Of a stretch of DNA of 64,000 bases, positions 1 through 64,000 are shown piece after piece. Made by a program: the position numbers and the translations under genes. Numbering within the stretch: position 1 is the first letter of the stretch; every line of letters starts with the position of its first letter. The stretch is from Crocinitomicaceae bacterium. Lineage in GTDB: Bacteria; Bacteroidota; Bacteroidia; Flavobacteriales_D; Crocinitomicaceae. The stretch spans positions 62,001 through 126,000 of the forward strand of contig JAQWHI010000018.1 in assembly GCA_029249445.1 (NCBI GenBank), given 5' to 3'. The notes beneath the pieces were generated by a model. That model had not been told where the DNA came from, searched no databases, and was given only the letters and a program-made list of their open reading frames with translations.

Positions 1-1
1 T

Positions 2-295
2 CTTCGTCTGAGATTCGACCTTGAAGGAATTGGTGCACATGATTATTTTGCTTTTCCAACCATTGAGGTGTCCAATAAGGAAAATTGCGCTGAAACACAC
101 TGGCAGTGTGAGTTTAATGGAGAAACAATATTAGACAAGATGGATCATCATGGCCATTCAACTGTCATGCTACTTGCCAAAAAGAAATTGATTTCGCTTG
201 AACACCGTCATGAAAATGAATTAATTGTCCACGCGGAATTTCCTGAAGCCGTACATTTGATTGCTGAAGATTCGTACATCAATTTTTTTAAATAG
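2..295 (+). CDS. C-terminal part of an unknown protein, cut by the left edge
   Basis: An open frame enters from the left edge (frame starting at base 2) and stops at a TAG ending at base 295, giving about 97 residues. The visible part is acidic and His-rich around the middle (DHHGHS, LEHRHENE) and ends in INFFK. No signal peptide or membrane segment can be judged because the start lies outside the window. A GTG at base 68 could start a 75-residue protein, but the frame stays open upstream without a stop, so a longer gene is more likely. I do not recognise the family and propose no function. It converges with the DUF4199 gene on the other strand. Confidence 0.6.
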   Translation, partial: LRLRFDLEGIGAHDYFAFPTIEVSNKENCAETHWQCEFNGETILDKMDHHGHSTVMLLAKKKLISLEHRHENELIVHAEFPEAVHLIAEDSYINFFK

Positions 296-367
296 AAGTT
301 GATTTCAAGCGATGGGGAACATTATTTCGCTCTTGGTGTTTTTTTGTTCCTAAAATAATGAGTTGAA

Positions 368-925
368 CTACTGATCGCGAAAAACTATTTTGCGGTAGAT
401 CACAGTAATGAATATACTGTTCAAGGTGGCCAGTAAAAGCAGTGCTAGCATTGATAAGGTCATTGTTGAAGAGGCTTTATAAAATCCTTCCGGACCTGTT
501 TTGAGTTTTTCATAGATCTCCTCTTTGGATAAGATTTCAAATTCAGCGTTTTGTGCGCGTGCTTTTTCAAGACCATTTGGTTTGTCAAGTTCTTTCTTAA
601 TTCCCATATGGGCTTCAGCAATTTGATGTTTATTGAATTCTGGATCAATTTCGGAGTAATAGAAATAGATAAAGATACTTACAATCATAGCATAGGGAAC
701 GCCTGCTGTTAGTCCATTTTTTATATCATTGAGCGCATTTGATGCTTCGGTTTCTTTTCGCTTGTGAAGAAAGAGTCCAACTGCAATAGAAAGCAAAACA
801 CACAGCATGTTCAGCAATACTGATGGGACGATGTTGTATCCAGTTGCTCCTGTCCAAAAAAACAACATCTTAATTAAGATCCAAAGTCCAGCGAAAAAAA
901 GTCCAGTTTTTATGGTGATTTTCAT
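368..925 (-). CDS. DUF4199 family membrane protein
   Basis: A 185-residue integral membrane protein with four likely membrane segments (about residues 5-22, 30-52, 70-90 and 152-178) and a charged region of about 60 residues between the third and fourth. This layout, the first-segment sequence and the small size match DUF4199, a family I know mainly from Bacteroidota, with no established role. It begins 11 bp after the rho stop codon on the same strand, so the two are probably co-transcribed. In Bacteroidota such genes often sit beside glycosyltransferases or housekeeping genes, which gives no functional clue here. The ATG at 925 is followed directly by a hydrophobic segment, which supports this start. 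Confidence 0.75.
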   Translation of the reverse strand: MKITIKTGLFFAGLWILIKMLFFWTGATGYNIVPSVLLNMLCVLLSIAVGLFLHKRKETEASNALNDIKNGLTAGVPYAMIVSIFIYFYYSEIDPEFNKHQIAEAHMGIKKELDKPNGLEKARAQNAEFEILSKEEIYEKLKTGPEGFYKASSTMTLSMLALLLLATLNSIFITVIYRKIVFRDQ

Positions 926-936
926 TATTCGCTGGA

Positions 937-2568
937 TTAGCTGTTCATTGTCGCTAAGAATTCCTCATTTGACATTGTATTGCTCATTCTGTCTTTTAAG
1001 AATTCCATAGCTTCAACAGGATTCATATCTGCGATGAATTTTCGCATCAACCAAACGCGTTGTAATACATCTTTGTCCATCAGTAAGTCTTCACGACGCG
1101 TACCTGATGAGGTTATATCAATTGCAGGATAGATGCGTCGGTTTGAGATTTTTCTATCGAGCTGTAATTCCATGTTGCCCGTTCCTTTGAACTCTTCAAA
1201 GATTACCTCATCCATTTTTGATCCTGTTTCTGTCAATGCTGTTGCTAATATCGAAAGTGAGCCTCCATTTTCAATTTTACGGGCGGATCCGAAGAAACGT
1301 TTTGGTTTGTGAAGTGCATTGGCATCGACACCACCTGAAAGGACTTTACCTGAAGCAGGAGAAACAGTGTTGTAAGCTCGTGCCAAACGTGTTATTGAGT
1401 CAAGTAAAATACAAACATCATGTCCACACTCGACCATTCGTTTTGCCTTTTCAAGGACCATATTAGCCACTTTTACGTGACGGTCGGCAGGTTCATCGAA
1501 CGTTGATGCTATTACTTCTGCGTTCACAGAGCGTGCCATATCTGTCACTTCTTCTGGTCGTTCATCAATGAGTAGTACAATTAGGTAGGTTTCAGGGTGA
1601 TTTGCTGCAATTGCATTGGCTACATCTTTCAGTAGCATTGTTTTACCTGTTTTTGGCTGGGCAACAATCATTCCACGTTGACCTTTTCCAATCGGAGCAA
1701 ATAGATCCATTACACGTGTAGAAAGTGTTTCTTGTGAATGTCCTGTTAGTTTAAATTTTTGATCTGGAAATAGTGGAGTTAAATATTGAAATGGTACACG
1801 GTCTCGAATGTAAGACGGTGTTCTTCCGTTGATCGATTCAACTTTAACAAGCGGAAAGAATTTTTCTCCTTCTCTTGGTGGCCGAATTGTTCCCGTTACT
1901 GTGTCGCCTGTTTTTAAACCGAAGAGCTTGACTTGACTTTGGGAAACATAAATGTCATCAGGTGAAGGTAAGTAGTTGTAATCAGAAGATCTCAAAAATC
2001 CATATCCATCTTGCATTACTTCTAAAACGCCCTCTGCTGCTACAATTCCAACAAGATTGTATTTTTCTTCATCCTCTTTGGTCGGCCTGTTATCTCTATT
2101 GTGGTTTGGGTTATTATTGTTTCCTTGCTTGCTCTTGTTCTTATTGTGTTGTCGATCGTTTCTATTCTTTTGGTCGTTGTTTGCATCTTTTTTTTCAGCC
2201 ATTAATTTCGCTTTCTCACGAATGTCCATTCCTTTTTTCTGGGGAGCTGCTTTCGGATTTGAGTTCTTAACTGCCTGATTTTCTGTTGTATCTTCCTTTG
2301 TTACTTCACTCAGTTTTTCTTCCACTTTTTCTTTTGGAGTGGGTGTATCTTTGGTATCGTTTAAATCTGGCGACATTACTTTCTTACGGGTGCGTTTTCG
2401 CTTTGATACAGCCGTATCCTTCATGTCATTTGATTCAGGGCTGTCATCAGAGGATAGCTTTTCTATGATTTCAGCTTTTTTCATGGTTTCTGCTCCTTGA
2501 ATTCCTGATTCTTTTGCAATCTGTCTTAAATCGGCAACTTTCTTGCCATCCAAATTCTTTTTGTCCAT
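937..2568 (-). CDS. rho: Transcription termination factor Rho with long disordered insertion
   Basis: Rho is a hexameric RNA-dependent ATPase/translocase that ends transcription. The order is: Rho_N helical domain (residues 1-40), an acidic then Lys/Asn/Arg-rich low-complexity stretch (about 41-168), the cold-shock-like RNA-binding domain (about 170-250, with GYGFLRS), and the RecA-like ATPase with P-loop QPKTGKT (304-310), Walker B CILLDS (386-391) and LSGG followed by KRFFGSARK near 410-430. At 543 residues it is over 100 longer than the E. coli protein (419), and the excess is the low-complexity insertion. Such insertions are known in Bacteroidota Rho and, in Bacteroides thetaiotaomicron, have been reported to drive phase separation. 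ATG start at 2568; a DUF4199 gene follows 11 bp downstream. Confidence 0.97.
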
Positions 2569-2904
2569 AAATGGGAATGAAAAATGTGAGTGTGATATTG
2601 TGGATTAAATCTATCCTAGGAAATTTAAAAGACATTCACGTGATTCGAATATCTTGATACAATTATACTGATTATTTTGATATTCAGCAATGCTAGCATA
2701 AAATAGTTCCGAACATTTCATGTTGAACTATTGAATCATTGATCAATCCTGAGAAGGTGTAGAAATTCTAATTTATTGATATCGTTTCAGTTAAATGATA
2801 ATTATTAAACGACCTATGCGAATTCAAAAGTTCGATTGGCACAACCTTTGGGTTTGAATTCATTGAATTTTTTACCTTAATGTGGAATAAAAGTAGTTCT
2901 GGTT
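2569..2904. other. Intergenic region between divergent rho and lipoprotein genes
   Basis: This 336-bp A+T-rich stretch must hold the promoters for rho (minus) and for the lipoprotein (plus). I see no convincing TAnnTTTG element for either; the best plus-strand candidate is TACCTTAA at about 2873-2880, preceded by TTTG at 2853-2856, but the 16-base spacing is short. No ORF with recognisable coding character, no RNA gene and no strong hairpin was seen. Confidence 0.5.
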
Positions 2905-3432
2905 ATGAAACAAATTACATTTCTTTTGGCCATTTCCCTTTTTTGCTCTTGTCAAAATAAAGAGTCGACGTCATGTACTGATGATTACGAGCTCAAACTT
3001 AAAGAGCTCGATTTGAAAGAAAAAGAACTTGATTTAAAAGAAGCTGAGTTGGGTTTAAAAACACAAGAGATCAATGCAATTCATCAGGAGGGAGGTGTAA
3101 TGAGTGAGGTCGCCGATAAAACAAGCCCAAGGTGGGTTGTTGATCAGATCTTTCATGCTGCTCGTACTGAAAATTTTGATTTGTTGCTCGATTGCTGTGA
3201 TCCAGAGGGAGAGGGAGATGGAGACACACGTGACATATGTTCTATTGCCGAGGGAACACCTGATATGCAGGAGAGTTTTTGTAATTATTACAAAGACGGC
3301 GTTGTCGTTGGAGGACCTCGAATTGATGGCGACTATGCTGAAGTAGAAATCCTGTTTGGTCCAACTTCCGAACAAAACGAGACATTCAAACTTGTCAACC
3401 GCCGTGGTAACTGGTATTTGTATAGTTTCTAA
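2905..3432 (+). CDS. Putative lipoprotein with a Lys/Glu/Leu heptad-like repeat
   Basis: A 175-residue exported protein. The N-terminus has a hydrophobic segment ending in LFCSC, so lipidation at Cys16 is likely although the lipobox is not ideal. Residues about 30-55 contain a short tandem repeat (KELDLKE twice, then AELGLK) that should form a charged helix or coiled coil. The C-terminal 100 residues (WVVDQIF to WYLYSF) resemble the small NTF2-like/DUF4878-type domain, in which a helix is followed by a strand-rich part ending in an aromatic NWYLY motif; this is a resemblance only. It lies upstream of the symporter gene with a 59-bp gap. Function unknown. Confidence 0.65.
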   Translation: MKQITFLLAISLFCSCQNKESTSCTDDYELKLKELDLKEKELDLKEAELGLKTQEINAIHQEGGVMSEVADKTSPRWVVDQIFHAARTENFDLLLDCCDPEGEGDGDTRDICSIAEGTPDMQESFCNYYKDGVVVGGPRIDGDYAEVEILFGPTSEQNETFKLVNRRGNWYLYSF

Positions 3433-3491
3433 ATAGACGTTCGATTTTTAAAATCCCAGCATAACTTCCAACTTATAGCTATATTCACCGG

Positions 3492-4928
3492 ATGAAAAAA
3501 ATAGCACTTCATTGGAAAATTCTAATCGCAATGGTTCTTGGAGTCATTTTTGCGGTACTTTCAGGGAAATTTGGCTGGAACGATTTCACAGGGGATTGGA
3601 TTGATCCATTCGGAAAAATCTTTATCAATGGATTGAAACTTATTGCAGTTCCTTTGGTCTTGTTTTCAATCATCACTGGTGTTGCAGGAATGGGTGATCC
3701 ATCCAAGTTGGGTAGAATCGGTGGCAAGACGCTTCTTTTGTATCTCGCAACGACGGTTTGTTCCATTTCAATGGGGCTTATTCTTGTGAATATTTTTCAG
3801 CCAGGAGTTCAGACAGATGAAAATTTAAGACTGAGCAATCGATTGCAGTATGAACTTTGGGCAGAAGATGTGGGTATTGAGGTAAAGGATGGTCGACATG
3901 AACTGGAAACCGCTAACGCGGATCAGGTAGCTGCTGCGCTTGCTCAAATTGATGCTGCGAAGCGAACTGACGAATACAAAAAAGCAGAAGCCAAAAAGAA
4001 TAAAGCCGAAATGGCAAAAACAGGTGAAGGTCCTCTTCAGCCTATAGTCGATATGGTTCCTAGTAATATTATTGTATCAATGAGTGATGGACGTTTAATG
4101 CTTCAGGTTATCTTCTTTGCGCTGCTTTTTGGGATTTCTATGGCTTTTTTACCAAAAGACAAAACTGGAGCCTTGTTTGATTTCTTCGATGGAATGAACA
4201 ATGTATTTATCAAAATGGTTCATGTAATAATGAAAGCAGCTCCATTTTTTGTTTTCTGTTTAATGGCCGGGGTATTGGCAAAATCAGCGGGTTCTCTTGA
4301 TGAATTGATTTCTATTTTCTTTAAACTCTTAGGTTACTCGCTCGTAGTAATTCTTGGGCTGGCGTTGATGATGTTTGGTTTTTACCCACTACTGCTGCGC
4401 ATCTTTGGTGTAAAAATAAGTTATGGTAAGTTTTTTAGAGGAATGAGTCCGGCTCAGTTTTTGGCTTTTTCAACAAGTTCAAGTGCAGCGACGCTTCCTG
4501 TGACGATTGAGTGTGTAAACGATAATTTGGGTGTTCCGGAGGAGTCAACTGATTTTGTTTTGCCAATTGGTGCAACGGTAAATATGGATGGAACTTCACT
4601 ATACCAGGCAGTTGCGGTTATTTTCTTGGCTCAGTTTTTTGATGTAGACTTGACCCTATCTCAGCAATTGGGCATAGTTGTTACAGCGACATTGGCATCA
4701 ATTGGTGCAGCAGCTGTTCCGGGTGCAGGATTGATTATGCTCATGGTTGTATTGGAATCGGTAGGGTTGAATCCTATGTGGGTAGCGATTGTGCTTCCAA
4801 TGGATCGAATTTTAGATATGTGTCGCACGGTAATAAATGTCACGAGCGATGCAACGGTTTCTGCAGTTGTCGCAAAAAGTGAAAAATTACAATTCAAGTC
4901 TGACCCGTTAGGATCTCTAAAGGAGTAG
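3492..4928 (+). CDS. Dicarboxylate/amino acid:cation symporter (DAACS family)
   Basis: A 478-residue secondary transporter of the GltP/GltPh family, which moves dicarboxylates or acidic amino acids with Na+ or H+ across the inner membrane. Family signatures are present: the serine-rich hairpin STSSSAATLP (about 327-336), the NMDGT motif (about 363-367) that helps form the cation site, and DRILDMCRT (about 437-445), whose Asp and Arg-region residues contact substrate in relatives. Between the third and fourth membrane segments (about residues 105-195) there is a long hydrophilic Ala/Lys/Glu-rich insertion, expected outside the membrane; longer versions of this loop are common in Bacteroidota. 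Substrate cannot be fixed from sequence. It converges with uvrA, 7 bp apart. Confidence 0.93.
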   Translation: MKKIALHWKILIAMVLGVIFAVLSGKFGWNDFTGDWIDPFGKIFINGLKLIAVPLVLFSIITGVAGMGDPSKLGRIGGKTLLLYLATTVCSISMGLILVNIFQPGVQTDENLRLSNRLQYELWAEDVGIEVKDGRHELETANADQVAAALAQIDAAKRTDEYKKAEAKKNKAEMAKTGEGPLQPIVDMVPSNIIVSMSDGRLMLQVIFFALLFGISMAFLPKDKTGALFDFFDGMNNVFIKMVHVIMKAAPFFVFCLMAGVLAKSAGSLDELISIFFKLLGYSLVVILGLALMMFGFYPLLLRIFGVKISYGKFFRGMSPAQFLAFSTSSSAATLPVTIECVNDNLGVPEESTDFVLPIGATVNMDGTSLYQAVAVIFLAQFFDVDLTLSQQLGIVVTATLASIGAAAVPGAGLIMLMVVLESVGLNPMWVAIVLPMDRILDMCRTVINVTSDATVSAVVAKSEKLQFKSDPLGSLKE

Positions 4929-4935
4929 TACGAAT

Positions 4936-7722
4936 TCAGTTTGGAAGCTTTTCTTTCAAGAATTTTCCTGTATGGCTTTTTTCAATTTTCGTTAAGTCTT
5001 CTGGTGTTCCCTGAAAGAGCATCAAGCCGCCATTATCTCCTCCGTCAGGGCCGAGATCAATGATATGATCGGCACACTTTATGACATCTAAATTGTGCTC
5101 AACAACAACAATTGAATGTCCTGTATTAATGAGTTCATTGAATGCGATTAAAAGTTTTTTGACATCGTGAAAGTGCAGTCCGGTGGTAGGTTCATCAAAG
5201 ATGAAAAGTGTTGCAGGGCTGGTTTTTCCTTTCGATAAAAAAGAGGCCAGCTTGATGCGTTGTGCTTCTCCACCGCTTAGTGTGCTCGATGCTTGCCCTA
5301 ATTTTAAATATCCAAGCCCCACCTTTACAAGTGGTTCAATTTTTTGTGAAATTTTCTTTTCAATCCGACCATCAAATGACCGAAAGAAATCATATGCGGA
5401 TTGAATGTCCATATTTAAGAGGTCAGCAATTGATTTTTCTTCGTATTTAATGTCCAATGTTTCCGCTTTGTAACGTGATCCTTTACATTGCTCACAATTG
5501 AGGTGAACATCTGCCATAAATTGCATTCCTACGGTAATCTCTCCTTCACCCTCGCAGACTTCACACCGTCCGCCCTCGACATTAAAACTAAAAAATCCAG
5601 GCTTGTAGTTGCGCGTCTTTGATAAAGGTTGGCGTGAATAGAGGTCGCGAATATCGTCAAATGCTTTTACATAAGTAATTGGATTGCTCCTTGATGATTT
5701 TCCTATAGGGTTTTGATCTACAAACTCGATTGCTTTAATTAGGGAAAGGTCTCCTTTTAGTTCTTTAAAATCTCCTTGCTTGTTTCCGTATATCCCGAGG
5801 TGTTTTCTTACGGCTGGGAGAAGTATCTCTTTTACAAGCGTCGACTTCCCTGAACCACTTACACCCGTTACACAGACAAGATTGTGAAGAGGAAAATTAA
5901 CATCAATGTTTTTTAGATTGTGCTGACGTGCACCGATGATCTTGATTGTATTTTTGTTTTTTCTGCGCTTACTTGGAACTGGAATTTCATTTTTACCTGT
6001 TAGGTATTCAGCCGTTAAGCTATTTTTTGCATTAACAAGTGATTTGTGAGTGCCTTGAAACACAATTTCACCACCATAAACACCGGCCTTTGGTCCAATA
6101 TCAAGAATTTCATCAGCAGCTTTCATAATGTCTTCCTCATGTTCTACAACGATCACCGTATTGCCAATATCTCGCAACGATTTTAAAACATGGATCAATC
6201 TGTCTGTATCCTTTGGGTGAAGTCCAATGGATGGTTCATCAAGAATGTACATTGAACCGACTAGGCTACTTCCAATTGAAGTTGCTAGGTTAATGCGTTG
6301 TGATTCTCCTCCAGAGAGCGAGTTGGATTGTCGATTCAATGTCAGGTAACCCAGTCCAACCTCCTGAAGAAAGTGCAATCTGCTATTAATTTCGGGTAAG
6401 ATGCGTTTGGTGATCTGCGCGTCGTACTTACTGGGTTTGAGTTGATCAAAGAATTCGATGTTTTCCTCAATTGAATTTAACAAGATATCTGTAATTGATT
6501 TACCTTGAATTTTGACGTAGCTTGCATCTTTTCGCAACCGAGTACCCCTGCAATCTGGACATTCAGTTTTTCCGCGGTAGCGGGAGAGCATGACACGGTA
6601 TTGAATTTTGTAGGATTTACTTTCAACAAATTTGAAAAAGTCATAGATTCCTTTTGTGCGACCACTTCCATTCCAGAGCAAATCAAGTTCTGTTTCTGAA
6701 AGTTCGGAAATTGGCCGGTGAATGGGGAAGTTGATGTCAAGCGATTGATCGATAAACTTATCTTTGTAGCGTCCCATTTTTTCACCTTTCCAAGGTACAA
6801 CAGCACCTTCATATAGGCTTATGTCTTTGTTGGGAATTACGAGTTCTGGGTCAATGCCAATCACCTGACCAAAACCTTCACAGCTGTTACATGCACCAAA
6901 CGGGTTGTTAAATGTAAAAAAATGTTCTGTTGGCTCTTGAAATTCGATCCCATCCAGTTCAAAAAGATTGGAGAATTTTTGCTGTTCTTTTTTTTCGATT
7001 ACTTCAATGATACATACACCATTTCCCTCTGCAAACGCAAGAGCGATTGAGTCACCATAACGCGAGATATTGTCATCATCAGAAAAATCTACACCGATTC
7101 GGTCAACAACCAATAGTGCCTTTTCGATTTCAGCCGGTATTGATTTCATAGCGTCATCAATACTTAAAAATTCTTCGTTTAGATAAAGCCGAACATACCC
7201 CTGTTGTTTTAAAATCTCTAGTTGGCGTTCCGTGCCGTATTTTTTAAATCCGACAAGCGGACAAAGAACAATGCACTTTTCACCCTTTTTTTGCTTACTC
7301 AGATAATCGACTACGTCTGAGATTGTATGCTTTTTGACCTCTTTCCCTGAAATAGGTGATATTGTTTTTCCAATCCGGGCAAACAAAACTTTAAGGTAGT
7401 CATAGATTTCTGTGCTTGTTCCAACTGTTGAACGAGGGTTGTTTGAGGTTACTTTTTGTTCAATTGCAATTGCAGGTGCTATGCCTTTAATGTAATCTGT
7501 TTCAGGTTTATTGAGTTTACCCAGAAATTGGCGCGCATATGAAGAGAGACTTTCGATATAGCGGCGCTGACCCTCTGCAAATAATGTATCAAAGGCTAAA
7601 GACGATTTTCCTGACCCTGAAAGACCTGTTATGACTATAAATTTCCCATGAGGAATTTTGACATCAATGTTTTTTAGGTTGTGAACTCGTGCACCTTTTA
7701 TTACTATGTTTTTTTGCTTCAA
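4936..7722 (-). CDS. uvrA: Excinuclease ABC subunit A
   Basis: UvrA is the damage-sensing ABC ATPase of nucleotide excision repair and works as a dimer with UvrB. The 928-residue protein has both ATPase modules: P-loop GLSGSGKSS (about 32-40) with LSGGESQR and LDEPSIGLHP, then a second P-loop GVSGSGKST (about 617-625) with LSGGEAQR and FDEPTTGLHF. The C-terminal zinc module (CEVC and CEQC, about 716-743) is intact. In the first zinc module only the second Cys pair (CNSC, about 276) is present; the first pair is replaced by an acidic loop. The reading frame begins at a TTG at 7722 directly before KQKNIVIKGA, where family members usually start, and no upstream ATG is in frame. Bacteroidota often carry two uvrA paralogues; this could be either. 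Confidence 0.95.
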   Translation of the reverse strand: MKQKNIVIKGARVHNLKNIDVKIPHGKFIVITGLSGSGKSSLAFDTLFAEGQRRYIESLSSYARQFLGKLNKPETDYIKGIAPAIAIEQKVTSNNPRSTVGTSTEIYDYLKVLFARIGKTISPISGKEVKKHTISDVVDYLSKQKKGEKCIVLCPLVGFKKYGTERQLEILKQQGYVRLYLNEEFLSIDDAMKSIPAEIEKALLVVDRIGVDFSDDDNISRYGDSIALAFAEGNGVCIIEVIEKKEQQKFSNLFELDGIEFQEPTEHFFTFNNPFGACNSCEGFGQVIGIDPELVIPNKDISLYEGAVVPWKGEKMGRYKDKFIDQSLDINFPIHRPISELSETELDLLWNGSGRTKGIYDFFKFVESKSYKIQYRVMLSRYRGKTECPDCRGTRLRKDASYVKIQGKSITDILLNSIEENIEFFDQLKPSKYDAQITKRILPEINSRLHFLQEVGLGYLTLNRQSNSLSGGESQRINLATSIGSSLVGSMYILDEPSIGLHPKDTDRLIHVLKSLRDIGNTVIVVEHEEDIMKAADEILDIGPKAGVYGGEIVFQGTHKSLVNAKNSLTAEYLTGKNEIPVPSKRRKNKNTIKIIGARQHNLKNIDVNFPLHNLVCVTGVSGSGKSTLVKEILLPAVRKHLGIYGNKQGDFKELKGDLSLIKAIEFVDQNPIGKSSRSNPITYVKAFDDIRDLYSRQPLSKTRNYKPGFFSFNVEGGRCEVCEGEGEITVGMQFMADVHLNCEQCKGSRYKAETLDIKYEEKSIADLLNMDIQSAYDFFRSFDGRIEKKISQKIEPLVKVGLGYLKLGQASSTLSGGEAQRIKLASFLSKGKTSPATLFIFDEPTTGLHFHDVKKLLIAFNELINTGHSIVVVEHNLDVIKCADHIIDLGPDGGDNGGLMLFQGTPEDLTKIEKSHTGKFLKEKLPN

Positions 7723-8023
7723 TTCAGCGTTTTTTTTTCGTGGAACTAAAATTACAGATTAATTGCTGAATTCGAGTTGCTGCAGGGTACAATTAGAGGC
7801 TGTTTTTATTGTTTTTTAAGAAAAGTCAAATTGGACCCAACTTTTGGTTGTTCTTTTGCGTCTATGGTTTTGAACGGAAAAGAAGGGGGTATTTTTAGAC
7901 AGTATTTCTCAAATTTTTTGTACTTTAGTTTTTTAAACCCAAAAACGCGGTAGCCTATAGATTGTAATATTACTTTTTAACATGTTTAATCACAATGATT
8001 TAAACTACTTAATACAGTAAGTT
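7723..8023. other. Intergenic region between divergent uvrA and sigma factor genes
   Basis: A 301-bp A+T-rich stretch without a gene. A plus-strand TACTTTAG at 7921-7928 differs from the TAnnTTTG consensus at one base and could drive the sigma factor gene about 95 bases downstream. On the minus strand, TAATTTTAG near 7747-7755 is a weak candidate for uvrA. I see no hairpin or LexA-like palindrome. Confidence 0.45.
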
Positions 8024-8620
8024 ATGACTATGGATAACATCGATGACCGCGAACTTGTAAGCGCATATATTAATGGTGATGAAAAAGCGTTCGAAGCTTT
8101 GCTTTTGCGTCACAAGGACAGAATTTACCGCTTTATCAATATGAAGGTGCGAGACGGTGCACTAGCTCAGGACATCTTTCAAGATGCATTTATAAAAATT
8201 GTCAATACCCTGAAGGCTGGGAATTACAATGAGGAAGGTAAGTTTTTACCATGGGCGATGCGTATTGCTCACAACTTGGTGATCGACTATTTCCGCAAAA
8301 ATAACAAGGTTAAATTAATTTCGGAGTCCTCATCGCAGCGAGATGATTTTAATATTTTTCACACGATAAAGCAACAGGATGCGAGTATTCAAGATCAGAT
8401 CACGAAAGGTGAGCTTGAGTCGCAAATGGTTGAATTGGTTGAATATTTACCGGAAGCTCAGCGTGATATACTTCGAATGCGAATATTCAAAGAAATGTCA
8501 TTCAAAGATATTGCAGAGCTTGAAGGGATTAGTATAAACACAGCACTCGGTCGTATGCGTTATGCTTTGATTAATTTGCGTAAAATGATTGAAGAACACA
8601 ACCTTGTTGTTCACTTCTAA
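8024..8620 (+). CDS. ECF-type RNA polymerase sigma factor
   Basis: A 198-residue sigma-70 family protein of the extracytoplasmic-function group. Region 2 occupies about residues 10-90, including AQDIFQDAFIKI and the -10 recognition helix ending MRIAHNLVIDYFRKN. Region 4 (about 130-190) has a helix-turn-helix around FKDIAELEGISINTALGRMRYA. No anti-sigma or membrane partner is adjacent: the next gene faces the opposite way. ATG codons at 8024 and 8030 are both possible starts. A promoter-like TACTTTAG lies at 7921-7928. The regulon is unknown; because the partner is missing, control may be transcriptional or through a distant anti-sigma. Confidence 0.93.
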   Translation: MTMDNIDDRELVSAYINGDEKAFEALLLRHKDRIYRFINMKVRDGALAQDIFQDAFIKIVNTLKAGNYNEEGKFLPWAMRIAHNLVIDYFRKNNKVKLISESSSQRDDFNIFHTIKQQDASIQDQITKGELESQMVELVEYLPEAQRDILRMRIFKEMSFKDIAELEGISINTALGRMRYALINLRKMIEEHNLVVHF

Positions 8621-8651
8621 TTTGGTCAACTAGTGATACTGGTCGATTCAA

Positions 8652-9566
8652 TCAATAGTCCATATGCCTGTCTTTCTTTTCTGGATAGATCGCATCTAGT
8701 GGGACTAATATTCCCGTCTCTTCAACGTTTCCAAAGTCAGCATTGACGGCCGTACCGAATGTCTTCATCGATGGCGAGAGATTCATGTAAATATTGACCA
8801 AAGGAGGGATTAACTCGCCCCGCTCTTTCACAAAATTGTTCAAGACCTTGTGACCTTCTTTAAACTCGAGTCCCTTCAGTTGCTCATCAAACAATGGTTT
8901 GTTGAACGCTTGAACAAGAGGATGGTAAGGTTGCATTAAGTTTTCCTTGTCAGGAAAATAATAATGCATAAAATTCAAAAGAAAATCTCGTGCCTCCCGG
9001 TTGTATGTTGGATACATAGTTACTTTACCGAAGAAAAATTCAATATTCGGATTCGTCCGTATAATGGCACCAAGTCCATCCCAAATATTGTCCAGTGCAA
9101 AGAGGCCTTTTCTTGGGTTGACTGTTGGTTGGAAATTTGGTTGTACCCAACTTCTGCCCAATTCGATTGTTTTTGGTAAGTATTGATTGATAAATTGATC
9201 TGTAAATTTGAAATAATTTGCTGTCGATAGTGCAATACTTCCGGAGTTTTGAATTGCTTTGCTGCACATTATGTATCGGTACCCACCAATAATTTCCTCA
9301 TCTTCTGGAGACCAAACAATGAGTTGTTCGTAGCAATTTTCTGATGTATCGTACGTGTCGAGATCGAGTTCAAGTCCTGTTCCGCCTCCTGATGCTCGAA
9401 AGGTAACTTCTCGCAATCTTCCTATTTCATTGAGGACGTTCGGAGCATTATGAATATTCACGCAATAAATTTCATTACCGCCTTTGCGTGTTGAACGCAG
9501 AAAGCGTTCTTTGTTCAGTTCTTTCTTAAGGGTGTCTCTGTTAATTGGATCAATGATTTTTTTCAT
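8652..9566 (-). CDS. GNAT-fold N-acyltransferase, glycine/ornithine-lipid type (GlsB/OlsB-like)
   Basis: A 304-residue protein resembling the OlsB/GlsB N-acyltransferases, which attach a 3-hydroxy fatty acid to the amino group of an amino acid as the first step of aminolipid synthesis. Seen directly: a GNAT-like core with GRLREVTFRASGGGTG (about 50-70), EEIIGGYRYIMC, and ELGRSWVQPNFQ, patterns I associate with the hemolysin-type acyltransferase group. ATG at 9566 lies one base after the stop of the upstream acyltransferase gene; a GTG at 9581 inside that gene would add five residues, but the ATG is preferred. In Bacteroides, glsB and glsA form such a pair and make glycine lipids; the amino acid used here is inferred, not shown. 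Confidence 0.8.
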   Translation of the reverse strand: MKKIIDPINRDTLKKELNKERFLRSTRKGGNEIYCVNIHNAPNVLNEIGRLREVTFRASGGGTGLELDLDTYDTSENCYEQLIVWSPEDEEIIGGYRYIMCSKAIQNSGSIALSTANYFKFTDQFINQYLPKTIELGRSWVQPNFQPTVNPRKGLFALDNIWDGLGAIIRTNPNIEFFFGKVTMYPTYNREARDFLLNFMHYYFPDKENLMQPYHPLVQAFNKPLFDEQLKGLEFKEGHKVLNNFVKERGELIPPLVNIYMNLSPSMKTFGTAVNADFGNVEETGILVPLDAIYPEKKDRHMDY

Positions 9567-9567
9567 A

Positions 9568-10389
9568 TTAGATTTTATCACTCAATTTGTAGACTATTTC
9601 TTTTATTTCCTGTGCAAGCTGCCTGTCGTCGTCATTGCTCATTAGATATTCTCGATCTATTGGATCACCTACAACAAACTTGATGTGGCGGTTTCTTTGT
9701 TTGAACAATTCATTTGCAAGATAGAGCATTTCGATATTCATCTTGATTCCGATCCGCTGTCTAAAGCGCGACAATCGATAGAAGAAATTTGATAGTTTCC
9801 CATCAATATACACCGGAACAATTGTACGATCGCACTCTTTTGCATATTGGACAAACGTTTTTTTCCAATCCAAGTCTTTCACGGCCCCATTTTGCTTCCT
9901 GCTTACCATACCTGCAGGGAATACGCATACAGCTTTATCTGATTCAAACAATTCCTTGATTTGTGAACGAATAGAGCTTTTGTTTTTACCGTGTTTATTG
10001 ACTCCGACAAACATTTCGTTCAGACTTGTGATGTTCATTAGTAAATCATTTACAATAAACATTAAGTCGTCTCTGTAGCCTTTCAGAGCGCTGACTAAAA
10101 TCATAGCATCCATTCCACCCAGTGGATGGTTTAATACAATAATGATTCGATCGTTTTTTGGGATTTTGTCCTGATCAATCACTTCAAATGTAATATTGAG
10201 ATGATTTACAGCAGCTTCGCACCATTCTTGATTTTTCTTATCGTTATTTTTTATGAGAAATTCGTTGATTTCATTTTGATGTAGTATGCGTTCTAAGTAT
10301 CGAATAAGAAATTTTGGCGTTCGTTTGAGAGCCTTGGGGTTTTTGCTGGCAATAAGGCTTTTAACGTCAATTAGCTTCTCTTTCTTCAT
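9568..10389 (-). CDS. PlsC-type O-acyltransferase, GlsA/OlsA-like
   Basis: A 273-residue lysophospholipid-acyltransferase-like protein. The catalytic region reads NHPLGGMDAM (about 83-92), a His with Asp five residues apart plus one, the variant of HX4D that I associate with the aminolipid/hemolysin-like subgroup; it is followed by FPAGMVSRK (about 152-160), equivalent to the substrate-binding EGT block of PlsC. In aminolipid synthesis this enzyme adds the second acyl chain to the hydroxyl of the N-acylated amino acid. It is the first gene of a two-gene minus-strand unit with the GNAT acyltransferase. A TAATTTAG box at 10398-10405 on the minus strand, just upstream of the ATG, differs from the consensus -7 element at one base. 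A general membrane phospholipid acyltransferase is the alternative. Confidence 0.8.
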   Translation of the reverse strand: MKKEKLIDVKSLIASKNPKALKRTPKFLIRYLERILHQNEINEFLIKNNDKKNQEWCEAAVNHLNITFEVIDQDKIPKNDRIIIVLNHPLGGMDAMILVSALKGYRDDLMFIVNDLLMNITSLNEMFVGVNKHGKNKSSIRSQIKELFESDKAVCVFPAGMVSRKQNGAVKDLDWKKTFVQYAKECDRTIVPVYIDGKLSNFFYRLSRFRQRIGIKMNIEMLYLANELFKQRNRHIKFVVGDPIDREYLMSNDDDRQLAQEIKEIVYKLSDKI

Positions 10390-10550
10390 AGCAAGGACTA
10401 AATTACTTTAATTTAACAGCTGGATTGGTTTTTGAAATTGATATTTATTCACAATGAAAGTTTGAAAAAACCTGCATTTTTGGAGAAAAGATCACCTTTC
10501 TGAGGATTGTTTATTGTAATTTTACCGATCTAATGAATAACTGTTGACCT

Positions 10551-11744
10551 ATGATTGAATTATCAGAAAGATTACAAGCAATGGAGGAGTCCGCCACAAT
10601 TGCGATGTCGCAGAAAAGCAGAGAGCTAAAGGCGGAAGGGAAAGATGTTATTTCACTTAGTTTAGGTGAACCAGATTTTAACACACCGGACTTTATCAAA
10701 GCAGCTGCTAATTCGGCGATTAAAGACAACTATACGAATTATACACCTGTTCCAGGATATGAGGATTTGCGAAAGGCAATTGCGAATAAGTTTAAGCGTG
10801 ACAATGACTTGCATTATGCGACGAATCAAATTGTAGTTTCAACAGGAGCAAAACAATCGATCGCAAATGTTTCTATGAGTGTTGTGAATGCTGGTGATGA
10901 AGTAATTATTCCTGCACCATTTTGGGTGTCTTATATTGAAATAGTAAAAGTATCAGAAGGAGTTCCTGTTATTGTAAATGCTGGCATTGATACTGATTTT
11001 AAGATAACTGCAGAGCAACTTGAGGAGGCCATCACTGAGAAGACAAAGTTGATGATTTTTTCAACACCATGCAATCCAACGGGATCTGTATACAGTAAAG
11101 AGGAGTTAAGAGCACTTGCTGATGTATTGGTTAAGCACCCTCAGATTGTTGTTATATGCGATGAGATTTATGAGCATATAAATTTTGGCACGCGCCACGA
11201 AAGTCTTGCACAATTTGATGATGTTTACAATCAAGTAGTCACAGTGAATGGAGTTTCCAAGGCGTGGGCGATGACAGGTTGGCGTCTAGGTTATATCGGT
11301 GCAAACAAAGAAATTGCTGCCGCTTGTTCGAAAATCCAGGGACAATTTACATCTGGTACATGTTCCATAACTCAGCGTGCTGCAATTGCAGCGATGGATG
11401 CAGATCCTGTCGTTTTGAAAGACATGATTGCTGCTTTTGGGAGTCGTCGCACGTTAGTTTTGGATAAATTAAATGAAATTGAAGGCGTGAAAACAAATGT
11501 ACCTGGTGGGGCATTTTATGTTTTTCCTGATGTTTCGTATTTTTATGGAAAGTCATTTAACGGAACAACAATTGAGAACGGAAGTGATTTGGCAATGTTT
11601 CTGTTGAATGAAGCGTTGGTCGCATTGGTAACGGGTGAAGCATTTGGAGACCCCAATTGCATTCGTATTTCATATGCAGCTTCAGAGAAAGTTCTTACGG
11701 AAGCAATGAAACGCATTAAAGAGGCGCTTGAAAAGTTAAGCTAA
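10551..11744 (+). CDS. PLP-dependent class I aminotransferase (aspartate aminotransferase-like)
   Basis: A 397-residue fold-type I aminotransferase. The PLP lysine lies in SKAWAMTGWRLGY (Lys at about 235), the substrate carboxylate Arg lies in NCIRISYA (about 367-374), and CNPTGSVYS (about 178-186) contains the conserved Asn-Pro-Thr-Gly. Length and motifs fit the AspB/aspartate aminotransferase Ib group, which exchanges amino groups between aspartate and 2-oxoglutarate; related enzymes with other substrates are hard to exclude by eye. The stop codon shares one base with the start of the following kinase gene, so the two are translationally linked. An upstream TAATTTTA (about 10517) is a weak promoter candidate. 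Confidence 0.9.
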   Translation: MIELSERLQAMEESATIAMSQKSRELKAEGKDVISLSLGEPDFNTPDFIKAAANSAIKDNYTNYTPVPGYEDLRKAIANKFKRDNDLHYATNQIVVSTGAKQSIANVSMSVVNAGDEVIIPAPFWVSYIEIVKVSEGVPVIVNAGIDTDFKITAEQLEEAITEKTKLMIFSTPCNPTGSVYSKEELRALADVLVKHPQIVVICDEIYEHINFGTRHESLAQFDDVYNQVVTVNGVSKAWAMTGWRLGYIGANKEIAAACSKIQGQFTSGTCSITQRAAIAAMDADPVVLKDMIAAFGSRRTLVLDKLNEIEGVKTNVPGGAFYVFPDVSYFYGKSFNGTTIENGSDLAMFLLNEALVALVTGEAFGDPNCIRISYAASEKVLTEAMKRIKEALEKLS

Positions 11745-12730
11745 TGGATGTAACATCTATATTTAATCAATTTGCTGAGAAGCGAGTACTTGTGTTAGGT
11801 GACGTTATGATTGATGCCTATATGAGAGGAAGTGTCACGAGAGTGAGCCCCGAAGCACCAGTGCCTATTGTAAATCTTACAAAAACCGAGGAGCGTCTTG
11901 GTGGTGCAGCAAATGTTGCGCTCAATCTGCTTGCACTCGGTGCACAGCCCATTCTTTGTTCAATGGTTGGTAGCGGTGCAAACGGGAGTTTGTTTCGTTC
12001 CCTTATGGACAAGCGCGGTCTCACCCTTGACGGAATTATCCAAAGTGATGAACGGAAGACAACGGTGAAAACACGTGTCATTGGAAACAATCAACACTTA
12101 CTTCGAATTGATGATGAGGAAGTGACCTCTCTAACTGAACACCAAGAAAATCAGGTGATTGATAGAGTAAACCAGTTTATTGGATCAATTGATGCTGTTA
12201 TTTTGGAAGACTATAACAAAGGTGTGCTGACTGATCGTGTGATCCGAGCGGTGATTGAAATGGCGAATAAAAATGACGTTTTGATTGCGGTTGATCCAAA
12301 GAAAGATAATTTTTTCTCGTATGAAAATGTAACGTTGTTTAAACCCAACTTGAAAGAGTTGAAAGAGGGTTTGAACGTTGAATTTGATTTAGCGACCGAC
12401 AAGATATCGTTTGAGCGCGCGATAGATGTACTACAAGAAAAGTTGAACAATAAAATTAGCTTTGTAACGCTCTCCGAGCACGGAGTATTTGTTCAGTCCT
12501 CATCAAATAAATCATACATTCCTGCTCACATTCGAACAATTTCGGACGTCAGTGGTGCGGGTGATACAGTTATCTCTGTTGCAACCTTGTGTTTGGCCGT
12601 TGGTTTGGCTCCACAACTTATAGCAGAAATAGCAAATCTATCAGGAGGTTTGGTCTGTGAGGTGAGTGGAGTTGTTCCAATTAATAAAGCCCAGTTAATG
12701 GAAGAAATGGTGAAAATTATTGATGCATGA
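11744..12730 (+). CDS. PfkB-family kinase, heptose-7-phosphate kinase (RfaE domain I) type
   Basis: A 328-residue ribokinase-fold sugar kinase. The N-terminal block VLVLGDVMIDAYMRG followed by RVSPEAPVPIV is the hallmark of the RfaE/HldE kinase domain, which phosphorylates D-glycero-D-manno-heptose 7-phosphate at carbon 1 for ADP-heptose synthesis. GGAANVALN (about 53-61) and the C-terminal SGAGDTV (about 268-274, with the catalytic Asp) are present. Unlike E. coli HldE, there is no adenylyltransferase half; the protein ends after the kinase fold. It overlaps the aminotransferase gene by one base and trkH by four (ATGA), so it is part of one operon. Lipopolysaccharide or another envelope glycan is the likely destination; the true sugar is not proven. 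Confidence 0.85.
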   Translation: MDVTSIFNQFAEKRVLVLGDVMIDAYMRGSVTRVSPEAPVPIVNLTKTEERLGGAANVALNLLALGAQPILCSMVGSGANGSLFRSLMDKRGLTLDGIIQSDERKTTVKTRVIGNNQHLLRIDDEEVTSLTEHQENQVIDRVNQFIGSIDAVILEDYNKGVLTDRVIRAVIEMANKNDVLIAVDPKKDNFFSYENVTLFKPNLKELKEGLNVEFDLATDKISFERAIDVLQEKLNNKISFVTLSEHGVFVQSSSNKSYIPAHIRTISDVSGAGDTVISVATLCLAVGLAPQLIAEIANLSGGLVCEVSGVVPINKAQLMEEMVKIIDA

Positions 12731-14556
12731 CGATTCGGGAATTTCGGGAGCGGGTGAATCTTTTCATTTATGATTCGAAAAGAAGTGTATTAGGTACATT
12801 GTCAATTCTGAACGTTCTTGTTTCCCTAACTGCCATTGGTGTTCTTGTATACAACTACGGATTTGAGCAAACAGCAGATTCGAAAGAGATGTGTTTTAGA
12901 ATTATAGAATCCAGTTTTGGATTCTATATTCTGAGGTTTTTAATCAAATTATTGTACAATTTTAATCCACTTAAGTTTCTTAAAAGCAATTGGTTTGAGG
13001 GTACAATTATGCTTTTGTTAATTGTCGAGGGCTTCAATTATAATTTTATGGGAGGCATGGTACTCAAGCCTATATTTAAGTCCATTGGGTTTACTGATTT
13101 TGGTGCTTTTTCAACAATATTTGTTCAGCTATTTATCTTCATTATCATATTAAATAATTTATTTAAACAGCGAAATTTCAAGCCGTGGATGAAAATACAT
13201 CCCGGATGGCTCTTTACTATATCAATAGCTGCAATGACTTTTATCGGAGGTCTTTTGCTTATGTTACCAGAGATGTCAAGAGTTGAGGGAGGATTGCCTT
13301 TTATGGATTCGATGTTTCTTTCGATGTCCTCTACAAGTGTAACCGGACTATCAACAGTAGATATTTCACAAGCTTTGACTTTCAAGGGGCAAATGATTGT
13401 TTTGATCCTTATAAAACTTGGTGGTTTGAATACAATTGCTTTTGGTGCTTTGATGCTCGTGATAGCAAAGTTTGGTGTGGGAATTAAGTACCATGAGGTT
13501 ATTGAAGATTTTGTAAATCGAGATTCGATTTTGAAAGCCAAATCAATGCTTACAAAAATTGTTATTTGGGCCACTACATTTGAGGTAATTGGCGTTGCGC
13601 TATTGTTCATTGGTTTCGGCAGCGAAGGGCAATTTCAGGATTCAGGGAATCGATTTTTTCAGTCGGTATTCCATGGTGTGTCGGGTTTTAATAATGCTGG
13701 GCTCTCAACAATACATGGAGGTTTGATGCACCCTGATGTAATCAACAATACGTTTGTGCACACCATAGTGTTTATTCTATTCTTTTTGGGTGGGTTCGGA
13801 ATGATTTATGTATTTGACATATTTGAAATTCGTAGGTTACGAGAACGAATGCGAAAACCATGGAAAACAATTGAGTTTGGCACCAAAATATCTTTGTACT
13901 TTACCTTGGGTCTTTTATTACTAGGTGCTGTTGTTTTTATGATTTTCGAGTGGAATACTTCTTTGGAAGGAAAAGGCACTTTGGATCGGTTAGTCATAGC
14001 TTTGTTTGAATCAATGACGACGCGTAATGCAGGATTTAACGTTGTGGATACTGCATCACTTGGCATGCCTGTAATGATTGTATTTTTATTCCTCATGTTT
14101 ATAGGTGCTTCCTCTGGTTCAGCCGGAGGTGGAATAAGAACATCCACATTTGCAATTATATGGGCTTCTGTTATTTCTACAATCAGAGGAAAGAAGCACA
14201 CTGAGTTGTTCCGTAGGACGATTTCAAACGATTTGGTAATGAAGGCATTTGCGGTTACAATGTTTTTTGTAGTGGGAAATATTGTGGGTCCTTTCGTTTT
14301 GGCCATTTCAGAAGCAGACCTTCTAGCATCTGGAAAGTATGAATTTATGGACCTCGTTTTTGAGCACGTTTCAGCAGCGAGTACTGTTGGCTTGTCTACT
14401 GGAATTACGTCAGAATTGAGTGGAGTCGGTAAGTTTGTACTGATTGTGGCGATGTTTATTGGACGTGTTGGTACATTAACATTGGCCTATTTGGTTGGCA
14501 AGCGTGTGATTAGTAAGAATTATAAATATCCGTATGGCCATACAATGGTTGGATAA
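12727..14556 (+). CDS. TrkH/KtrB-family potassium uptake channel protein
   Basis: A 609-residue inner-membrane potassium transporter subunit. All four pore loops typical of the superfamily are visible, each with its filter glycine: SSTSVTGLST (about 201-210), SGFNNAGLST (about 318-327), MTTRNAGFN (about 430-438) and SAASTVGLST (about 549-558). The first 150 residues add extra hydrophobic segments before the M1-P-M2 repeats, making it longer than E. coli TrkH (483). The cytoplasmic NAD/ATP-binding partner TrkA/KtrA is not in this window. Start ATG overlaps the kinase stop (ATGA), so expression is coupled to the kinase; ubiE begins 9 bp downstream. Confidence 0.93.
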   Translation: MTIREFRERVNLFIYDSKRSVLGTLSILNVLVSLTAIGVLVYNYGFEQTADSKEMCFRIIESSFGFYILRFLIKLLYNFNPLKFLKSNWFEGTIMLLLIVEGFNYNFMGGMVLKPIFKSIGFTDFGAFSTIFVQLFIFIIILNNLFKQRNFKPWMKIHPGWLFTISIAAMTFIGGLLLMLPEMSRVEGGLPFMDSMFLSMSSTSVTGLSTVDISQALTFKGQMIVLILIKLGGLNTIAFGALMLVIAKFGVGIKYHEVIEDFVNRDSILKAKSMLTKIVIWATTFEVIGVALLFIGFGSEGQFQDSGNRFFQSVFHGVSGFNNAGLSTIHGGLMHPDVINNTFVHTIVFILFFLGGFGMIYVFDIFEIRRLRERMRKPWKTIEFGTKISLYFTLGLLLLGAVVFMIFEWNTSLEGKGTLDRLVIALFESMTTRNAGFNVVDTASLGMPVMIVFLFLMFIGASSGSAGGGIRTSTFAIIWASVISTIRGKKHTELFRRTISNDLVMKAFAVTMFFVVGNIVGPFVLAISEADLLASGKYEFMDLVFEHVSAASTVGLSTGITSELSGVGKFVLIVAMFIGRVGTLTLAYLVGKRVISKNYKYPYGHTMVG

Positions 14557-14565
14557 ATAGAGAAT

Positions 14566-15303
14566 ATGACAGACAATAAATCAATAGTAAAACCGTACAA
14601 TAGTGGAGATGCTTCCAAAAAAGAGGAGGTAGCAGAAATGTTTGATAATATTTCCAAGCGTTATGATTTTTTGAATCACTTTCTATCACTTGGAATTGAC
14701 AAACTCTGGCGTAGAAAGGCGGTGCGTCAGTTGAAAGACCTCAGGCCAAAGCGAATTTTGGATTTGGCGACAGGAACAGGTGATTTTGCCATTGCGGCTT
14801 TAAAACTAAATCCTGACGAAGTTGTTGGAGTAGATATTTCTCAAGGGATGCTGGACATGGGGATTCAAAAGATGAAAAAGCGCGGGCACGACAAGATCGT
14901 GAAGATGCAATTAGCGGATTCTGAAAAGCTACCTTTTGAAGATGCAAGTTTCGATGCGCTAACGGTCGGTTTTGGCGTACGTAACTATGAGAATTTAGAA
15001 AAAGGCTTGAGTGATATGCTGCGGATACTCAGACCGGGAGGAAAAGCCGTAATTCTTGAGTTTTCGAAACCCAAAAAATTTCCGATTAAGCAGGTGTTTG
15101 GCTTTTATTCAAAAAGGGTTATTCCATTTTTGGGTAAATTGATTTCAAAAGATAAAAGAGCTTATGCCTACCTTCCTGAATCTGTTGAGGCTTTTCCTGA
15201 AGGAACAGATTTTGAAACAATTATGACAAAATTAGGTTATAAGGAGGTGAATTCTATTCTATTGAGTGGGGGAATCGCCACGATCTATATGGGATTGAAA
15301 TAA
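14566..15303 (+). CDS. ubiE: Demethylmenaquinone methyltransferase
   Basis: A 245-residue S-adenosylmethionine-dependent C-methyltransferase that performs the last step of menaquinone synthesis (also called menG). SAM-binding motif I is LDLATGTGDFA (about 64-74), followed by VVGVDISQGML, and the family blocks MFDNISKRYDFLNH and FGVRNYENL are both present. Menaquinone rather than ubiquinone is expected in Bacteroidota. It starts 9 bp after trkH and is followed 23 bp later by porT; the ubiE-porT order also occurs in other Bacteroidota as far as I recall and supports both calls. Confidence 0.95.
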   Translation: MTDNKSIVKPYNSGDASKKEEVAEMFDNISKRYDFLNHFLSLGIDKLWRRKAVRQLKDLRPKRILDLATGTGDFAIAALKLNPDEVVGVDISQGMLDMGIQKMKKRGHDKIVKMQLADSEKLPFEDASFDALTVGFGVRNYENLEKGLSDMLRILRPGGKAVILEFSKPKKFPIKQVFGFYSKRVIPFLGKLISKDKRAYAYLPESVEAFPEGTDFETIMTKLGYKEVNSILLSGGIATIYMGLK

Positions 15304-15326
15304 ACTACTGATGAAGAGTTGTTCTT

Positions 15327-16064
15327 ATGAATAAGAAAATGAACTGTTTAATGCGTTGTGTATCACTGGTAATTGTGTTTGCCGCTACGAGTGCCATAGC
15401 ACAAATTCAAAAACCGAAAAATTATCATCGTTTTGATGAAAGGTTGATTCATTTTGGATTCATGATGGGAGGGAATACGGCCGACTTTAGAGCATATCAG
15501 AAACTAGATGCATTTGAAACGTACGGATTAAAATCTGTTACAAACAAAAGTTCAGCGGGCGGTCAAGTAGGAATTGTTACTACGCTTAAGGTAGGTACTC
15601 CCGTAGTTCGATTGCGTTTTATTCCTACTCTTTCATTTCAGGAGCGAATTTTGAACTACACTTTTATGAATCCTGATACTACCTCTACTGCGGACTATTT
15701 TAATCAGGAACGGGTGAATTCAACAAACCTTGATTTTCCGTTGATGTGGCAATTTCGTACTACGCGTCACAACAATTTTGCAACCTACGTTCTTGTCGGT
15801 GGGCAGTATTCTTTAGATCTTCAATCACAAGAGGATGCTAGTCAAGATTTTATTGACCCATACATCAAGATAAAGCGACATGATTTCCAAGCTCAATTGG
15901 GCGGTGGTGTTGAGTTCTTCGCTCCATATTTCAAATTTGGAATGGAAATTAAATACTCACATGGTCTTATTAATTCGTTCATTCAGGACGGAACTCCGGT
16001 TTCCTCTCCAATTGAAAAGCTGTACAATAAAGTTTGGTGGTTCTCAATCATTTTTGAAGGATAG
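15327..16064 (+). CDS. porT: Type IX secretion outer-membrane protein PorT
   Basis: A 245-residue exported protein with a signal peptide (MNKKM through TSAIAQ, cleavage near residue 26) and alternating strand pattern expected of an eight-stranded outer-membrane beta barrel. Conserved-looking stretches include FGFMMGGNTADF and the segment with QLGGGVEFFAPYFKFGME. PorT is needed for type IX secretion and gliding in Bacteroidota; how it acts is not settled. Its place directly after ubiE supports the name. It lacks a C-terminal T9SS sorting domain, as expected for machinery. A generic porin-family (OmpW/beta-barrel 2) protein is the alternative, but length and neighbours favour PorT. Confidence 0.85.
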   Translation: MNKKMNCLMRCVSLVIVFAATSAIAQIQKPKNYHRFDERLIHFGFMMGGNTADFRAYQKLDAFETYGLKSVTNKSSAGGQVGIVTTLKVGTPVVRLRFIPTLSFQERILNYTFMNPDTTSTADYFNQERVNSTNLDFPLMWQFRTTRHNNFATYVLVGGQYSLDLQSQEDASQDFIDPYIKIKRHDFQAQLGGGVEFFAPYFKFGMEIKYSHGLINSFIQDGTPVSSPIEKLYNKVWWFSIIFEG

Positions 16065-16085
16065 ATTCAATATACATTAATGCAC

Positions 16086-16093
16086 TATCTTTG
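16086..16093 (+). promoter_or_regulatory. -7 promoter element TATCTTTG before the FAD dehydrogenase
   Basis: TATCTTTG is a perfect match to the Bacteroidota -7 consensus TAnnTTTG and ends only 5 bases before the ATG at 16099. Transcription from it would begin at or almost at the start codon, giving a leaderless message. No exact TTTG is seen 19-20 bases upstream. Confidence 0.55.
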
Positions 16094-16098
16094 GACTG

Positions 16099-17649
16099 AT
16101 GGAGGCAACAACAATTCAATTTCAAACAACACCAGAGCAAGCAAAAGATACGCTTTATCTGCGCAGTAGAATTACTGAGGCTTTGAACTTAGAGCATGTT
16201 GATTTTGATTTTGCCTGGAAAAGACGTTCGATTGATGCTCGAAAAAGAGAAATCAAGATCAATTGTACTTTTACTGTCTATGGATTGGGTAAAAGACCTG
16301 AAGTTGATCATGCATTCAATCCAATGAATGTAGCGGGGAGAAAAGAGGTTGCTATCATAGGGTCAGGTCCAGCAGGATTGTTTGCTGCCCTTCAAGCACT
16401 TGAGATTGGACTGCGTCCAGTTGTCTTTGAGCGAGGTAAAGACGTTCGTTCTCGTAGACGAGATCTGGCTGCACTAAATAAAGAATCCAAAGTTAACCCT
16501 GAGTCCAACTATTGCTTTGGGGAGGGTGGAGCAGGGACGTACTCTGATGGGAAATTGTATACGCGTTCAAAAAAGCGAGGGGATATCAAAAAAGCGCTGG
16601 ATTGGTTCGTTCATTTCGGTGCTTCAGAAGAAATAATGGTTGATGCTCATCCACACATCGGAACAAATAAATTGCCGCAGATTATTGTTGCTATGCGTGA
16701 AACAATTGTAGCTTATGGTGGTGCGGTGAATTTTGAAAGCAAAGTAACGGATATAATTACAGAGAATGGTAAATTGAAAGCGCTGGAGATCAATAATTCT
16801 GAAATTCATGAGTTTTCTGATGTAATTATTGCTACGGGGCATTCTGCACGTGATATTTTTGATTTATTTCACAAAAAGAAGTGGAAACTAAAGGCAAAGC
16901 CATTCGCATTGGGTGTGCGCATTGAGCATCCTCAAAATTTAATCGATTCGATTCAATATAATGGACGTTTAAACGACGCTTTTCTGCCGCCTGCGAGTTA
17001 TGCACTTGTTGCTCAGGTCGGAGGGAGAGGCGTGTATTCATTTTGCATGTGTCCAGGCGGAATTATCGCCCCATGTGCCACCGATAAAGAAGAAGTGGTC
17101 ACTAATGGATGGTCGCCATCCAAGAGAAACAATCCTTATTCAAATTCAGGTATTGTTGTTTCAGTATTACCGGAAGATTTTGAACATCATGAGGCCGACC
17201 CTTTTGTTTGTTTGAATTTTCAAAAAGAGGTCGAGCACAATTGTTGGGATGTTGCCGGTAAAACGCAACGTGTCCCAGCACAACGTATGGTTGACTTCAT
17301 AAATGGTCGGGTATCAAAAACTTTACCTCAGACATCTTATCTTCCTGGTATGACAAGTGTGGATTTAAACGATGTGCTTCCTGCTTTCATATCATCGCGT
17401 TTAAAGGGGGCCTTCGAGGAATTTAGTCGTAAGATGAATGGGTATCTCACAAATGATGCGGTACTTCACGCACCTGAATCTAGAACATCTTCACCAATAC
17501 AAATGCCACGTGACGAGGATTTACAGCATCCCGATGTGAAAGGACTTTATCCTTGTGGTGAAGGCGCGGGATATGCAGGGGGAATAATATCTGCAGCCAT
17601 AGACGGAATGAAGTGTATTCGCGCAATAGCTGAAACGGCAGAACCATAG
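16099..17649 (+). CDS. FAD-dependent dehydrogenase, COG2509-type
   Basis: A 516-residue flavoprotein. After about 80 N-terminal residues it has a Rossmann dinucleotide motif IGSGPAGLFAALQA (about 88-101), then FERGKDVRSRRRDLA, FGEGGAGTYSDGKLYTR (about 134-150) and a C-terminal PCGEGAGYAGGIISAAIDG (about 490-508), the arrangement I associate with the uncharacterised FAD-dependent dehydrogenases of COG2509. Reaction and substrate are unknown. Three Cys residues lie around SFCMCPGGIIAPCA, which might be redox active or bind metal. It is the last gene of the plus-strand run and probably has its own promoter just before the start codon. It converges with the TrmH gene. Confidence 0.88.
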   Translation: MEATTIQFQTTPEQAKDTLYLRSRITEALNLEHVDFDFAWKRRSIDARKREIKINCTFTVYGLGKRPEVDHAFNPMNVAGRKEVAIIGSGPAGLFAALQALEIGLRPVVFERGKDVRSRRRDLAALNKESKVNPESNYCFGEGGAGTYSDGKLYTRSKKRGDIKKALDWFVHFGASEEIMVDAHPHIGTNKLPQIIVAMRETIVAYGGAVNFESKVTDIITENGKLKALEINNSEIHEFSDVIIATGHSARDIFDLFHKKKWKLKAKPFALGVRIEHPQNLIDSIQYNGRLNDAFLPPASYALVAQVGGRGVYSFCMCPGGIIAPCATDKEEVVTNGWSPSKRNNPYSNSGIVVSVLPEDFEHHEADPFVCLNFQKEVEHNCWDVAGKTQRVPAQRMVDFINGRVSKTLPQTSYLPGMTSVDLNDVLPAFISSRLKGAFEEFSRKMNGYLTNDAVLHAPESRTSSPIQMPRDEDLQHPDVKGLYPCGEGAGYAGGIISAAIDGMKCIRAIAETAEP

Positions 17650-17676
17650 ATTCTATCAACTTTCTTGGGTTTAAAT

Positions 17677-18396
17677 TTAATTTGAACGCGAAAATTCGTA
17701 CAAAACAATACCTGTAGCAACCGCAGCATTTAAACTTTCAGCAGCTCCTTTCCCTGGAATAAAGATAGGCTCATCGATCAAGGAGCACAGCGATTTCGAG
17801 ATTCCATTTCCTTCATTACCAATAACGATAATGCACTTGGCATGGAGTTTTTTTTCATAGATATCCCCCCCTTCGAGAAGTGCGCCATAGATTGGGCGTG
17901 ATGCATCACTGAGATAGTTGTGAAGGTCCAAGTACCTCACAGGTATTCGGAACAATGACCCCATACTTGATTGAATTACTTTTGAATTGAAAATATCAAC
18001 CGTTTCTTTTGAACATACAATCTCATCTACACCAAACCAATCTGCTGTTCGAATGATTGTTCCCATGTTACCAGGATCTTGAATACCGTCAATAGCTAAG
18101 GTCAAATTTGTCGTGTTGCTCTGAAGTGGTGGCTGTCTCATAACCAATAGAAAATCACTTGGTGTGCGCAATGCGCTGAGGTCCTTCATCGTATTTTTAT
18201 CGATGAAAAACGCATCATTGTTCTCTCGGAATTCTTCATTTGATGTACAGAACAAAACGATGTAGTGCGACCAATTCTTTAAAATTTCACGCATCATCTT
18301 CTCTCCCTCGACCACAAATACTGCTTCCGAGTCACGATTTTTTTTCAATCTTAACGAGCGAATCCACTTTATCTTATTCTTAGATAGATGTTCCAC
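17677..18396 (-). CDS. TrmH/SpoU-family RNA 2'-O-methyltransferase
   Basis: A 239-residue SPOUT-class methyltransferase acting on rRNA or tRNA. The three family motifs are seen: NMGTIIRTADWFGVDEIV (about 107-124), IVIGNEGNGIS (about 184-195) and IPGKGAAESLNAAVATGIVLYEF (about 205-227), which form the SAM-binding knot. An N-terminal substrate-binding region (SKNKIKWIRSL, VVEGEKM) is typical. The start is a GTG at 18396, which gives the usual N-terminus of this family; it lies only two bases from the divergent ATG of the TamL-like gene. The RNA target cannot be inferred. Confidence 0.9.
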   Translation of the reverse strand: MEHLSKNKIKWIRSLRLKKNRDSEAVFVVEGEKMMREILKNWSHYIVLFCTSNEEFRENNDAFFIDKNTMKDLSALRTPSDFLLVMRQPPLQSNTTNLTLAIDGIQDPGNMGTIIRTADWFGVDEIVCSKETVDIFNSKVIQSSMGSLFRIPVRYLDLHNYLSDASRPIYGALLEGGDIYEKKLHAKCIIVIGNEGNGISKSLCSLIDEPIFIPGKGAAESLNAAVATGIVLYEFSRSN

Positions 18397-18398
18397 AA

Positions 18399-21095
18399 AT
18401 GCTTTTATTAAATTTGTTTCAACAAACCAATGTGTTGCTGAGATTCAAACTTACATATATTCTTCCGATTTGTCTTTTATTCGTCATTTCTTGCAGGCAA
18501 GTAAAACATGTCCCTCAAGGATCTTATTTGTTGGATGGCAATGAGTTTGTTCTGGATGGCGATAGGTTAGATAAGGATGATTTGGATGCAATAGTGCGTC
18601 AAAATCCAAATTATAAGCGGTTGGGAGTGAAATGGAAATTAATGGCCTATAATGCTATTGATTCGACTAAAGTTGCAGATAAACGCCAGAGAAAAAACAA
18701 TAACTTGCGTGAAATAAATCTAAAACGCCGCAAAAAGCAAATGCGCATTAATTCAAAGCGTATTGAAAGGGCGAGCGCGAGGGGAGACGATTATTACAAT
18801 CACAAAACAATTGCCCCAAAAGACACCATTGCGCCTCGAAAGTTTTTTCGTGAATGGTATAAATATAAAATTGGTGAGGCTCCATCCATATTTGACAGTC
18901 TTTTATACGATAAGACTATTGATCAGCTTAATGCTTATTTGAGAAGTAAAGGATATTATTACGGCTCCGCAGAAGGATTTATTAATTACGGAAACAATCG
19001 CAAGTGTAAAGTGATCTATAGTATTGAAACTGGAGCAAGGTATATGATTGATTCTGTCTTCATAGTTTGTAATAATAAAGAGGTTGAAAAAGCATATCAC
19101 ACGTTTGCCTCAGTGCAGCACGATGCGCCTTTGGTTCATTCGCCTTTTGATTCTGATCGCTTGAATGATTTTCGAAATCAGGTTGCAAAATTTATGCGGG
19201 ATTCCTCTTTTTATGGTTTTAGTGCAAACCACATTCGTTTTGTTTCGGACACCTCTCGAGCCGATATGCATGTTGATTTAGGAATTGTATTTGGCGATCG
19301 GGCAGTGCGGTCTGCTGAGAATCGCGATTCATTGATTCTACTGCCTCACAAAAAAACATATATAAATGAGGTGTATTTTCATATCGCCGACACCTTGAAG
19401 TATTCTGGGAATTTTAAGAATGACGCAGAAATTAGGGGATTGCCTTTGTATGAGGGAGCGTTTTTCACCACATTAGATACTATATGGTATCAAAAGAAAG
19501 ATGCTAAGATGGAAGGTGGGTACGATCGGCACCGCTCTGCTTATGTTACTTACAATGGAGAATTGATGATAAAACCGAGGATTCTTGAATTGCACAATTC
19601 TCTTGAGGGTGGAAGGCCATACAAGGAGAAGTATGCAGAAAACTCCTATAGTAGTTTGTTGAAAATGGAGCTTTTTAAAGCAATTAAAACTGACATTCGA
19701 GAACTCGCTGATACCAATTTGTTAGATATTCATTACTATTTGGCGCCTTCGAAAAGGCAGAGCTATAGTTTCCAGCCTCGCGCAACAAATTCAAATGGAT
19801 TTTTGGGAGTGTCGTTGTCTGTTGATTATACTAACCGCAATTTATTTAGGGGAGCGGAGCGTTTTACTTTTTCGATTTCCGGTGGTTTTGAATCTCAGCC
19901 AACAATTTTTGATGAGACCGTGAATGGTGAAAAAATTAAGACAGCTGGTAGAAGTTTTAATACACTCGAAATAGGCCCGAGTATAAAATTACAATTGCCA
20001 GGTTTCTTTCCCATTCGAATGGCCAACATTTCAAAAAAACGTCGTGCACAAACGATCATTTCTTCAGCATACAATTATCAAAAGCGTTCGGATTTTGAAA
20101 GAGGTACATTTCAATTGAATTATTCTTGGGAATTTATTGTAAAAAAGACTTCATTATTCGAGATAGGTTTGCCTGCCGCATCGGTAATTAAGTTCGTAAA
20201 CATTGAAAAAACAGACCAATTTTCTGAAAAGTTAAATACACTTGGAGATTTATTTTTATTAAATGCCTACAGCGATCAGTTTATATGGCAAGATTGGCGA
20301 TTTGGATACGAATACAATATCAAAGAAAAAGTGAATCGATTGGGGAATTCTCAATTTTATTTAAATAGTGTGTTCGATCCTGCCGGGAATATTTTGAGTT
20401 TGTTTAAAGGACTTCAAGATACAACAGCTGCTGGTCAATCAGCGATAGGTGGAGTTGGGTATTCTCAGTTTGTGCGGTTAGACAATGAGTTGATTTACGC
20501 TAAACCTTTGGGTAGAGAGCGCAGTGTTAATCTAAGGTTTCAAGGAGGAGCTGGATTGCCGTATGGGAATACAAAAACATCACTTCCTTATGATTACAGT
20601 TTTTTTGCTGGGGGTGCCAATGACAATAGAGGGTGGCGTGCCCGTGGGCTGGGACCTGGATCTTACAAGTATTATCTAGACACCAATAGAACAGCAACGC
20701 AGATTGGTGATATTAGATTGGGTGTTTCCGCTGAATACCGTTTTGCGATTAATACTTTTTTTAAGGGAGCTCTGTTTGTTGATGCTGGAAATGTTTGGAC
20801 TGCATATTATGATGAGAATCGTCCTGGAGGTCAAATTTCCAAAGATATGTTCAATCAAATTGCTGTGGCGGCCGGGCTTGGAATTCGAATGGATTTGGAG
20901 TATTTTATCGTCCGGGTAGACATCGGATTCCCTATTCGAAATGCTGCTCTTCCTAATGGCGAAAAATGGGTTTTTCAGAGAACGAAGGATGCATTTGAAA
21001 ATGAAGTCAACGATGCATTTGGCGCGAATTGGCAAAGCGTTGTTCCAAAATTATACACGCCTCAATTTCATTTTGGTATTGGGTATCCATTCTAG
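18399..21095 (+). CDS. BamA/TamA-family outer-membrane protein, lipoprotein (TamL-like) type
   Basis: An 898-residue Omp85-superfamily protein. The N-terminus carries a signal with a good lipobox (LLFVISC, Cys about 32), followed by VPQGSYLLDGN as in Bacteroidota TamL, then a soluble part (to about residue 430) expected to contain POTRA-like domains, and a C-terminal 16-stranded barrel. The barrel contains GGANDNRGWRARGLGPG (about 730-746), equivalent to the conserved VRGY/F loop of Omp85 proteins, and ends in the aromatic FGIGYPF typical of outer-membrane barrels. TamL replaces TamA in Bacteroidota and works with TamB in envelope lipid/protein transport. No tamB is adjacent. The ATG at 18399 is two bases from the divergent TrmH start; GTG/TTG codons about 12 residues in are other possible starts. 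Confidence 0.87.
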   Translation: MLLLNLFQQTNVLLRFKLTYILPICLLFVISCRQVKHVPQGSYLLDGNEFVLDGDRLDKDDLDAIVRQNPNYKRLGVKWKLMAYNAIDSTKVADKRQRKNNNLREINLKRRKKQMRINSKRIERASARGDDYYNHKTIAPKDTIAPRKFFREWYKYKIGEAPSIFDSLLYDKTIDQLNAYLRSKGYYYGSAEGFINYGNNRKCKVIYSIETGARYMIDSVFIVCNNKEVEKAYHTFASVQHDAPLVHSPFDSDRLNDFRNQVAKFMRDSSFYGFSANHIRFVSDTSRADMHVDLGIVFGDRAVRSAENRDSLILLPHKKTYINEVYFHIADTLKYSGNFKNDAEIRGLPLYEGAFFTTLDTIWYQKKDAKMEGGYDRHRSAYVTYNGELMIKPRILELHNSLEGGRPYKEKYAENSYSSLLKMELFKAIKTDIRELADTNLLDIHYYLAPSKRQSYSFQPRATNSNGFLGVSLSVDYTNRNLFRGAERFTFSISGGFESQPTIFDETVNGEKIKTAGRSFNTLEIGPSIKLQLPGFFPIRMANISKKRRAQTIISSAYNYQKRSDFERGTFQLNYSWEFIVKKTSLFEIGLPAASVIKFVNIEKTDQFSEKLNTLGDLFLLNAYSDQFIWQDWRFGYEYNIKEKVNRLGNSQFYLNSVFDPAGNILSLFKGLQDTTAAGQSAIGGVGYSQFVRLDNELIYAKPLGRERSVNLRFQGGAGLPYGNTKTSLPYDYSFFAGGANDNRGWRARGLGPGSYKYYLDTNRTATQIGDIRLGVSAEYRFAINTFFKGALFVDAGNVWTAYYDENRPGGQISKDMFNQIAVAAGLGIRMDLEYFIVRVDIGFPIRNAALPNGEKWVFQRTKDAFENEVNDAFGANWQSVVPKLYTPQFHFGIGYPF

Positions 21096-21113
21096 GCGGA
21101 AATGTACTGAGTA

Positions 21114-23390
21114 TTATTCGTCTATTTTCAAGTTAGCGAAACGCAAGAGCATTGTCTTGGATCCATGCTTTGGAAAGAAAATAGATGCTTTTCTGTCGTT
21201 CCCCTCACCACTCAGTTGCAAAACTTTACCTTTTCCAAATCGATCATGTTCGACATTAGTTCCAACTTGAAGAGGCACTGTAGCACCCGATTTTGATAAG
21301 TTCGGTGTCGCTTTTGCTATTGGCTTTAACGATTTTGATCCCAAGGTTTTGTTCAAACCTCCTGAGCTGTTTGGATTCGCAAAAGCACTTCCTAACCTGC
21401 CACTTAATGAACGTCCTTTGCCACGCTCTGGAGCTTCAAAATACAGGTAGTCACGGTTGATTTCATCAATGAAACGACTTGGTTCTGATGAAATTAAGTT
21501 CCCCCACAGAAACCGGGAACTTGCATACGAAAGTGTGCAGGTTTCTTTTGCCCGTGTAACAGCGACGTAAAACAATCGACGTTCCTCTTCAAGATCTAAT
21601 CTTGAGTTAAGAGCCATTTGGGATGGGAAGAGATTTTCTTCTAATCCTACCAGATAGACATGTGGAAATTCGAGTCCTTTGCTTGAATGAATTGTCATTA
21701 GGGTAACATGATCGCGGTTTTCGTCTTTTTCATTGTCTGCATCTGTTAAAAGAGCGACATCTTGCATGAATTCAGTTAGTGACTTTGACTCGCCTTCTTC
21801 TTGGGCCGCTACAAATGCGCGAATTCCAGAAAGCAATTCCTCAATATTTTGATAACGCTCAATTTCTTCAGGACCTTTGTCCTTATCAGATTGCATTTCC
21901 TTTAGTATGCCTGAGCTTTTGGCGATATGTTGTGCGAGTGTATACCCATCAACGTTATCCAATTGAGCAGTGAAACTTCGAATCATTGTCACGAAATCTG
22001 TCATTTTATTTTTTGCACCCGAATTGATTTGAACCGGGTATTTCATGAAATTTGACATGACATCCCATGCACTAACACCGTATTGGTTTGCAGCGATAAG
22101 AATATTCTGCATCGATGTTTTACCTATTCCACGTTTGGGGTAGTTGATGATGCGTTTTAGCGCTTCTTCATCATTGTGGTTTGCAGTGAGTCGAAAATAC
22201 GCGAGCAGGTCTTTAATTTCTTTACGCTGGTAGAATGATAATCCACCGTAAATTTTGTAGGGGATGTTCATTTTTCTTAACGATTCCTCGAAAGACCTTG
22301 ATTGTTTATTCGTTCTGTATAAAATTGCGAAATCGTTGTGGTTTGATCCCTGACCAATTTTATCGTAAATTTTATTTGTAATTTGTTTTCCTTCTTCGTT
22401 GTCTGTTAATGTGCGAAGAACATGAAGTTTTTCTCCCTCTGAATTATCGGTCCAAACTTTCTTTTTTATTTGGTCTTGATTTCTAGCAATCACGCCATTT
22501 GCTGCTTCAACTATATTTTTTGTGCTGCGGTAATTTTGTTCAAGTTTGAACAATTTGAAGTCTGGATAGTCTTTTTTGAAATTTAGAATATTTTGGATGT
22601 TCGCTCCACGAAATGAATATATGGATTGGGCATCATCACCCACAACACAAATATTTTCGTAGACTGCGGCGAGTTTTTTAACAATCAAATACTGCGCATA
22701 ATTGGTATCTTGATACTCGTCAACAAGAATGAACCGGAATTTTTGTTGGTAGTGACTCAGTACTTCGGGAAAATCGCGCAAAAGTACGTTTGTTTGGTAC
22801 AATAAGTCATCAAAATCCATTGCGCCGGCATTAAAGCAGCGTTTTACATAGGCTTTGTATATACGTCCCATTTCTGGTCGCTTTGATGCGCGGTCTTCTG
22901 CCTGAATTTCTGGATTTTGAGCGTATGAATCTGCAGAAATAAGATTGTTTTTAGCTGATGAAATGCGGCCTAAAACTCCTCCTGGTTTGTAGGCTTTGTC
23001 ATCCAGATTAAATCCTTTGATAATATCTTTAAGTAAACTCTTGGAATCTTGAGTGTCGTATATTGTAAAATTGCTCGGGTATCCGAGTCGATCTGCATTG
23101 TACCTTAAAATTCTCGAAAATACAGAATGAAAGGTCCCCATGGTGATGTTTCTCGCCTCGCCACCTCCTACAATTGCCCCGATACGTGCGGTCATTTCTT
23201 TGGCAGCTTTGTTCGTAAAGGTCAGTGCCATAATGTTGAATGGATCGATTCCATTTTCCATCATATGTGCAATTCTGTAGGTTAAAACTCTCGTTTTACC
23301 GGATCCTGCGCCAGCAATCACCATTGTTGGTCCTTCAATATTTTCAACTGCCGTGCGCTGACTGCTATTTAATTCGTCGAGATAACCCAT
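21114..23390 (-). CDS. pcrA: UvrD/PcrA-type superfamily 1 DNA helicase
   Basis: A 758-residue 3'-5' DNA helicase for repair and replication-fork clearance. Motifs in order: Q-motif LNSSQRTAV, P-loop AGAGSGKT (about 27-34), TFTNKAAKEM, DEYQDTN (about 222-228), GDDAQSIYSFRGA (about 250-262), QNYRST, and VTRAKETC near 610. The C-terminal 45 residues (VEHDRFGKGKV and onward) match the small PcrA/UvrD C-terminal Tudor-like domain that binds RNA polymerase in relatives. Length is normal. A TACTTTTG promoter element lies on the minus strand at 23450-23457. Confidence 0.95.
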   Translation of the reverse strand: MGYLDELNSSQRTAVENIEGPTMVIAGAGSGKTRVLTYRIAHMMENGIDPFNIMALTFTNKAAKEMTARIGAIVGGGEARNITMGTFHSVFSRILRYNADRLGYPSNFTIYDTQDSKSLLKDIIKGFNLDDKAYKPGGVLGRISSAKNNLISADSYAQNPEIQAEDRASKRPEMGRIYKAYVKRCFNAGAMDFDDLLYQTNVLLRDFPEVLSHYQQKFRFILVDEYQDTNYAQYLIVKKLAAVYENICVVGDDAQSIYSFRGANIQNILNFKKDYPDFKLFKLEQNYRSTKNIVEAANGVIARNQDQIKKKVWTDNSEGEKLHVLRTLTDNEEGKQITNKIYDKIGQGSNHNDFAILYRTNKQSRSFEESLRKMNIPYKIYGGLSFYQRKEIKDLLAYFRLTANHNDEEALKRIINYPKRGIGKTSMQNILIAANQYGVSAWDVMSNFMKYPVQINSGAKNKMTDFVTMIRSFTAQLDNVDGYTLAQHIAKSSGILKEMQSDKDKGPEEIERYQNIEELLSGIRAFVAAQEEGESKSLTEFMQDVALLTDADNEKDENRDHVTLMTIHSSKGLEFPHVYLVGLEENLFPSQMALNSRLDLEEERRLFYVAVTRAKETCTLSYASSRFLWGNLISSEPSRFIDEINRDYLYFEAPERGKGRSLSGRLGSAFANPNSSGGLNKTLGSKSLKPIAKATPNLSKSGATVPLQVGTNVEHDRFGKGKVLQLSGEGNDRKASIFFPKHGSKTMLLRFANLKIDE

Positions 23391-23449
23391 TCAAATGTGT
23401 ATTGAAAGTTCAGCGGTTTGAGGTTGGAATCCGCTTTTTTTCTAATTAA

Positions 23450-23457
23450 CAAAAGTA
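23450..23457 (-). promoter_or_regulatory. -7 promoter element TACTTTTG for pcrA
   Basis: Read on the minus strand the bases are TACTTTTG, a perfect TAnnTTTG match, 60 bases upstream of the pcrA ATG at 23390. No clear -33 TTTG was seen. Confidence 0.5.
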
Positions 23458-23720
23458 AAAATTTAAGGATAGAAAACCGTGGATTAAATAATATCTATAC
23501 TGATTTAAGTAAATATTCTTGTTTCTTTTGATCCAACCTATAACCTTGACTTTTAGGCGATAGGTTGATGTTCAAACCTTGAAGATGTATTGAAGGGTTG
23601 TATTTTGATTGCTTGAAGGGGTTCAAAAGTGCAATTGACTGGCGCTGTTCTTGGACTTTTAAAATTATTTCAATGGACCTTTAAGGTAAATTGAAGATGT
23701 GATTTCTTGCAATAATTCTT

Positions 23721-23728
23721 TAACTTTG
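23721..23728 (+). promoter_or_regulatory. -7 promoter element TAACTTTG for fbaA
   Basis: A perfect TAnnTTTG match 25 bases upstream of the fbaA ATG, placing the message start near 23734 and leaving a short leader with an A-rich stretch (AAAAAAAAGA) before the start codon. Confidence 0.6.
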
Positions 23729-23753
23729 CAGTCACCATAGAAAAAAAAGAATA

Positions 23754-24827
23754 ATGGGGCACGGAATTAAGCCAGGAGTAGCAACGGGGGATGATGTTCA
23801 GAGTATCTTTGCGCATGCCAAAGAAAAAGGTTATGCATTGCCTGCAGTTAACGTTACAAATACGAGTACAGTGAATGCAGTTATGGAAGCTGCTTCAATG
23901 ATGAATTCTCCCGTAATTATTCAATTTTCGAATGGAGGTGCTGAATTTTACGCGGGGAAAGGATTAACCAACGATGATTTCTCAGCAAGTATTGCTGGTG
24001 CTATATCTGGTGCGAAACACGTTCATACAATGGCGGAGTTGTACGGAGCAACAGTAATTCTTCATACGGATCATGCCGCGCGTAAATTACTTCCGTGGAT
24101 CAATGGCTTATTGGATGCATCTGAAAAGCACTATGCCGAAACAGGAAAGTCACTTTTTAGTTCTCACATGATTGATTTGTCAGAAGAATCAATGGAAGCG
24201 AATATTACTACGTGTAAAGAATATTTGGAGCGAATGTCGAAGATTGGCATGACGCTCGAAATTGAATTGGGAATTACTGGAGGCGAGGAGGACGGTGTCG
24301 ATAACACGGATGTTGATGTTTCAAAGTTGTATACGCAGCCTGAGGAAGTGGCTGAGGCATATGAGGCGTTAAGTGCAATTAGTAATCGTTTTACCATTGC
24401 CGCATCCTTTGGAAATGTTCACGGTGTATACAAACCGGGAAATGTTGTTTTGACGCCTAAGATTTTAAAGAATTCACAAGCATACATTGAAAAGAAGTAT
24501 GCGACGGGCTCGAATCCTGTAGATTTTGTTTTTCATGGCGGTTCGGGATCTTCACTTGAAGAAATTCGTGAAGCAATTGGTTATGGTGTGGTGAAAATGA
24601 ACATTGATACCGATTTACAGTTTGCTTTTACTGAAGGTTCTCGCGATTACATCACAAATAATTTAGATTATTTGCATACCCAAATAGGAAATCCAGAGGG
24701 TGAAGAAATGCCAAACAAAAAGTATTACGATCCACGCAAGTGGATTAGAGCAGGCGAACTAACTTTTATTCGACGATTGGAGCGTTCGTTTCAAGACTTG
24801 AATAATGTAAATTCACTTGCAGATTAG
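23754..24827 (+). CDS. fbaA: Class II fructose-bisphosphate aldolase
   Basis: A 357-residue zinc-dependent aldolase that splits fructose 1,6-bisphosphate into dihydroxyacetone phosphate and glyceraldehyde 3-phosphate in glycolysis and runs the reverse in gluconeogenesis. The catalytic Asp and a zinc His lie in ILHTDHAARKLL (Asp106, His107). ELGITGGEEDGVDN (about 178-191) marks the class IIA (E. coli FbaA) group, and FHGGSGSS (about 262-269) is the phosphate-binding loop. Length matches the E. coli enzyme (359). accD follows 42 bp later on the same strand. Confidence 0.97.
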   Translation: MGHGIKPGVATGDDVQSIFAHAKEKGYALPAVNVTNTSTVNAVMEAASMMNSPVIIQFSNGGAEFYAGKGLTNDDFSASIAGAISGAKHVHTMAELYGATVILHTDHAARKLLPWINGLLDASEKHYAETGKSLFSSHMIDLSEESMEANITTCKEYLERMSKIGMTLEIELGITGGEEDGVDNTDVDVSKLYTQPEEVAEAYEALSAISNRFTIAASFGNVHGVYKPGNVVLTPKILKNSQAYIEKKYATGSNPVDFVFHGGSGSSLEEIREAIGYGVVKMNIDTDLQFAFTEGSRDYITNNLDYLHTQIGNPEGEEMPNKKYYDPRKWIRAGELTFIRRLERSFQDLNNVNSLAD

Positions 24828-24869
24828 ATAGAATAACAAATACTCAATTATTAATTTCAATTTTTAGAA

Positions 24870-25715
24870 ATGGGTTGGTTTAAGAGAGATAGAGAAGGAA
24901 TTACGACTTCAACGAAAGAGAAAAGAGAAACACCTGAAGGGTTGTGGGAGAAGTGCTCAAATTGTAAAACAATTTTTTCAGCAGACGATTTAGAAAAGAA
25001 CTTTTATGTGTGCGACCGGTGCAATCATCATGAGCGAATTGGGTCTGAAGAGTACTTTAAGATTTTATTTGATGATGGAAAGTACAAGGAGTTGGATTCA
25101 AAATTAATGGCAGGAGATCCCCTCAAGTTTGAGGATACGAAAAAGTATTCTGATCGCGTTAAGGTTTCTCAAAAGAAAACAGGTCTTGTTGATGCAATTC
25201 GAACAGGAAAGGGGAAGATTAATGGTGAGGATATTATTATTTGCGCAATGGACTTTGCTTTTATTGGAGGTTCTATGGGATCTGTTATGGGGGAGAAGAT
25301 GGCTCGTGCAATTGACGTTGCGATAAAGTCAAAGTCGCCATTTATGATTATTTCTAAATCGGGGGGTGCTCGTATGATGGAAGCTGGGTTGTCGTTGATG
25401 CAAATGGCCAAAGTGTCTGGTAAGCTCGGGCAATTGGCAGAAGCGAAATTACCCTATGTATCTTTTTTAACAGACCCTACAACGGGAGGTGTTACGGCGT
25501 CGTTTGCCATGCTTGGAGACATAAATATTGCTGAACCTGATGCATTGATTGCCTTTGCTGGTCCGCGGGTAGTGCGTGAAACAATTGGTAGAGATCTTCC
25601 GGATGGATTCCAGAAGTCAGAGTTTGTTTTGGAGCATGGGTTCCTTGATTACATTGTGGATCGTAAAGATCTCAAAGAAACACTTGCGCTTAGCTTAAAG
25701 TTGTTTCGATCGTAA
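24870..25715 (+). CDS. accD: Acetyl-CoA carboxylase carboxyltransferase subunit beta
   Basis: A 281-residue protein that, with AccA, transfers CO2 from carboxybiotin to acetyl-CoA to make malonyl-CoA for fatty acid synthesis. The four-cysteine zinc module is visible at Cys29, Cys32, Cys48 and Cys51 (CSNC, CDRC). The crotonase-fold core includes [13 protein letters not shown] (about 131-143) and [16 protein letters not shown] (about 164-179), typical of AccD. It lies 42 bp after fbaA and probably shares its transcript. accA is not in the window. Confidence 0.96.
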
Positions 25716-25774
25716 CAAATGTTCGTTCGATCAAGTAATTCTGATGTAATTTTTAGATTGTATAATAAAAATTA

Positions 25775-25782
25775 TATCTTTG
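25775..25782 (+). promoter_or_regulatory. -7 promoter element TATCTTTG for rpsO
   Basis: A perfect TAnnTTTG match 46 bases upstream of the rpsO ATG, with TTTT 20 bases before it as a possible -33 element. The leader includes CCGTCCAACGGG, whose CCGT/ACGG arms could pair into a small hairpin. Confidence 0.55.
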
Positions 25783-25828
25783 CACCGTCCAACGGGACTA
25801 CATAAAAATCATTTAAACAAATATTGGA

Positions 25829-26098
25829 ATGTATTTAGATTCAAAAACAAAAGAAAAAATCTTCAAAAAACACGGAGGTTCAGCAACAAACACTGGTTCG
25901 CCAGAAGGGCAAATTGCTTTGTTCTCGCACAGAATTGCTCATTTGACTGAGCATTTGAAAAAGAACCGTAAAGACTACGGAACGCAAAGAGCGTTGCAGT
26001 TGTTGGTTGGTAAGCGTAGAAGCTTATTGGATTATTTGAAAGCAAAAGATATTGAAAGATATCGTGCAATCGTTAAAGAATTGAAGTTACGTCGTTAA
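25829..26098 (+). CDS. rpsO: 30S ribosomal protein S15
   Basis: An 89-residue protein, exactly the usual S15 length. It binds the central domain of 16S rRNA early in 30S assembly. Recognisable blocks are GSPEGQIALFSHRIAHLTEHL (central, residues about 22-42) and LVGKRRSLLDYL (about 59-70). It stands before pnp, an order also found in E. coli and many other bacteria, but here a strong terminator-like hairpin separates the two genes. Confidence 0.98.
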   Translation: MYLDSKTKEKIFKKHGGSATNTGSPEGQIALFSHRIAHLTEHLKKNRKDYGTQRALQLLVGKRRSLLDYLKAKDIERYRAIVKELKLRR

Positions 26099-26120
26099 TT
26101 CGTTGCGTATACTAGTATTG

Positions 26121-26160
26121 GGGGGACAGTCGAAATCTATTCGAGTGTCCCTTTTGTTTT
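26121..26160 (+). terminator. Rho-independent terminator after rpsO
   Basis: A hairpin with arms GGGACAGTCGAA and TTCGAGTGTCCC (one G-G mismatch in the stem) around a five-base loop is followed by TTTTGTTTTT. It lies between rpsO and pnp and may reduce read-through or act as an RNA-processing site, as the rpsO-pnp hairpin does in E. coli. Confidence 0.7.
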
Positions 26161-26232
26161 TAACAATTGGAAATCGAGAAGTAAAAAAATACGATCGGAG
26201 CCAATTGTAGTTAAAGTTGTAAATAAATAAAT

Positions 26233-28377
26233 ATGAATATAGGAATAAAAAAGTCCATCACTACGGGAGGTAAAGAAATCTCGATAGAGACTGGGAAGTT
26301 GGCAAAACAAGCTGACGGTTCGGTAGTGTTACGAATGGGCGACACAATGATTTTGGCGACTGTAGTAGCTGCCAAAGATGCAAGAGAAGGAGTAGATTTC
26401 CTTCCTTTAACTGTAGACTATAAAGAAAAGTTTGCAGCGGATGGTCGTATCCCTGGGGGATTCTTCAGAAGAGAGGCGCGTCCGTCAGAAAGAGAAATTT
26501 TAGTAATGCGTATCGTTGATCGAGCATTGCGTCCGTTGTTCCCAGATGATTACCATGCTGAGGTTCAGGTGATGATGCAGTTGATTGCTTATGACGGAGT
26601 GAACAGTCCAGATGCTTTGGTTGGATTTGCCGCTTCAACAGCTATTGCTTGTTCTGATATACCATTCAACGGACCAATGTCTGAAGTTCGTGTGGGTAGA
26701 GTAGATGGTCAACTCATCATCAACCCAACGCTTGAGCAGATGGCAGCATCAGACATCGATTGTATGATTGCAGGTACGATTGACAACATCGTGATGCTTG
26801 AAGGTGAAATGCTTGAAATCTCGGAAGAAGAGATGGTAGAGATCATAAAAATTGCGCATGAATCAATTAAGGCACAATGTCAATTCCAATTGGATTTGGC
26901 TGCTGAATTGCCAAATACATCGCCGAAAAGAGAGTATTTGCATGAGGATCACAATGAAGACGTGAAAGAAAAAGTAATGGCTTTCGCTTATGACAAGTGT
27001 CGCGCAGTTGCGAAACAAGGCTTGGCCTCAAAAGAAAAGCGTTCTGAATTGTTTGGAGCTGTTAAGGAAGAGTATGTCGCTTCTCTTTCTGAGGAAGAAT
27101 TAGAAGTTGAAGAAAAATACATCGGCGTTTATTTCAAAGCTGCAATGAAGAAAGCAGTGAGAGATACAATGCTTGACGATAATATTCGATTGGACGGTCG
27201 TAAATTTGATGAGATTCGTCCAATTTGGTCGGAAGTAGATTACTTGCCAACAGCGCATGGATCGGCAGTATTTACGCGTGGTGAGACACAATCGCTTACA
27301 ACTCTTACTCTTGGCGGTAAGATGGACGAGCAAATGATAGATGATGTTACGTTTAAAGGAACGACAAACTTTATGCTGCACTACAATTTCCCTCCATTTT
27401 CAACGGGTGAAGCACGACCTATTCGTGGAACATCTCGTCGTGAAGTAGGACACGGGAACTTGGCTTTGAGAGCATTAAAGCCTGTTCTTCCTGAGGACAA
27501 TGCATACACAATTCGTTTGGTTTCTGAGATTTTAGAATCGAATGGTTCATCTTCGATGGCTACGGTTTGTGCTGGAACATTGGCATTGATGGACGGAGGT
27601 GTTCAAATCAAGGCTCCAGTTTCAGGAATTGCTATGGGATTGGTTGCTGACGGAGGTAAATTCGCAGTATTATCTGATATCCTAGGAGATGAAGATCACT
27701 TAGGAGATATGGATTTTAAAGTAACAGGAACGGCCGCTGGTATTACGGCATGTCAAATGGATATTAAGGTAGATGGTCTTCCATATGAAGTTTTGATTCA
27801 AGCATTGAATCAAGCGAAAGAAGGGCGTTTGCATATCTTAAATGAGATTCTTAAAACGATCGCTGCTCCAAATAAAGAATTCAAACCTCAAACTCCTCGT
27901 ATCGAGGCGTTCACTGTACCTAACGATTGTATTGGTGCGATTATCGGACCTGGTGGAAAGATCATCCAACAATTGCAAAAAGATACAAATACGAACATAA
28001 CGATTGAAGAGCTCGAGTCGGGTGAAGGTAAAGTTCAAATCATGTCCAACAATGCGGATGACATGAATGCAGCAGTTAAATCTGTGAAGTTGATTGCATT
28101 CCCACCACAAGTAGAGGAGGGTGCAGAATACGAAGGAAAAATTAAATCACTGCAAGCTTACGGTGTATTCGTTGAAATTCTTCCAGGTACAGATGGATTG
28201 ATCCATATTTCTGAATTTGCTCACGAACGCATCAATAAGATGGAGGATGTTTGTAAAGAAGGAGACATGGTGAAGTTTAAAGTCGTTTCGAGAGATCCAA
28301 AGACGAAGAAATGGAAATTATCTCGAAAGGTGCTTTTGCCGAAACCAGAAAAAACTGAAGCTCCTAAGTCAGACTAG
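26233..28377 (+). CDS. pnp: Polyribonucleotide nucleotidyltransferase (PNPase)
   Basis: A 714-residue trimeric 3'-5' phosphorolytic exoribonuclease that degrades mRNA using phosphate. It has two RNase PH domains (about 10-230 and 320-550; FTRGETQSL and [15 protein letters not shown] are in the second), a KH domain with [10 protein letters not shown] (about 570-579) and a C-terminal S1 domain (about 630-700; [18 protein letters not shown]). Length is that of the family (711 in E. coli). The start ATG at 26233 is preceded by an A-rich leader. A strong terminator follows 55 bp after the stop. Confidence 0.98.
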
Positions 28378-28431
28378 TTGATTTTCAGCTACATTGTTCA
28401 CTTTTTGTAAGTAATGATTAAAGAATAAATT

Positions 28432-28458
28432 GCCCTGACGATTTCGTCAGGGCTTTTT
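28432..28458 (+). terminator. Rho-independent terminator after pnp
   Basis: GCCCTGACG and CGTCAGGGC form a perfect 9-bp stem around ATTT, followed by six T residues. Confidence 0.9.
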
Positions 28459-28560
28459 TGTGCGTAGCGGATTAGTCTAAAAATTAATAGAATTGGTTTC
28501 TTGAAATTCGTAGAATGGAATTAATAATTATATTTATATCAAATTGAATTATATAGAGCT

Positions 28561-28815
28561 ATGGCAAGCAAGAAAGATTTAAAGAAAAGAGTTAAGAGGA
28601 TGGTCTATGAAGTACTTAACGATTGCGACTATGTAATTGTTAACGATGGAAAAAATGCTGATAAGGCAGATCAATTGAGCGATGATGCGGTTGACTTTCA
28701 TGATGAAGTAATAGCTAAAATCAACGCTGCGAAGTCAAAGAAAGAATTCAATGCTATAGTCGAAACACTTAAAAAAGGCGGAGAAGATTTCGTAAAGAAA
28801 TTAAACGCACTTTAG
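28561..28815 (+). CDS. Small Lys/Asp-rich conserved-type protein, function unknown
   Basis: An 84-residue cytosolic protein without signal or membrane segment. It starts with a basic stretch (KKDLKKRVKRMVYEVLND), has an acidic centre (DKADQLSDDAVDFHDEVIAKI) and a basic end (KKGGEDFVKKLNAL), predicted mostly helical. Codon use and its own terminator suggest a real gene. Similar short proteins occur near housekeeping genes in other Bacteroidota as far as I recall, but I know of no function. The basic N-terminus could contact nucleic acid; that is a guess. Confidence 0.75.
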   Translation: MASKKDLKKRVKRMVYEVLNDCDYVIVNDGKNADKADQLSDDAVDFHDEVIAKINAAKSKKEFNAIVETLKKGGEDFVKKLNAL

Positions 28816-28832
28816 ATAAATGAACTACCATT

Positions 28833-28867
28833 CAAAAAGTGCTGGTCCTTTGTCAGCACTTTTTTTG
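28833..28867 (+). terminator. Terminator after the 84-residue gene
   Basis: AAAAAGTGCTG and CAGCACTTTTTTT pair around a nine-base loop, ending in a T-run. The minus-strand reading also ends in five T residues, so it could serve the converging MoxR gene less efficiently. Confidence 0.8.
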
Positions 28868-29050
28868 TACTGGTTTTTTTCTATTACGGTCTGAAACTAC
28901 TGCAAAATATACCATTTCATTCCGTTTTTAAGCTTCACATAGCGGTGCTCTGCTAAAACTTACGAAACACTATATTTTATTGCATTTTCAACCCTTATAA
29001 CGACATTCTAATACTGATCCAGGTTAAAATAATTTGAGGACTATTGTCGC

Positions 29051-30004
29051 CTATAACAATTCTTCAATGATACGATCCATTGAGTAACCTTCCGCTTCTG
29101 CACGGTAATTGCGTACGAGTCGATGGCGAAGGATTGGTTTTGCAACGGCTTTCACGTCTTCGATATCTGGCGAGTATTTGCCGTTTAGCGCAGCATGGCA
29201 TTTTGCACCAACAACTAAATATTGTGAGGCTCTAGGTCCAGCTCCCCAAGTGATAAAGTCTTGTGTGATTTGTGGTGTATTTTCTCCACCAATTCTTGTT
29301 TTTCCAGCCAATTTCACGGCATATTCTAACACGTTGTCGGCAACAGGAATTCTACGAATCAGGTCTTGATATAGCATGATTTGTTCTCCGCTAATAATTT
29401 GATTCAATTCTATGGATTTATTTGCCGTTGTTGCTTTTACAATAGCGAGCTCTTCAACATATGATGGGTAGTCTACCCAGATATTGAACATAAAGCGATC
29501 GAGCTGTGCCTCTGGCAGTGGGTAGGTCCCTTCTTGCTCAATTGGATTTTGAGTAGCCAATACAAAGAAAGGTGCTGGAAGCGTTCGTGTTTCTCCTGCT
29601 GCCGTTACCGATCGTTCTTGCATCGCTTCTAGAAGCGCTGACTGTGTTTTTGGTGGTGTTCTATTGATCTCATCGGCCAGAACAATGTTCGTAAATAATG
29701 GCCCTTGAATAAACTTAAAATTACGGCTTTCATCCAATACTTCAGCACCTATGATGTCAGAGGGCATCAAATCTGGAGTAAATTGAATTCTATTGAAGCC
29801 AAGTCCCAAGCAATCCGAAATTGTGTTTACTAAAAGTGTTTTTGCCAATCCAGGCACTCCAACAAGTAAGCAGTGTCCTTTTGAAAAAATTGAAATCAAA
29901 ACTTGGTCCACAACTTCGTCTTGACCCACAATTACTTTGTGGATTTCGTTTTTTAGTTCCTGATAGTGTTTTACTAACTGGTCAATTCCTTCTTTATCTG
30001 ACAT
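29051..30004 (-). CDS. MoxR-family AAA+ ATPase
   Basis: A 317-residue AAA+ ATPase of the MoxR group, which acts as a chaperone that matures or activates partner complexes, often with VWA-domain proteins. P-loop [10 protein letters not shown] (about 59-68), Walker [21 protein letters not shown] (about 115-134), sensor [20 protein letters not shown], and the C-terminal lid region with [10 protein letters not shown] are present. The usual partners (DUF58 and VWA genes) are not adjacent; the gene instead follows a foldase operon on the same strand. A TACTTTAG box (30058-30065, minus) just upstream suggests its own promoter. Confidence 0.92.
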
Positions 30005-30057
30005 GAAGTCTAAATTTATAATGGTTTAATTAAGCGTTTGAAAATAATCAAAAGGCA

Positions 30058-30065
30058 CTAAAGTA
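30058..30065 (-). promoter_or_regulatory. -7-like promoter element TACTTTAG for the MoxR gene
   Basis: Minus-strand TACTTTAG differs from TAnnTTTG at one base and lies 54 bases before the MoxR ATG, between it and the preceding foldase stop codon at 30068. Confidence 0.4.
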
Positions 30066-30067
30066 AC

Positions 30068-31414
30068 CTACATTTGAAGCCAATTGTTTGAGAAATTACA
30101 GTTTTTATAATCCTCATCCAATCGAATGTAGGCGTTCCCAATTTTTGAAGTCGTCCATTCACTCACAATTTTCTGTTTCTTTTCGGATTCGGCCGCAGAT
30201 TTAATTAGGGCATAATCATCCTTTAGATTGGCTCTGTGTGCGACAGTTCGATCTACTAGTTTAACGATCCGTATTCCTTCTTTTCGCTCCATCATGTTGG
30301 TATAGAGGCTTGGAGTAGATAGATCACCTTTTTCTAGACTATTTGTGAGCAAGTAGATTTGTTGGTCGACTTGATTCAAGTCTTCCATACTCCACATAAT
30401 ATCCCCCGAAATTGGATTGGTAATTGTTCCATTGTTTTGTCTTGTGGTCTCATCGTTTGAAAAACGAGTTACCGCCTCTTCCCAGCTGATTTCTCCCGAG
30501 GACAATAATTGGTAACAAGAGTCCATTTTTTTCTCTGCTACTGCAATTGCTTCGAATTCAAATTCTGGAATTATTAAGATGTGTCTGCATGAATAATCGT
30601 CTCCCTTTCGGTCGAGCAATTGTACGATGTGGTATCCATAGCTTGTTTCGAAAACATCAGAGATTCCATTTTTATCTAAACTAAACACGGCTGCTTCAAA
30701 TTGCGGAACCATCATGCCTCGCGTGGCATTGATTTTTCCACCTTCAGTTGCGCTGCCTGGATCCATGGAATGGATGCGCGCCTGGGTAGAAAAGGATTTC
30801 CCATTTTTGATGATTTTCTTTCTAATATCCGCCAATTTATTGAACGCTCGTTCTTTATCCTTTGTTGTGATCTCTGGATATTGTACGATTTGTTGAAAGC
30901 TTAATTGCGAGCTAATTAGCGGAATACTATCGAGAGGGATGTTTTCATAGAAGCGTCTCACCTCACGTGGAGTAATTGAAACATTGGCAGTTATTGTACG
31001 TTCCATTTCTTTTGAAAGCAATTGGTCTTTGATTACAGTTTTAAATTCACGTTTGATGTCTCCAATTGTTTTACCGTAGAATTCTTCTAGTTTTTGTCGA
31101 CCCCCAATTTGACCTTCTATAACACGAATTCGCTGTTCCATTTCTGCATCTACTTGGGCATCTGAAACTTCTATGCTGTCGAGAATGGCCTGATTGAGAA
31201 GCAGATTTTGGTACATTAATTCTTCTAAGATTTGGCAATCTTTTTCAGGTGTCAACTCGAGTCCTGCTTGCAGAATCTGAATCTTCTGTGCTTGGATGTC
31301 CGACAGTAAAATTACATTGTCACCAATTTGAGCGACAATTTTGTCTACTGTTGTTTGAGCTTTCGCTGAAAGGCTTAGTGAAAGTAATACACTAATTAAA
31401 AATGCTAATCTCAT
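30068..31414 (-). CDS. SurA-like periplasmic peptidyl-prolyl isomerase
   Basis: A 448-residue periplasmic foldase. It has a signal peptide (MRLAFLISVLLSLSLSAKAQ), a SurA_N-type helical chaperone region (about 22-165) and two parvulin-type (PpiC) segments: about 170-275 (FQQIVQYPE to GYHIVQLLD) and a more divergent one from about 280 (CRHILIIPE). SurA carries unfolded outer-membrane proteins to the BAM complex. The start overlaps the end of the upstream lipoprotein gene by 23 bases, so the three foldase genes form one operon (32242-34203, 31392-32252, then this gene). Confidence 0.9.
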   Translation of the reverse strand: MRLAFLISVLLSLSLSAKAQTTVDKIVAQIGDNVILLSDIQAQKIQILQAGLELTPEKDCQILEELMYQNLLLNQAILDSIEVSDAQVDAEMEQRIRVIEGQIGGRQKLEEFYGKTIGDIKREFKTVIKDQLLSKEMERTITANVSITPREVRRFYENIPLDSIPLISSQLSFQQIVQYPEITTKDKERAFNKLADIRKKIIKNGKSFSTQARIHSMDPGSATEGGKINATRGMMVPQFEAAVFSLDKNGISDVFETSYGYHIVQLLDRKGDDYSCRHILIIPEFEFEAIAVAEKKMDSCYQLLSSGEISWEEAVTRFSNDETTRQNNGTITNPISGDIMWSMEDLNQVDQQIYLLTNSLEKGDLSTPSLYTNMMERKEGIRIVKLVDRTVAHRANLKDDYALIKSAAESEKKQKIVSEWTTSKIGNAYIRLDEDYKNCNFSNNWLQM

Positions 31415-32252
31415 GGTTCTTTTTTAGTTCTTTTATTAGATTGGGCTCCGATTCTTCGCGCAATTCATTCAATCGTTTAGAAACGAGTATTCCACGAATT
31501 TGATCTTTGAGAAAGTCGAGTGGGGGAGTTTCATCTTTAAGTTTGTAATCGATAATATTTAAAAAATACCTGTGCTCTCCTTCTGAGAAGTACGTTTTTG
31601 TTCTGTTTAAAACGATATTATCGGTATTGTATTTTGTCAAGGGAATATCTTCGGTTAAGTTTTCGAAATAAATCCATGAGGAGTCGTCGAAGTAATAATT
31701 TTCTGCATAAAGTTTGGCATAAGTATTTATTTCGGCAAGGTCCTTATCATTTTTTAACAGGTACTTGGTGTGAATTTCATCCGCCTTGTAGTCAACTTCT
31801 TCAGGTATTTTTAGGTAGAGTGCCTGGACCAAGTAATCATTTAGAATAAATTCATCTTGATGTGATTCAAAGTAATCTTGAATTTCATCGTCGCTAACGA
31901 CGGTGTCCAACTTGTTTTTGATTCTCAGTTCCTCAATGTAGTATTTGGACAGTTCACTTTGGAAATTTTTTGATCGTACTTCTACGAGACGCCATTTTTC
32001 AATATCAACTTTTTTGAGTTCTTGGACGAATACTTCGCGATCGACCCATTCTTGAATAAAGCGGTTGAATTCCTCTTTGTTATCGCTATTGGTTCCTTGA
32101 TGCTTCATGAGAATGACAGCCTCTGTGCGTGTCAGTTCTGAATCACCAACTTGAGCAATGACTTGTTCTTTTTCAGCGCATGCTGTAGAAAAACAAAACA
32201 GGCTGACAATAATGCCAGCCTGAACTAGATATGTTTTTAATTTAGTTACCAA
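31392..32252 (-). CDS. SurA-N-like lipoprotein without a recognisable PPIase domain
   Basis: A 286-residue protein lying between two PPIase genes. It starts at a TTG (32252) that overlaps the upstream stop by 11 bases; no ATG fits before the signal. The lipobox region is LFCFSTACAEKE (Cys about 26). The segment after it (VIAQVGDSELTRTEAVILM, about 31-49) resembles the start of the SurA/PpiC chaperone domain, and a long helical middle follows, but the parvulin motifs (HILI, GGDLG-like, GYHIVKV) seen in both neighbours are absent. Likely a chaperone-only partner anchored to a membrane; this is inferred from context. Confidence 0.75.
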   Translation of the reverse strand: MVTKLKTYLVQAGIIVSLFCFSTACAEKEQVIAQVGDSELTRTEAVILMKHQGTNSDNKEEFNRFIQEWVDREVFVQELKKVDIEKWRLVEVRSKNFQSELSKYYIEELRIKNKLDTVVSDDEIQDYFESHQDEFILNDYLVQALYLKIPEEVDYKADEIHTKYLLKNDKDLAEINTYAKLYAENYYFDDSSWIYFENLTEDIPLTKYNTDNIVLNRTKTYFSEGEHRYFLNIIDYKLKDETPPLDFLKDQIRGILVSKRLNELREESEPNLIKELKKNHEISIFN

Positions 32253-34203
32253 TGGAGTAGAGGGCGTCTTTATAAATCGTCACCTTGTGTTTCTTTTTCA
32301 ATTCTTTCAACCATTCACTTTCTAAATAGTTTTGATAGTCTGAAGTGATCGCTCCTTTTGCCTCGGTAAATTCTTTTTCAGAAGGACGGAGTATTTCATG
32401 CACATTAACTATGTAGCATTTCTCGTTGTGTTCAATCAATTGATTCACTCCGGCAGATAACTTTCTACCTTTCAAATAGTTTGTTTTGTTGGTGTCAAAT
32501 TTTCCATTTCGGTGACGCACCTTCAATTCACTTTCACCATTTACAGCACGCACAATATCAACAATTTCTAGCGTGTCTGCTGCTTCTGAGTTGAGTAGGT
32601 TGTATACTTCTCTCGCTGCTTCTTTTGAGTAACATTCGAATACATCTGAGTCGTAGCGTGTTCCCCAAATATAATTTGATTTCCTGCTTGAATGGAATTT
32701 TTTCAGTCCAACTGTATCTTTCATGGCTTTGTTCCATACCAGATCAGACATTACTTCATACAACAAGATTCCATCGTGATATTCAGTGATCAGTGCTTTA
32801 AATGCAGGGTATTTTCCTGCTAGCATTGATTCTTCATAGTCAAGTATCGCCTGTTTTTCCCAGCTTTTGTAGTGCTGGTCAATGATTGGATTCATTGATC
32901 CTTCCGATTTTAGGCCTCTGTGATATGTTTCAAGGTATTTTCCAAATTCTTTCGTTGTGAATTTTCTCTTGTTCATAACGAACATTGGCTTGTCTTTCGG
33001 GATTTGATTTGCGTTAAACTTCCCTTGGAAGAATGTAGAGTCGAGGTTTTCATAAAACCAGTTGAGTCTCTTTTTGGATTTATCTTTGAATCCATACGCC
33101 TCTTTTAATTTGAGTACGAAAGAATTTTGTGTTTGTTTTGATCGCTCATCTTTTGCCACTCGTGATGCGAGGTTTTCTTCCATTGCTTCAAAAGCCGGCA
33201 CATCCATCCATTTCAGACGTTTAACGATATGGAAACCGTAAGGTGTTTTTACAGGTTCGCTATAGTCTCCGTCATTTTTTAATGCAAATGCTACATCTTC
33301 GAATTCTGGAACCATTCTCGTTGTGGTTCCTGTTCCAAATGTAGGAAGTCGTCCTCCTTTATTTACTGAAGATGGATCATCAGAGTATTTTTCTACCAGT
33401 GCCTCGAAGTCTGCTCCATCGTTTAGAAGTTGATAAATTTCGTTGGCTTTGTTTCTTGAATCTTCCATTGCTTCAGATCCGTCGGTGTCTCGGGCCGCAA
33501 TCATGATGTGAGCTGTTTCTATACTTCCACGCGCTTTTCTTTTGTCGGTAACTTTGAGAATGTGATAACCATAACGTGTTCTGAAGGGCATTGTAATAGC
33601 ACCAACATTCGTTTTGAATGCCGGATCTTCAAATTGATAGAGCATTTGGAATGCAGTGAAATAACCAAGATCGCCGCCATTATTCGCAGCTGATGGGTCC
33701 TGTGAAGCTTCTTTTGCTACTTTTTCAAAGGCTTCCCCTTTTTCGATACGCTCTTTTAACGCAATGATTCTATTGTATGCGGCAAGAGTATCGGAAGGTT
33801 TGGCTTTCGGACTTACTTTGATTAGGATGTGCGAGGTACGTACTTCATTTTTTGTTCTGAAATACGCTTCTTTGACCAAATCGTCCATTTTTAATGAATC
33901 AACGAGGTAAGGCAAGGCAAGTTGTTTCGTGTAACCGTTCAATTCCTTGATTAATTTTGGAATGGTATCGTATCCTAACGCCTCTGCTTCTGCTACTTTT
34001 AGTTTGAATTTCGTGAACAATTCAACATATTCATCTAATGATGCCTTGTCGTATTTTGGGTCGTTGTTGTTCTTAAGATAGATTTGTAGAAATTCTGTTT
34101 TTGTAATCTCTTTGTCATCAATTGTCATAATCACAGGGTCGTTTTGACCGAATGTGCTTTGACCGATAACAAAAGTAATGGCTAGAAGAATTAGTTGTTT
34201 CAT
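32242..34203 (-). CDS. Periplasmic peptidyl-prolyl isomerase with two PpiC domains
   Basis: A 653-residue exported foldase and first gene of the three-gene unit. Signal peptide MKQLILLAITFVIGQSTFG (cleavage about residue 19) is followed by a chaperone-like N-terminal region, then two complete parvulin domains: about 118-220 (VRTSHILIKVSP, NNGGDLGYF, RYGYHILKVTD) and about 228-330 (IETAHIMIAARD, KGGRLPTFG, YGFHIVKRL). The C-terminal 300 residues have no domain I recognise. Likely helps outer-membrane or secreted proteins fold. A perfect minus-strand TATATTTG promoter element lies at 34227-34234. Confidence 0.92.
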   Translation of the reverse strand: MKQLILLAITFVIGQSTFGQNDPVIMTIDDKEITKTEFLQIYLKNNNDPKYDKASLDEYVELFTKFKLKVAEAEALGYDTIPKLIKELNGYTKQLALPYLVDSLKMDDLVKEAYFRTKNEVRTSHILIKVSPKAKPSDTLAAYNRIIALKERIEKGEAFEKVAKEASQDPSAANNGGDLGYFTAFQMLYQFEDPAFKTNVGAITMPFRTRYGYHILKVTDKRKARGSIETAHIMIAARDTDGSEAMEDSRNKANEIYQLLNDGADFEALVEKYSDDPSSVNKGGRLPTFGTGTTTRMVPEFEDVAFALKNDGDYSEPVKTPYGFHIVKRLKWMDVPAFEAMEENLASRVAKDERSKQTQNSFVLKLKEAYGFKDKSKKRLNWFYENLDSTFFQGKFNANQIPKDKPMFVMNKRKFTTKEFGKYLETYHRGLKSEGSMNPIIDQHYKSWEKQAILDYEESMLAGKYPAFKALITEYHDGILLYEVMSDLVWNKAMKDTVGLKKFHSSRKSNYIWGTRYDSDVFECYSKEAAREVYNLLNSEAADTLEIVDIVRAVNGESELKVRHRNGKFDTNKTNYLKGRKLSAGVNQLIEHNEKCYIVNVHEILRPSEKEFTEAKGAITSDYQNYLESEWLKELKKKHKVTIYKDALYSIGN

Positions 34204-34226
34204 GATTTAATTTAATTATTGACTGC

Positions 34227-34234
34227 CAAATATA
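34227..34234 (-). promoter_or_regulatory. -7 promoter element TATATTTG for the foldase operon
   Basis: Minus-strand TATATTTG is a perfect TAnnTTTG match, 24 bases before the ATG at 34203. No exact TTTG was found at -33. Confidence 0.6.
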
Positions 34235-34269
34235 AGGGTTCAGTCGCATTATACATTTGGTTTTTGTGA

Positions 34270-35742
34270 TTATTTTATGCTGTAATTTGGTGCTTCTCGC
34301 GTGATGGTAACATCGTGCGGGTGACTTTCCAAAACTCCTGCGCTTGTAATTCGTACAAATTTTGCGCCTTTCAGTTTTTCAATATTTTGCGCTCCACAGT
34401 ATCCCATCCCGGATCGAAGTCCTCCAATAATTTGGTACATTACTTCTACGAGGTTTCCTTTGAAGGGAACACGCCCTGAGATGCCTTCTGGAACCAATTT
34501 CTTTGCATCGTCTTCGTCAGCTTGGAAGTAACGGTCTTTTGATCCTTTTTGCATTGCTTCAATTGAACCCATTACTCGATAGGTCTTGAATTTTCTTCCT
34601 TGGTAAATAATTGTTTCACCTGGCGATTCAGCAACACCTGCAAACATTGACCCGACCATAACAGTATCGGCTCCGGCTGCAATTGCTTTTACGATATCAC
34701 CTGTATATCGAATTCCTCCATCTGCGATAACTGGCACTCCAGTTCCCTCCAAGGCCATTGCAACTTCGCTTACAGCAGTCAATTGAGGCACACCAACACC
34801 AGCTATGATACGGGTTGTACATATTGATCCGGGTCCGATTCCTACTTTTACAGCATCAGCACCTGCATCGGCGAGAAATTTTGCGGCCTCGGCAGTTGCA
34901 ATATTTCCAACAATCACATCCAGATTTGGATATTTGGCTTTCACTTCCTTCAGTTTGATAACCACTCCTTTTGTATGACCATGCGCGGTATCGATGACAA
35001 TAGCGTCAACTCCCGCATCTGCAAGTGCATCGACACGCTCAATTGTGTCATGCGTTACTCCTACAGCAGCGGCTACTCGAAGTCTACCGTATGAGTCTTT
35101 ACATGAATTCGGGTGCTCTTTGACTTTGATAATGTCTCTGAAAGTGATGAGACCAATGAGTTTGTTGTTGTTGTCAACAACAGGTAATTTTTCTATTTTG
35201 TTCTTTTGAAGAATGGCTTCAGCAGTTGTTAAGTCCGTATTTTCAGAAGTGGTGATAATCTTGTTGGAGGACATCACTTCAAGAATGGCTCTACCATGAT
35301 TTTTTTCAAATCTCAGGTCTCTATTGGTTACGATTCCTTTGAGTAGTCCATTTTCATCCACTACTGGAATTCCCCCAATTTTATTTTCTTTCATTAACCG
35401 CAGCGCATCTGCAACAATTGCATCTTCACTGAGTGTTACTGGGTCCAGAATCATCCCACTCTCAGAGCGCTTTACTTTACGCACTTCCATGGCTTGCGAT
35501 TCGATCGACATATTTTTGTGAATCACACCGATTCCACCTTGCTGTGCGATTGCTATAGCAAGGTTGGATTCAGTAACTGTGTCCATTGCCGCTGAGACAA
35601 TTGGAGTCATTACTTCAATGTTTTTTGTGATTTTACTTTTGAGGCGTACTTGATTTGGTAGAACTTCAGAATATGCCGGAACAAGCAACACATCGTCGTA
35701 GGTTAGACCTTCTTTAATTTGTACAATATTTGAAACAGACAT
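34270..35742 (-). CDS. guaB: IMP dehydrogenase
   Basis: Converts IMP to XMP with NAD+, the first committed step of GMP synthesis. The 490-residue protein starts [23 protein letters not shown], has the two CBS domains inserted in the barrel (about 90-205), the catalytic loop [11 protein letters not shown] (Cys about 306) and the flap region [20 protein letters not shown] chose the ATG at 35742: the frame extends to a TTG at 35775, but a perfect promoter element sits on those bases and 490 residues is the normal family length. The gene is alone on the minus strand after the foldase unit. Confidence 0.96.
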
Positions 35743-35773
35743 AAGTGAACCTATTTGTGAAATAAATTCTTGC

Positions 35774-35781
35774 AAAAGTAC
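35774..35781 (-). promoter_or_regulatory. -7 promoter element TACTTTTG for guaB
   Basis: Minus-strand TACTTTTG matches TAnnTTTG perfectly and lies 32 bases before the ATG at 35742. It decides the start: a TTG start at 35775 would lie inside the promoter. Confidence 0.6.
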
Positions 35782-35986
35782 GAAAATTTTATTGATTTTT
35801 TCTAGTTAAATCGTTAATTATGGCGTTATGATGCAGATTGCAGGTACGGGGTTGTTCATCAATGAATATTCCAATCGGAAATTTAGGTTACGATGGTCTA
35901 TCTTTTGGAACGCAAATTGTTAAAGAAGACAAATTGTTTCCGCAACAAGATTTATTTGGTTAGAATTGTAAGCACTTGAGTAACGA

Positions 35987-36625
35987 ATGAAAAAAGGACT
36001 TGTTATATTGTTTGTCTTCTTTGGGATGTATGCAACATCTCAGCAAGATTCTTTGATCTATTTGGATTCTAATTTGATCCAATTATCTGGTGTTGTCATT
36101 GATGAAGAATCACTTGATCCTATGCCGTACACTACAGTTTTTGATCGCTCAATTCGAAGAGGCGTGATTGCGGATTTTTACGGTTTCTTCTCTACGCCTG
36201 TATATCCCGGAGATACGTTGTATTTCTCTTATTTTGGCTACAAAACCTCGACATATGTGGTTCCAGATACACTCACAGACAATCGGTATTCAATCATTCA
36301 CATGTTGCACAAAGATACACTGAACATCCCAGAGGTTGTTGTTTACCCATGGCCATCGCGTGAGGATTTTGCGCGTGCTTTCGTTGAGATGGAACCGTAC
36401 GACGATGCATTGAGACGAGCACAACGTGAATTATCCGGAGAAAGTTTGGCTTTTGTCGCAGCTCGATTGGAGGGTGATGCATCCTTGGCTTATGGCTTGA
36501 CTCAGCAACAAAACTATACACGTTTGTACACGCAGGGTCAACTTCCGGCCAACAACCTCTTCAATCCTTATGCTTGGGCAAAATTGATCAAAGATTGGAA
36601 GGCTGGCAAGCTATCAAAACAATAA
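35987..36625 (+). CDS. Exported CarboxypepD_reg-like domain protein
   Basis: A 212-residue exported protein with a signal peptide (MKKGLVILFVFFGMYATSQ). Residues about 30-105 form a CarboxypepD_reg-like beta-sandwich: LSGVVIDEESLDPMPYTTVF, GVIADFYGFFSTPVYPGDTL, FSYFGYKTS. In SusC/TonB receptors this fold precedes a plug and barrel, but here only about 100 further residues follow, with no barrel, ending in a helical PYAWAKLIKDWKAGKL segment. Free-standing versions are common in Bacteroidota; role unknown. It converges with the HD-domain gene 14 bp away. Confidence 0.8.
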   Translation: MKKGLVILFVFFGMYATSQQDSLIYLDSNLIQLSGVVIDEESLDPMPYTTVFDRSIRRGVIADFYGFFSTPVYPGDTLYFSYFGYKTSTYVVPDTLTDNRYSIIHMLHKDTLNIPEVVVYPWPSREDFARAFVEMEPYDDALRRAQRELSGESLAFVAARLEGDASLAYGLTQQQNYTRLYTQGQLPANNLFNPYAWAKLIKDWKAGKLSKQ

Positions 36626-36639
36626 TAAAGCTTCTCTTT

Positions 36640-37926
36640 TTATTTCATGCTCAATGGCAGCTGCCTTGGTTTATCTGCATTGAAAATAGGGTAGGAAAGG
36701 AAGAATTTTTCTACTGGATTTGCCAATGCTGAGATATTTAAATTATCCGATGCTTTGGTTACATCAATAATTTCTCCTGATTTCATTACGAGATTGATGT
36801 TTTCTCTTTTGAAATTGTATGCATTATTGGTCAGCTTATTGGTGATAATGAAGTGTTCGGCTTCTTGCTCTGAAAGGTTTAAGTTTTTAACTATTTCAGC
36901 CCGTATAGCTGTGATTTTTTCTACGCTAAACGGTGTTTTTGACACCTCGATTTTAAATAGCCTGCGCTCAATAATCCGTTTGGAAAGCTCGGAAAGTACT
37001 TTGTCTGACTCGGATTGCCATACTTTTATAGCTCCAAGAATGTCGTAATCATCAAGAAGTGCAAAGCGTTCTAGTACTTTGGGGTCAGATTTAAAATCTT
37101 CAGCACTGACATTGTTTTCTAGGAAGTAGTTGAGTGCAGGACTTGCAAAGAGAGCTGTACCTTTTTGTTTAAGTTCTTTTGCGCGTCTCAATGCCTGAAT
37201 TAGCATGTACTCGGCCGCTACTACTGTTTTGTGAAGGTAGACTTGCCAATACATCAACCTGCGTGCTACGATGAATTTTTCAATGGAGTAGATTCCTTTT
37301 TCCTCTAATACGAGCTTGCCATTTACCACATTCATCATTTCAATAATTCGATCGCTGCCAATCTTTCCTTCATTGACCCCTGTATAAAAGCTATCTCTAT
37401 TTAGATAATCCATTCGGTCCATATCCAGTTGACTTGAAACGAGTTGGTGCAGAAATTCTTTTGGATACGTATTCTTAAATATTTCGAGGGCCAAATCAAG
37501 CTCTCCGTTGAATTCTTTGCTTAAGCGTTCAATAAAAAATATTGAAATTTCTTCGTGGCTTACGCCGCTCACGATGTCATGTTCCAAAGCATGACTGAAT
37601 GGTCCGTGTCCAATATCATGGAGAAGAATAGCTAACAACGCGGCTTGCTCCTCGGTTTCACTGATTGTGTGGCCTTTTCTTCGAATTGTGGCAATTGCTT
37701 TTGACATCAAGTGCATTGCACCGAGAACGTGGTGGTAACGCGTATGAAGGGCGCCAGGATAAACGAGATCTGTTAAGCCAAGTTGCTTAATACGGCGCAA
37801 GCGCTGCATGAAGGGATGCTCAATTACGTCAAAAATTATTTCTTGAGGAATTGAAATAAATCCATAGACAGGATCGTTAAATATTTTCTTTTTGTTATTA
37901 CTATTGACTTTCGATTGCAATTGCAT
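36640..37926 (-). CDS. HD-domain phosphohydrolase
   Basis: A 428-residue HD-superfamily metal-dependent phosphohydrolase. The metal ligands are seen in TRYHHVLGAMHLM (His about 62-66) and LLAILLHDIGHGPFSHALEHD (His-Asp about 104-105, further His 108 and 113), and the later SQLDMDRMDYLNRDS supplies the distal Asp. This pattern is that of the YwfO/dNTP triphosphohydrolase-like group; the C-terminal 200 residues probably aid oligomer formation. Nucleotide substrate is not certain. It diverges from porX with 42 bp between starts and has a perfect minus-strand promoter element in that gap. Confidence 0.9.
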   Translation of the reverse strand: MQLQSKVNSNNKKKIFNDPVYGFISIPQEIIFDVIEHPFMQRLRRIKQLGLTDLVYPGALHTRYHHVLGAMHLMSKAIATIRRKGHTISETEEQAALLAILLHDIGHGPFSHALEHDIVSGVSHEEISIFFIERLSKEFNGELDLALEIFKNTYPKEFLHQLVSSQLDMDRMDYLNRDSFYTGVNEGKIGSDRIIEMMNVVNGKLVLEEKGIYSIEKFIVARRLMYWQVYLHKTVVAAEYMLIQALRRAKELKQKGTALFASPALNYFLENNVSAEDFKSDPKVLERFALLDDYDILGAIKVWQSESDKVLSELSKRIIERRLFKIEVSKTPFSVEKITAIRAEIVKNLNLSEQEAEHFIITNKLTNNAYNFKRENINLVMKSGEIIDVTKASDNLNISALANPVEKFFLSYPIFNADKPRQLPLSMK

Positions 37927-37945
37927 AATTTTAGTATCCGAACGT

Positions 37946-37953
37946 CAAAACTA
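37946..37953 (-). promoter_or_regulatory. -7 promoter element TAGTTTTG for the HD-domain gene
   Basis: Minus-strand TAGTTTTG matches TAnnTTTG and lies 20 bases before the ATG at 37926, in the 42-bp gap shared with porX. A weaker plus-strand TAATTTTA at about 37926-37933 could serve porX. Confidence 0.5.
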
Positions 37954-37968
37954 TAAAATATCAGGCAT

Positions 37969-39603
37969 ATGAAGATAAAAATCCTTTGGGCAGATGATGA
38001 AATCGACTTATTGAAACCACATATTTTGTTTCTTGAGTCCAAAGGGTATGAGGTTGTTTCGGTAAATAACGGCTCTTCTGCAGTTGATAAAAATCGAGAA
38101 GACAATTTTGATATTATTTTTTTAGATGAGAACATGCCGGGGATTAGTGGGTTGGATGCGTTGGTCACCATAAAAATGGAGAAGCCGTATGTACCTGTTG
38201 TTATGATTACCAAAAGCGAGGAGGAGCATATCATGGAGGAAGCTATAGGAAGTAATATTGCAGATTATCTTATTAAGCCTGTGCACCCCAATCAGATTTT
38301 GCTTGCGATTAAAAAGAATTTGGACAAAAGTAAATTGGTTTCTCAAACAACGAATTCAAATTACCAAAAAGACTTTAAGGAGCTTGGAATGCAACTCAAC
38401 AGTGATTTGGACATTGCCGGTTGGAATGAGGTCTATGAGAAGCTAGTGTATTGGGAGCTTAAACTTGAAGGTATTGATGATTCAGGAATGCTTGAAATCC
38501 TGAACATGCAGAAAAAAGAGGCGAACACTCAATTTTCGAAGTTTATTGATGAGAATTACTTGAAGTGGCTGAATGGCGTCGAGGAAAGGCCTCAAATGGT
38601 ACATACCTTGTTCAAGGATTGTATTCATCCTACGCTTGATCATACGTCGCCCTTTGTTTTGGTTATTGACAATTTACGCTACGATCAGTGGAAAATTCTG
38701 CGGCCTTTGTTTTCGAAGTATTATTCAATTCCAAAAGAGGAGGTGGTCTATTCGATTTTACCGACTACAACACAATATGCGCGAAATGCCTTTTTTGCGG
38801 GTCTGATGCCCTCAGAAATTGCGAAAAAATATCCTGATTTGTGGTTGGACGAAGATGCTGAAGGCAGTAAGAACAAAAATGAAGCCGCACTTTTAGAGCA
38901 TCAATTGGCTCGTTTGGCTCGCGATATTAAATGGTCGTACAATAAAATCACAAATTTGGATGCGGGTAAAAAACTCGTAGATAATTTTAATAAGTTATTG
39001 GATAACAATTTGAATGTCATCGTATGGAATTTTGTTGACATGTTGTCTCATGCACGTACAGATATGGAGGTCATTCGTGAGCTCGCAGACGATGAATCTG
39101 CCTATCGTTCATTGACCTTGTCATGGTTTGAGCATTCGCCGTTGTATGAAATCATTAAAAAGTGCGCCGAATCTGGACGAAAGTTAATTGTCACGACGGA
39201 TCATGGAACTGTACGTGTAAATTCGCCGGTTAAAATAATAGGAGACAGAGGTACCAATACAAACTTGAGATACAAAGTGGGACGCAGTCTCTCATACAAG
39301 GAGAAAGACGTCTTTCAAATCAAAGATCCCGCTGAGGGATACTTGCCAAAATCGAGTTTGTCCTCCGAATTTGTTTTTGCGAAAGAAAATGACTTTTTCG
39401 TTTATCCGAACAATTACAACCACTTTGTGAAACATTTCACCAATACTTTTCAGCATGGAGGAGTTTCGTTGGAAGAAGTCTTGATTCCCTATGTTGAGCT
39501 CGAACCGAAAAGTGCAAAGGGTGCGACAGGAGAGTCAACAGCAGCAGCTGATCCAGTAAGTTCAAGAAATGTCAGCCGCTTCAAACGTCCTGGGAGGAAG
39601 TAA
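37969..39603 (+). CDS. porX: Type IX secretion response regulator/phosphodiesterase PorX
   Basis: A 544-residue two-domain protein. Residues 1-120 are a CheY-like receiver: acidic pair Asp9-Asp10, phosphosite Asp53 in FLDENMPG, Thr/Lys region near 81, and Lys103 in LIKPVHP. The rest contains a PglZ domain of the alkaline-phosphatase superfamily, with metal-ligand-type motifs VIDNLRYDQW (about 232-241), FVDMLSHART (about 355-364) and VTTDHGT (about 406-412). In Porphyromonas and Flavobacterium PorX is paired with the kinase PorY, controls type IX secretion, and its PglZ domain cleaves oligonucleotides. There is no DNA-binding domain. It heads a unit with tsaE and ald. porY is not in the window. 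Confidence 0.93.
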   Translation: MKIKILWADDEIDLLKPHILFLESKGYEVVSVNNGSSAVDKNREDNFDIIFLDENMPGISGLDALVTIKMEKPYVPVVMITKSEEEHIMEEAIGSNIADYLIKPVHPNQILLAIKKNLDKSKLVSQTTNSNYQKDFKELGMQLNSDLDIAGWNEVYEKLVYWELKLEGIDDSGMLEILNMQKKEANTQFSKFIDENYLKWLNGVEERPQMVHTLFKDCIHPTLDHTSPFVLVIDNLRYDQWKILRPLFSKYYSIPKEEVVYSILPTTTQYARNAFFAGLMPSEIAKKYPDLWLDEDAEGSKNKNEAALLEHQLARLARDIKWSYNKITNLDAGKKLVDNFNKLLDNNLNVIVWNFVDMLSHARTDMEVIRELADDESAYRSLTLSWFEHSPLYEIIKKCAESGRKLIVTTDHGTVRVNSPVKIIGDRGTNTNLRYKVGRSLSYKEKDVFQIKDPAEGYLPKSSLSSEFVFAKENDFFVYPNNYNHFVKHFTNTFQHGGVSLEEVLIPYVELEPKSAKGATGESTAAADPVSSRNVSRFKRPGRK

Positions 39604-39711
39604 TTCTTTTTCTTTCGGTTTTATGATCATTTTATGAATGGAATCGGGGGGCAATATTAAAATTATTGGTCAGAATGTATCTTTCGTTTATAATTTACGT
39701 AAGGTGAAGGT

Positions 39712-40140
39712 ATGGGCAATCAACTGGAATTTCACATTCAGTCAACAAACGAACTACCGGGTGCTGCAAAGGAGTTTCTCGACAGCGTTGGGCATCGGAA
39801 GATATTTGCGTTTGATGCGCAGATGGGAGCAGGAAAAACAACCTTCATTTTGGGCGTTTTAGCAGCCATGGGAATCTCTGATGCAGAGGGTTCACCTACA
39901 TATTCGCTCGTCAATGTATATGACAGCGAGATGTTTGGAAAGATTTATCATTTTGACTTGTATCGAATCAATAGCGAGGAAGAGGCATTTGATATTGGAA
40001 TCGAAGAGATGTTGTATTCTAATGATATGTGTTTTGTTGAGTGGCCAGAAAAAATTAAGAATCTACTACCAGAGAATACGATTTGGTCGTATATTCGTGT
40101 AAATGAAGATAATAGCCGAACTATAACTGTAGAATTATGA
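39712..40140 (+). CDS. tsaE: tRNA threonylcarbamoyladenosine ATPase TsaE
   Basis: A 142-residue P-loop ATPase that works with TsaB and TsaD to put the threonylcarbamoyl group on A37 of ANN-decoding tRNAs. P-loop QMGAGKTTFILG (about 38-49), SPTYSLVNVY (about 62-71), a Walker-B-like HFDLYRI (about 82-88) and CFVEWPEKI (about 107-115) all match the family. A 4-base overlap (ATGA) couples it to ald downstream. The 108 bp between porX and this gene shows no terminator. Confidence 0.93.
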   Translation: MGNQLEFHIQSTNELPGAAKEFLDSVGHRKIFAFDAQMGAGKTTFILGVLAAMGISDAEGSPTYSLVNVYDSEMFGKIYHFDLYRINSEEEAFDIGIEEMLYSNDMCFVEWPEKIKNLLPENTIWSYIRVNEDNSRTITVEL

Positions 40141-41360
40141 TTACTGATCCAGAAATTCTCAAACAATTAATGCAACAAGGAAGCCTTCTTCCAAAAGAGG
40201 AAATGCTCGAGGTTGTTCGTAAAAAAGGCAACCTTTACATCGGAATTCCGAAGGAAACATCTTTTCAAGAAAGACGTGTGGCTCTCGTTCCAGAAACAGT
40301 TTCATTGCTTGTAGCAAATGGACATCGTGTGAAGGTGGAGTCGAAGAGTGGTGAAGGCTCGAATTTTTCTGATGCTGACTACAGCGAGGCAGGTGCAGAG
40401 ATTTGTGCTGATAAAAGTGAAATTTTTAAGTGTGCTATGATTTTCAAGGTGGCGCCTCCATCAGAAGAGGAAGTTGAAATGATGTCGGGGAACCAGACGC
40501 TAATTTCAGCGCTTCAAATCTCCATTCAGCCAAAGAAAATTCTCCAAAAATTAATGGAAAAGAAAATTACTGCAATTGCATGGGATTATATTCGTGATGA
40601 GGGAGGAGTTTTTCCTGTGGTTAGAACCTTGGGCGAAATTGCAGGCACAACATCCATGTTGGTCGCAGGAGAATTGCTGTCTTCATTCAATACAGGAAAA
40701 GGAATTATGTTGGGCGGTGTTGCAGGAGTTCAGCCTGCTGAAGTAGTTGTTATTGGCTCCGGAACAGTGGGTGAGTATGCTACTCGAGCCGCTTTGGGAT
40801 TGGGTGCGGTTGTTAAGGTCTTTGACAATTCACAATCACGATTAAGAAGACTTCAAAACTCCTTAGGATCAAGGATTTACACCTCAGTTATTCAACCAAA
40901 AGTTTTGGCTAAGTCATTGAGGCGTGCCGATGTTGTTATTGGTGCATTGCGTGCCCCATTGGGACGAACACCGTGTGTCGTTTCTGAGGAGATGGTTCAA
41001 AATATGAAATCCGGATCTGTCATTGTTGATGTAAGTATCGACCAAGGGGGATGTTTCGAAACATCGAAAGTCACCAATCATTCCAATCCAACGTTTGTTA
41101 AGCATGGCATTGTTCATTATTGTGTGCCAAATATTCCGTCTCGAGTATCTCGAACGGCTTCTTTTGCTTTATCCAACATCTTTTCTCCGATATTAATAGA
41201 AATGGGTGAGAAAGGTGGTTGTAAAGAAATGATCGTCAGCGACGCAGGATTCCGAAGTGGCGTTTATATTTACAAGGGTGTTCTTACGAATGAGGTGCTT
41301 GGGAAAGTATTTGATTTGCGCTACAAAGACATCGAACTTTTGTTGATGGGAATGAAATAG
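40137..41360 (+). CDS. ald: Alanine dehydrogenase (AlaDH/PNT family)
   Basis: A 407-residue NAD-dependent dehydrogenase interconverting alanine and pyruvate plus ammonia. After a 30-residue N-terminal extension the AlaDH/PNT N-domain starts IGIPKETSFQERRVALVPE (about 35-53), and the nucleotide-binding fold has VVIGSGTVGEYATRAALGLG (about 202-221) followed by a basic Asp-ending strand VKVFDNS. VIVDVSIDQGG (about 297-307) is a family block. The position after tsaE and porX recurs in Bacteroidota in my recollection. Transhydrogenase subunit is the alternative, but the single continuous protein favours alanine dehydrogenase. Confidence 0.85.
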   Translation: MITDPEILKQLMQQGSLLPKEEMLEVVRKKGNLYIGIPKETSFQERRVALVPETVSLLVANGHRVKVESKSGEGSNFSDADYSEAGAEICADKSEIFKCAMIFKVAPPSEEEVEMMSGNQTLISALQISIQPKKILQKLMEKKITAIAWDYIRDEGGVFPVVRTLGEIAGTTSMLVAGELLSSFNTGKGIMLGGVAGVQPAEVVVIGSGTVGEYATRAALGLGAVVKVFDNSQSRLRRLQNSLGSRIYTSVIQPKVLAKSLRRADVVIGALRAPLGRTPCVVSEEMVQNMKSGSVIVDVSIDQGGCFETSKVTNHSNPTFVKHGIVHYCVPNIPSRVSRTASFALSNIFSPILIEMGEKGGCKEMIVSDAGFRSGVYIYKGVLTNEVLGKVFDLRYKDIELLLMGMK

Positions 41361-41374
41361 TGCTTTAGAATTTT

Positions 41375-41818
41375 ATGATTGTACCCTTAAATCTTCCGAA
41401 AGCACGTTTAAAGCTGACAAAAAAAGACAGTGAAGTCTATGTTTGGTGCATTCTGCGAAAGAAAAATTTGGTCTGTACTCCTGAAGAATGGGTGCGTCAA
41501 CATGTCATTCACTTTCTCATTTCCGATGGAGTTCCTCAAGGATTGATCGCTTCTGAATACACCTTAGAATACAACGGCCGTTCGAAACGTGCAGATCTCG
41601 TGGTATTCAATCGTGCACAGCAAGCTGTTTTAGTGGTAGAGTGCAAGGCACCAGAGGTTGAGTTGAATGAACACGTATTTCATCAGATTGCCTCTTACAA
41701 CCATGAAATGAAGGTTTCTTATCTTATGATGACCAATGGGTTGAAACACATTTATTGCCATGTGAATCAGTCGTCAGGAAAACTCGACTATCTTGAGTCG
41801 CTTCCAAAACTTGTTTGA
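41375..41818 (+). CDS. Stand-alone HsdR_N-type PD-(D/E)XK nuclease-like protein
   Basis: A 147-residue protein matching the N-terminal nuclease domain of type I restriction HsdR subunits (HSDR_N_2). Catalytic-type residues are visible: Asp in KRADLVVFN (about 68-76), Glu-x-Lys in VVECKAPEV (about 85-93), and the QxxxY motif in FHQIASYNHEM (about 103-113). No helicase domain, HsdM, HsdS or methylase gene is nearby, so it is probably not part of a restriction system. Single-domain relatives are widespread in Bacteroidota with no known role. It follows ald by 14 bp and meets prfC 3 bp away. Confidence 0.85.
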   Translation: MIVPLNLPKARLKLTKKDSEVYVWCILRKKNLVCTPEEWVRQHVIHFLISDGVPQGLIASEYTLEYNGRSKRADLVVFNRAQQAVLVVECKAPEVELNEHVFHQIASYNHEMKVSYLMMTNGLKHIYCHVNQSSGKLDYLESLPKLV

Positions 41819-41821
41819 TTT

Positions 41822-43429
41822 CTACGTTCGCAGTGTTTCTTCTTCGAGTTTGAATTCTGACGTTTTGTGGAATGTGATTTCTGGGTAATCTTGTTCTGCC
41901 ATCGTCAGTAAGAATGGTGTTTCAGCTAAAAATACAAGGTTCTCGTCTTTGTCACGTGCGATGTAATTTGCTTTTGCTCTTTTGAATGCAGTCAATTGCT
42001 CTTCATTGTTGGAGGTAATCCAACATGCTTTGAAATAGTTTTTAGGTACGAATTGACATTTTGCTCCATATTCATGTTCCAATCGGTAATTGATGACTTC
42101 AAATTGGAGCTGTCCGACAGTTCCGATGATTTTTCTATTACCGGGCTGTTGAATAAACAATTGGGCAACACCTTCATCCATCAATTGGCGAATTCCCTTG
42201 TCCAACTGTTTGCCTTTCATGGGTTCTAAATTCTCAAGTTCCATAAAGATTTCAGGAGAGAAACTGGGAATTCCTTTGAATACAAATTTTTCTCCTTCGT
42301 TGAGGGTATCACCAATTTTAAAATTCCCAGAATCGTAGAGGCCGATTACATCTCCGGGGAATGCTTCATCGATAACACTTTTGTCTTGTGCCATAAATGA
42401 GGTAGGATTTGGAAATTTCATTTTCTTTCCGAGACGGACGTGGTTGTAGAATGTATTTCTTTGAAATGTCCCCGATACGATTCTCAGAAATGCAATTCTA
42501 TCTCTGTGTTTTGGGTCAAGGTTTGCGTGGATTTTAAAGACAAAACCTGAGAATTTATTGTCTTCTGGTTCGATTGTTTTTAAGTCTGTTTCGCGTCCAC
42601 GTGGGGAGGGAGAGATCCTACAGAATGTATCGAGCATTTCTTTCACACCAAAATTGTTCATTGCAGAACCAAAGAATACGGGTGCGACATCTCCTGCAAG
42701 ATAGGCTTCTCTATCGAATGGGTCGTATACACCATTGATCATTTCTACTTCCTCTCGCAATTCGTCTGCTGCAGCTTCTCCGACCATTTCATTCAGTTGG
42801 GGATTGTCGAGATTTTCAATAGAAACGATATCTTCGGAAATCCCTGTTTTATTCGCTTGAAAGAGGTTTAAGTTGCTGTCGAATAGGTTGTAGATTCCTT
42901 TGAATCGGTCTCCCATCCCGATGGGCCAGGTGAGTGGTCGGACATTAATTTCTAATTTTTCTTCCAATTCATCGAGGAGGTCGAAAGATTCTTTACCGTC
43001 TCGGTCCATTTTGTTCACAAAAATAATCACTGGAGTTTTTCGCATGCGACAGACTTCCATGAGTCTTTCGGTTTGCGCTTCTACACCATTTGCAACATCG
43101 ACGACAAGAATTACACTATCCACCGCAGTAAGTGTTCGAAAGGTATCTTCTGCAAAGTCTTTGTGACCCGGCGTATCAAGAATATTGATTTGCTTATTGC
43201 TGTAATTGAAGGCCATTACTGAGGTCGCAACAGAGATTCCTCTTTGCTTTTCAATTTCCATAAAATCTGAGGTTGCAGATTTTTTGATTTTGTTGTTTTT
43301 AACAGCTCCTGCAGATTGAATGGCCCCACCAAAGAGAAGAAGTTTTTCGGTCAATGTCGTCTTTCCCGCATCTGGGTGAGAGATGATTCCAAATGTTCTT
43401 CTTTTTTCTATTTCTTCCAGCTTGTTCAT
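41822..43429 (-). CDS. prfC: Peptide chain release factor 3
   Basis: A 535-residue translational GTPase that removes RF1/RF2 from the ribosome after termination. G-domain motifs: [15 protein letters not shown] (about 17-31), [16 protein letters not shown] (about 89-104) and NKMDRDG (about 143-149). The [15 protein letters not shown] switch I region and the C-terminal RF3-specific domains are present, and length is close to E. coli RF3 (529). A single-gene unit; its upstream region (43430-43624) is shared with the divergent helicase gene. Confidence 0.96.
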
Positions 43430-43599
43430 TCAATATTCATTTCGAGTCGCGAATTTACAATAAAATTCGTGGATAAAGTCAGTGTTTTTTTAGGTATCGG
43501 GCGTTTGTTGAATGTGATGATTCGTTTGGATCTTCTTCAGTTTTGGCGTATGTAGCGACTGATATTGAATTTTAATTAGGGAAGTGTCAACAATACCTC

Positions 43600-43607
43600 T
43601 ACCTTTG
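43600..43607 (+). promoter_or_regulatory. -7 promoter element TACCTTTG for the DEAD-box helicase
   Basis: A perfect TAnnTTTG match 17 bases before the ATG at 43625, so the 5' leader would be only about 10 bases. Confidence 0.55.
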
Positions 43608-43624
43608 CAGCATATATTTAATGA

Positions 43625-44863
43625 ATGACATTTAACAACCTCGGGTTGATTCAACCCATCTTAGAAGCTCTAGAAGAAAAGGGCTATACCCAACCAACAC
43701 CAATACAGGAACAAGCAATCCCAATTTTATTGAAGCGCAGAGACCTTCTGGGATGTGCGCAAACGGGCACTGGGAAAACGGCAGCGTTTGCGATTCCGAT
43801 CATACAGTTGATTGAGCAAAACAAAGACGACCAAGCCGGGAAGCGCAAAGTAAAGGCATTGGTTGTGACTCCAACAAGAGAGTTGGCGATACAAATTGGT
43901 GAAAATTTTACGGCCTACTGTAAGCACACCCGATTGCGAAATACTGTGATTTTTGGTGGTGTGAAGCAGGGAGCCCAGACAAACGCATTGCGAGGAGGTG
44001 TTGACATCCTAGTGGCAACTCCGGGCCGACTGCTTGATTTGATTCAGCAAGGATACATTACGTTGAAGCACATTGAGTACTTTGTATTGGATGAAGCGGA
44101 TCAAATGTTGGATATGGGCTTTATTCATGACATTAAAAAGATATTGGCGAAACTTCCAAAGGAGCGTCAGTCGCTGTTCTTTTCAGCAACAATGCCGAAA
44201 AACATTGTCGCATTGTCGCGTGAGATTTTGGGCAATTACGATAAAGTAACGATTCAACCGGAGCAGGCGACTGCTGAGCGTGTTGAACAAGCCATTTGTT
44301 ATGTTGCAAAGAAGGACAAGCCGGCATTGTTGGTGCATCTAATTCACGATAAAAATCCGGAGTCTACCTTGGTGTTTTCTCGAACGAAGCACGGTGCCGA
44401 TAAGATCGTACGCAAATTATCGAAAGCGAACATAACTGCTGCTGCAATTCACGGAAATAAATCTCAAAATCAGCGCCAGCGAGCACTTGGAGATTTTAAG
44501 AAAGGTAAGTTGAACGTACTAGTAGCAACAGATATTGCAGCACGCGGAATCGATGTTTCTCAATTGGAATTGGTGATCAATTATGATTTACCGAATGTTG
44601 CTGAGACCTATGTTCACCGCATTGGAAGAACGGGTAGGGCCTCCGCGAGTGGTGAATCGATTTCATTCTGTGATATTGATGAGAAAGCCTATCTAAAGGA
44701 CATTCAAAAATTGATTGGCCAGCACATCCCTGTGATTGAGGATCATCCATATCCAGATGATGGGACGCAATTGCCTTCGAAGCCTGGATCGAATCAACGC
44801 AACAACAACAATCGAAACAGAAATAAGAACAACCGTCACAGAAACCGTTCAAGAAATCGATAA
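43625..44863 (+). CDS. DEAD-box RNA helicase, RhlE type
   Basis: A 412-residue ATP-dependent RNA helicase for rRNA or mRNA remodelling. Motifs: Q-motif [13 protein letters not shown] (about 20-32), P-loop AQTGTGKT (about 45-52), [15 protein letters not shown] (about 157-163), FSATMP, and [11 protein letters not shown] with [11 protein letters not shown] (about 337-347). The C-terminus is a short Asn/Arg-rich tail (after about 385) typical of RhlE-like proteins and useful for RNA binding. Its end is 14 bp from the convergent PLP-enzyme gene. Confidence 0.93.
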
Positions 44864-44877
44864 GGCGCGGTTTGTTG

Positions 44878-46713
44878 TTACATTTCTTTCACAAATTCTG
44901 AAAATACCATTTTGTGGTGTTCAAGATCCATGCTGGCACTGAGTGCAACGCGAACAATGTAATCCTTGTCACCTTCCTTCGTGGTTCCTTGTGTTGAGGT
45001 TGCTGGAATTGTCCAGTAACAGCCTTTCAATTGGCCGTAGCTTACACAAAATTTACTTTCATTCGGAATCTCGCTGATCATCAAATTGATTAATTTCAAG
45101 TTCAATGCTCTTTTGTGGTTTTCTCTTTTTTCTTCAGTAGTACCTTTCGTTGGAAGGTCCAATGAGAAAACGGACGGTGTAAAACCTTGTTCAGCAAGTT
45201 CGTGTGAAACGAAGTTTATTTTTGCTGTCGGTAGTATTTGCTCAACAAAAGTTACAAATTCTCGCGTGTTGAGGTATGCATCGTGTATGCGTTGATTCAT
45301 GGAAGGCAGTTGTTCTGCCAATAGTTCGTATTGCAGCGCTGTTGCTTCGTTATCACAAATGTTGAGGTGACGGTCTATTTTTTCCATTACAAATGCTGCT
45401 TTTTTGTTCGCTATGCAGAATCCGGCCGTGCAGCGTCCTCCGCTGGGGAATTTTGAGCCACTCACATAGGAGATGGTTTGTACGTCTGCAAGAATGTCAT
45501 TGTCGCCCAAAAAATGAACGTTTGGGCAGAAAGTCTGATCCAGAATAAAAATAGGGGCGATTGCATTTGTTCCGTTGGATGTCGATCGATTTTTGCTGAG
45601 TACCGCCTTTAATTGCATTAAATCGGGAACTTCAACCCTCGGGTTTGTTGGTATTTCAGCGATGATGTACGGTATGGCATCGAGTTGCGCAATTTTGTCA
45701 AGCACAACGTCAATACTTCGCACCATGTCTTGTCCTCCATCAACGGGTAGATCCATTACCTCAATACGTTCGCTGCAGCCTGCAACACGTCGTGCTTGAT
45801 CGTTCGTTCCTCCGTAGCAGTTTGGTGGAACAATAAATTTGATGTCTTTTCCATTGTGTTGCTCTATTGCATGATCTACCAGCCCCATCATTATTGCATA
45901 TTGTATTGAAAGTCCACTTGATCCAACAGACGGGGTGGTCTGTGCGCCTGTGATTTCCTGAATTGATTGGATAACTTTGGCTTTGTTTGTTGATGAATCA
46001 ATTGCGGCTGGTCTTGGCGGATTCCCAACAAATTGGTTGAGCACATGTACTGTATTGGCGGGAGTGATTGCGATTGTTTCTCTCCTTCGAACGTGCTGAA
46101 TTTCTGCAACTGCATTTTGTGTTCCATTAACAACCAAGATACTTCCGAAATTGTGATGCGTATTGATCTGGAAGTCGGTATTGGGGTGGATTTTAAAATT
46201 GCAAATATCTTCTTTTTGAGTAAGCAGTATTGTGCTTCCATTGTGATCAGGGATGTTCGCTGAATTGTCAATTTGAATCGTTTCAAAGTTGTAACCGTAG
46301 ACTTTTTTTATTGTTGCGGCATCAAAGCAATCCGGTAATCTCCCAACGTGAAGAATTTTAGTGTCCTCTCCTTTAAAGAGGTTGGTTCTTAAGATGGCGA
46401 GTATTGGTGTTGTTGTGGATGAAAAACCGATAATATTTTGCGCATCGATGTCATGTGTTTTTGCAATTCCCCATTCGAGAAGGCAGGAGAGTGGATGTCC
46501 GAGGCGAATATAATCGTATGCTGTCGGCAATTCACTTAGTGCTTCAGTACTCGAGATGTTATTTTCAAACAACTTTTCAAGTTGTGCAAGAAAGTCTACT
46601 TTTGCCATTTTCTCATCGTAAATATCTAAGCGATGGGTAGTTAGATTCAGCCAATCTGCTGGCATTTTTTGAAGTACTTCCTTGATATATTGTAGCGTTT
46701 TATCGGCCTCCAT
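44878..46713 (-). CDS. Large PLP-dependent enzyme, Cys/Met-metabolism-like fold, reaction unknown
   Basis: A 611-residue protein about 200 longer than usual members of the cystathionine-gamma-synthase-like group. The probable PLP lysine lies in VSGSKFPSGGRCTAGFC (Lys about 418), preceded by an aspartate block FILDQTFCPN (about 390-399). GSSGLSIQYAIMMG (about 266-279) looks like the phosphate-holding turn, and IIAEIPTNPRVEVPDL (about 350-365) matches the ENPTNP-type block of that family. The first 240 residues have no domain I recognise. It stands alone between the helicase and a MORN-like gene. Sulphur amino acid metabolism is possible but not supported by neighbours. A minus-strand TATCTTTC near 46736-46743 is a weak promoter candidate. 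Confidence 0.75.
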   Translation of the reverse strand: MEADKTLQYIKEVLQKMPADWLNLTTHRLDIYDEKMAKVDFLAQLEKLFENNISSTEALSELPTAYDYIRLGHPLSCLLEWGIAKTHDIDAQNIIGFSSTTTPILAILRTNLFKGEDTKILHVGRLPDCFDAATIKKVYGYNFETIQIDNSANIPDHNGSTILLTQKEDICNFKIHPNTDFQINTHHNFGSILVVNGTQNAVAEIQHVRRRETIAITPANTVHVLNQFVGNPPRPAAIDSSTNKAKVIQSIQEITGAQTTPSVGSSGLSIQYAIMMGLVDHAIEQHNGKDIKFIVPPNCYGGTNDQARRVAGCSERIEVMDLPVDGGQDMVRSIDVVLDKIAQLDAIPYIIAEIPTNPRVEVPDLMQLKAVLSKNRSTSNGTNAIAPIFILDQTFCPNVHFLGDNDILADVQTISYVSGSKFPSGGRCTAGFCIANKKAAFVMEKIDRHLNICDNEATALQYELLAEQLPSMNQRIHDAYLNTREFVTFVEQILPTAKINFVSHELAEQGFTPSVFSLDLPTKGTTEEKRENHKRALNLKLINLMISEIPNESKFCVSYGQLKGCYWTIPATSTQGTTKEGDKDYIVRVALSASMDLEHHKMVFSEFVKEM

Positions 46714-46862
46714 AGTTTTCTCCTTAAAATAGTGTGGAAAGATACACTAAATAGATTTTTTTCAAAAGAACTCGGCTCAGTTTTGAATAAATTGAATCAC
46801 GACCAAGTGAGTTTTTTTGGTGCATTCGATTTTTATAATTTGGTGCTTCCGAAGTACTTCTT

Positions 46863-46870
46863 TACTTTAG
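46863..46870 (+). promoter_or_regulatory. Promoter TTTG-N20-TACTTTAG before the MORN-like gene
   Basis: TTTG at 46839-46842 is followed after 20 bases by TACTTTAG, one mismatch from the TAnnTTTG element; the spacing is that of Bacteroidota promoters. The ATG is 33 bases downstream. Confidence 0.55.
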
Positions 46871-46902
46871 TAGGAGAGCGCTAACGAATAAAACACATTA
46901 CT

Positions 46903-47742
46903 ATGAAAAACATTCTTATCCTTCTGCTACTTATCGCTTGTTTTGGTGTAACCGCTCAAAACACTGAAGATAGTCTAATTCGAAAGGAGTTTTATGGCAA
47001 CGGAGACGTAAAAATAATTACTCATATTACTTCTATTCAATCAGACTGGATGTATTCAGGGCCCATAGAATTATACAAAGAGGGAGGTGTTTTATTTTTA
47101 GAGGCAGAGCTGAAGGACCATTACCTGCATGGGGACTGCAAATTTTATGGAGAGAATCAAAATGTAATATATGAGGGTCGCTATGAGAAAGGCAGTAAAG
47201 AGGGTGAATGGCGTGTGTATGATGAATCAGGTAAAGTGCTCTTTAGTGAACGCGATCATGATTATATCAATCTATGGAATACCCATAGGTATCTATTGGA
47301 GGATTCGGCCATTGACCTCAATACGTCTGAAATGTATTTTTTGGATGAAGGAAATGAATTGGAACCCTATAGCGAAGAGAAAAATGGGAAGGAGTACAGA
47401 GTGATTTCTTTCAAAGGGAATGAAGTGTATTTCTCGAATGGATTTGAGAAGAAAAACAAAGATGTTATTGTTACTACGAACAGTTGGGGGGAGGTAGAAT
47501 TGAAATTTCGCAAGAGTGTGAAACTGATTTTGGTTGATTTTTATGATGATGGCTGCAACGAACCTGAAACTCGATTTGTTTTGAAGAACCGGCTAAGGAA
47601 AACCATTGGTGGTTTGTCTAATATTTCGTTTTTTGTTCAAAATGCAGTTTTTAGTAATTCAAAAAAAATGCGCAAAACGAAATACTTTAATGTATCACAG
47701 TGTGAAGGTTTTACAGAGCGGATTGTAATTGTTTATCAATAA
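46903..47742 (+). CDS. Exported MORN-like repeat protein
   Basis: A 279-residue exported protein with a signal peptide (MKNILILLLLIACFGVTAQ). Residues about 40-125 contain three to four short MORN-variant repeats with the Y.NG..K / GEW..Y pattern (for example YEGRYEKGSKEGEWRVYDESG), as in the YwqK-type group. The rest, about 150 residues, has no recognised domain; two Cys (about 228 and 270) might form a disulphide. Such repeats are common in Bacteroidota surface or periplasmic proteins. Function unknown. A strong bidirectional terminator follows. Confidence 0.8.
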   Translation: MKNILILLLLIACFGVTAQNTEDSLIRKEFYGNGDVKIITHITSIQSDWMYSGPIELYKEGGVLFLEAELKDHYLHGDCKFYGENQNVIYEGRYEKGSKEGEWRVYDESGKVLFSERDHDYINLWNTHRYLLEDSAIDLNTSEMYFLDEGNELEPYSEEKNGKEYRVISFKGNEVYFSNGFEKKNKDVIVTTNSWGEVELKFRKSVKLILVDFYDDGCNEPETRFVLKNRLRKTIGGLSNISFFVQNAVFSNSKKMRKTKYFNVSQCEGFTERIVIVYQ

Positions 47743-47758
47743 TTCGAATGGTGAAACA

Positions 47759-47794
47759 AAAAAAGCCTCTGGATGGCTCCAGAGGCTTTTTTTA
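47759..47794. terminator. Bidirectional terminator between convergent genes
   Basis: GCCTCTGG and CCAGAGGC pair around a six-base loop, with an A-run before and a T-run after, so it can terminate both the MORN-like gene (plus) and the 289-residue gene (minus). Confidence 0.9.
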
Positions 47795-47808
47795 TATTTT
47801 TTAAACTT

Positions 47809-48678
47809 TTACATTCCGCTCAGGGCTGCATTTGTGAGCTTGAGTTGAATTTTCAAAAATCGAGCGACTTGTTTTGCAGTCATATCTCCTTGCGCTGCAG
47901 ACATACTCTTGTCCATTGCTTCTGCTTTTTCTAACATTTTCGGATAGTTTGATAGTGCAGTGAAGTCTCCGTTCATTGCTTTTTTGTAGAATTTGATGTA
48001 TTCATCAATATAATCCTCGTAGTCATCCATCATTTGGTCAAAGTCGTCATCGTTCATTGATGCTTTGCTGTTGTCGCCGTTATCACTAATGACTTCATCG
48101 AATGTTGTTGAAGTCTTTTGGACATCTCGATCAAATTTGATTTCTGAATTGACTTCAAAAGAAGACCAATCATCAATGACTCCTTCGTCAAATTTTTCTC
48201 CTTTATATAAGTCAAAGGTTACCCATCCATCCTGGCCACTTTTAAGTGTGAGGATGTCTTCTATTAATCGGTGTCCGCTGCACTTGGCTGTATTTAAACC
48301 AGAAATGGGTTGTCCTGCTTTATTGAAAATGGTCATTCCTAGGCTCGAGTAGTTGCCATGAAGTTCCGACGGGTCATACGGTAGTGGTTTATCAGTTCTT
48401 AAAACATTTAGTTTTACTTCCCAAACTTGATTATCTACAAAGTCCAACTCTATAAAATTTACTTTGGTAGCTGAGTTGTTCAGGACCAAATAGTCTCCGA
48501 GTTCTCCTTTGATTGTTTTGCTTTTGGCTTGAAGCTTTTTTGTACTTGTTTTTGGTTTGAACGTTCTTTTCGCTTCTTCAGCGGCTTCTCGTTCGGCATT
48601 CGGATCGCTTGACGTTAATTGGTAGAGACCGATAACTGCGAAAGCAATACCGATGTAGATGAGTCTTTTCTTATTCAT
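47809..48678 (-). CDS. Membrane-anchored protein, function unknown
   Basis: A 289-residue protein with an uncleaved N-terminal anchor (RLIYIGIAFAVIGLYQL), a charged linker, a central beta-rich region (about 60-180) containing NAVL-type strands with FIELDFVDNQVWEVKLNVL, and an acidic low-complexity segment DDDFDQMMDDYEDYIDEYIKFY near 205-230. The C-terminal 50 residues (DKSMSAAQGDMTAKQVARFLKIQLKL) are helical and resemble a pattern common in small exported Bacteroidota proteins. I do not recognise the family and propose no function. It lies between a terminator and the tRNA-His. Confidence 0.65.
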   Translation of the reverse strand: MNKKRLIYIGIAFAVIGLYQLTSSDPNAEREAAEEAKRTFKPKTSTKKLQAKSKTIKGELGDYLVLNNSATKVNFIELDFVDNQVWEVKLNVLRTDKPLPYDPSELHGNYSSLGMTIFNKAGQPISGLNTAKCSGHRLIEDILTLKSGQDGWVTFDLYKGEKFDEGVIDDWSSFEVNSEIKFDRDVQKTSTTFDEVISDNGDNSKASMNDDDFDQMMDDYEDYIDEYIKFYKKAMNGDFTALSNYPKMLEKAEAMDKSMSAAQGDMTAKQVARFLKIQLKLTNAALSGM

Positions 48679-48726
48679 AGCAGTAGTATTTAGTAATTAA
48701 TTCACTTTGAAAATATAAAATTTTTT

Positions 48727-48763
48727 AAAAAAAAAGCTTTGCCGAAGCAAAGCTTTTTTTTTT
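48727..48763 (-). terminator. Terminator downstream of tRNA-His
   Basis: AAAAGCTTTG and CAAAGCTTTT pair around CCGAAG; on the minus strand the hairpin follows the tRNA within a few bases and is flanked by T-runs on both sides. Confidence 0.75.
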
Positions 48764-48764
48764 G

Positions 48765-48839
48765 GGTGGAAGATGGGGCTCGAACCCACGACCCTCGGTA
48801 CCACAAACCGATGCTCTAACCAACTGAGCTACAACCACC
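48765..48839 (-). tRNA. tRNA-His (GTG anticodon), with mismatched acceptor stem
   Basis: On the minus strand the cloverleaf is clear: the D arm GCTC/GAGC, the anticodon stem TCGGT/ACCGA with loop TTGTGGT (anticodon GTG), the T arm GTGGG-TTCGAGC-CCCAT, and the extra G at position -1 opposite C73 that marks tRNA-His. The acceptor stem is unusual: the 5' strand is GTGGTTG and the 3' strand CTTCCAC, so pairs 5-68 and 6-67 are T-T mismatches while 1-4 and 7 pair. Bases after C73 are CAAA, so no CCA is encoded. A minus-strand TATATTTG promoter (48864-48871) and a downstream hairpin terminator frame it. Confidence 0.85.
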
Positions 48840-48863
48840 GTGTAAATCCATAAATTGGAGGCG

Positions 48864-48871
48864 CAAATATA
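48864..48871 (-). promoter_or_regulatory. -7 promoter element TATATTTG for tRNA-His
   Basis: Minus-strand TATATTTG is a perfect TAnnTTTG match, 24 bases upstream of the tRNA 5' end. Confidence 0.6.
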
Positions 48872-48937
48872 CAAAATTCTTGTAGTATTTTACGAATTCT
48901 CGGAGATAAAATTTAAATTTAGTTCACAAATGTTTTC

Positions 48938-49429
48938 ATGGAAACTACTGATCATCTCGTTAAGGAATTTAGGTACAGAGTATTTGATGAGTCGTTCGTT
49001 CGAATTGAGAAATGCCTTGCTGTGCTTCCGGATGCGGCTTTGTGGATTGCTCCGAATGAAACGACGGTATCTGTTGGTAACTTGGTGCTTCATATGCTTG
49101 GAAATGCACGTCAATGGATTGTTTCTGGATTGGGAGGCGCTGAAGATGTTCGGGACCGCGACTGGGAATTTGTTTCCCATCCGGAATTGTCGAAAGCCGA
49201 TCTTCGTAGACGCATGAATGCCATTGTTGCTCCTTTAAATGCAGTTTTGGATGGTCTAAGTGACAACGATATGAAAGAGTTAAAAACGATACAACGATTT
49301 GAAGTCTCTGGATTTTCAGCACTTGTTCATGTAATTGAGCATTTTTCCTACCACACGGGCCAGATTACCCTCCTAACAAAGTTACTGAAAAATGAAGATT
49401 TGGGGTACTACAGTAACTATGATTTGTAA
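48938..49429 (+). CDS. DinB-family four-helix protein
   Basis: A 163-residue protein of the DinB/YfiT-like metalloenzyme superfamily. The expected metal triad is His52 (NLVLHMLGN), His135 and His139 (VIEHFSYHTGQ), and the last helix reads FSYHTGQITLLTKLL as in family members. Known relatives are thiol transferases, metal-dependent hydrolases or damage-inducible proteins of unclear role; no substrate can be named here. The reading frame is chosen by the His triad; other overlapping frames are shadows. It may share the region upstream with the divergent tRNA-His. Confidence 0.85.
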   Translation: METTDHLVKEFRYRVFDESFVRIEKCLAVLPDAALWIAPNETTVSVGNLVLHMLGNARQWIVSGLGGAEDVRDRDWEFVSHPELSKADLRRRMNAIVAPLNAVLDGLSDNDMKELKTIQRFEVSGFSALVHVIEHFSYHTGQITLLTKLLKNEDLGYYSNYDL

Positions 49430-49513
49430 TATCCATTGACTTGGTGAATACATTTCATATTCAAATTGTTAATAATCTTCGTACAATGATTTTCATTGTT
49501 TCTGATTCTACAT

Positions 49514-49521
49514 TATTTTTG
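49514..49521 (+). promoter_or_regulatory. Promoter TTTC-N19-TATTTTTG for the Gfo/Idh/MocA gene
   Basis: A perfect TAnnTTTG -7 element with TTTC 19 bases upstream (49491-49494), 17 bases before the ATG at 49539. Confidence 0.6.
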
Positions 49522-49538
49522 CGCTAAAGAAATTATCT

Positions 49539-50537
49539 ATGTTAAAAGTCGGAGTTCTTGGTGCGGGTCATCTCGGTAAAATTCACATCAAATTGTTGTT
49601 GGAATTGAGCGATGTGTATGAGTTTGTAGGATTTTATGATCCAAGTGATGCGAATGCAACTGCTGCGATTGAAGCTTTTGATATAGTTCGTTTTGAGTCG
49701 GTAGATGAACTTCTTGATGTTGTGGATGCCATTGACATTGTTACTCCCACGGTTTCTCATTTCGAATGTGCTTCGAAAGCGCTTCGCAGAAGCAAGCATG
49801 TTTTTATCGAAAAGCCGGTTACCGAGACGGTAGATGAGGCGAAAATACTTACTGGACTTGCCTATGAGGCAGGGGTGAAGGTGCAGGTCGGACATGTTGA
49901 GCGGTTCAATCCTGCATTTCAGCAGGCGGTTCCATATTTGAAAAATCCTATGTTTATAGAAACCCATCGCTTGGCGCAGTTCAATCCGCGCGGAACCGAT
50001 GTTCCTGTTGTTCTCGATTTGATGATTCATGATTTGGATGCTATTCTAAGTGTGGTAAAATCAGGAATAAAGAGAATTTCGGCTTCTGGTGTTTCAGTGG
50101 TGAGTGATACACCAGATATTGCGAATGCACGAATAGAGTTCGACAATGGATGTGTTGCCAATTTGACGGCAAGTCGCATTTCTATGAAGAACATGAGAAA
50201 ATCAAGGTTTTTCCAAAAAGATGCCTACATATCAGTTGATTTCTTGACCAAAGAACTTGAAGTGGTTCGAATGCAAAATGTGGAGGGCGAGCCTGATCCA
50301 TTTGATATGGTTTTGGAATTGGGTGAAGGGAAGCCTTCGAAGAAGATTTTATTTGATAAGCCTGATATTCAAGATACGAATGCGATTAAAGAGGAGTTGT
50401 TCACGTTCCAGCAGGCGATTGTAAATGATACCAAGCCCATCGTATCTATTGAAGATGGCCGATTGGCGTTGGAAGTGGCTGCACAAATTGTTGAAAAATT
50501 AAAAACCTCTGAAGCTATTGTTGTGAACAATAAGTAA
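49539..50537 (+). CDS. Gfo/Idh/MocA-family NAD(P)-dependent oxidoreductase
   Basis: A 332-residue oxidoreductase. The nucleotide-binding fold starts VGVLGAGHLGKIH (about 4-16), EKPVTETVDEAK (about 92-103) carries the family Glu-Lys-Pro with the catalytic Lys, and LDLMIHDLDAIL (about 163-174) holds the Asp/His block of the catalytic domain. Many such enzymes act on UDP-sugars or inositols; position before a lipoprotein and a sugar transferase gene would fit sugar modification for surface glycans, but this is inference. The next gene begins 29 bp downstream. Confidence 0.9.
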   Translation: MLKVGVLGAGHLGKIHIKLLLELSDVYEFVGFYDPSDANATAAIEAFDIVRFESVDELLDVVDAIDIVTPTVSHFECASKALRRSKHVFIEKPVTETVDEAKILTGLAYEAGVKVQVGHVERFNPAFQQAVPYLKNPMFIETHRLAQFNPRGTDVPVVLDLMIHDLDAILSVVKSGIKRISASGVSVVSDTPDIANARIEFDNGCVANLTASRISMKNMRKSRFFQKDAYISVDFLTKELEVVRMQNVEGEPDPFDMVLELGEGKPSKKILFDKPDIQDTNAIKEELFTFQQAIVNDTKPIVSIEDGRLALEVAAQIVEKLKTSEAIVVNNK

Positions 50538-50566
50538 GAATTGAGTGCGTTCTAAGAATATTGTAT

Positions 50567-51442
50567 ATGAAAACATTGCTCCCATTTATAGGAAGCCTTT
50601 TGCTTCTTAGTTCATGCGTAAAAAATAATCCGGCTCCAGTATGGCTGTCGGTTTCAGAGTGGCAATTGGAATCAAATGGTCTTGGATCTCCTGAGGGAGA
50701 ATTAACCGAAAATTTATCTGATGCTTGGGTATACGTTGACAATCAGTTTGTCGGTATTTTCGAGGTTCCATTTAAAATTCCTTTGTTGGTGAATGGAAGC
50801 AACAAGTCGGTTCGAATTTATCCTACAATTAAAAACAATGGTATTTCTGCAACAAAAAAGATTTATCCTTTTTTAGAGCCATTTGAAGTCTTCGCTGACT
50901 TGGCACAAAACGATACCTTGCATCTCGATCCAACAACACGCTATTACCAACAAGTTGATTTTACGATTTGGGACTTTGAGTCTGCCGATTCAGGTATCGA
51001 AGAGAGTCCGTCATCATCTGCTGCTCTGGTCATGGTGAGTGATCCTTCAATTATACAACCGTTCAATGGGGGGCAGTTTGCTCGTGTGGTCTTGGACGAA
51101 ACGAATTCCAATTGGATTGCGAGCACAAATTTCGAGCATATTTTGCCGAAGGGGGGAGCAGAGGTCTATTTGGAGGTGGACTACCATACGGAAGCGGATG
51201 TTGTTACTGGTGTTTTGGCTATTGACGGTACAGAAGTTACTCAAAATCCAAATGTTCAATTCAACGGTCAGGATCCAGATAGTGTCACCGTTGAGTGGAA
51301 AAAGATTTACATCGATATCACGACCATTGTTTCTGGCTCTCCGACTGCAGATTTTTTCAGGAATTCATTTGAAGCGATTTTACCGAGTGGCAAAACGCAA
51401 GCAATTATTAATATTGACAACATCAAAGTAGTGCACTTTTAA
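50567..51442 (+). CDS. Putative lipoprotein, function unknown
   Basis: A lipoprotein with signal MKTLLPFIGSLLLLSSCVKNN (lipobox LLSSC, Cys about 17). The ATG at 50567 is preferred over a TTG six bases upstream. The rest is rich in beta strands, with NPAPVWLSVSEWQLESN near the N-terminus, a DAWVYVDNQFVGIFEVP segment and a C-terminal SGKTQAIINIDNIKVVHF strand, a pattern common in carbohydrate-binding or jelly-roll-like folds; no specific family is recognised. The stop shares one base with the start of the sugar transferase gene, so the two are coupled, suggesting an envelope role. Confidence 0.75.
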   Translation: MKTLLPFIGSLLLLSSCVKNNPAPVWLSVSEWQLESNGLGSPEGELTENLSDAWVYVDNQFVGIFEVPFKIPLLVNGSNKSVRIYPTIKNNGISATKKIYPFLEPFEVFADLAQNDTLHLDPTTRYYQQVDFTIWDFESADSGIEESPSSSAALVMVSDPSIIQPFNGGQFARVVLDETNSNWIASTNFEHILPKGGAEVYLEVDYHTEADVVTGVLAIDGTEVTQNPNVQFNGQDPDSVTVEWKKIYIDITTIVSGSPTADFFRNSFEAILPSGKTQAIINIDNIKVVHF

Positions 51443-52836
51443 TGAACGCAAGACTTCTAACATTTATTCTCATTGCCATCGACTGGGCGTTTTCATGCGC
51501 TGGTTGGGCCTTGTTCTATTATTTCCGTAAAACAAACATTGAGAATGATGTTTTCTCGGTCAACGCAACCTTTTATTTGGGAATTTTGCTTGTTCCTGTG
51601 GTTTGGATTTTTATTTATTTGCTCCAGGGAACGTATCACAACGTACGTCGTCTGCACCGTTTGAAAGTGATTAACTTGACCTTTATTGGAACGTTTTTCG
51701 GTGTTGTAATACTGTTCTTTTTGTTGTTAATTGACGATGAAATCACCCGTTATCAGCAGTACTACAAACTTCTTTTTGCGCTGTTTACGATTCAGTTTTT
51801 TTTGGTTTTGATTCCACGTTTTTTGATCGTCAGCTACATTGTGAAACAGATTCATGCGCGCAAAGCTGGCTTTAAGACATTGATTATAGGTGGTAGTGAC
51901 AAGGCGGTGGCCATTTATGATGAAATTCAGGAATTGCCGAAAGGTATCGGTTTGGATTTTGTGGGGTTCATCAATATCAATGGAATTGACAAGCTTCTCG
52001 AGGATCGAATTGAGTATTTGGGACATATTGATCAGGTAGAGACTATTTTACAAGAATTTCAGATTGAGGAGGTCATTATCGCGTTAGAGAGTAAGGAGCA
52101 CGATCGAATCAAGACAATTATTTCTCGTTTGGCGGCTCGTGAAGTGCGCATCCATATTCTTCCAGACATGTATGATATTTTATCTGGAACAGTAGAGATG
52201 AACAATATTTTTGGGGCACTGTTATTGGATGTAAATTCTGAGGTAATGCCCGTGTGGCAGCGAAGTGTAAAGCGTGTAATAGACATTGTTGTTTCGCTAG
52301 TTTCGTTGCTTGTTTTCACGCCAATGTTTATCGTTTTAGCCGTTTTGGTAAAGACCTCTTCTAGCGGTCCAGTGTTCTTTTTGCAGGAACGAATTGGAAA
52401 AAATGGGCGCCCTTTTCAGATTATTAAATTTAGAACAATGGTTGTGAATGCGGAGGCTTCAGGACCTCAGTTGTCTTCCTCAAACGATCCGAGAATTACA
52501 AGTATTGGGAGTTTTATGCGCAAAACACGGTTGGATGAGTTTCCTCAGTTTTACAATGTACTAGTGGGGGATATGTCGTTGGTGGGACCGCGGCCGGAGC
52601 GTCAGTTTTATATAGATCAAATTGTGAAAATTGAGCCACAGTATTTGGAACTCAATCAGGTACGTCCGGGAATTACTTCCTGGGGACAGGTCAAATACGG
52701 TTATGCTGAGAATGTTGATCAGATGCTTGACCGCATGAAGTTTGATTTATTGTATTTGAAGAACCGCAGCCTGTCGTTGGATATAAAAATAATGCTCTAC
52801 ACAATTTTGATCATTTTCAGAGGGTCAGGAAAATAG
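51442..52836 (+). CDS. Polyprenyl-phosphate sugar-1-phosphate transferase (WcaJ/WbaP-like)
   Basis: A 464-residue membrane enzyme that starts surface glycan synthesis by moving a sugar phosphate from a nucleotide sugar to undecaprenyl phosphate. Four N-terminal membrane segments (about 5-115) are followed by a Rossmann-like CoA_binding_3 region (LIIGGSDKAVAIYDE, about 150-164), a membrane hairpin (about 280-305) and the intact catalytic domain: FLQERIGKNGRPFQIIKFRTM (about 313-333), TRLDEFPQFYNVL, and GDMSLVGPRPERQFY (about 376-390). The sugar is unknown. It overlaps the upstream lipoprotein gene by one base. Confidence 0.93.
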   Translation: MNARLLTFILIAIDWAFSCAGWALFYYFRKTNIENDVFSVNATFYLGILLVPVVWIFIYLLQGTYHNVRRLHRLKVINLTFIGTFFGVVILFFLLLIDDEITRYQQYYKLLFALFTIQFFLVLIPRFLIVSYIVKQIHARKAGFKTLIIGGSDKAVAIYDEIQELPKGIGLDFVGFININGIDKLLEDRIEYLGHIDQVETILQEFQIEEVIIALESKEHDRIKTIISRLAAREVRIHILPDMYDILSGTVEMNNIFGALLLDVNSEVMPVWQRSVKRVIDIVVSLVSLLVFTPMFIVLAVLVKTSSSGPVFFLQERIGKNGRPFQIIKFRTMVVNAEASGPQLSSSNDPRITSIGSFMRKTRLDEFPQFYNVLVGDMSLVGPRPERQFYIDQIVKIEPQYLELNQVRPGITSWGQVKYGYAENVDQMLDRMKFDLLYLKNRSLSLDIKIMLYTILIIFRGSGK

Positions 52837-52842
52837 GTTTCC

Positions 52843-53454
52843 TCATTTTATTCTTACGCTGAGCATTTCTCGCTCACCGATAAAACCAGTGAGTTCATCC
52901 CCAATTGCGATTGGTCCGACACCAGCTGGAGTTCCTGTGTAGATGAGGTCTCCCTTTTTGAGTGTCATGAATTGCGAAACGTATGCAATGATGCGGTCTA
53001 TTGAAAAAATCATGTCCTCGGTTGTTCCTTGTTGAACGGTTTCACCATTTTTTTCGAGGTGGAAAGAAAGCGTGTTTAAATCGATTGCTTTTTTGTCGAT
53101 GAATTCTTTGGAGATGGGTGCGCTTCCTTCGAAGGATTTTGCAATTTCCCATGGGTGGCCATTTTCTTTGCATTTCTGCTGCAGATCTCGAGCGGTAAAG
53201 TCGATCCCCAAACCAATTTCATCATAATATTTGTGTGCAAATTTGGCAGCGATATTTTTTCCAACACGGTTGATTTTCACAACCAATTCACATTCAAAGT
53301 GAATGTCTTTCGAGAAGTTGGGGTAGAAAAATGGTGTTCCAGGCCGGAGCAATGCGACGTCTGGTTTCATGAAGAAGAGCGGAGTAGTGGGAACGGCTGC
53401 ATTCATTTCTTTTGCATGCTTGGCATAGTTCCTTCCGATACAAATAATTTTCAT
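52843..53454 (-). CDS. Fumarylacetoacetate hydrolase family protein
   Basis: A 203-residue FAH-fold enzyme. The N-terminus IICIGRNYAKHAKEM and the metal-binding HFECELVVKI (Glu-x-Glu about 53-55) are family hallmarks, as are GIDFTARDLQ (about 83-92) and YTGTPAGVGPI (about 171-181). Short FAH proteins of this type (FAHD1-like) decarboxylate oxaloacetate or hydrolyse acylpyruvates; which one applies cannot be told. Its ATG overlaps the exonuclease stop by four bases (ATGA), so the two genes are co-translated; I know of no functional link. Confidence 0.9.
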   Translation of the reverse strand: MKIICIGRNYAKHAKEMNAAVPTTPLFFMKPDVALLRPGTPFFYPNFSKDIHFECELVVKINRVGKNIAAKFAHKYYDEIGLGIDFTARDLQQKCKENGHPWEIAKSFEGSAPISKEFIDKKAIDLNTLSFHLEKNGETVQQGTTEDMIFSIDRIIAYVSQFMTLKKGDLIYTGTPAGVGPIAIGDELTGFIGEREMLSVRIK

Positions 53455-54290
53455 TTTTTGAATTTGTTTTGGAGGGCGTCCAGTTTGTTCTCGAATTGTT
53501 CTTTGTTCTTTGCTAGGTTTTTGTTCTTGATTCGATCCATTTCTTTGCGAAGAACCTGTTTTGTATATAGTGGGAAATCTGCGTCAATCATCCAGCCGTA
53601 ATAGCCGGGTTCTGTTTTGTGAACTTCTTCGACTGTTTTGTTTTTGTTTTTTCCAAAGTTGTAGATGACTTCCATGTCTTTGTTGTAGGCCAATCGTCCT
53701 GCAAAATCTGCACGTTTCATATTTCCGTGTCGTGAAAATTCATCGAGAAATGCTACATCACTTTTCAGTTCATCGTATTTGTCAATTTGGGCATCGAGTA
53801 CTTCCCATGTAGCTTGTGCATCGGCGAGTGCGGTATGTGCATTTTTCAGGTCTTTATTACAATAAAACTTGTATGCCGCGATGAGTGTTCGTTGTTCCAT
53901 TTTGTGAAAAATGTTTTGAACGTCAATGTGTTTTTGTTGAGTGAGGTCGAATGTGCTTTCTACCCGCAGCAATTCCTCTGCGAGCATTGGCAGGTCGAAC
54001 TTGTTTGAATTGTAACCGGCAAAGTCGCACCCTTCCAAGAAGGCTTCCAATTCGGGAAGTGCTTCTTTGAGTGTTGGACAATCGTTAATATCTTCTTGAT
54101 AGATTCCATGTATTTCGCTGACTTCTTTAGGGATTGGGATTTCCGGGTTGAAGCGCTGTAAGTAATTCTCTTGAGATCCATCAGGGTTGATTTTGACCAC
54201 TGCAAGTTCTACAATTCTATCGTTTGTTACACTCAACCCTGTAGCTTCTATATCAAAAATGGCAAGTGCTTTGTTTAACTCAATATTCAT
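53451..54290 (-). CDS. DnaQ-like 3'-5' exonuclease
   Basis: A 279-residue DEDD-superfamily exonuclease. Motif I is FDIEATGLSVTNDRIVELA (Asp-x-Glu about 13-15), motif II FAGYNSNKFDLPML (about 91-104), and the C-terminal HTALADAQATWEVL (about 150-163) holds motif III. After about residue 205 there is a short extra domain with NFGKNKNKTVEEV and PGYYGWMIDADFP, reminiscent of the FGK...YL.WM pattern in DUF3820-type modules. It may act in DNA repair or RNA processing rather than as the replicative proofreading subunit. A terminator lies just upstream at 54324-54360. Confidence 0.9.
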   Translation of the reverse strand: MNIELNKALAIFDIEATGLSVTNDRIVELAVVKINPDGSQENYLQRFNPEIPIPKEVSEIHGIYQEDINDCPTLKEALPELEAFLEGCDFAGYNSNKFDLPMLAEELLRVESTFDLTQQKHIDVQNIFHKMEQRTLIAAYKFYCNKDLKNAHTALADAQATWEVLDAQIDKYDELKSDVAFLDEFSRHGNMKRADFAGRLAYNKDMEVIYNFGKNKNKTVEEVHKTEPGYYGWMIDADFPLYTKQVLRKEMDRIKNKNLAKNKEQFENKLDALQNKFKK

Positions 54291-54323
54291 ACTTCAAATA
54301 TACGCATTGGCGGGCGATCAAAT

Positions 54324-54360
54324 CAAAAAAAAGTCCTTACTATTTCAGTAAGGACTTTTG
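54324..54360 (-). terminator. Terminator after the E2 gene
   Basis: On the minus strand AAAAGTCCTTACT pairs with AGTAAGGACTTTT around a five-base loop and is followed by eight T residues. Confidence 0.85.
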
Positions 54361-54415
54361 CACTTTTGATTTTTAGTTTGAACTTATTCGGTTTTACCGT
54401 TCCAATTTTTTTCGC

Positions 54416-55783
54416 TTAGACCGTTCTTGAGGCATCAAACTGCTCGAGGTAATCGGCTACACGTCGGACAAACTGTCCACCAAGTGCGCCGTCCACCACT
54501 CTGTGGTCGTACGAGTGCGACAAGAACATTTTGTGTCGAATACCAATGAAGTCACCTTCAGGTGTTTCAATAACTGCAGGAACTTTTCGAATTGCACCGA
54601 GTGCAAGGATGGCAACTTGCGGTTGGTTAATGATTGGGGTTCCCATTACGTTTCCAAATGTTCCAACGTTGGTTACGGTATAGGTTCCACCTTGTATATC
54701 CTCAGGTTTGAGGTTGTTGTTTCGTGCGTTGTTTGCCATTTCATTGACTGCTTTCGTCAAGCCTGTTAAACTGAGGCGATCCGCATCTTTGATTACTGGC
54801 ACAATGAGATTGCCTGATGGCAGTGCAGTTGCCATTCCCACATTGATGTGTTTTCTTTTTATGATTTTGTTTCCTGATACAGAAACATTGATCATTGGGA
54901 AGTCTTTGATTGCTTTTACTACGGCCTCCATGAAAATCGGCGTAAAGGTGATGTTTTCACCTTCTCTTGCCATGAATTCATTTTTCACTTTCTTTCTCCA
55001 GTTGAAGATGTTCGTCACATCAGCTTCTACGTAGCTTGTAACGTGTGGGGAAACATGAGTAGACATTACCATGTGGTCAGCAATGAGCTTTCGCATGCGG
55101 TCCATTTCCATAATTTCATCATCTGGTCCAATAGCCACTGTTGGTTCTTTGATTCCCGATAGGAATCCTCCGCCTACAGTTGTTTGTTGTACTTCTGAAA
55201 CGACTGCTTTATTTGCCGATGCGCCTGGAGCAGCTGCTTTTGCAGTGCGTCCTTCAGCGATGTATCCAAGTATGTCTTTCTTTGTTACACGACCTGATTG
55301 ACCTGAACCTGTGATAGATTCGAGTTCATTCATGGATACTCCCTCTTTTTCCGCGATACTTCGAACGAGCGGGGAATAGAATTTTCCACTCGGACCGTTT
55401 TTGTCAAGGTTTATGTCTTCACTGACCGTTGCTGCAACGGTTTCTATTTCTGTATTGATTGTTGCGGCTGCCGCTTCTACTGAGGGTGCTTCAACTACTT
55501 CTTTTTCTGCTGGCGTATTTTCAATTGTTTCTGGTGCCTCGCCGTCTGTTGATATAATGGCGATTACATCACCCACTTGGGCAACTTCATCGGTTGCAAA
55601 CAACTGCTTCACAAGAATTCCTTCGGCTTCTGATGGTAACTCGTTGTCTACCTTGTCGGTTGCCACTTCCACAAGAGGTTCATCCATCTCAATTGCGTCT
55701 CCGACATTCTTCAACCAATTTGTAATTGTTGCTTCGGTAACACTTTCTCCCATTTTAGGAAGACGGATTTCTATTTGTGCCAT
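54416..55783 (-). CDS. Dihydrolipoamide acyltransferase, E2 of a 2-oxo acid dehydrogenase
   Basis: A 455-residue E2 core protein of a pyruvate, 2-oxoglutarate or branched-chain dehydrogenase. It has one lipoyl domain (1-76) with the lipoylated Lys44 in VEVATDKVDNEL, an Ala/Glu/Val-rich linker, a subunit-binding domain (about 137-172; SGRVTKKDIL), a second linker, and the catalytic domain ending in HSYDHRVVDGALGG (His about 430) that forms the transferase active site. The two acidic residues around the lipoyl lysine (ATDKVD) recall branched-chain-type E2s. E1 and E3 are not in the window. A perfect minus-strand TAATTTTG promoter element lies at 55813-55820. Confidence 0.93.
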   Translation of the reverse strand: MAQIEIRLPKMGESVTEATITNWLKNVGDAIEMDEPLVEVATDKVDNELPSEAEGILVKQLFATDEVAQVGDVIAIISTDGEAPETIENTPAEKEVVEAPSVEAAAATINTEIETVAATVSEDINLDKNGPSGKFYSPLVRSIAEKEGVSMNELESITGSGQSGRVTKKDILGYIAEGRTAKAAAPGASANKAVVSEVQQTTVGGGFLSGIKEPTVAIGPDDEIMEMDRMRKLIADHMVMSTHVSPHVTSYVEADVTNIFNWRKKVKNEFMAREGENITFTPIFMEAVVKAIKDFPMINVSVSGNKIIKRKHINVGMATALPSGNLIVPVIKDADRLSLTGLTKAVNEMANNARNNNLKPEDIQGGTYTVTNVGTFGNVMGTPIINQPQVAILALGAIRKVPAVIETPEGDFIGIRHKMFLSHSYDHRVVDGALGGQFVRRVADYLEQFDASRTV

Positions 55784-55812
55784 AGCTTTTAAAGTTGTAT
55801 TTAAATCGAGTA

Positions 55813-55820
55813 CAAAATTA
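55813..55820 (-). promoter_or_regulatory. -7 promoter element TAATTTTG for the E2 gene
   Basis: Minus-strand TAATTTTG matches TAnnTTTG and lies 30 bases before the ATG at 55783. Confidence 0.55.
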
Positions 55821-55858
55821 ACCTAAATTTCCTTTTTGGCAAGGTGAGAAGGGATGAA

Positions 55859-57775
55859 TTAGCAATCCAACTTCTGCCAAGATTTTCGGACAATTGAAAA
55901 GTCTTTGCGCATGGAGTAGTCCCTTGCATATAAGAGGTTTAGTTTTTGTTTGACCGCTTGGTCTGCATATTGGAAGGGATCTTCGGGTGCGATAATTCCT
56001 TGTTTTATTCGTGGCAGGCGCACATCTTTCATGGACAATTCTTTCGAAAAACCGATAAAAGAACGTTTCCCTCTGAGTATATGCACCATGTTTTTTAAAT
56101 AGGTGGATTTGTTCTTGAAAAAGAAGATTCCAACCGGAGCGGTAAGCAATAGTCCAGTAGCGATCAATAGATCGAACAGTCGTTTTTTGCGTTTGTTTTC
56201 ATCACTAACGAGCGTATTGATGTTCAGGATGTAGAGTTCGCCTGCCGTATCGATTGAATTGCTGCCGATTAAGTGGCTTGCATTTTGGGGTGCAATTTTA
56301 AAATCAAGTGACTGCAGCGCCTTTGCTCCCATTGCTTTTATAATTTCTTCATAAGTAAGGCTGCCAGAACAAAAGATAATTTCATTGCTGTTCGGAGTCG
56401 CTTCGAGCAAATGATCAATAGAAGAGTAATGTGTACTGCTACCAAGGTTGTCTTGTGTTTGCACGAGCAATTCTTTTGTACGTTCTACTTCTGCTTGGTT
56501 ACCGATGATGGTGAATGACTTTTTTTCGCTGCTGCGAAGCGTGTGTTTTCCTCCAATGGTGAAGTGGAGCAGCAGACGAGAAAGCAAATAGTAGGTGAGC
56601 ACCCAGGCTGCACCGATAAATATGAAGAGGCGCGAGAACTGGAGTGATTTTGGCAGTACCGCATAAGCAATTAGTAGCAGTGCCGTTGCAATCACAGTTC
56701 CCTTTGCGTATTTGAACAGTTTTATAGGCTTGTCGTATCCTCCATTAAAAAAGACAATTCCTACCCAAGTGAGGCCGTAAATAGGGATGGAATACCGTAT
56801 GAGTTCTTCGGGGAATTCAATATCGACCCGTTCCCAATAGGCTGTAAGTGCAAACAACCCCGATACGATGAATGCACTGTCGATTGCAGGTAAGGTGAAG
56901 CGTTGGATCATTCGCCCAGTGATGGCGATAAAGGCTCTAAAATAGATGGCCAAGTTGATCAGAAAAGAAAAGAGCCAGGCATTGTTTCCTGAGAAATGTT
57001 TTTTCGCAAAAATGATCATGGCACGATAGAAAACGAAGACATAGTTTACCGAACTTTTTTTCGTGCTTTCTCCTTTGTAATGGACGATTGATGTTTCTGG
57101 AAAGTAATAGTTGTCGTATCCGCCTTTTTGAATGCGGTAGGAGAGGTCAATGTCTTCGCCATACATGAAAAAAGTTTCATCAAGCATTCCGACAGTGTCG
57201 AGTGCTTTTTTTCGCATGAGCATAAAGGCTCCGCTAAGTACATCTATTTTATTGGTTTCATTTTCTGGCAGGTGTCCAAGGTGGTAGTGACCAAAGCGCT
57301 TTGATTTTGGTAAAATCGTCGAGAGTCCAAAGATTTTATAAAATGCGACCATCGGAGTTGGTAGTCCCCGTTTTGATTCTGGCAAGAAAGTACCACGTCC
57401 GTCAATCATTCGAACACCGAGTCCACCCGCGTTTGGGTGTGCATCCATGAATGCGATTACTTTTTCAAATGTTGATTCTTCCACAATAGTATCGGGGTTG
57501 AGCAGCAGGATATATTCTCCTTTTGCGCATTCGATTCCTTGATTGTTTGCTTTCGAGAATCCGACATTTTTTTCATTGAAGATGAGTGTACAGTTGCTGT
57601 GTTTGTTTTTCAAAACTTCAACAGAGCCGTCCATGGAAGCATTGTCAATTACGATGACTTCGACAGGCAGTTGTTTGATTGCTTTTTTTACGGAATCCAA
57701 GCATTGGTCCACGAAGTATTCGACATTGTAGTTGACAATGATAACACTTAGTTTGTATGTATGGTTTGATTCCAA
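55859..57775 (-). CDS. GT2 glycosyltransferase fused to a degenerate sugar-transferase-like membrane module
   Basis: A 638-residue protein. Residues 1-250 are a GT-A glycosyltransferase (family 2, WbbL/rhamnosyltransferase-like): VIIVNYNVEYFVD, VIDNASMDGS, LLLNPDTIVEES (Asp-x-Asp-equivalent about 94-98), and MLDETFFMYGEDIDLSYRI (about 195-213). Then five membrane segments (about 270-420), a Rossmann-like stretch beginning KSFTIIGNQAEVERTKELL (about 430), a membrane hairpin at KRLFDLLIATGLLL (about 545) and a short tail with RGKRSFIGFSKE, like the DMSLVGPRP block of polyprenyl-phosphate sugar transferases but lacking their catalytic core. The start is a TTG at 57775, 6 bp after ridA, with no ATG available. 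Confidence 0.85.
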   Translation of the reverse strand: MESNHTYKLSVIIVNYNVEYFVDQCLDSVKKAIKQLPVEVIVIDNASMDGSVEVLKNKHSNCTLIFNEKNVGFSKANNQGIECAKGEYILLLNPDTIVEESTFEKVIAFMDAHPNAGGLGVRMIDGRGTFLPESKRGLPTPMVAFYKIFGLSTILPKSKRFGHYHLGHLPENETNKIDVLSGAFMLMRKKALDTVGMLDETFFMYGEDIDLSYRIQKGGYDNYYFPETSIVHYKGESTKKSSVNYVFVFYRAMIIFAKKHFSGNNAWLFSFLINLAIYFRAFIAITGRMIQRFTLPAIDSAFIVSGLFALTAYWERVDIEFPEELIRYSIPIYGLTWVGIVFFNGGYDKPIKLFKYAKGTVIATALLLIAYAVLPKSLQFSRLFIFIGAAWVLTYYLLSRLLLHFTIGGKHTLRSSEKKSFTIIGNQAEVERTKELLVQTQDNLGSSTHYSSIDHLLEATPNSNEIIFCSGSLTYEEIIKAMGAKALQSLDFKIAPQNASHLIGSNSIDTAGELYILNINTLVSDENKRKKRLFDLLIATGLLLTAPVGIFFFKNKSTYLKNMVHILRGKRSFIGFSKELSMKDVRLPRIKQGIIAPEDPFQYADQAVKQKLNLLYARDYSMRKDFSIVRKSWQKLDC

Positions 57776-57781
57776 TCCAGT

Positions 57782-58159
57782 TTACTTGATCGCAATACAT
57801 GAAATTTCTACATCAACATCGAGTGGAAGTTGTGCAACTTGCACAGTTTCTCTCGCTGGAGGATGTGAACGAAAGTACTTGCTGTATATTTCATTTACTG
57901 CGCTAAAATCATTCATGTTCTTAAGAAAGATGGAACATTTTACCACATCATCGGTAGTCATTTCTGCTTCGTTCAAAAGTGAAACAATATTTTTCATGAC
58001 TTGATCTGTAGCCGCTGAAATGTCAGTATCTACTAACTTTCCGGTGATTGGGTCGATGGGAATTTGTCCGGAAACAAACAAGGTGTCCTTCTTGAGAATT
58101 GCCTGGCTGTATGGGCCGATAGGTGCAGGAGCTCCAGAAATTTGTAAAACCTTTTTCAT
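57782..58159 (-). CDS. RidA-family enamine/imine deaminase
   Basis: A 125-residue protein of the RidA (YjgF/UK114) family, which hydrolyses reactive enamines such as 2-aminoacrylate formed by PLP enzymes. Family blocks APAPIGPYSQAILKKDTLFVSGQ (about 10-32), the catalytic-site Arg in RETVQVAQLPLDVDVEI (about 102-118; Arg near 103) and the closing VEISCIA are present. Length is normal. A GT2 fusion gene begins 6 bp downstream on the same strand, so the two share a transcript despite having no obvious link. The start region overlaps the promoter of the divergent amidotransferase gene. Confidence 0.95.
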   Translation of the reverse strand: MKKVLQISGAPAPIGPYSQAILKKDTLFVSGQIPIDPITGKLVDTDISAATDQVMKNIVSLLNEAEMTTDDVVKCSIFLKNMNDFSAVNEIYSKYFRSHPPARETVQVAQLPLDVDVEISCIAIK

Positions 58160-58165
58160 CTTTGT

Positions 58166-58173
58166 TATTTTTG
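58166..58173 (+). promoter_or_regulatory. Promoter TTTG-N21-TATTTTTG for the glutamine amidotransferase gene
   Basis: A perfect TAnnTTTG -7 element, with TTTG at 58141-58144 inside the ridA coding region 21 bases upstream. The TTG start codon is 26 bases downstream. Confidence 0.5.
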
Positions 58174-58198
58174 TACAAGTTTACACAAAAAGAAGTAC

Positions 58199-58756
58199 TT
58201 GCAGCGCATACTATTAATAGATAATTACGATTCTTTCACCTACAATCTTGCCCATTACATGGAGGGTGAGGGAGTAGCTGTAGACATTGTTTTGAATGAT
58301 GCATTTGATTGCGCTGACCTCGAACGCTACGATAAAGTGGTTCTCTCACCGGGCCCGGGTTTGCCATTAGATGCAGGTGTTTTAATGGATGTTGTTGCGG
58401 CGTGTGTTGGAGTTCGACCTGTTTTGGGTGTGTGTTTGGGCATGCAAGCAATTGCCCTTCATTTGGGCGGTTCTTTGTACAATCAAGATGTGGTAAAACA
58501 TGGTGTAGCGGAGTTCATTGAGTTGGATTCCTCTTCTTTGTTTTTGGGAATGTCTTCGCCTACTCAAGTAGGGTTGTACCACAGCTGGGCAGTTGAATCT
58601 ACCGGTGATTTTAATGTGACTGCTCGTTCAAAAAGTGGAATTGTTATGGCACTTGAAAATACGTCCAAGAAATTATTTGGCGTACAATTCCATCCCGAGT
58701 CGATTCTCACCGACGACGGCAGGGCAGTGGTTCGAAATTTCTTAGCGATTCAATGA
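58199..58756 (+). CDS. Anthranilate/aminodeoxychorismate synthase glutamine amidotransferase subunit
   Basis: A 185-residue class I glutamine amidotransferase that supplies ammonia for anthranilate (TrpG) or 4-amino-4-deoxychorismate (PabA) synthesis. LLIDNYDSFTYNLAHYME (about 5-22) and LSPGPGLP (about 49-56) are typical; the triad is Cys79 (GVCLGMQ), His165 and Glu167 (QFHPES). The start is a TTG at 58199: the frame has no ATG upstream and the protein has the right N-terminus. No trpE/pabB gene is adjacent, so trp or folate assignment is open; the stand-alone position favours PabA slightly. Confidence 0.9.
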   Translation: MQRILLIDNYDSFTYNLAHYMEGEGVAVDIVLNDAFDCADLERYDKVVLSPGPGLPLDAGVLMDVVAACVGVRPVLGVCLGMQAIALHLGGSLYNQDVVKHGVAEFIELDSSSLFLGMSSPTQVGLYHSWAVESTGDFNVTARSKSGIVMALENTSKKLFGVQFHPESILTDDGRAVVRNFLAIQ

Positions 58757-58793
58757 ATCCCATGAATTTCGGTTTTTACAACCTTGTTCTGAT

Positions 58794-59432
58794 CTAGAAA
58801 GGAAGTTCTACAGATTCAATTTCAGATTCATCGTAGCTTGCACCTCCACATGGGCAATCTTCATCCATTGCGATGAGCAATTCTTCTTTTTTTCCTGTGC
58901 TTTCATCTTCCATTGCCTTGTTGTAATCCTCAGGGTTTGGAAATTTCTCGATTACCTCACGTACATAACACGGACAGTTGTATGGTTTGCCCTGATCGGC
59001 CAAACCTTCACAGCTACTCATTAGGTTCGACTTACGTTCTGATGTCCATCCGTCATTCATTTTTGAATTTCGTGAGATGAGCATTCCAAAAACGAAAATT
59101 GTTGCTGCTACCCAAACCAACCCTGTAATTTGACCGAGGATGTTTTTTTCTTTACGAGCGTTGAGTAGAAGTTTTACACCGAGCAATAGGAAGATGAGAC
59201 CAAATGCTCCATAGAGAACATATTTGAACATCATTTTGTTTTCAATGGTCCATGCATCTCCTTTCAGAAGCATGAGCGAAAGTGCGGAAATTCCTCCAGC
59301 GAGTGCAAAAAGGAATGTAAGTCCTCCATAAATATAGAGGCGTTCGTTGTTTTCATTTTTGCTTGATTTTCTTAGTCTATATCCTAAGAACATTGCGAGA
59401 GCAGTAGCAATTATTAGCGCGATAAATTTCAT
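58794..59432 (-). CDS. Multi-pass membrane protein, function unknown
   Basis: The frame opens further upstream, but the ATG at 59432 starts directly before a hydrophobic segment (MKFIALIIATALAMFLGYRL), giving 212 residues. Four membrane segments are likely (about 3-20, 38-55, 70-90, 105-125). The C-terminal part has CEGLADQGKPYNCPCYVREVIEKFPN (Cys about 140, 149, 151) and DEDCPCGGASYDE, so five Cys cluster outside the membrane region and may bind metal or form disulphides. I do not recognise the family. It diverges from the chalcone-isomerase-like gene. Confidence 0.7.
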   Translation of the reverse strand: MKFIALIIATALAMFLGYRLRKSSKNENNERLYIYGGLTFLFALAGGISALSLMLLKGDAWTIENKMMFKYVLYGAFGLIFLLLGVKLLLNARKEKNILGQITGLVWVAATIFVFGMLISRNSKMNDGWTSERKSNLMSSCEGLADQGKPYNCPCYVREVIEKFPNPEDYNKAMEDESTGKKEELLIAMDEDCPCGGASYDESEIESVELPF

Positions 59433-59558
59433 ATTTTTTACAATTTGAGATAAATATAACAAATCAATCAAGGAATTCACAGACTGAATCTTTATTTTAG
59501 CATGATAATTGCTAACTATTACAGAGAACATTTACGTTTTCAAAAAAAAAGAAGAATT

Positions 59559-60119
59559 ATGAAATTTATTTTATCCAGTTTATTTGTTGTGTTTTTGGCA
59601 CAAGGTTCAATTGCACAAAACAGAACGATTTCAGGGGTTACTTTCCCGCCCAAATTAGACGTCAAAGGGACAGCTCTTTATTTCAATGGCTGTGGTCTTC
59701 GTGAGAAGTACACGCTTGACTTGTATGTTGCGGGCTTGTATTTGGAGAGTACAACGATGGATGCCAATAAGGTTATTTCGTCGGATGCGGCTTCAGCAAT
59801 TAAGCTTGTGATTACTTCAAGTAAAGTAACGCGCGACAAGTTCAATGAGTCTGTGAAGGAAGGGTTTGAAAATGCATCGACAGGAAAAGCGAGTTCAGCT
59901 GAGATTGCAAAATTCAAGAGTTTCTTCTCTGCTGCGTTCAAGGTAAACGACGAGATTTTGATGATTTATGTTCCAGGTAAGGGTGTTGCTGTTACGATCA
60001 ATGGAAAATTCAAGGGTCTTGTTGAAGGATTGGAATTCAAAAAGCGTTTGTATGCGATTTGGTTGGGTGATAAGCCGGCAAGTGCCAAGTTAAAGAAAGG
60101 AATGCTCGGAAAGATGTAG
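59559..60119 (+). CDS. Chalcone isomerase-like exported protein
   Basis: A 186-residue protein. The ATG at 59559 is chosen because a signal peptide (MKFILSSLFVVFLAQGSIAQ) starts there; the open frame extends 19 residues upstream. The mature part matches the chalcone-isomerase-like (CHI fold) family of bacteria: SGVTFPPKLDVKGTALYFNGCGLR (about 24-47), LYVAGLYLES and the C-terminal GLEFKKRLYAIWLGDKPASAKLKKGML. Bacterial members are not flavonoid enzymes; they may bind fatty acids, but function is not established. The terminator at 60139-60168 ends the unit. Confidence 0.9.
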   Translation: MKFILSSLFVVFLAQGSIAQNRTISGVTFPPKLDVKGTALYFNGCGLREKYTLDLYVAGLYLESTTMDANKVISSDAASAIKLVITSSKVTRDKFNESVKEGFENASTGKASSAEIAKFKSFFSAAFKVNDEILMIYVPGKGVAVTINGKFKGLVEGLEFKKRLYAIWLGDKPASAKLKKGMLGKM

Positions 60120-60138
60120 AAATGCATCTCTTACGCAA

Positions 60139-60168
60139 TTAAAGGCTTCTTCGGAGGCCTTTTTTTTG
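60139..60168 (+). terminator. Terminator with TTCG tetraloop after the chalcone-isomerase-like gene
   Basis: AAAGGCTTC and GGAGGCCTTT form a nine-pair stem (one G-T pair) closed by a C(TTCG)G tetraloop and followed by a T-run. Confidence 0.85.
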
Positions 60169-60196
60169 GTCTTTATTTTGGGGGCAAATTCGGAGG

Positions 60197-61060
60197 TTAG
60201 ATGAATTCAAAGTCAACACGTCGATTTCGTTGTCTTCCTTCTGGTGTTTTGTTTGTGGCGATTGGTTTTTTCTCTCCGTGAAAGTCAAATTTCAGTCGGT
60301 CGGCTTTTAGTCCGTGTGCAACGAAGTAGTTTACGATTGCTTCGGCTCGCCGTTTTGAGAGGCCGATGTTGTACCCGTTTGTTCCTTCGGCATCGGTATG
60401 GCCTGTAACTCGAACACGAAGGTCTGAGTGTCCTTTTACAACTTTGATTAGTGCATCGAGAAATGCTTTGTGTTCTTCGCGTATTTCTGATTTGTCAAAG
60501 TCAAAAAAGAGGGGTTTGAACACAAAGTTGTTGCGTTCTATGTCGCGAATGTCAGGTGCGCTTAGCCCTTCTTTATAGTCTTGAATGAAGCGATTGAACC
60601 AGATATGGCTGAGGTGCGATTGGTCTTCCTTGGACATTTCGAAGTCGTTTCGGTAGAGAATGATGGTTCCTGAGAAGCGTCTGCAGTCGGTACTATTGAA
60701 TGTTCCTGTGAGGTATCCTGTAGTTGAATCGTAGCGCAGTGCTCCATTGTTTCTGCACCATTTCATTTTCGATGATTTCTTTTTTTTCAGGGTTGCAATT
60801 TGGGTGTAGTTGAGTGTTTTCGATTCGACGGTTCCTTTGATTAGTTTGAGTGCGTAGAAATTATTTTCGTAGGCTTCTTCTCTCATTGTTCCAGAGAGGA
60901 TGCCGTCATTGAGTTCAAAATCGGCATACAGAACGGTGCCTTGTTCGAGGTTTTGCCCAGCTTTCAGCAATATGCCTTGCCACGTTCCGTCAAAAACAGA
61001 GCGTGCAAAAGAGCCGTTTAGACTGAAAAAAACAAGAAGTAATGTACAAAAGTATTTCAT
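60197..61060 (-). CDS. OmpA-family outer-membrane/peptidoglycan-binding protein
   Basis: The frame opens to 61177, but the ATG at 61060 directly precedes a signal peptide (MKYFCTLLLVFFSLNGSFA), so 287 residues is preferred. Residues about 20-160 form a beta-rich domain of unknown family (FDGTWQGILLKAGQNL, GYLTGTFNSTDC). The C-terminal 100 residues are an OmpA domain: PLFFDFDKSEIREEH (about 180-194), VTGHTDAEGTNGYNIGLSKRRAEAIVNYF (two conserved Asp/Arg sites that bind diaminopimelate) and the end GRQRNRRVDFEFI. It should tie the outer membrane to peptidoglycan. Confidence 0.92.
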   Translation of the reverse strand: MKYFCTLLLVFFSLNGSFARSVFDGTWQGILLKAGQNLEQGTVLYADFELNDGILSGTMREEAYENNFYALKLIKGTVESKTLNYTQIATLKKKKSSKMKWCRNNGALRYDSTTGYLTGTFNSTDCRRFSGTIILYRNDFEMSKEDQSHLSHIWFNRFIQDYKEGLSAPDIRDIERNNFVFKPLFFDFDKSEIREEHKAFLDALIKVVKGHSDLRVRVTGHTDAEGTNGYNIGLSKRRAEAIVNYFVAHGLKADRLKFDFHGEKKPIATNKTPEGRQRNRRVDFEFI

Positions 61061-61221
61061 CTGTTGTTCTCTAACGAAAATGAGCAATAAATGTTCCATT
61101 TTGGTGTGATTATTTTTATTGCTTCGGTTGGCACAAAAGCTATTAACAATTTCAAGGTCAAATTGTTGATAAATCACCGTTTCTTTGCTTGATTTTACTG
61201 CTGATAATTCAATTCGATGTT

Positions 61222-61229
61222 TATTTTTG
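61222..61229 (+). promoter_or_regulatory. -7 promoter element TATTTTTG for gyrB
   Basis: A perfect TAnnTTTG match 46 bases before the gyrB ATG at 61276. No TTTG is seen at the usual -33 distance; TTTG at 61184-61187 is too far upstream. Confidence 0.5.
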
Positions 61230-61266
61230 TAACTACTGACATTCTGAGGCTTTGCCCGGAAATTGA

Positions 61267-63228
<1,962 letters not shown>

Positions 63229-63258
63229 TCTCCTCCCAAAAGAATCGATTAAAATTGA

Positions 63259-63290
63259 AAAAAAACGCTCCATTCGGAGCGTTTTTTTTT
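63259..63290. terminator. Bidirectional terminator between gyrB and the right-edge gene
   Basis: AAAAAACGCTCC and GGAGCGTTTTTT pair around ATTC; the A-run and T-run on either side let it work for both strands. Confidence 0.85.
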
Positions 63291-63328
63291 GTTTTATACA
63301 TCTTAATTTTGATAGTAGCGCACCTTTT

Positions 63329-64000
63329 TTAGGTCTTGCGCTTTTTCTTTTTCGCTGCGGGAAATAAGATATTGTTTAGGATCAATCTGTATCCCGGTGA
63401 GTTTGGGTGCAAGTTGAGGTCTGTTGGTGGATCACCGACACGGTGTTGGTAATCTTCTGGATCGTGCCCACCGTAGAACGTCCAAGTTCCTTGTCCGTAT
63501 TCTCCATGGATATAACGCGCTGTGTTGAGTGATTTTGTTTCTCCCATGACCAGGACGTTGGATTTAATAAAGTCTTTTTTGAAGTCTGTTGTTTGCCCCA
63601 TGAATCCATTGATTACATCGGTGTGGCATTGGGTGAGCATGGTCGGTACAACGTCCCATTTTGCAGAAAACTCGAAGAGTGTAAATTTGTCGATTTTTGC
63701 TGCGGCTGCTTCGGGAAGTCTTCGTTTCCTTAGTTCGGTTCCATCGATGTTTGAATATTCGTATTTGAGTGGGTCGCGCACGAGCTCGAAGTCTTCGAAA
63801 GCGAGTGTGTTTGAGAAGTCAAGTGCTTCTTGGCAGTTCCTGTGTGAAGGATCACCATCAAACATGGATTCGCAAATGTCGGTGTTGTGCGCGGCGAGCC
63901 CGATATCGAAACTGTCCGTTCCGCTGCACATTGTAAATAGGAATCCGCCTCCAACTACGAAGTTTTTGATGTCTGTGGCTACGGCCAATTTCATTTCGGA
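63329..64000 (-). CDS. C-terminal part of a conserved Bacteroidota protein, cut by the right edge
   Basis: The frame is open through the right edge, so the start is missing; about 223 residues are visible. Seen: FVVGGGFLFTMCSGTDSFDIGLAA near the left of the fragment, a Pro/Gly/His-rich segment GHDPEDYQHRVGDPPTDLNLHP (about 180-201), and a basic end AAKKKKRKT. Proteins with this ending are often labelled asparagine synthetase B in Bacteroidota, but the visible part shows no AsnB glutaminase or ATP-binding motif; the GGGFLFTMCSGTDSFD stretch instead recalls a glutamine-amidotransferase-like nucleophile region. No function is proposed. The terminator 63259-63290 ends it. Confidence 0.75.
   Translation of the reverse strand, partial: SEMKLAVATDIKNFVVGGGFLFTMCSGTDSFDIGLAAHNTDICESMFDGDPSHRNCQEALDFSNTLAFEDFELVRDPLKYEYSNIDGTELRKRRLPEAAAAKIDKFTLFEFSAKWDVVPTMLTQCHTDVINGFMGQTTDFKKDFIKSNVLVMGETKSLNTARYIHGEYGQGTWTFYGGHDPEDYQHRVGDPPTDLNLHPNSPGYRLILNNILFPAAKKKKRKT

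Follow-up and report, generated by a model that had tools for sequence, protein, structure and literature searches.

A large PLP enzyme of Bacteroidota that probably carries a degenerate second copy of its own fold

The window, by which we mean the whole 64,000-nucleotide stretch of the Crocinitomicaceae contig, contains an open reading frame that begins with ATG, has the sequence AAGGAG a few bases 5' of this start, and encodes a protein of 611 residues (Table 1). The frame is no chance one, since the protein belongs to a family whose conserved segments are spread over the entire length, including the N-terminus. The family alignment has 109 rows, with a minimum pairwise identity of 60% and a median of 71%; the window protein appears in it twice, and since the same or nearly the same species are present in both genome collections (L003/L030, L002/L027 and L004/L043, each pair with the same neighbours) a few loci are counted twice; 105 of the sequences are distinct. 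Sequence searches with the window protein itself found little. Pfam gave no match of note, with PF01053 absent at E ≤ 1, and a match to CdvA over residues 485-536 (E 0.038), below the cut-off of that model, was taken as chance. PF01053 is matched at E ≤ 0.1 by 44 of 60 family members, with a best value of 6.2e-12. The matches of the window protein to CGS-family models in NCBIfam (CGS, cystathionine gamma-synthase) are all sub-threshold, and no cut-off is reached. No PDB sequence was matched by the window protein at E ≤ 0.1; the full family profile found BesB, its F231Y variant and Corynebacterium glutamicum MetB at E 0.29-0.4, and a profile of the N-terminus found C. glutamicum MetB at E 0.85. 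No orthologue of known reaction was thus found, either in the PDB sequence searches (nothing below E 0.29) or by an NCBIfam cut-off. Among the open-access literature matches listed, no title or abstract opening dealt with the family or with a CGS pseudo-dimer formed by fusion, and no intermediates between the family and canonical enzymes were seen, at the thresholds used, in the sets of genomes from relatives, order and phylum.

Table 1. Features of the 611-residue gene, and the RNA elements detected, with positions in the window.
Feature	Position	Strand	Basis
Whole gene, two-copy CGS-family PLP enzyme (predicted), 611 aa	44878..46713	-	ORF, homologues, conserved segments
N-copy, residues 1-231: putative truncated second CGS-family N-arm and PLP large domain, without PLP-lysine segment	46021..46713	-	Model, VIA, HMM, alignment gap
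DYIRLGHP, residues 67-74, invariant in 109/109 rows; D67/Y68/R70 correspond to Glu59/Tyr60/Arg62 of the adjacent subunit in human CGL	46492..46515	-	Alignment, hhalign, PMC10160035
QHVRRRE, residues 206-212; Q206, H207 and R209-E212 invariant	46078..46098	-	Alignment
C-copy, residues 232-611: predicted catalytic copy, complete save Y-x-R segment	44881..46020	-	VIA; hhalign E 7.3e-6
SSG, residues 265-267, PLP-phosphate loop by homology	45913..45921	-	Alignments
YGGT, residues 300-303; Y300, ring-stacking Tyr by homology	45805..45816	-	Alignments
D392, PLP N1 ligand by homology	45538..45540	-	Alignments
K421, Schiff-base lysine by homology	45451..45453	-	109/109 rows
R588, substrate alpha-carboxylate Arg by homology	44950..44952	-	Alignments
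S15-Flavobacteria ribosomal protein leader	25775..25831	+	61.5 bits
tRNA-His (gtg)	48764..48838	-	

The C-terminal portion of the protein, here called the C-copy, has the character of a catalytic domain. In the model of the full-length protein (pLDDT 83.8, pTM 0.88), residues 230-611 match CGS-family chains in VIA at Z 29.3-32.1 with 13-19% identity over the 50 matches listed, a count in which Fub7 and TM1270 are included as CGS-family members and the others are assigned by title. Seven residues, Tyr300, Asp392, Ser418, Ser420, Lys421, Ser558 and Arg588, are invariant in all 109 rows, and the Lys, Asp, Tyr, Ser and Arg sites align with their counterparts in canonical enzymes. By its modelled fold and this catalytic residue set, the core is predicted to be a CGS-family PLP enzyme (Cys_Met_Meta_PP). 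The original prediction, of a large PLP enzyme of the Cys/Met-metabolism type marked by an IPTNP block and a lysine-site block, is thus borne out; the two blocks lie at residues 354-358 (IPTNP) and 418-426 (SGSKFPSGG).

The same prediction held that the first 240 residues match nothing and left them unexplained, and here the outcome is different. For 54 of the 60 members the N-terminus by itself matches the CGS-family HMM TIGR01329, with a best E of 1.2e-6, although for the window protein the match is weak (residues 64-118, E 0.013). A model of residues 1-235, built from an alignment of 60 rows (pLDDT 88.1, pTM 0.88), found only CGS-family structures among the 50 matches listed by VIA, at Z 10.9-12.2 and rmsd 3.2-3.7 with 182-199 residues aligned; these alignments run from model residue 1 to residues 230-232 and cover, in human cystathionine gamma-lyase (CGL) for example, residues 16-262. 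In Foldseek, 49 of the 50 matches listed are CGS-family, with Fub7 again included, and the remaining one is MJ0158. The profile of this region, the N-copy, aligns with 20 canonical enzymes of related genomes collinearly over 157-161 columns, at hhalign E values of 0.03-0.05 and a probability of 1-2%, and has no similarity to the profile of its own C-copy (E 0.94). Given that the two copies lack mutual profile similarity, the case for a second copy is built on the modelled fold and the third family to which both are related. The canonical PLP lysine is aligned to a gap in the N-copy. The model, the structure matches and the HMM together point to a second copy of this fold in degenerate form, and we consider it very probable that a CGS-family second copy is fused in front of the catalytic one.

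What the N-copy has kept is unevenly distributed. Invariant residues make up 20 of the 34 positions in segments 62-81 and 205-218, the latter picked after inspection, compared with 7 of 123 in residues 82-204; a helix segment (198-213) that had been chosen beforehand on the basis of human CGL comes only 42nd for conservation among 216 windows of sequence. The first of these segments contains an Asp67-Tyr68-x-Arg70 motif that is the same in every one of the 109 rows. In the second, Arg210 aligns with Asn224 of a canonical sequence (L120), a residue that we infer from alignment offsets to be the equivalent of Asn241 in human CGL. The active site of human CGL is built from two subunits, with Glu59, Tyr60, Arg62 and Asn241 supplied by the adjacent subunit, as PMC10160035 describes. 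Across residues 215-261, where the C-copy would be expected to have its Y-x-R motif, no Tyr or Arg exceeded 30% of the 109 rows at any position. The N-copy thus keeps the D-Y-x-R motif and the C-copy keeps the lysine set, implying that only one of two possible active sites would be complete. Because the copies are complementary in the residues they retain, we think it likely that the chain forms a built-in pseudo-dimer with a single composite active site. Residues 66-71, including Tyr68 and Arg70, have pLDDT below 50 in the full model and their pose is undefined; such low values would suit an interface loop, although they prove nothing.

A similar layout appears to exist in BesB (PDB 9aua; NCBIfam NF042918), encoded at NC_017585.1:683614-685080 on pSCATT (L157). 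The Foldseek alignment with BesB extends over 625 columns (TM 0.58/0.69), whereas none of the other 49 of the 50 matches listed exceeds 415, and at this length it should span both copies. In BesB a Y-P-R motif lies 136 residues ahead of SGM, compared with 199 for the equivalent distance in the 611-residue family; both motifs were picked up by the search pattern in 9 of 20 canonical rows, and there the distance is 30. BesB seems, like the family studied here, to have its Y-x-R motif in an N-terminal copy, well removed from the catalytic copy's SG motif, and its C-terminal core is likewise of CGS type (hhalign to the canonical profile, E 7e-19). The N-copy of BesB is shorter, however, with no detectable sequence similarity to that of the 611-residue family, and the NF042918 cut-off of 800 bits is not reached, 15 of 60 members matching at E ≤ 0.1 with a best value of 0.0075. 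For yeast Str2, a fungal CGS, the comparison uses one sequence of 638 letters, in which Y-P-R is 255 residues ahead of SGM and the C-core is again CGS-type (E 8.4e-20), but which matches the family profile weakly, over 55 columns only (E 0.0097). The BesB N-terminus resembles that of Str2 (BLASTP 4e-11 in a two-sequence comparison), and BesB may descend from a fungal-type CGS lineage; the N-copy of the 611-residue family has no sequence similarity to either N-terminus. The canonical CGS/CGL/CBL/MGL enzymes (PF01053) share the fold and the catalytic set of the C-copy but have one copy per chain, with 379-446 residues in 20 rows.

The family has a patchy distribution over the phylum. Counting the source genome in each sample, matches were found in 38 of the 60 relatives-set genomes, nearly all full-length, in 69 of 178 genomes of the order (a sample drawn at 95% completeness), and in 9 of 296 genomes sampled over the phylum. 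A second phylum sample gave matches to profile A1 at E ≤ 1e-6 in 12 of 395 genomes, again with the source genome counted; all 12 are close family, so that no distant two-copy relatives were found there. Among species genomes of bacteria and archaea 348 relatives were detected, of which the best 80 all carry Bacteroidota titles, in keeping with the original suggestion of a Bacteroidota enzyme. No family match on plasmids was found by tblastn at E 1e-3. Of the partial matches (G006, G013, G058, G393, G394, G457 and G466), two, G013 and G466, were examined as possible variants without the N-copy, and both end at contig ends. In a tree of 81 sequences, with strong support on only 19 of 78 inner branches, Flavobacteriales, Cytophagales and Saprospirales are scattered through the gene tree. 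The order labels are not followed (13 changes, against a mean of 14.6 for shuffled labels), which suggests frequent transfer of the solo gene among Bacteroidota.

That the gene is isolated, as had been noted from the window, holds more widely: among 108 loci, whose flanks extend to 8 kb at most and often less, no family of neighbours is shared by more than 6. The canonical enzymes here are of type A (best NCBIfam model NF005871), type B (NF006003) and type C (NF005455), type A having as its best model a cystathionine gamma-synthase and being also close to a gamma-lyase model. A type A gene occurs in the flanks of 6 of the 108 loci, in about 4 independent groups. In L019 it follows the family gene on the same strand, 36 bp downstream, and L116 has this same gene; in L111 it is divergent, while in L038/L079 and L051/L085 it lies at a greater distance. 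About 4 occurrences compare with about 0.3 expected (Poisson 0.0004), where the expectation supposes one such gene in every 3000, an estimated gene number, among 1009 flanking ORFs. No type B or type C gene lies in any flank of the 108 loci. In L055 and L066 the immediate neighbour is a convergent CBS-like gene, and a weaker relative lies in L087. A search for regulatory RNA in 20 fetched loci at Rfam gathering scores gave only a tRNA; in the window it gave the S15 leader and the tRNA of Table 1, neither of them upstream of the 611-residue gene.

The sulfur pathway of the source genome, which is 94% complete, offers some context. A full-length CBS is present, together with a single family member of canonical size, a PRK07049-type enzyme whose neighbouring gene we read as an Lrp-like regulator. 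The genome gave no match to type A or type B enzymes, to MetX or to HTS/MetA, and none to a CysK-like protein in the search with the CBS model, where the only other match covers the C-terminal CBS-domain part. With CBS present and types A and B absent, there would be two candidates for the step from cystathionine to cysteine, the PRK07049-type enzyme and the 611-residue enzyme. Among the genomes of the order, 64 of the 69 carriers of the family also have a type A enzyme. Replacement of type A by the 611-residue gene was considered and set aside as suggestive only: 5 of 178 genomes lack type A at E ≤ 1e-90 (the source genome G000, G001, G012, G024 and G355) and all 5 are carriers (hypergeometric 0.008), but 4 of the 5 belong to a single genus that has the family gene in 16 of 17 genomes, and the inclusion of G402, which has no family gene and a type A match of only 1.1e-94, gives 5 of 6 (hypergeometric 0.033). 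In the set of 60 genomes, 22 of the 28 with MetX carry the gene, compared with 16 of the 32 that lack MetX (Fisher p 0.03), which somewhat favours a biosynthetic role, yet inside the genus the association is gone (15 of 18 with MetX, 12 of 16 without, p 0.68). A strict dependence on MetX is not supported, 16 of 38 carriers having no MetX match below 1e-30. At that threshold MetX is lacking in 32 of the 60 relatives-set genomes, the source genome included, and HTS/MetA is found in none of the 60; several of these genomes may depend on outside methionine.

What reaction might such an enzyme catalyse? We envisage a PLP enzyme of the CGS family (fold type I, gamma-family) with the build of a fused pseudo-dimer, in which the reciprocal site would be dead because the N-copy lacks the lysine segment and the C-copy lacks Y-x-R. 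The chemistry would be ordinary for the family, with transimination at Lys421 followed by elimination or replacement at the gamma (or beta) position of a sulfur amino acid, and its most likely place would be in transsulfuration, converting cystathionine to cysteine or carrying out a neighbouring reaction. The reaction is probably an elimination or replacement of this kind on a sulfur amino acid near cystathionine, and for the whole proposal, composite site and transsulfuration-type chemistry taken together, we judge the balance to be slightly in favour. Cystathionine itself as the main substrate is a tentative suggestion. Type A enzymes have an Arg five residues after the stacking Tyr and a Glu before the active-site Ser (8 of 8 rows); in all 109 rows of the family these two specificity positions are occupied by Asp305, two residues past YGGT, and Val557, which would count against cystathionine. 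The presence of type A in most carriers would also count against it, as would the PRK07049-type enzyme of the source genome, which could itself perform the step.

A rival reading is gamma-elimination on another amino acid, in the manner of a methionine gamma-lyase or for removal of a reactive amino acid, by an accessory gene passed among Bacteroidota. The pair Val557-Ser558 agrees with the V-S found in type C, for which a methionine gamma-lyase model ranks second in NCBIfam; the gene tree departs from the order labels and the gene is patchy over the phylum; and BesB, of like layout, acts on an unusual amino acid, going by the name of its model. Type A genes nevertheless lie near the family more often than expected, and no recurring neighbour family hints at another pathway, so that we regard this reading as somewhat unlikely. 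Less probable again is a fungal-like cystathionine gamma-synthase of the same architecture, making cystathionine from activated homoserine and cysteine. Yeast Str2 shares the long spacing from Y-x-R to SG, an adjoining type A gene could encode the next enzyme, and the association with MetX over 60 genomes, if not inside the genus, is in the right direction; but with neither MetX nor HTS/MetA matched in the source genome no source of O-acylhomoserine is seen there, HTS/MetA is missing throughout the 60 genomes, and many carriers lack a MetX match. A reaction new to the CGS family we likewise hold to be unlikely. That the N-terminal region is instead a regulatory or binding domain, merely resembling a PLP half-domain and lying away from the active site, would accord with the variable middle of the N-copy and the undefined pose of Tyr68 and Arg70, but is improbable, since the invariant residues are on elements that in human CGL reach the neighbour's active site (PMC10160035) and a conserved Y-x-R is missing from the C-copy.

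The fused pseudo-dimer with one composite site, our preferred reading, gives an architecture that appears unusual, as though the protein bears its own partner subunit. One chain seems to carry both sides of the site, with one of two sites kept, and would represent a case of fusion and complementary degeneration. A family whose member in the window reaches no Pfam or NCBIfam cut-off thereby gains a fold, predicted active-site residues and a possible part in supplying cysteine, and the additional N-terminal regions of BesB and fungal CGS may likewise be read as second copies. More speculatively, and with the odds well against it, the family could be a second line of fused pseudo-dimers within the CGS family, apart from that of BesB and the fungi, which arose by duplication, fusion and complementary loss, took up a reaction not known in the family, and spread by horizontal transfer among Bacteroidota. 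If this were true, the asymmetric composite site left by complementary loss would have left the enzyme free to take on chemistry that has yet to be described for the CGS family.
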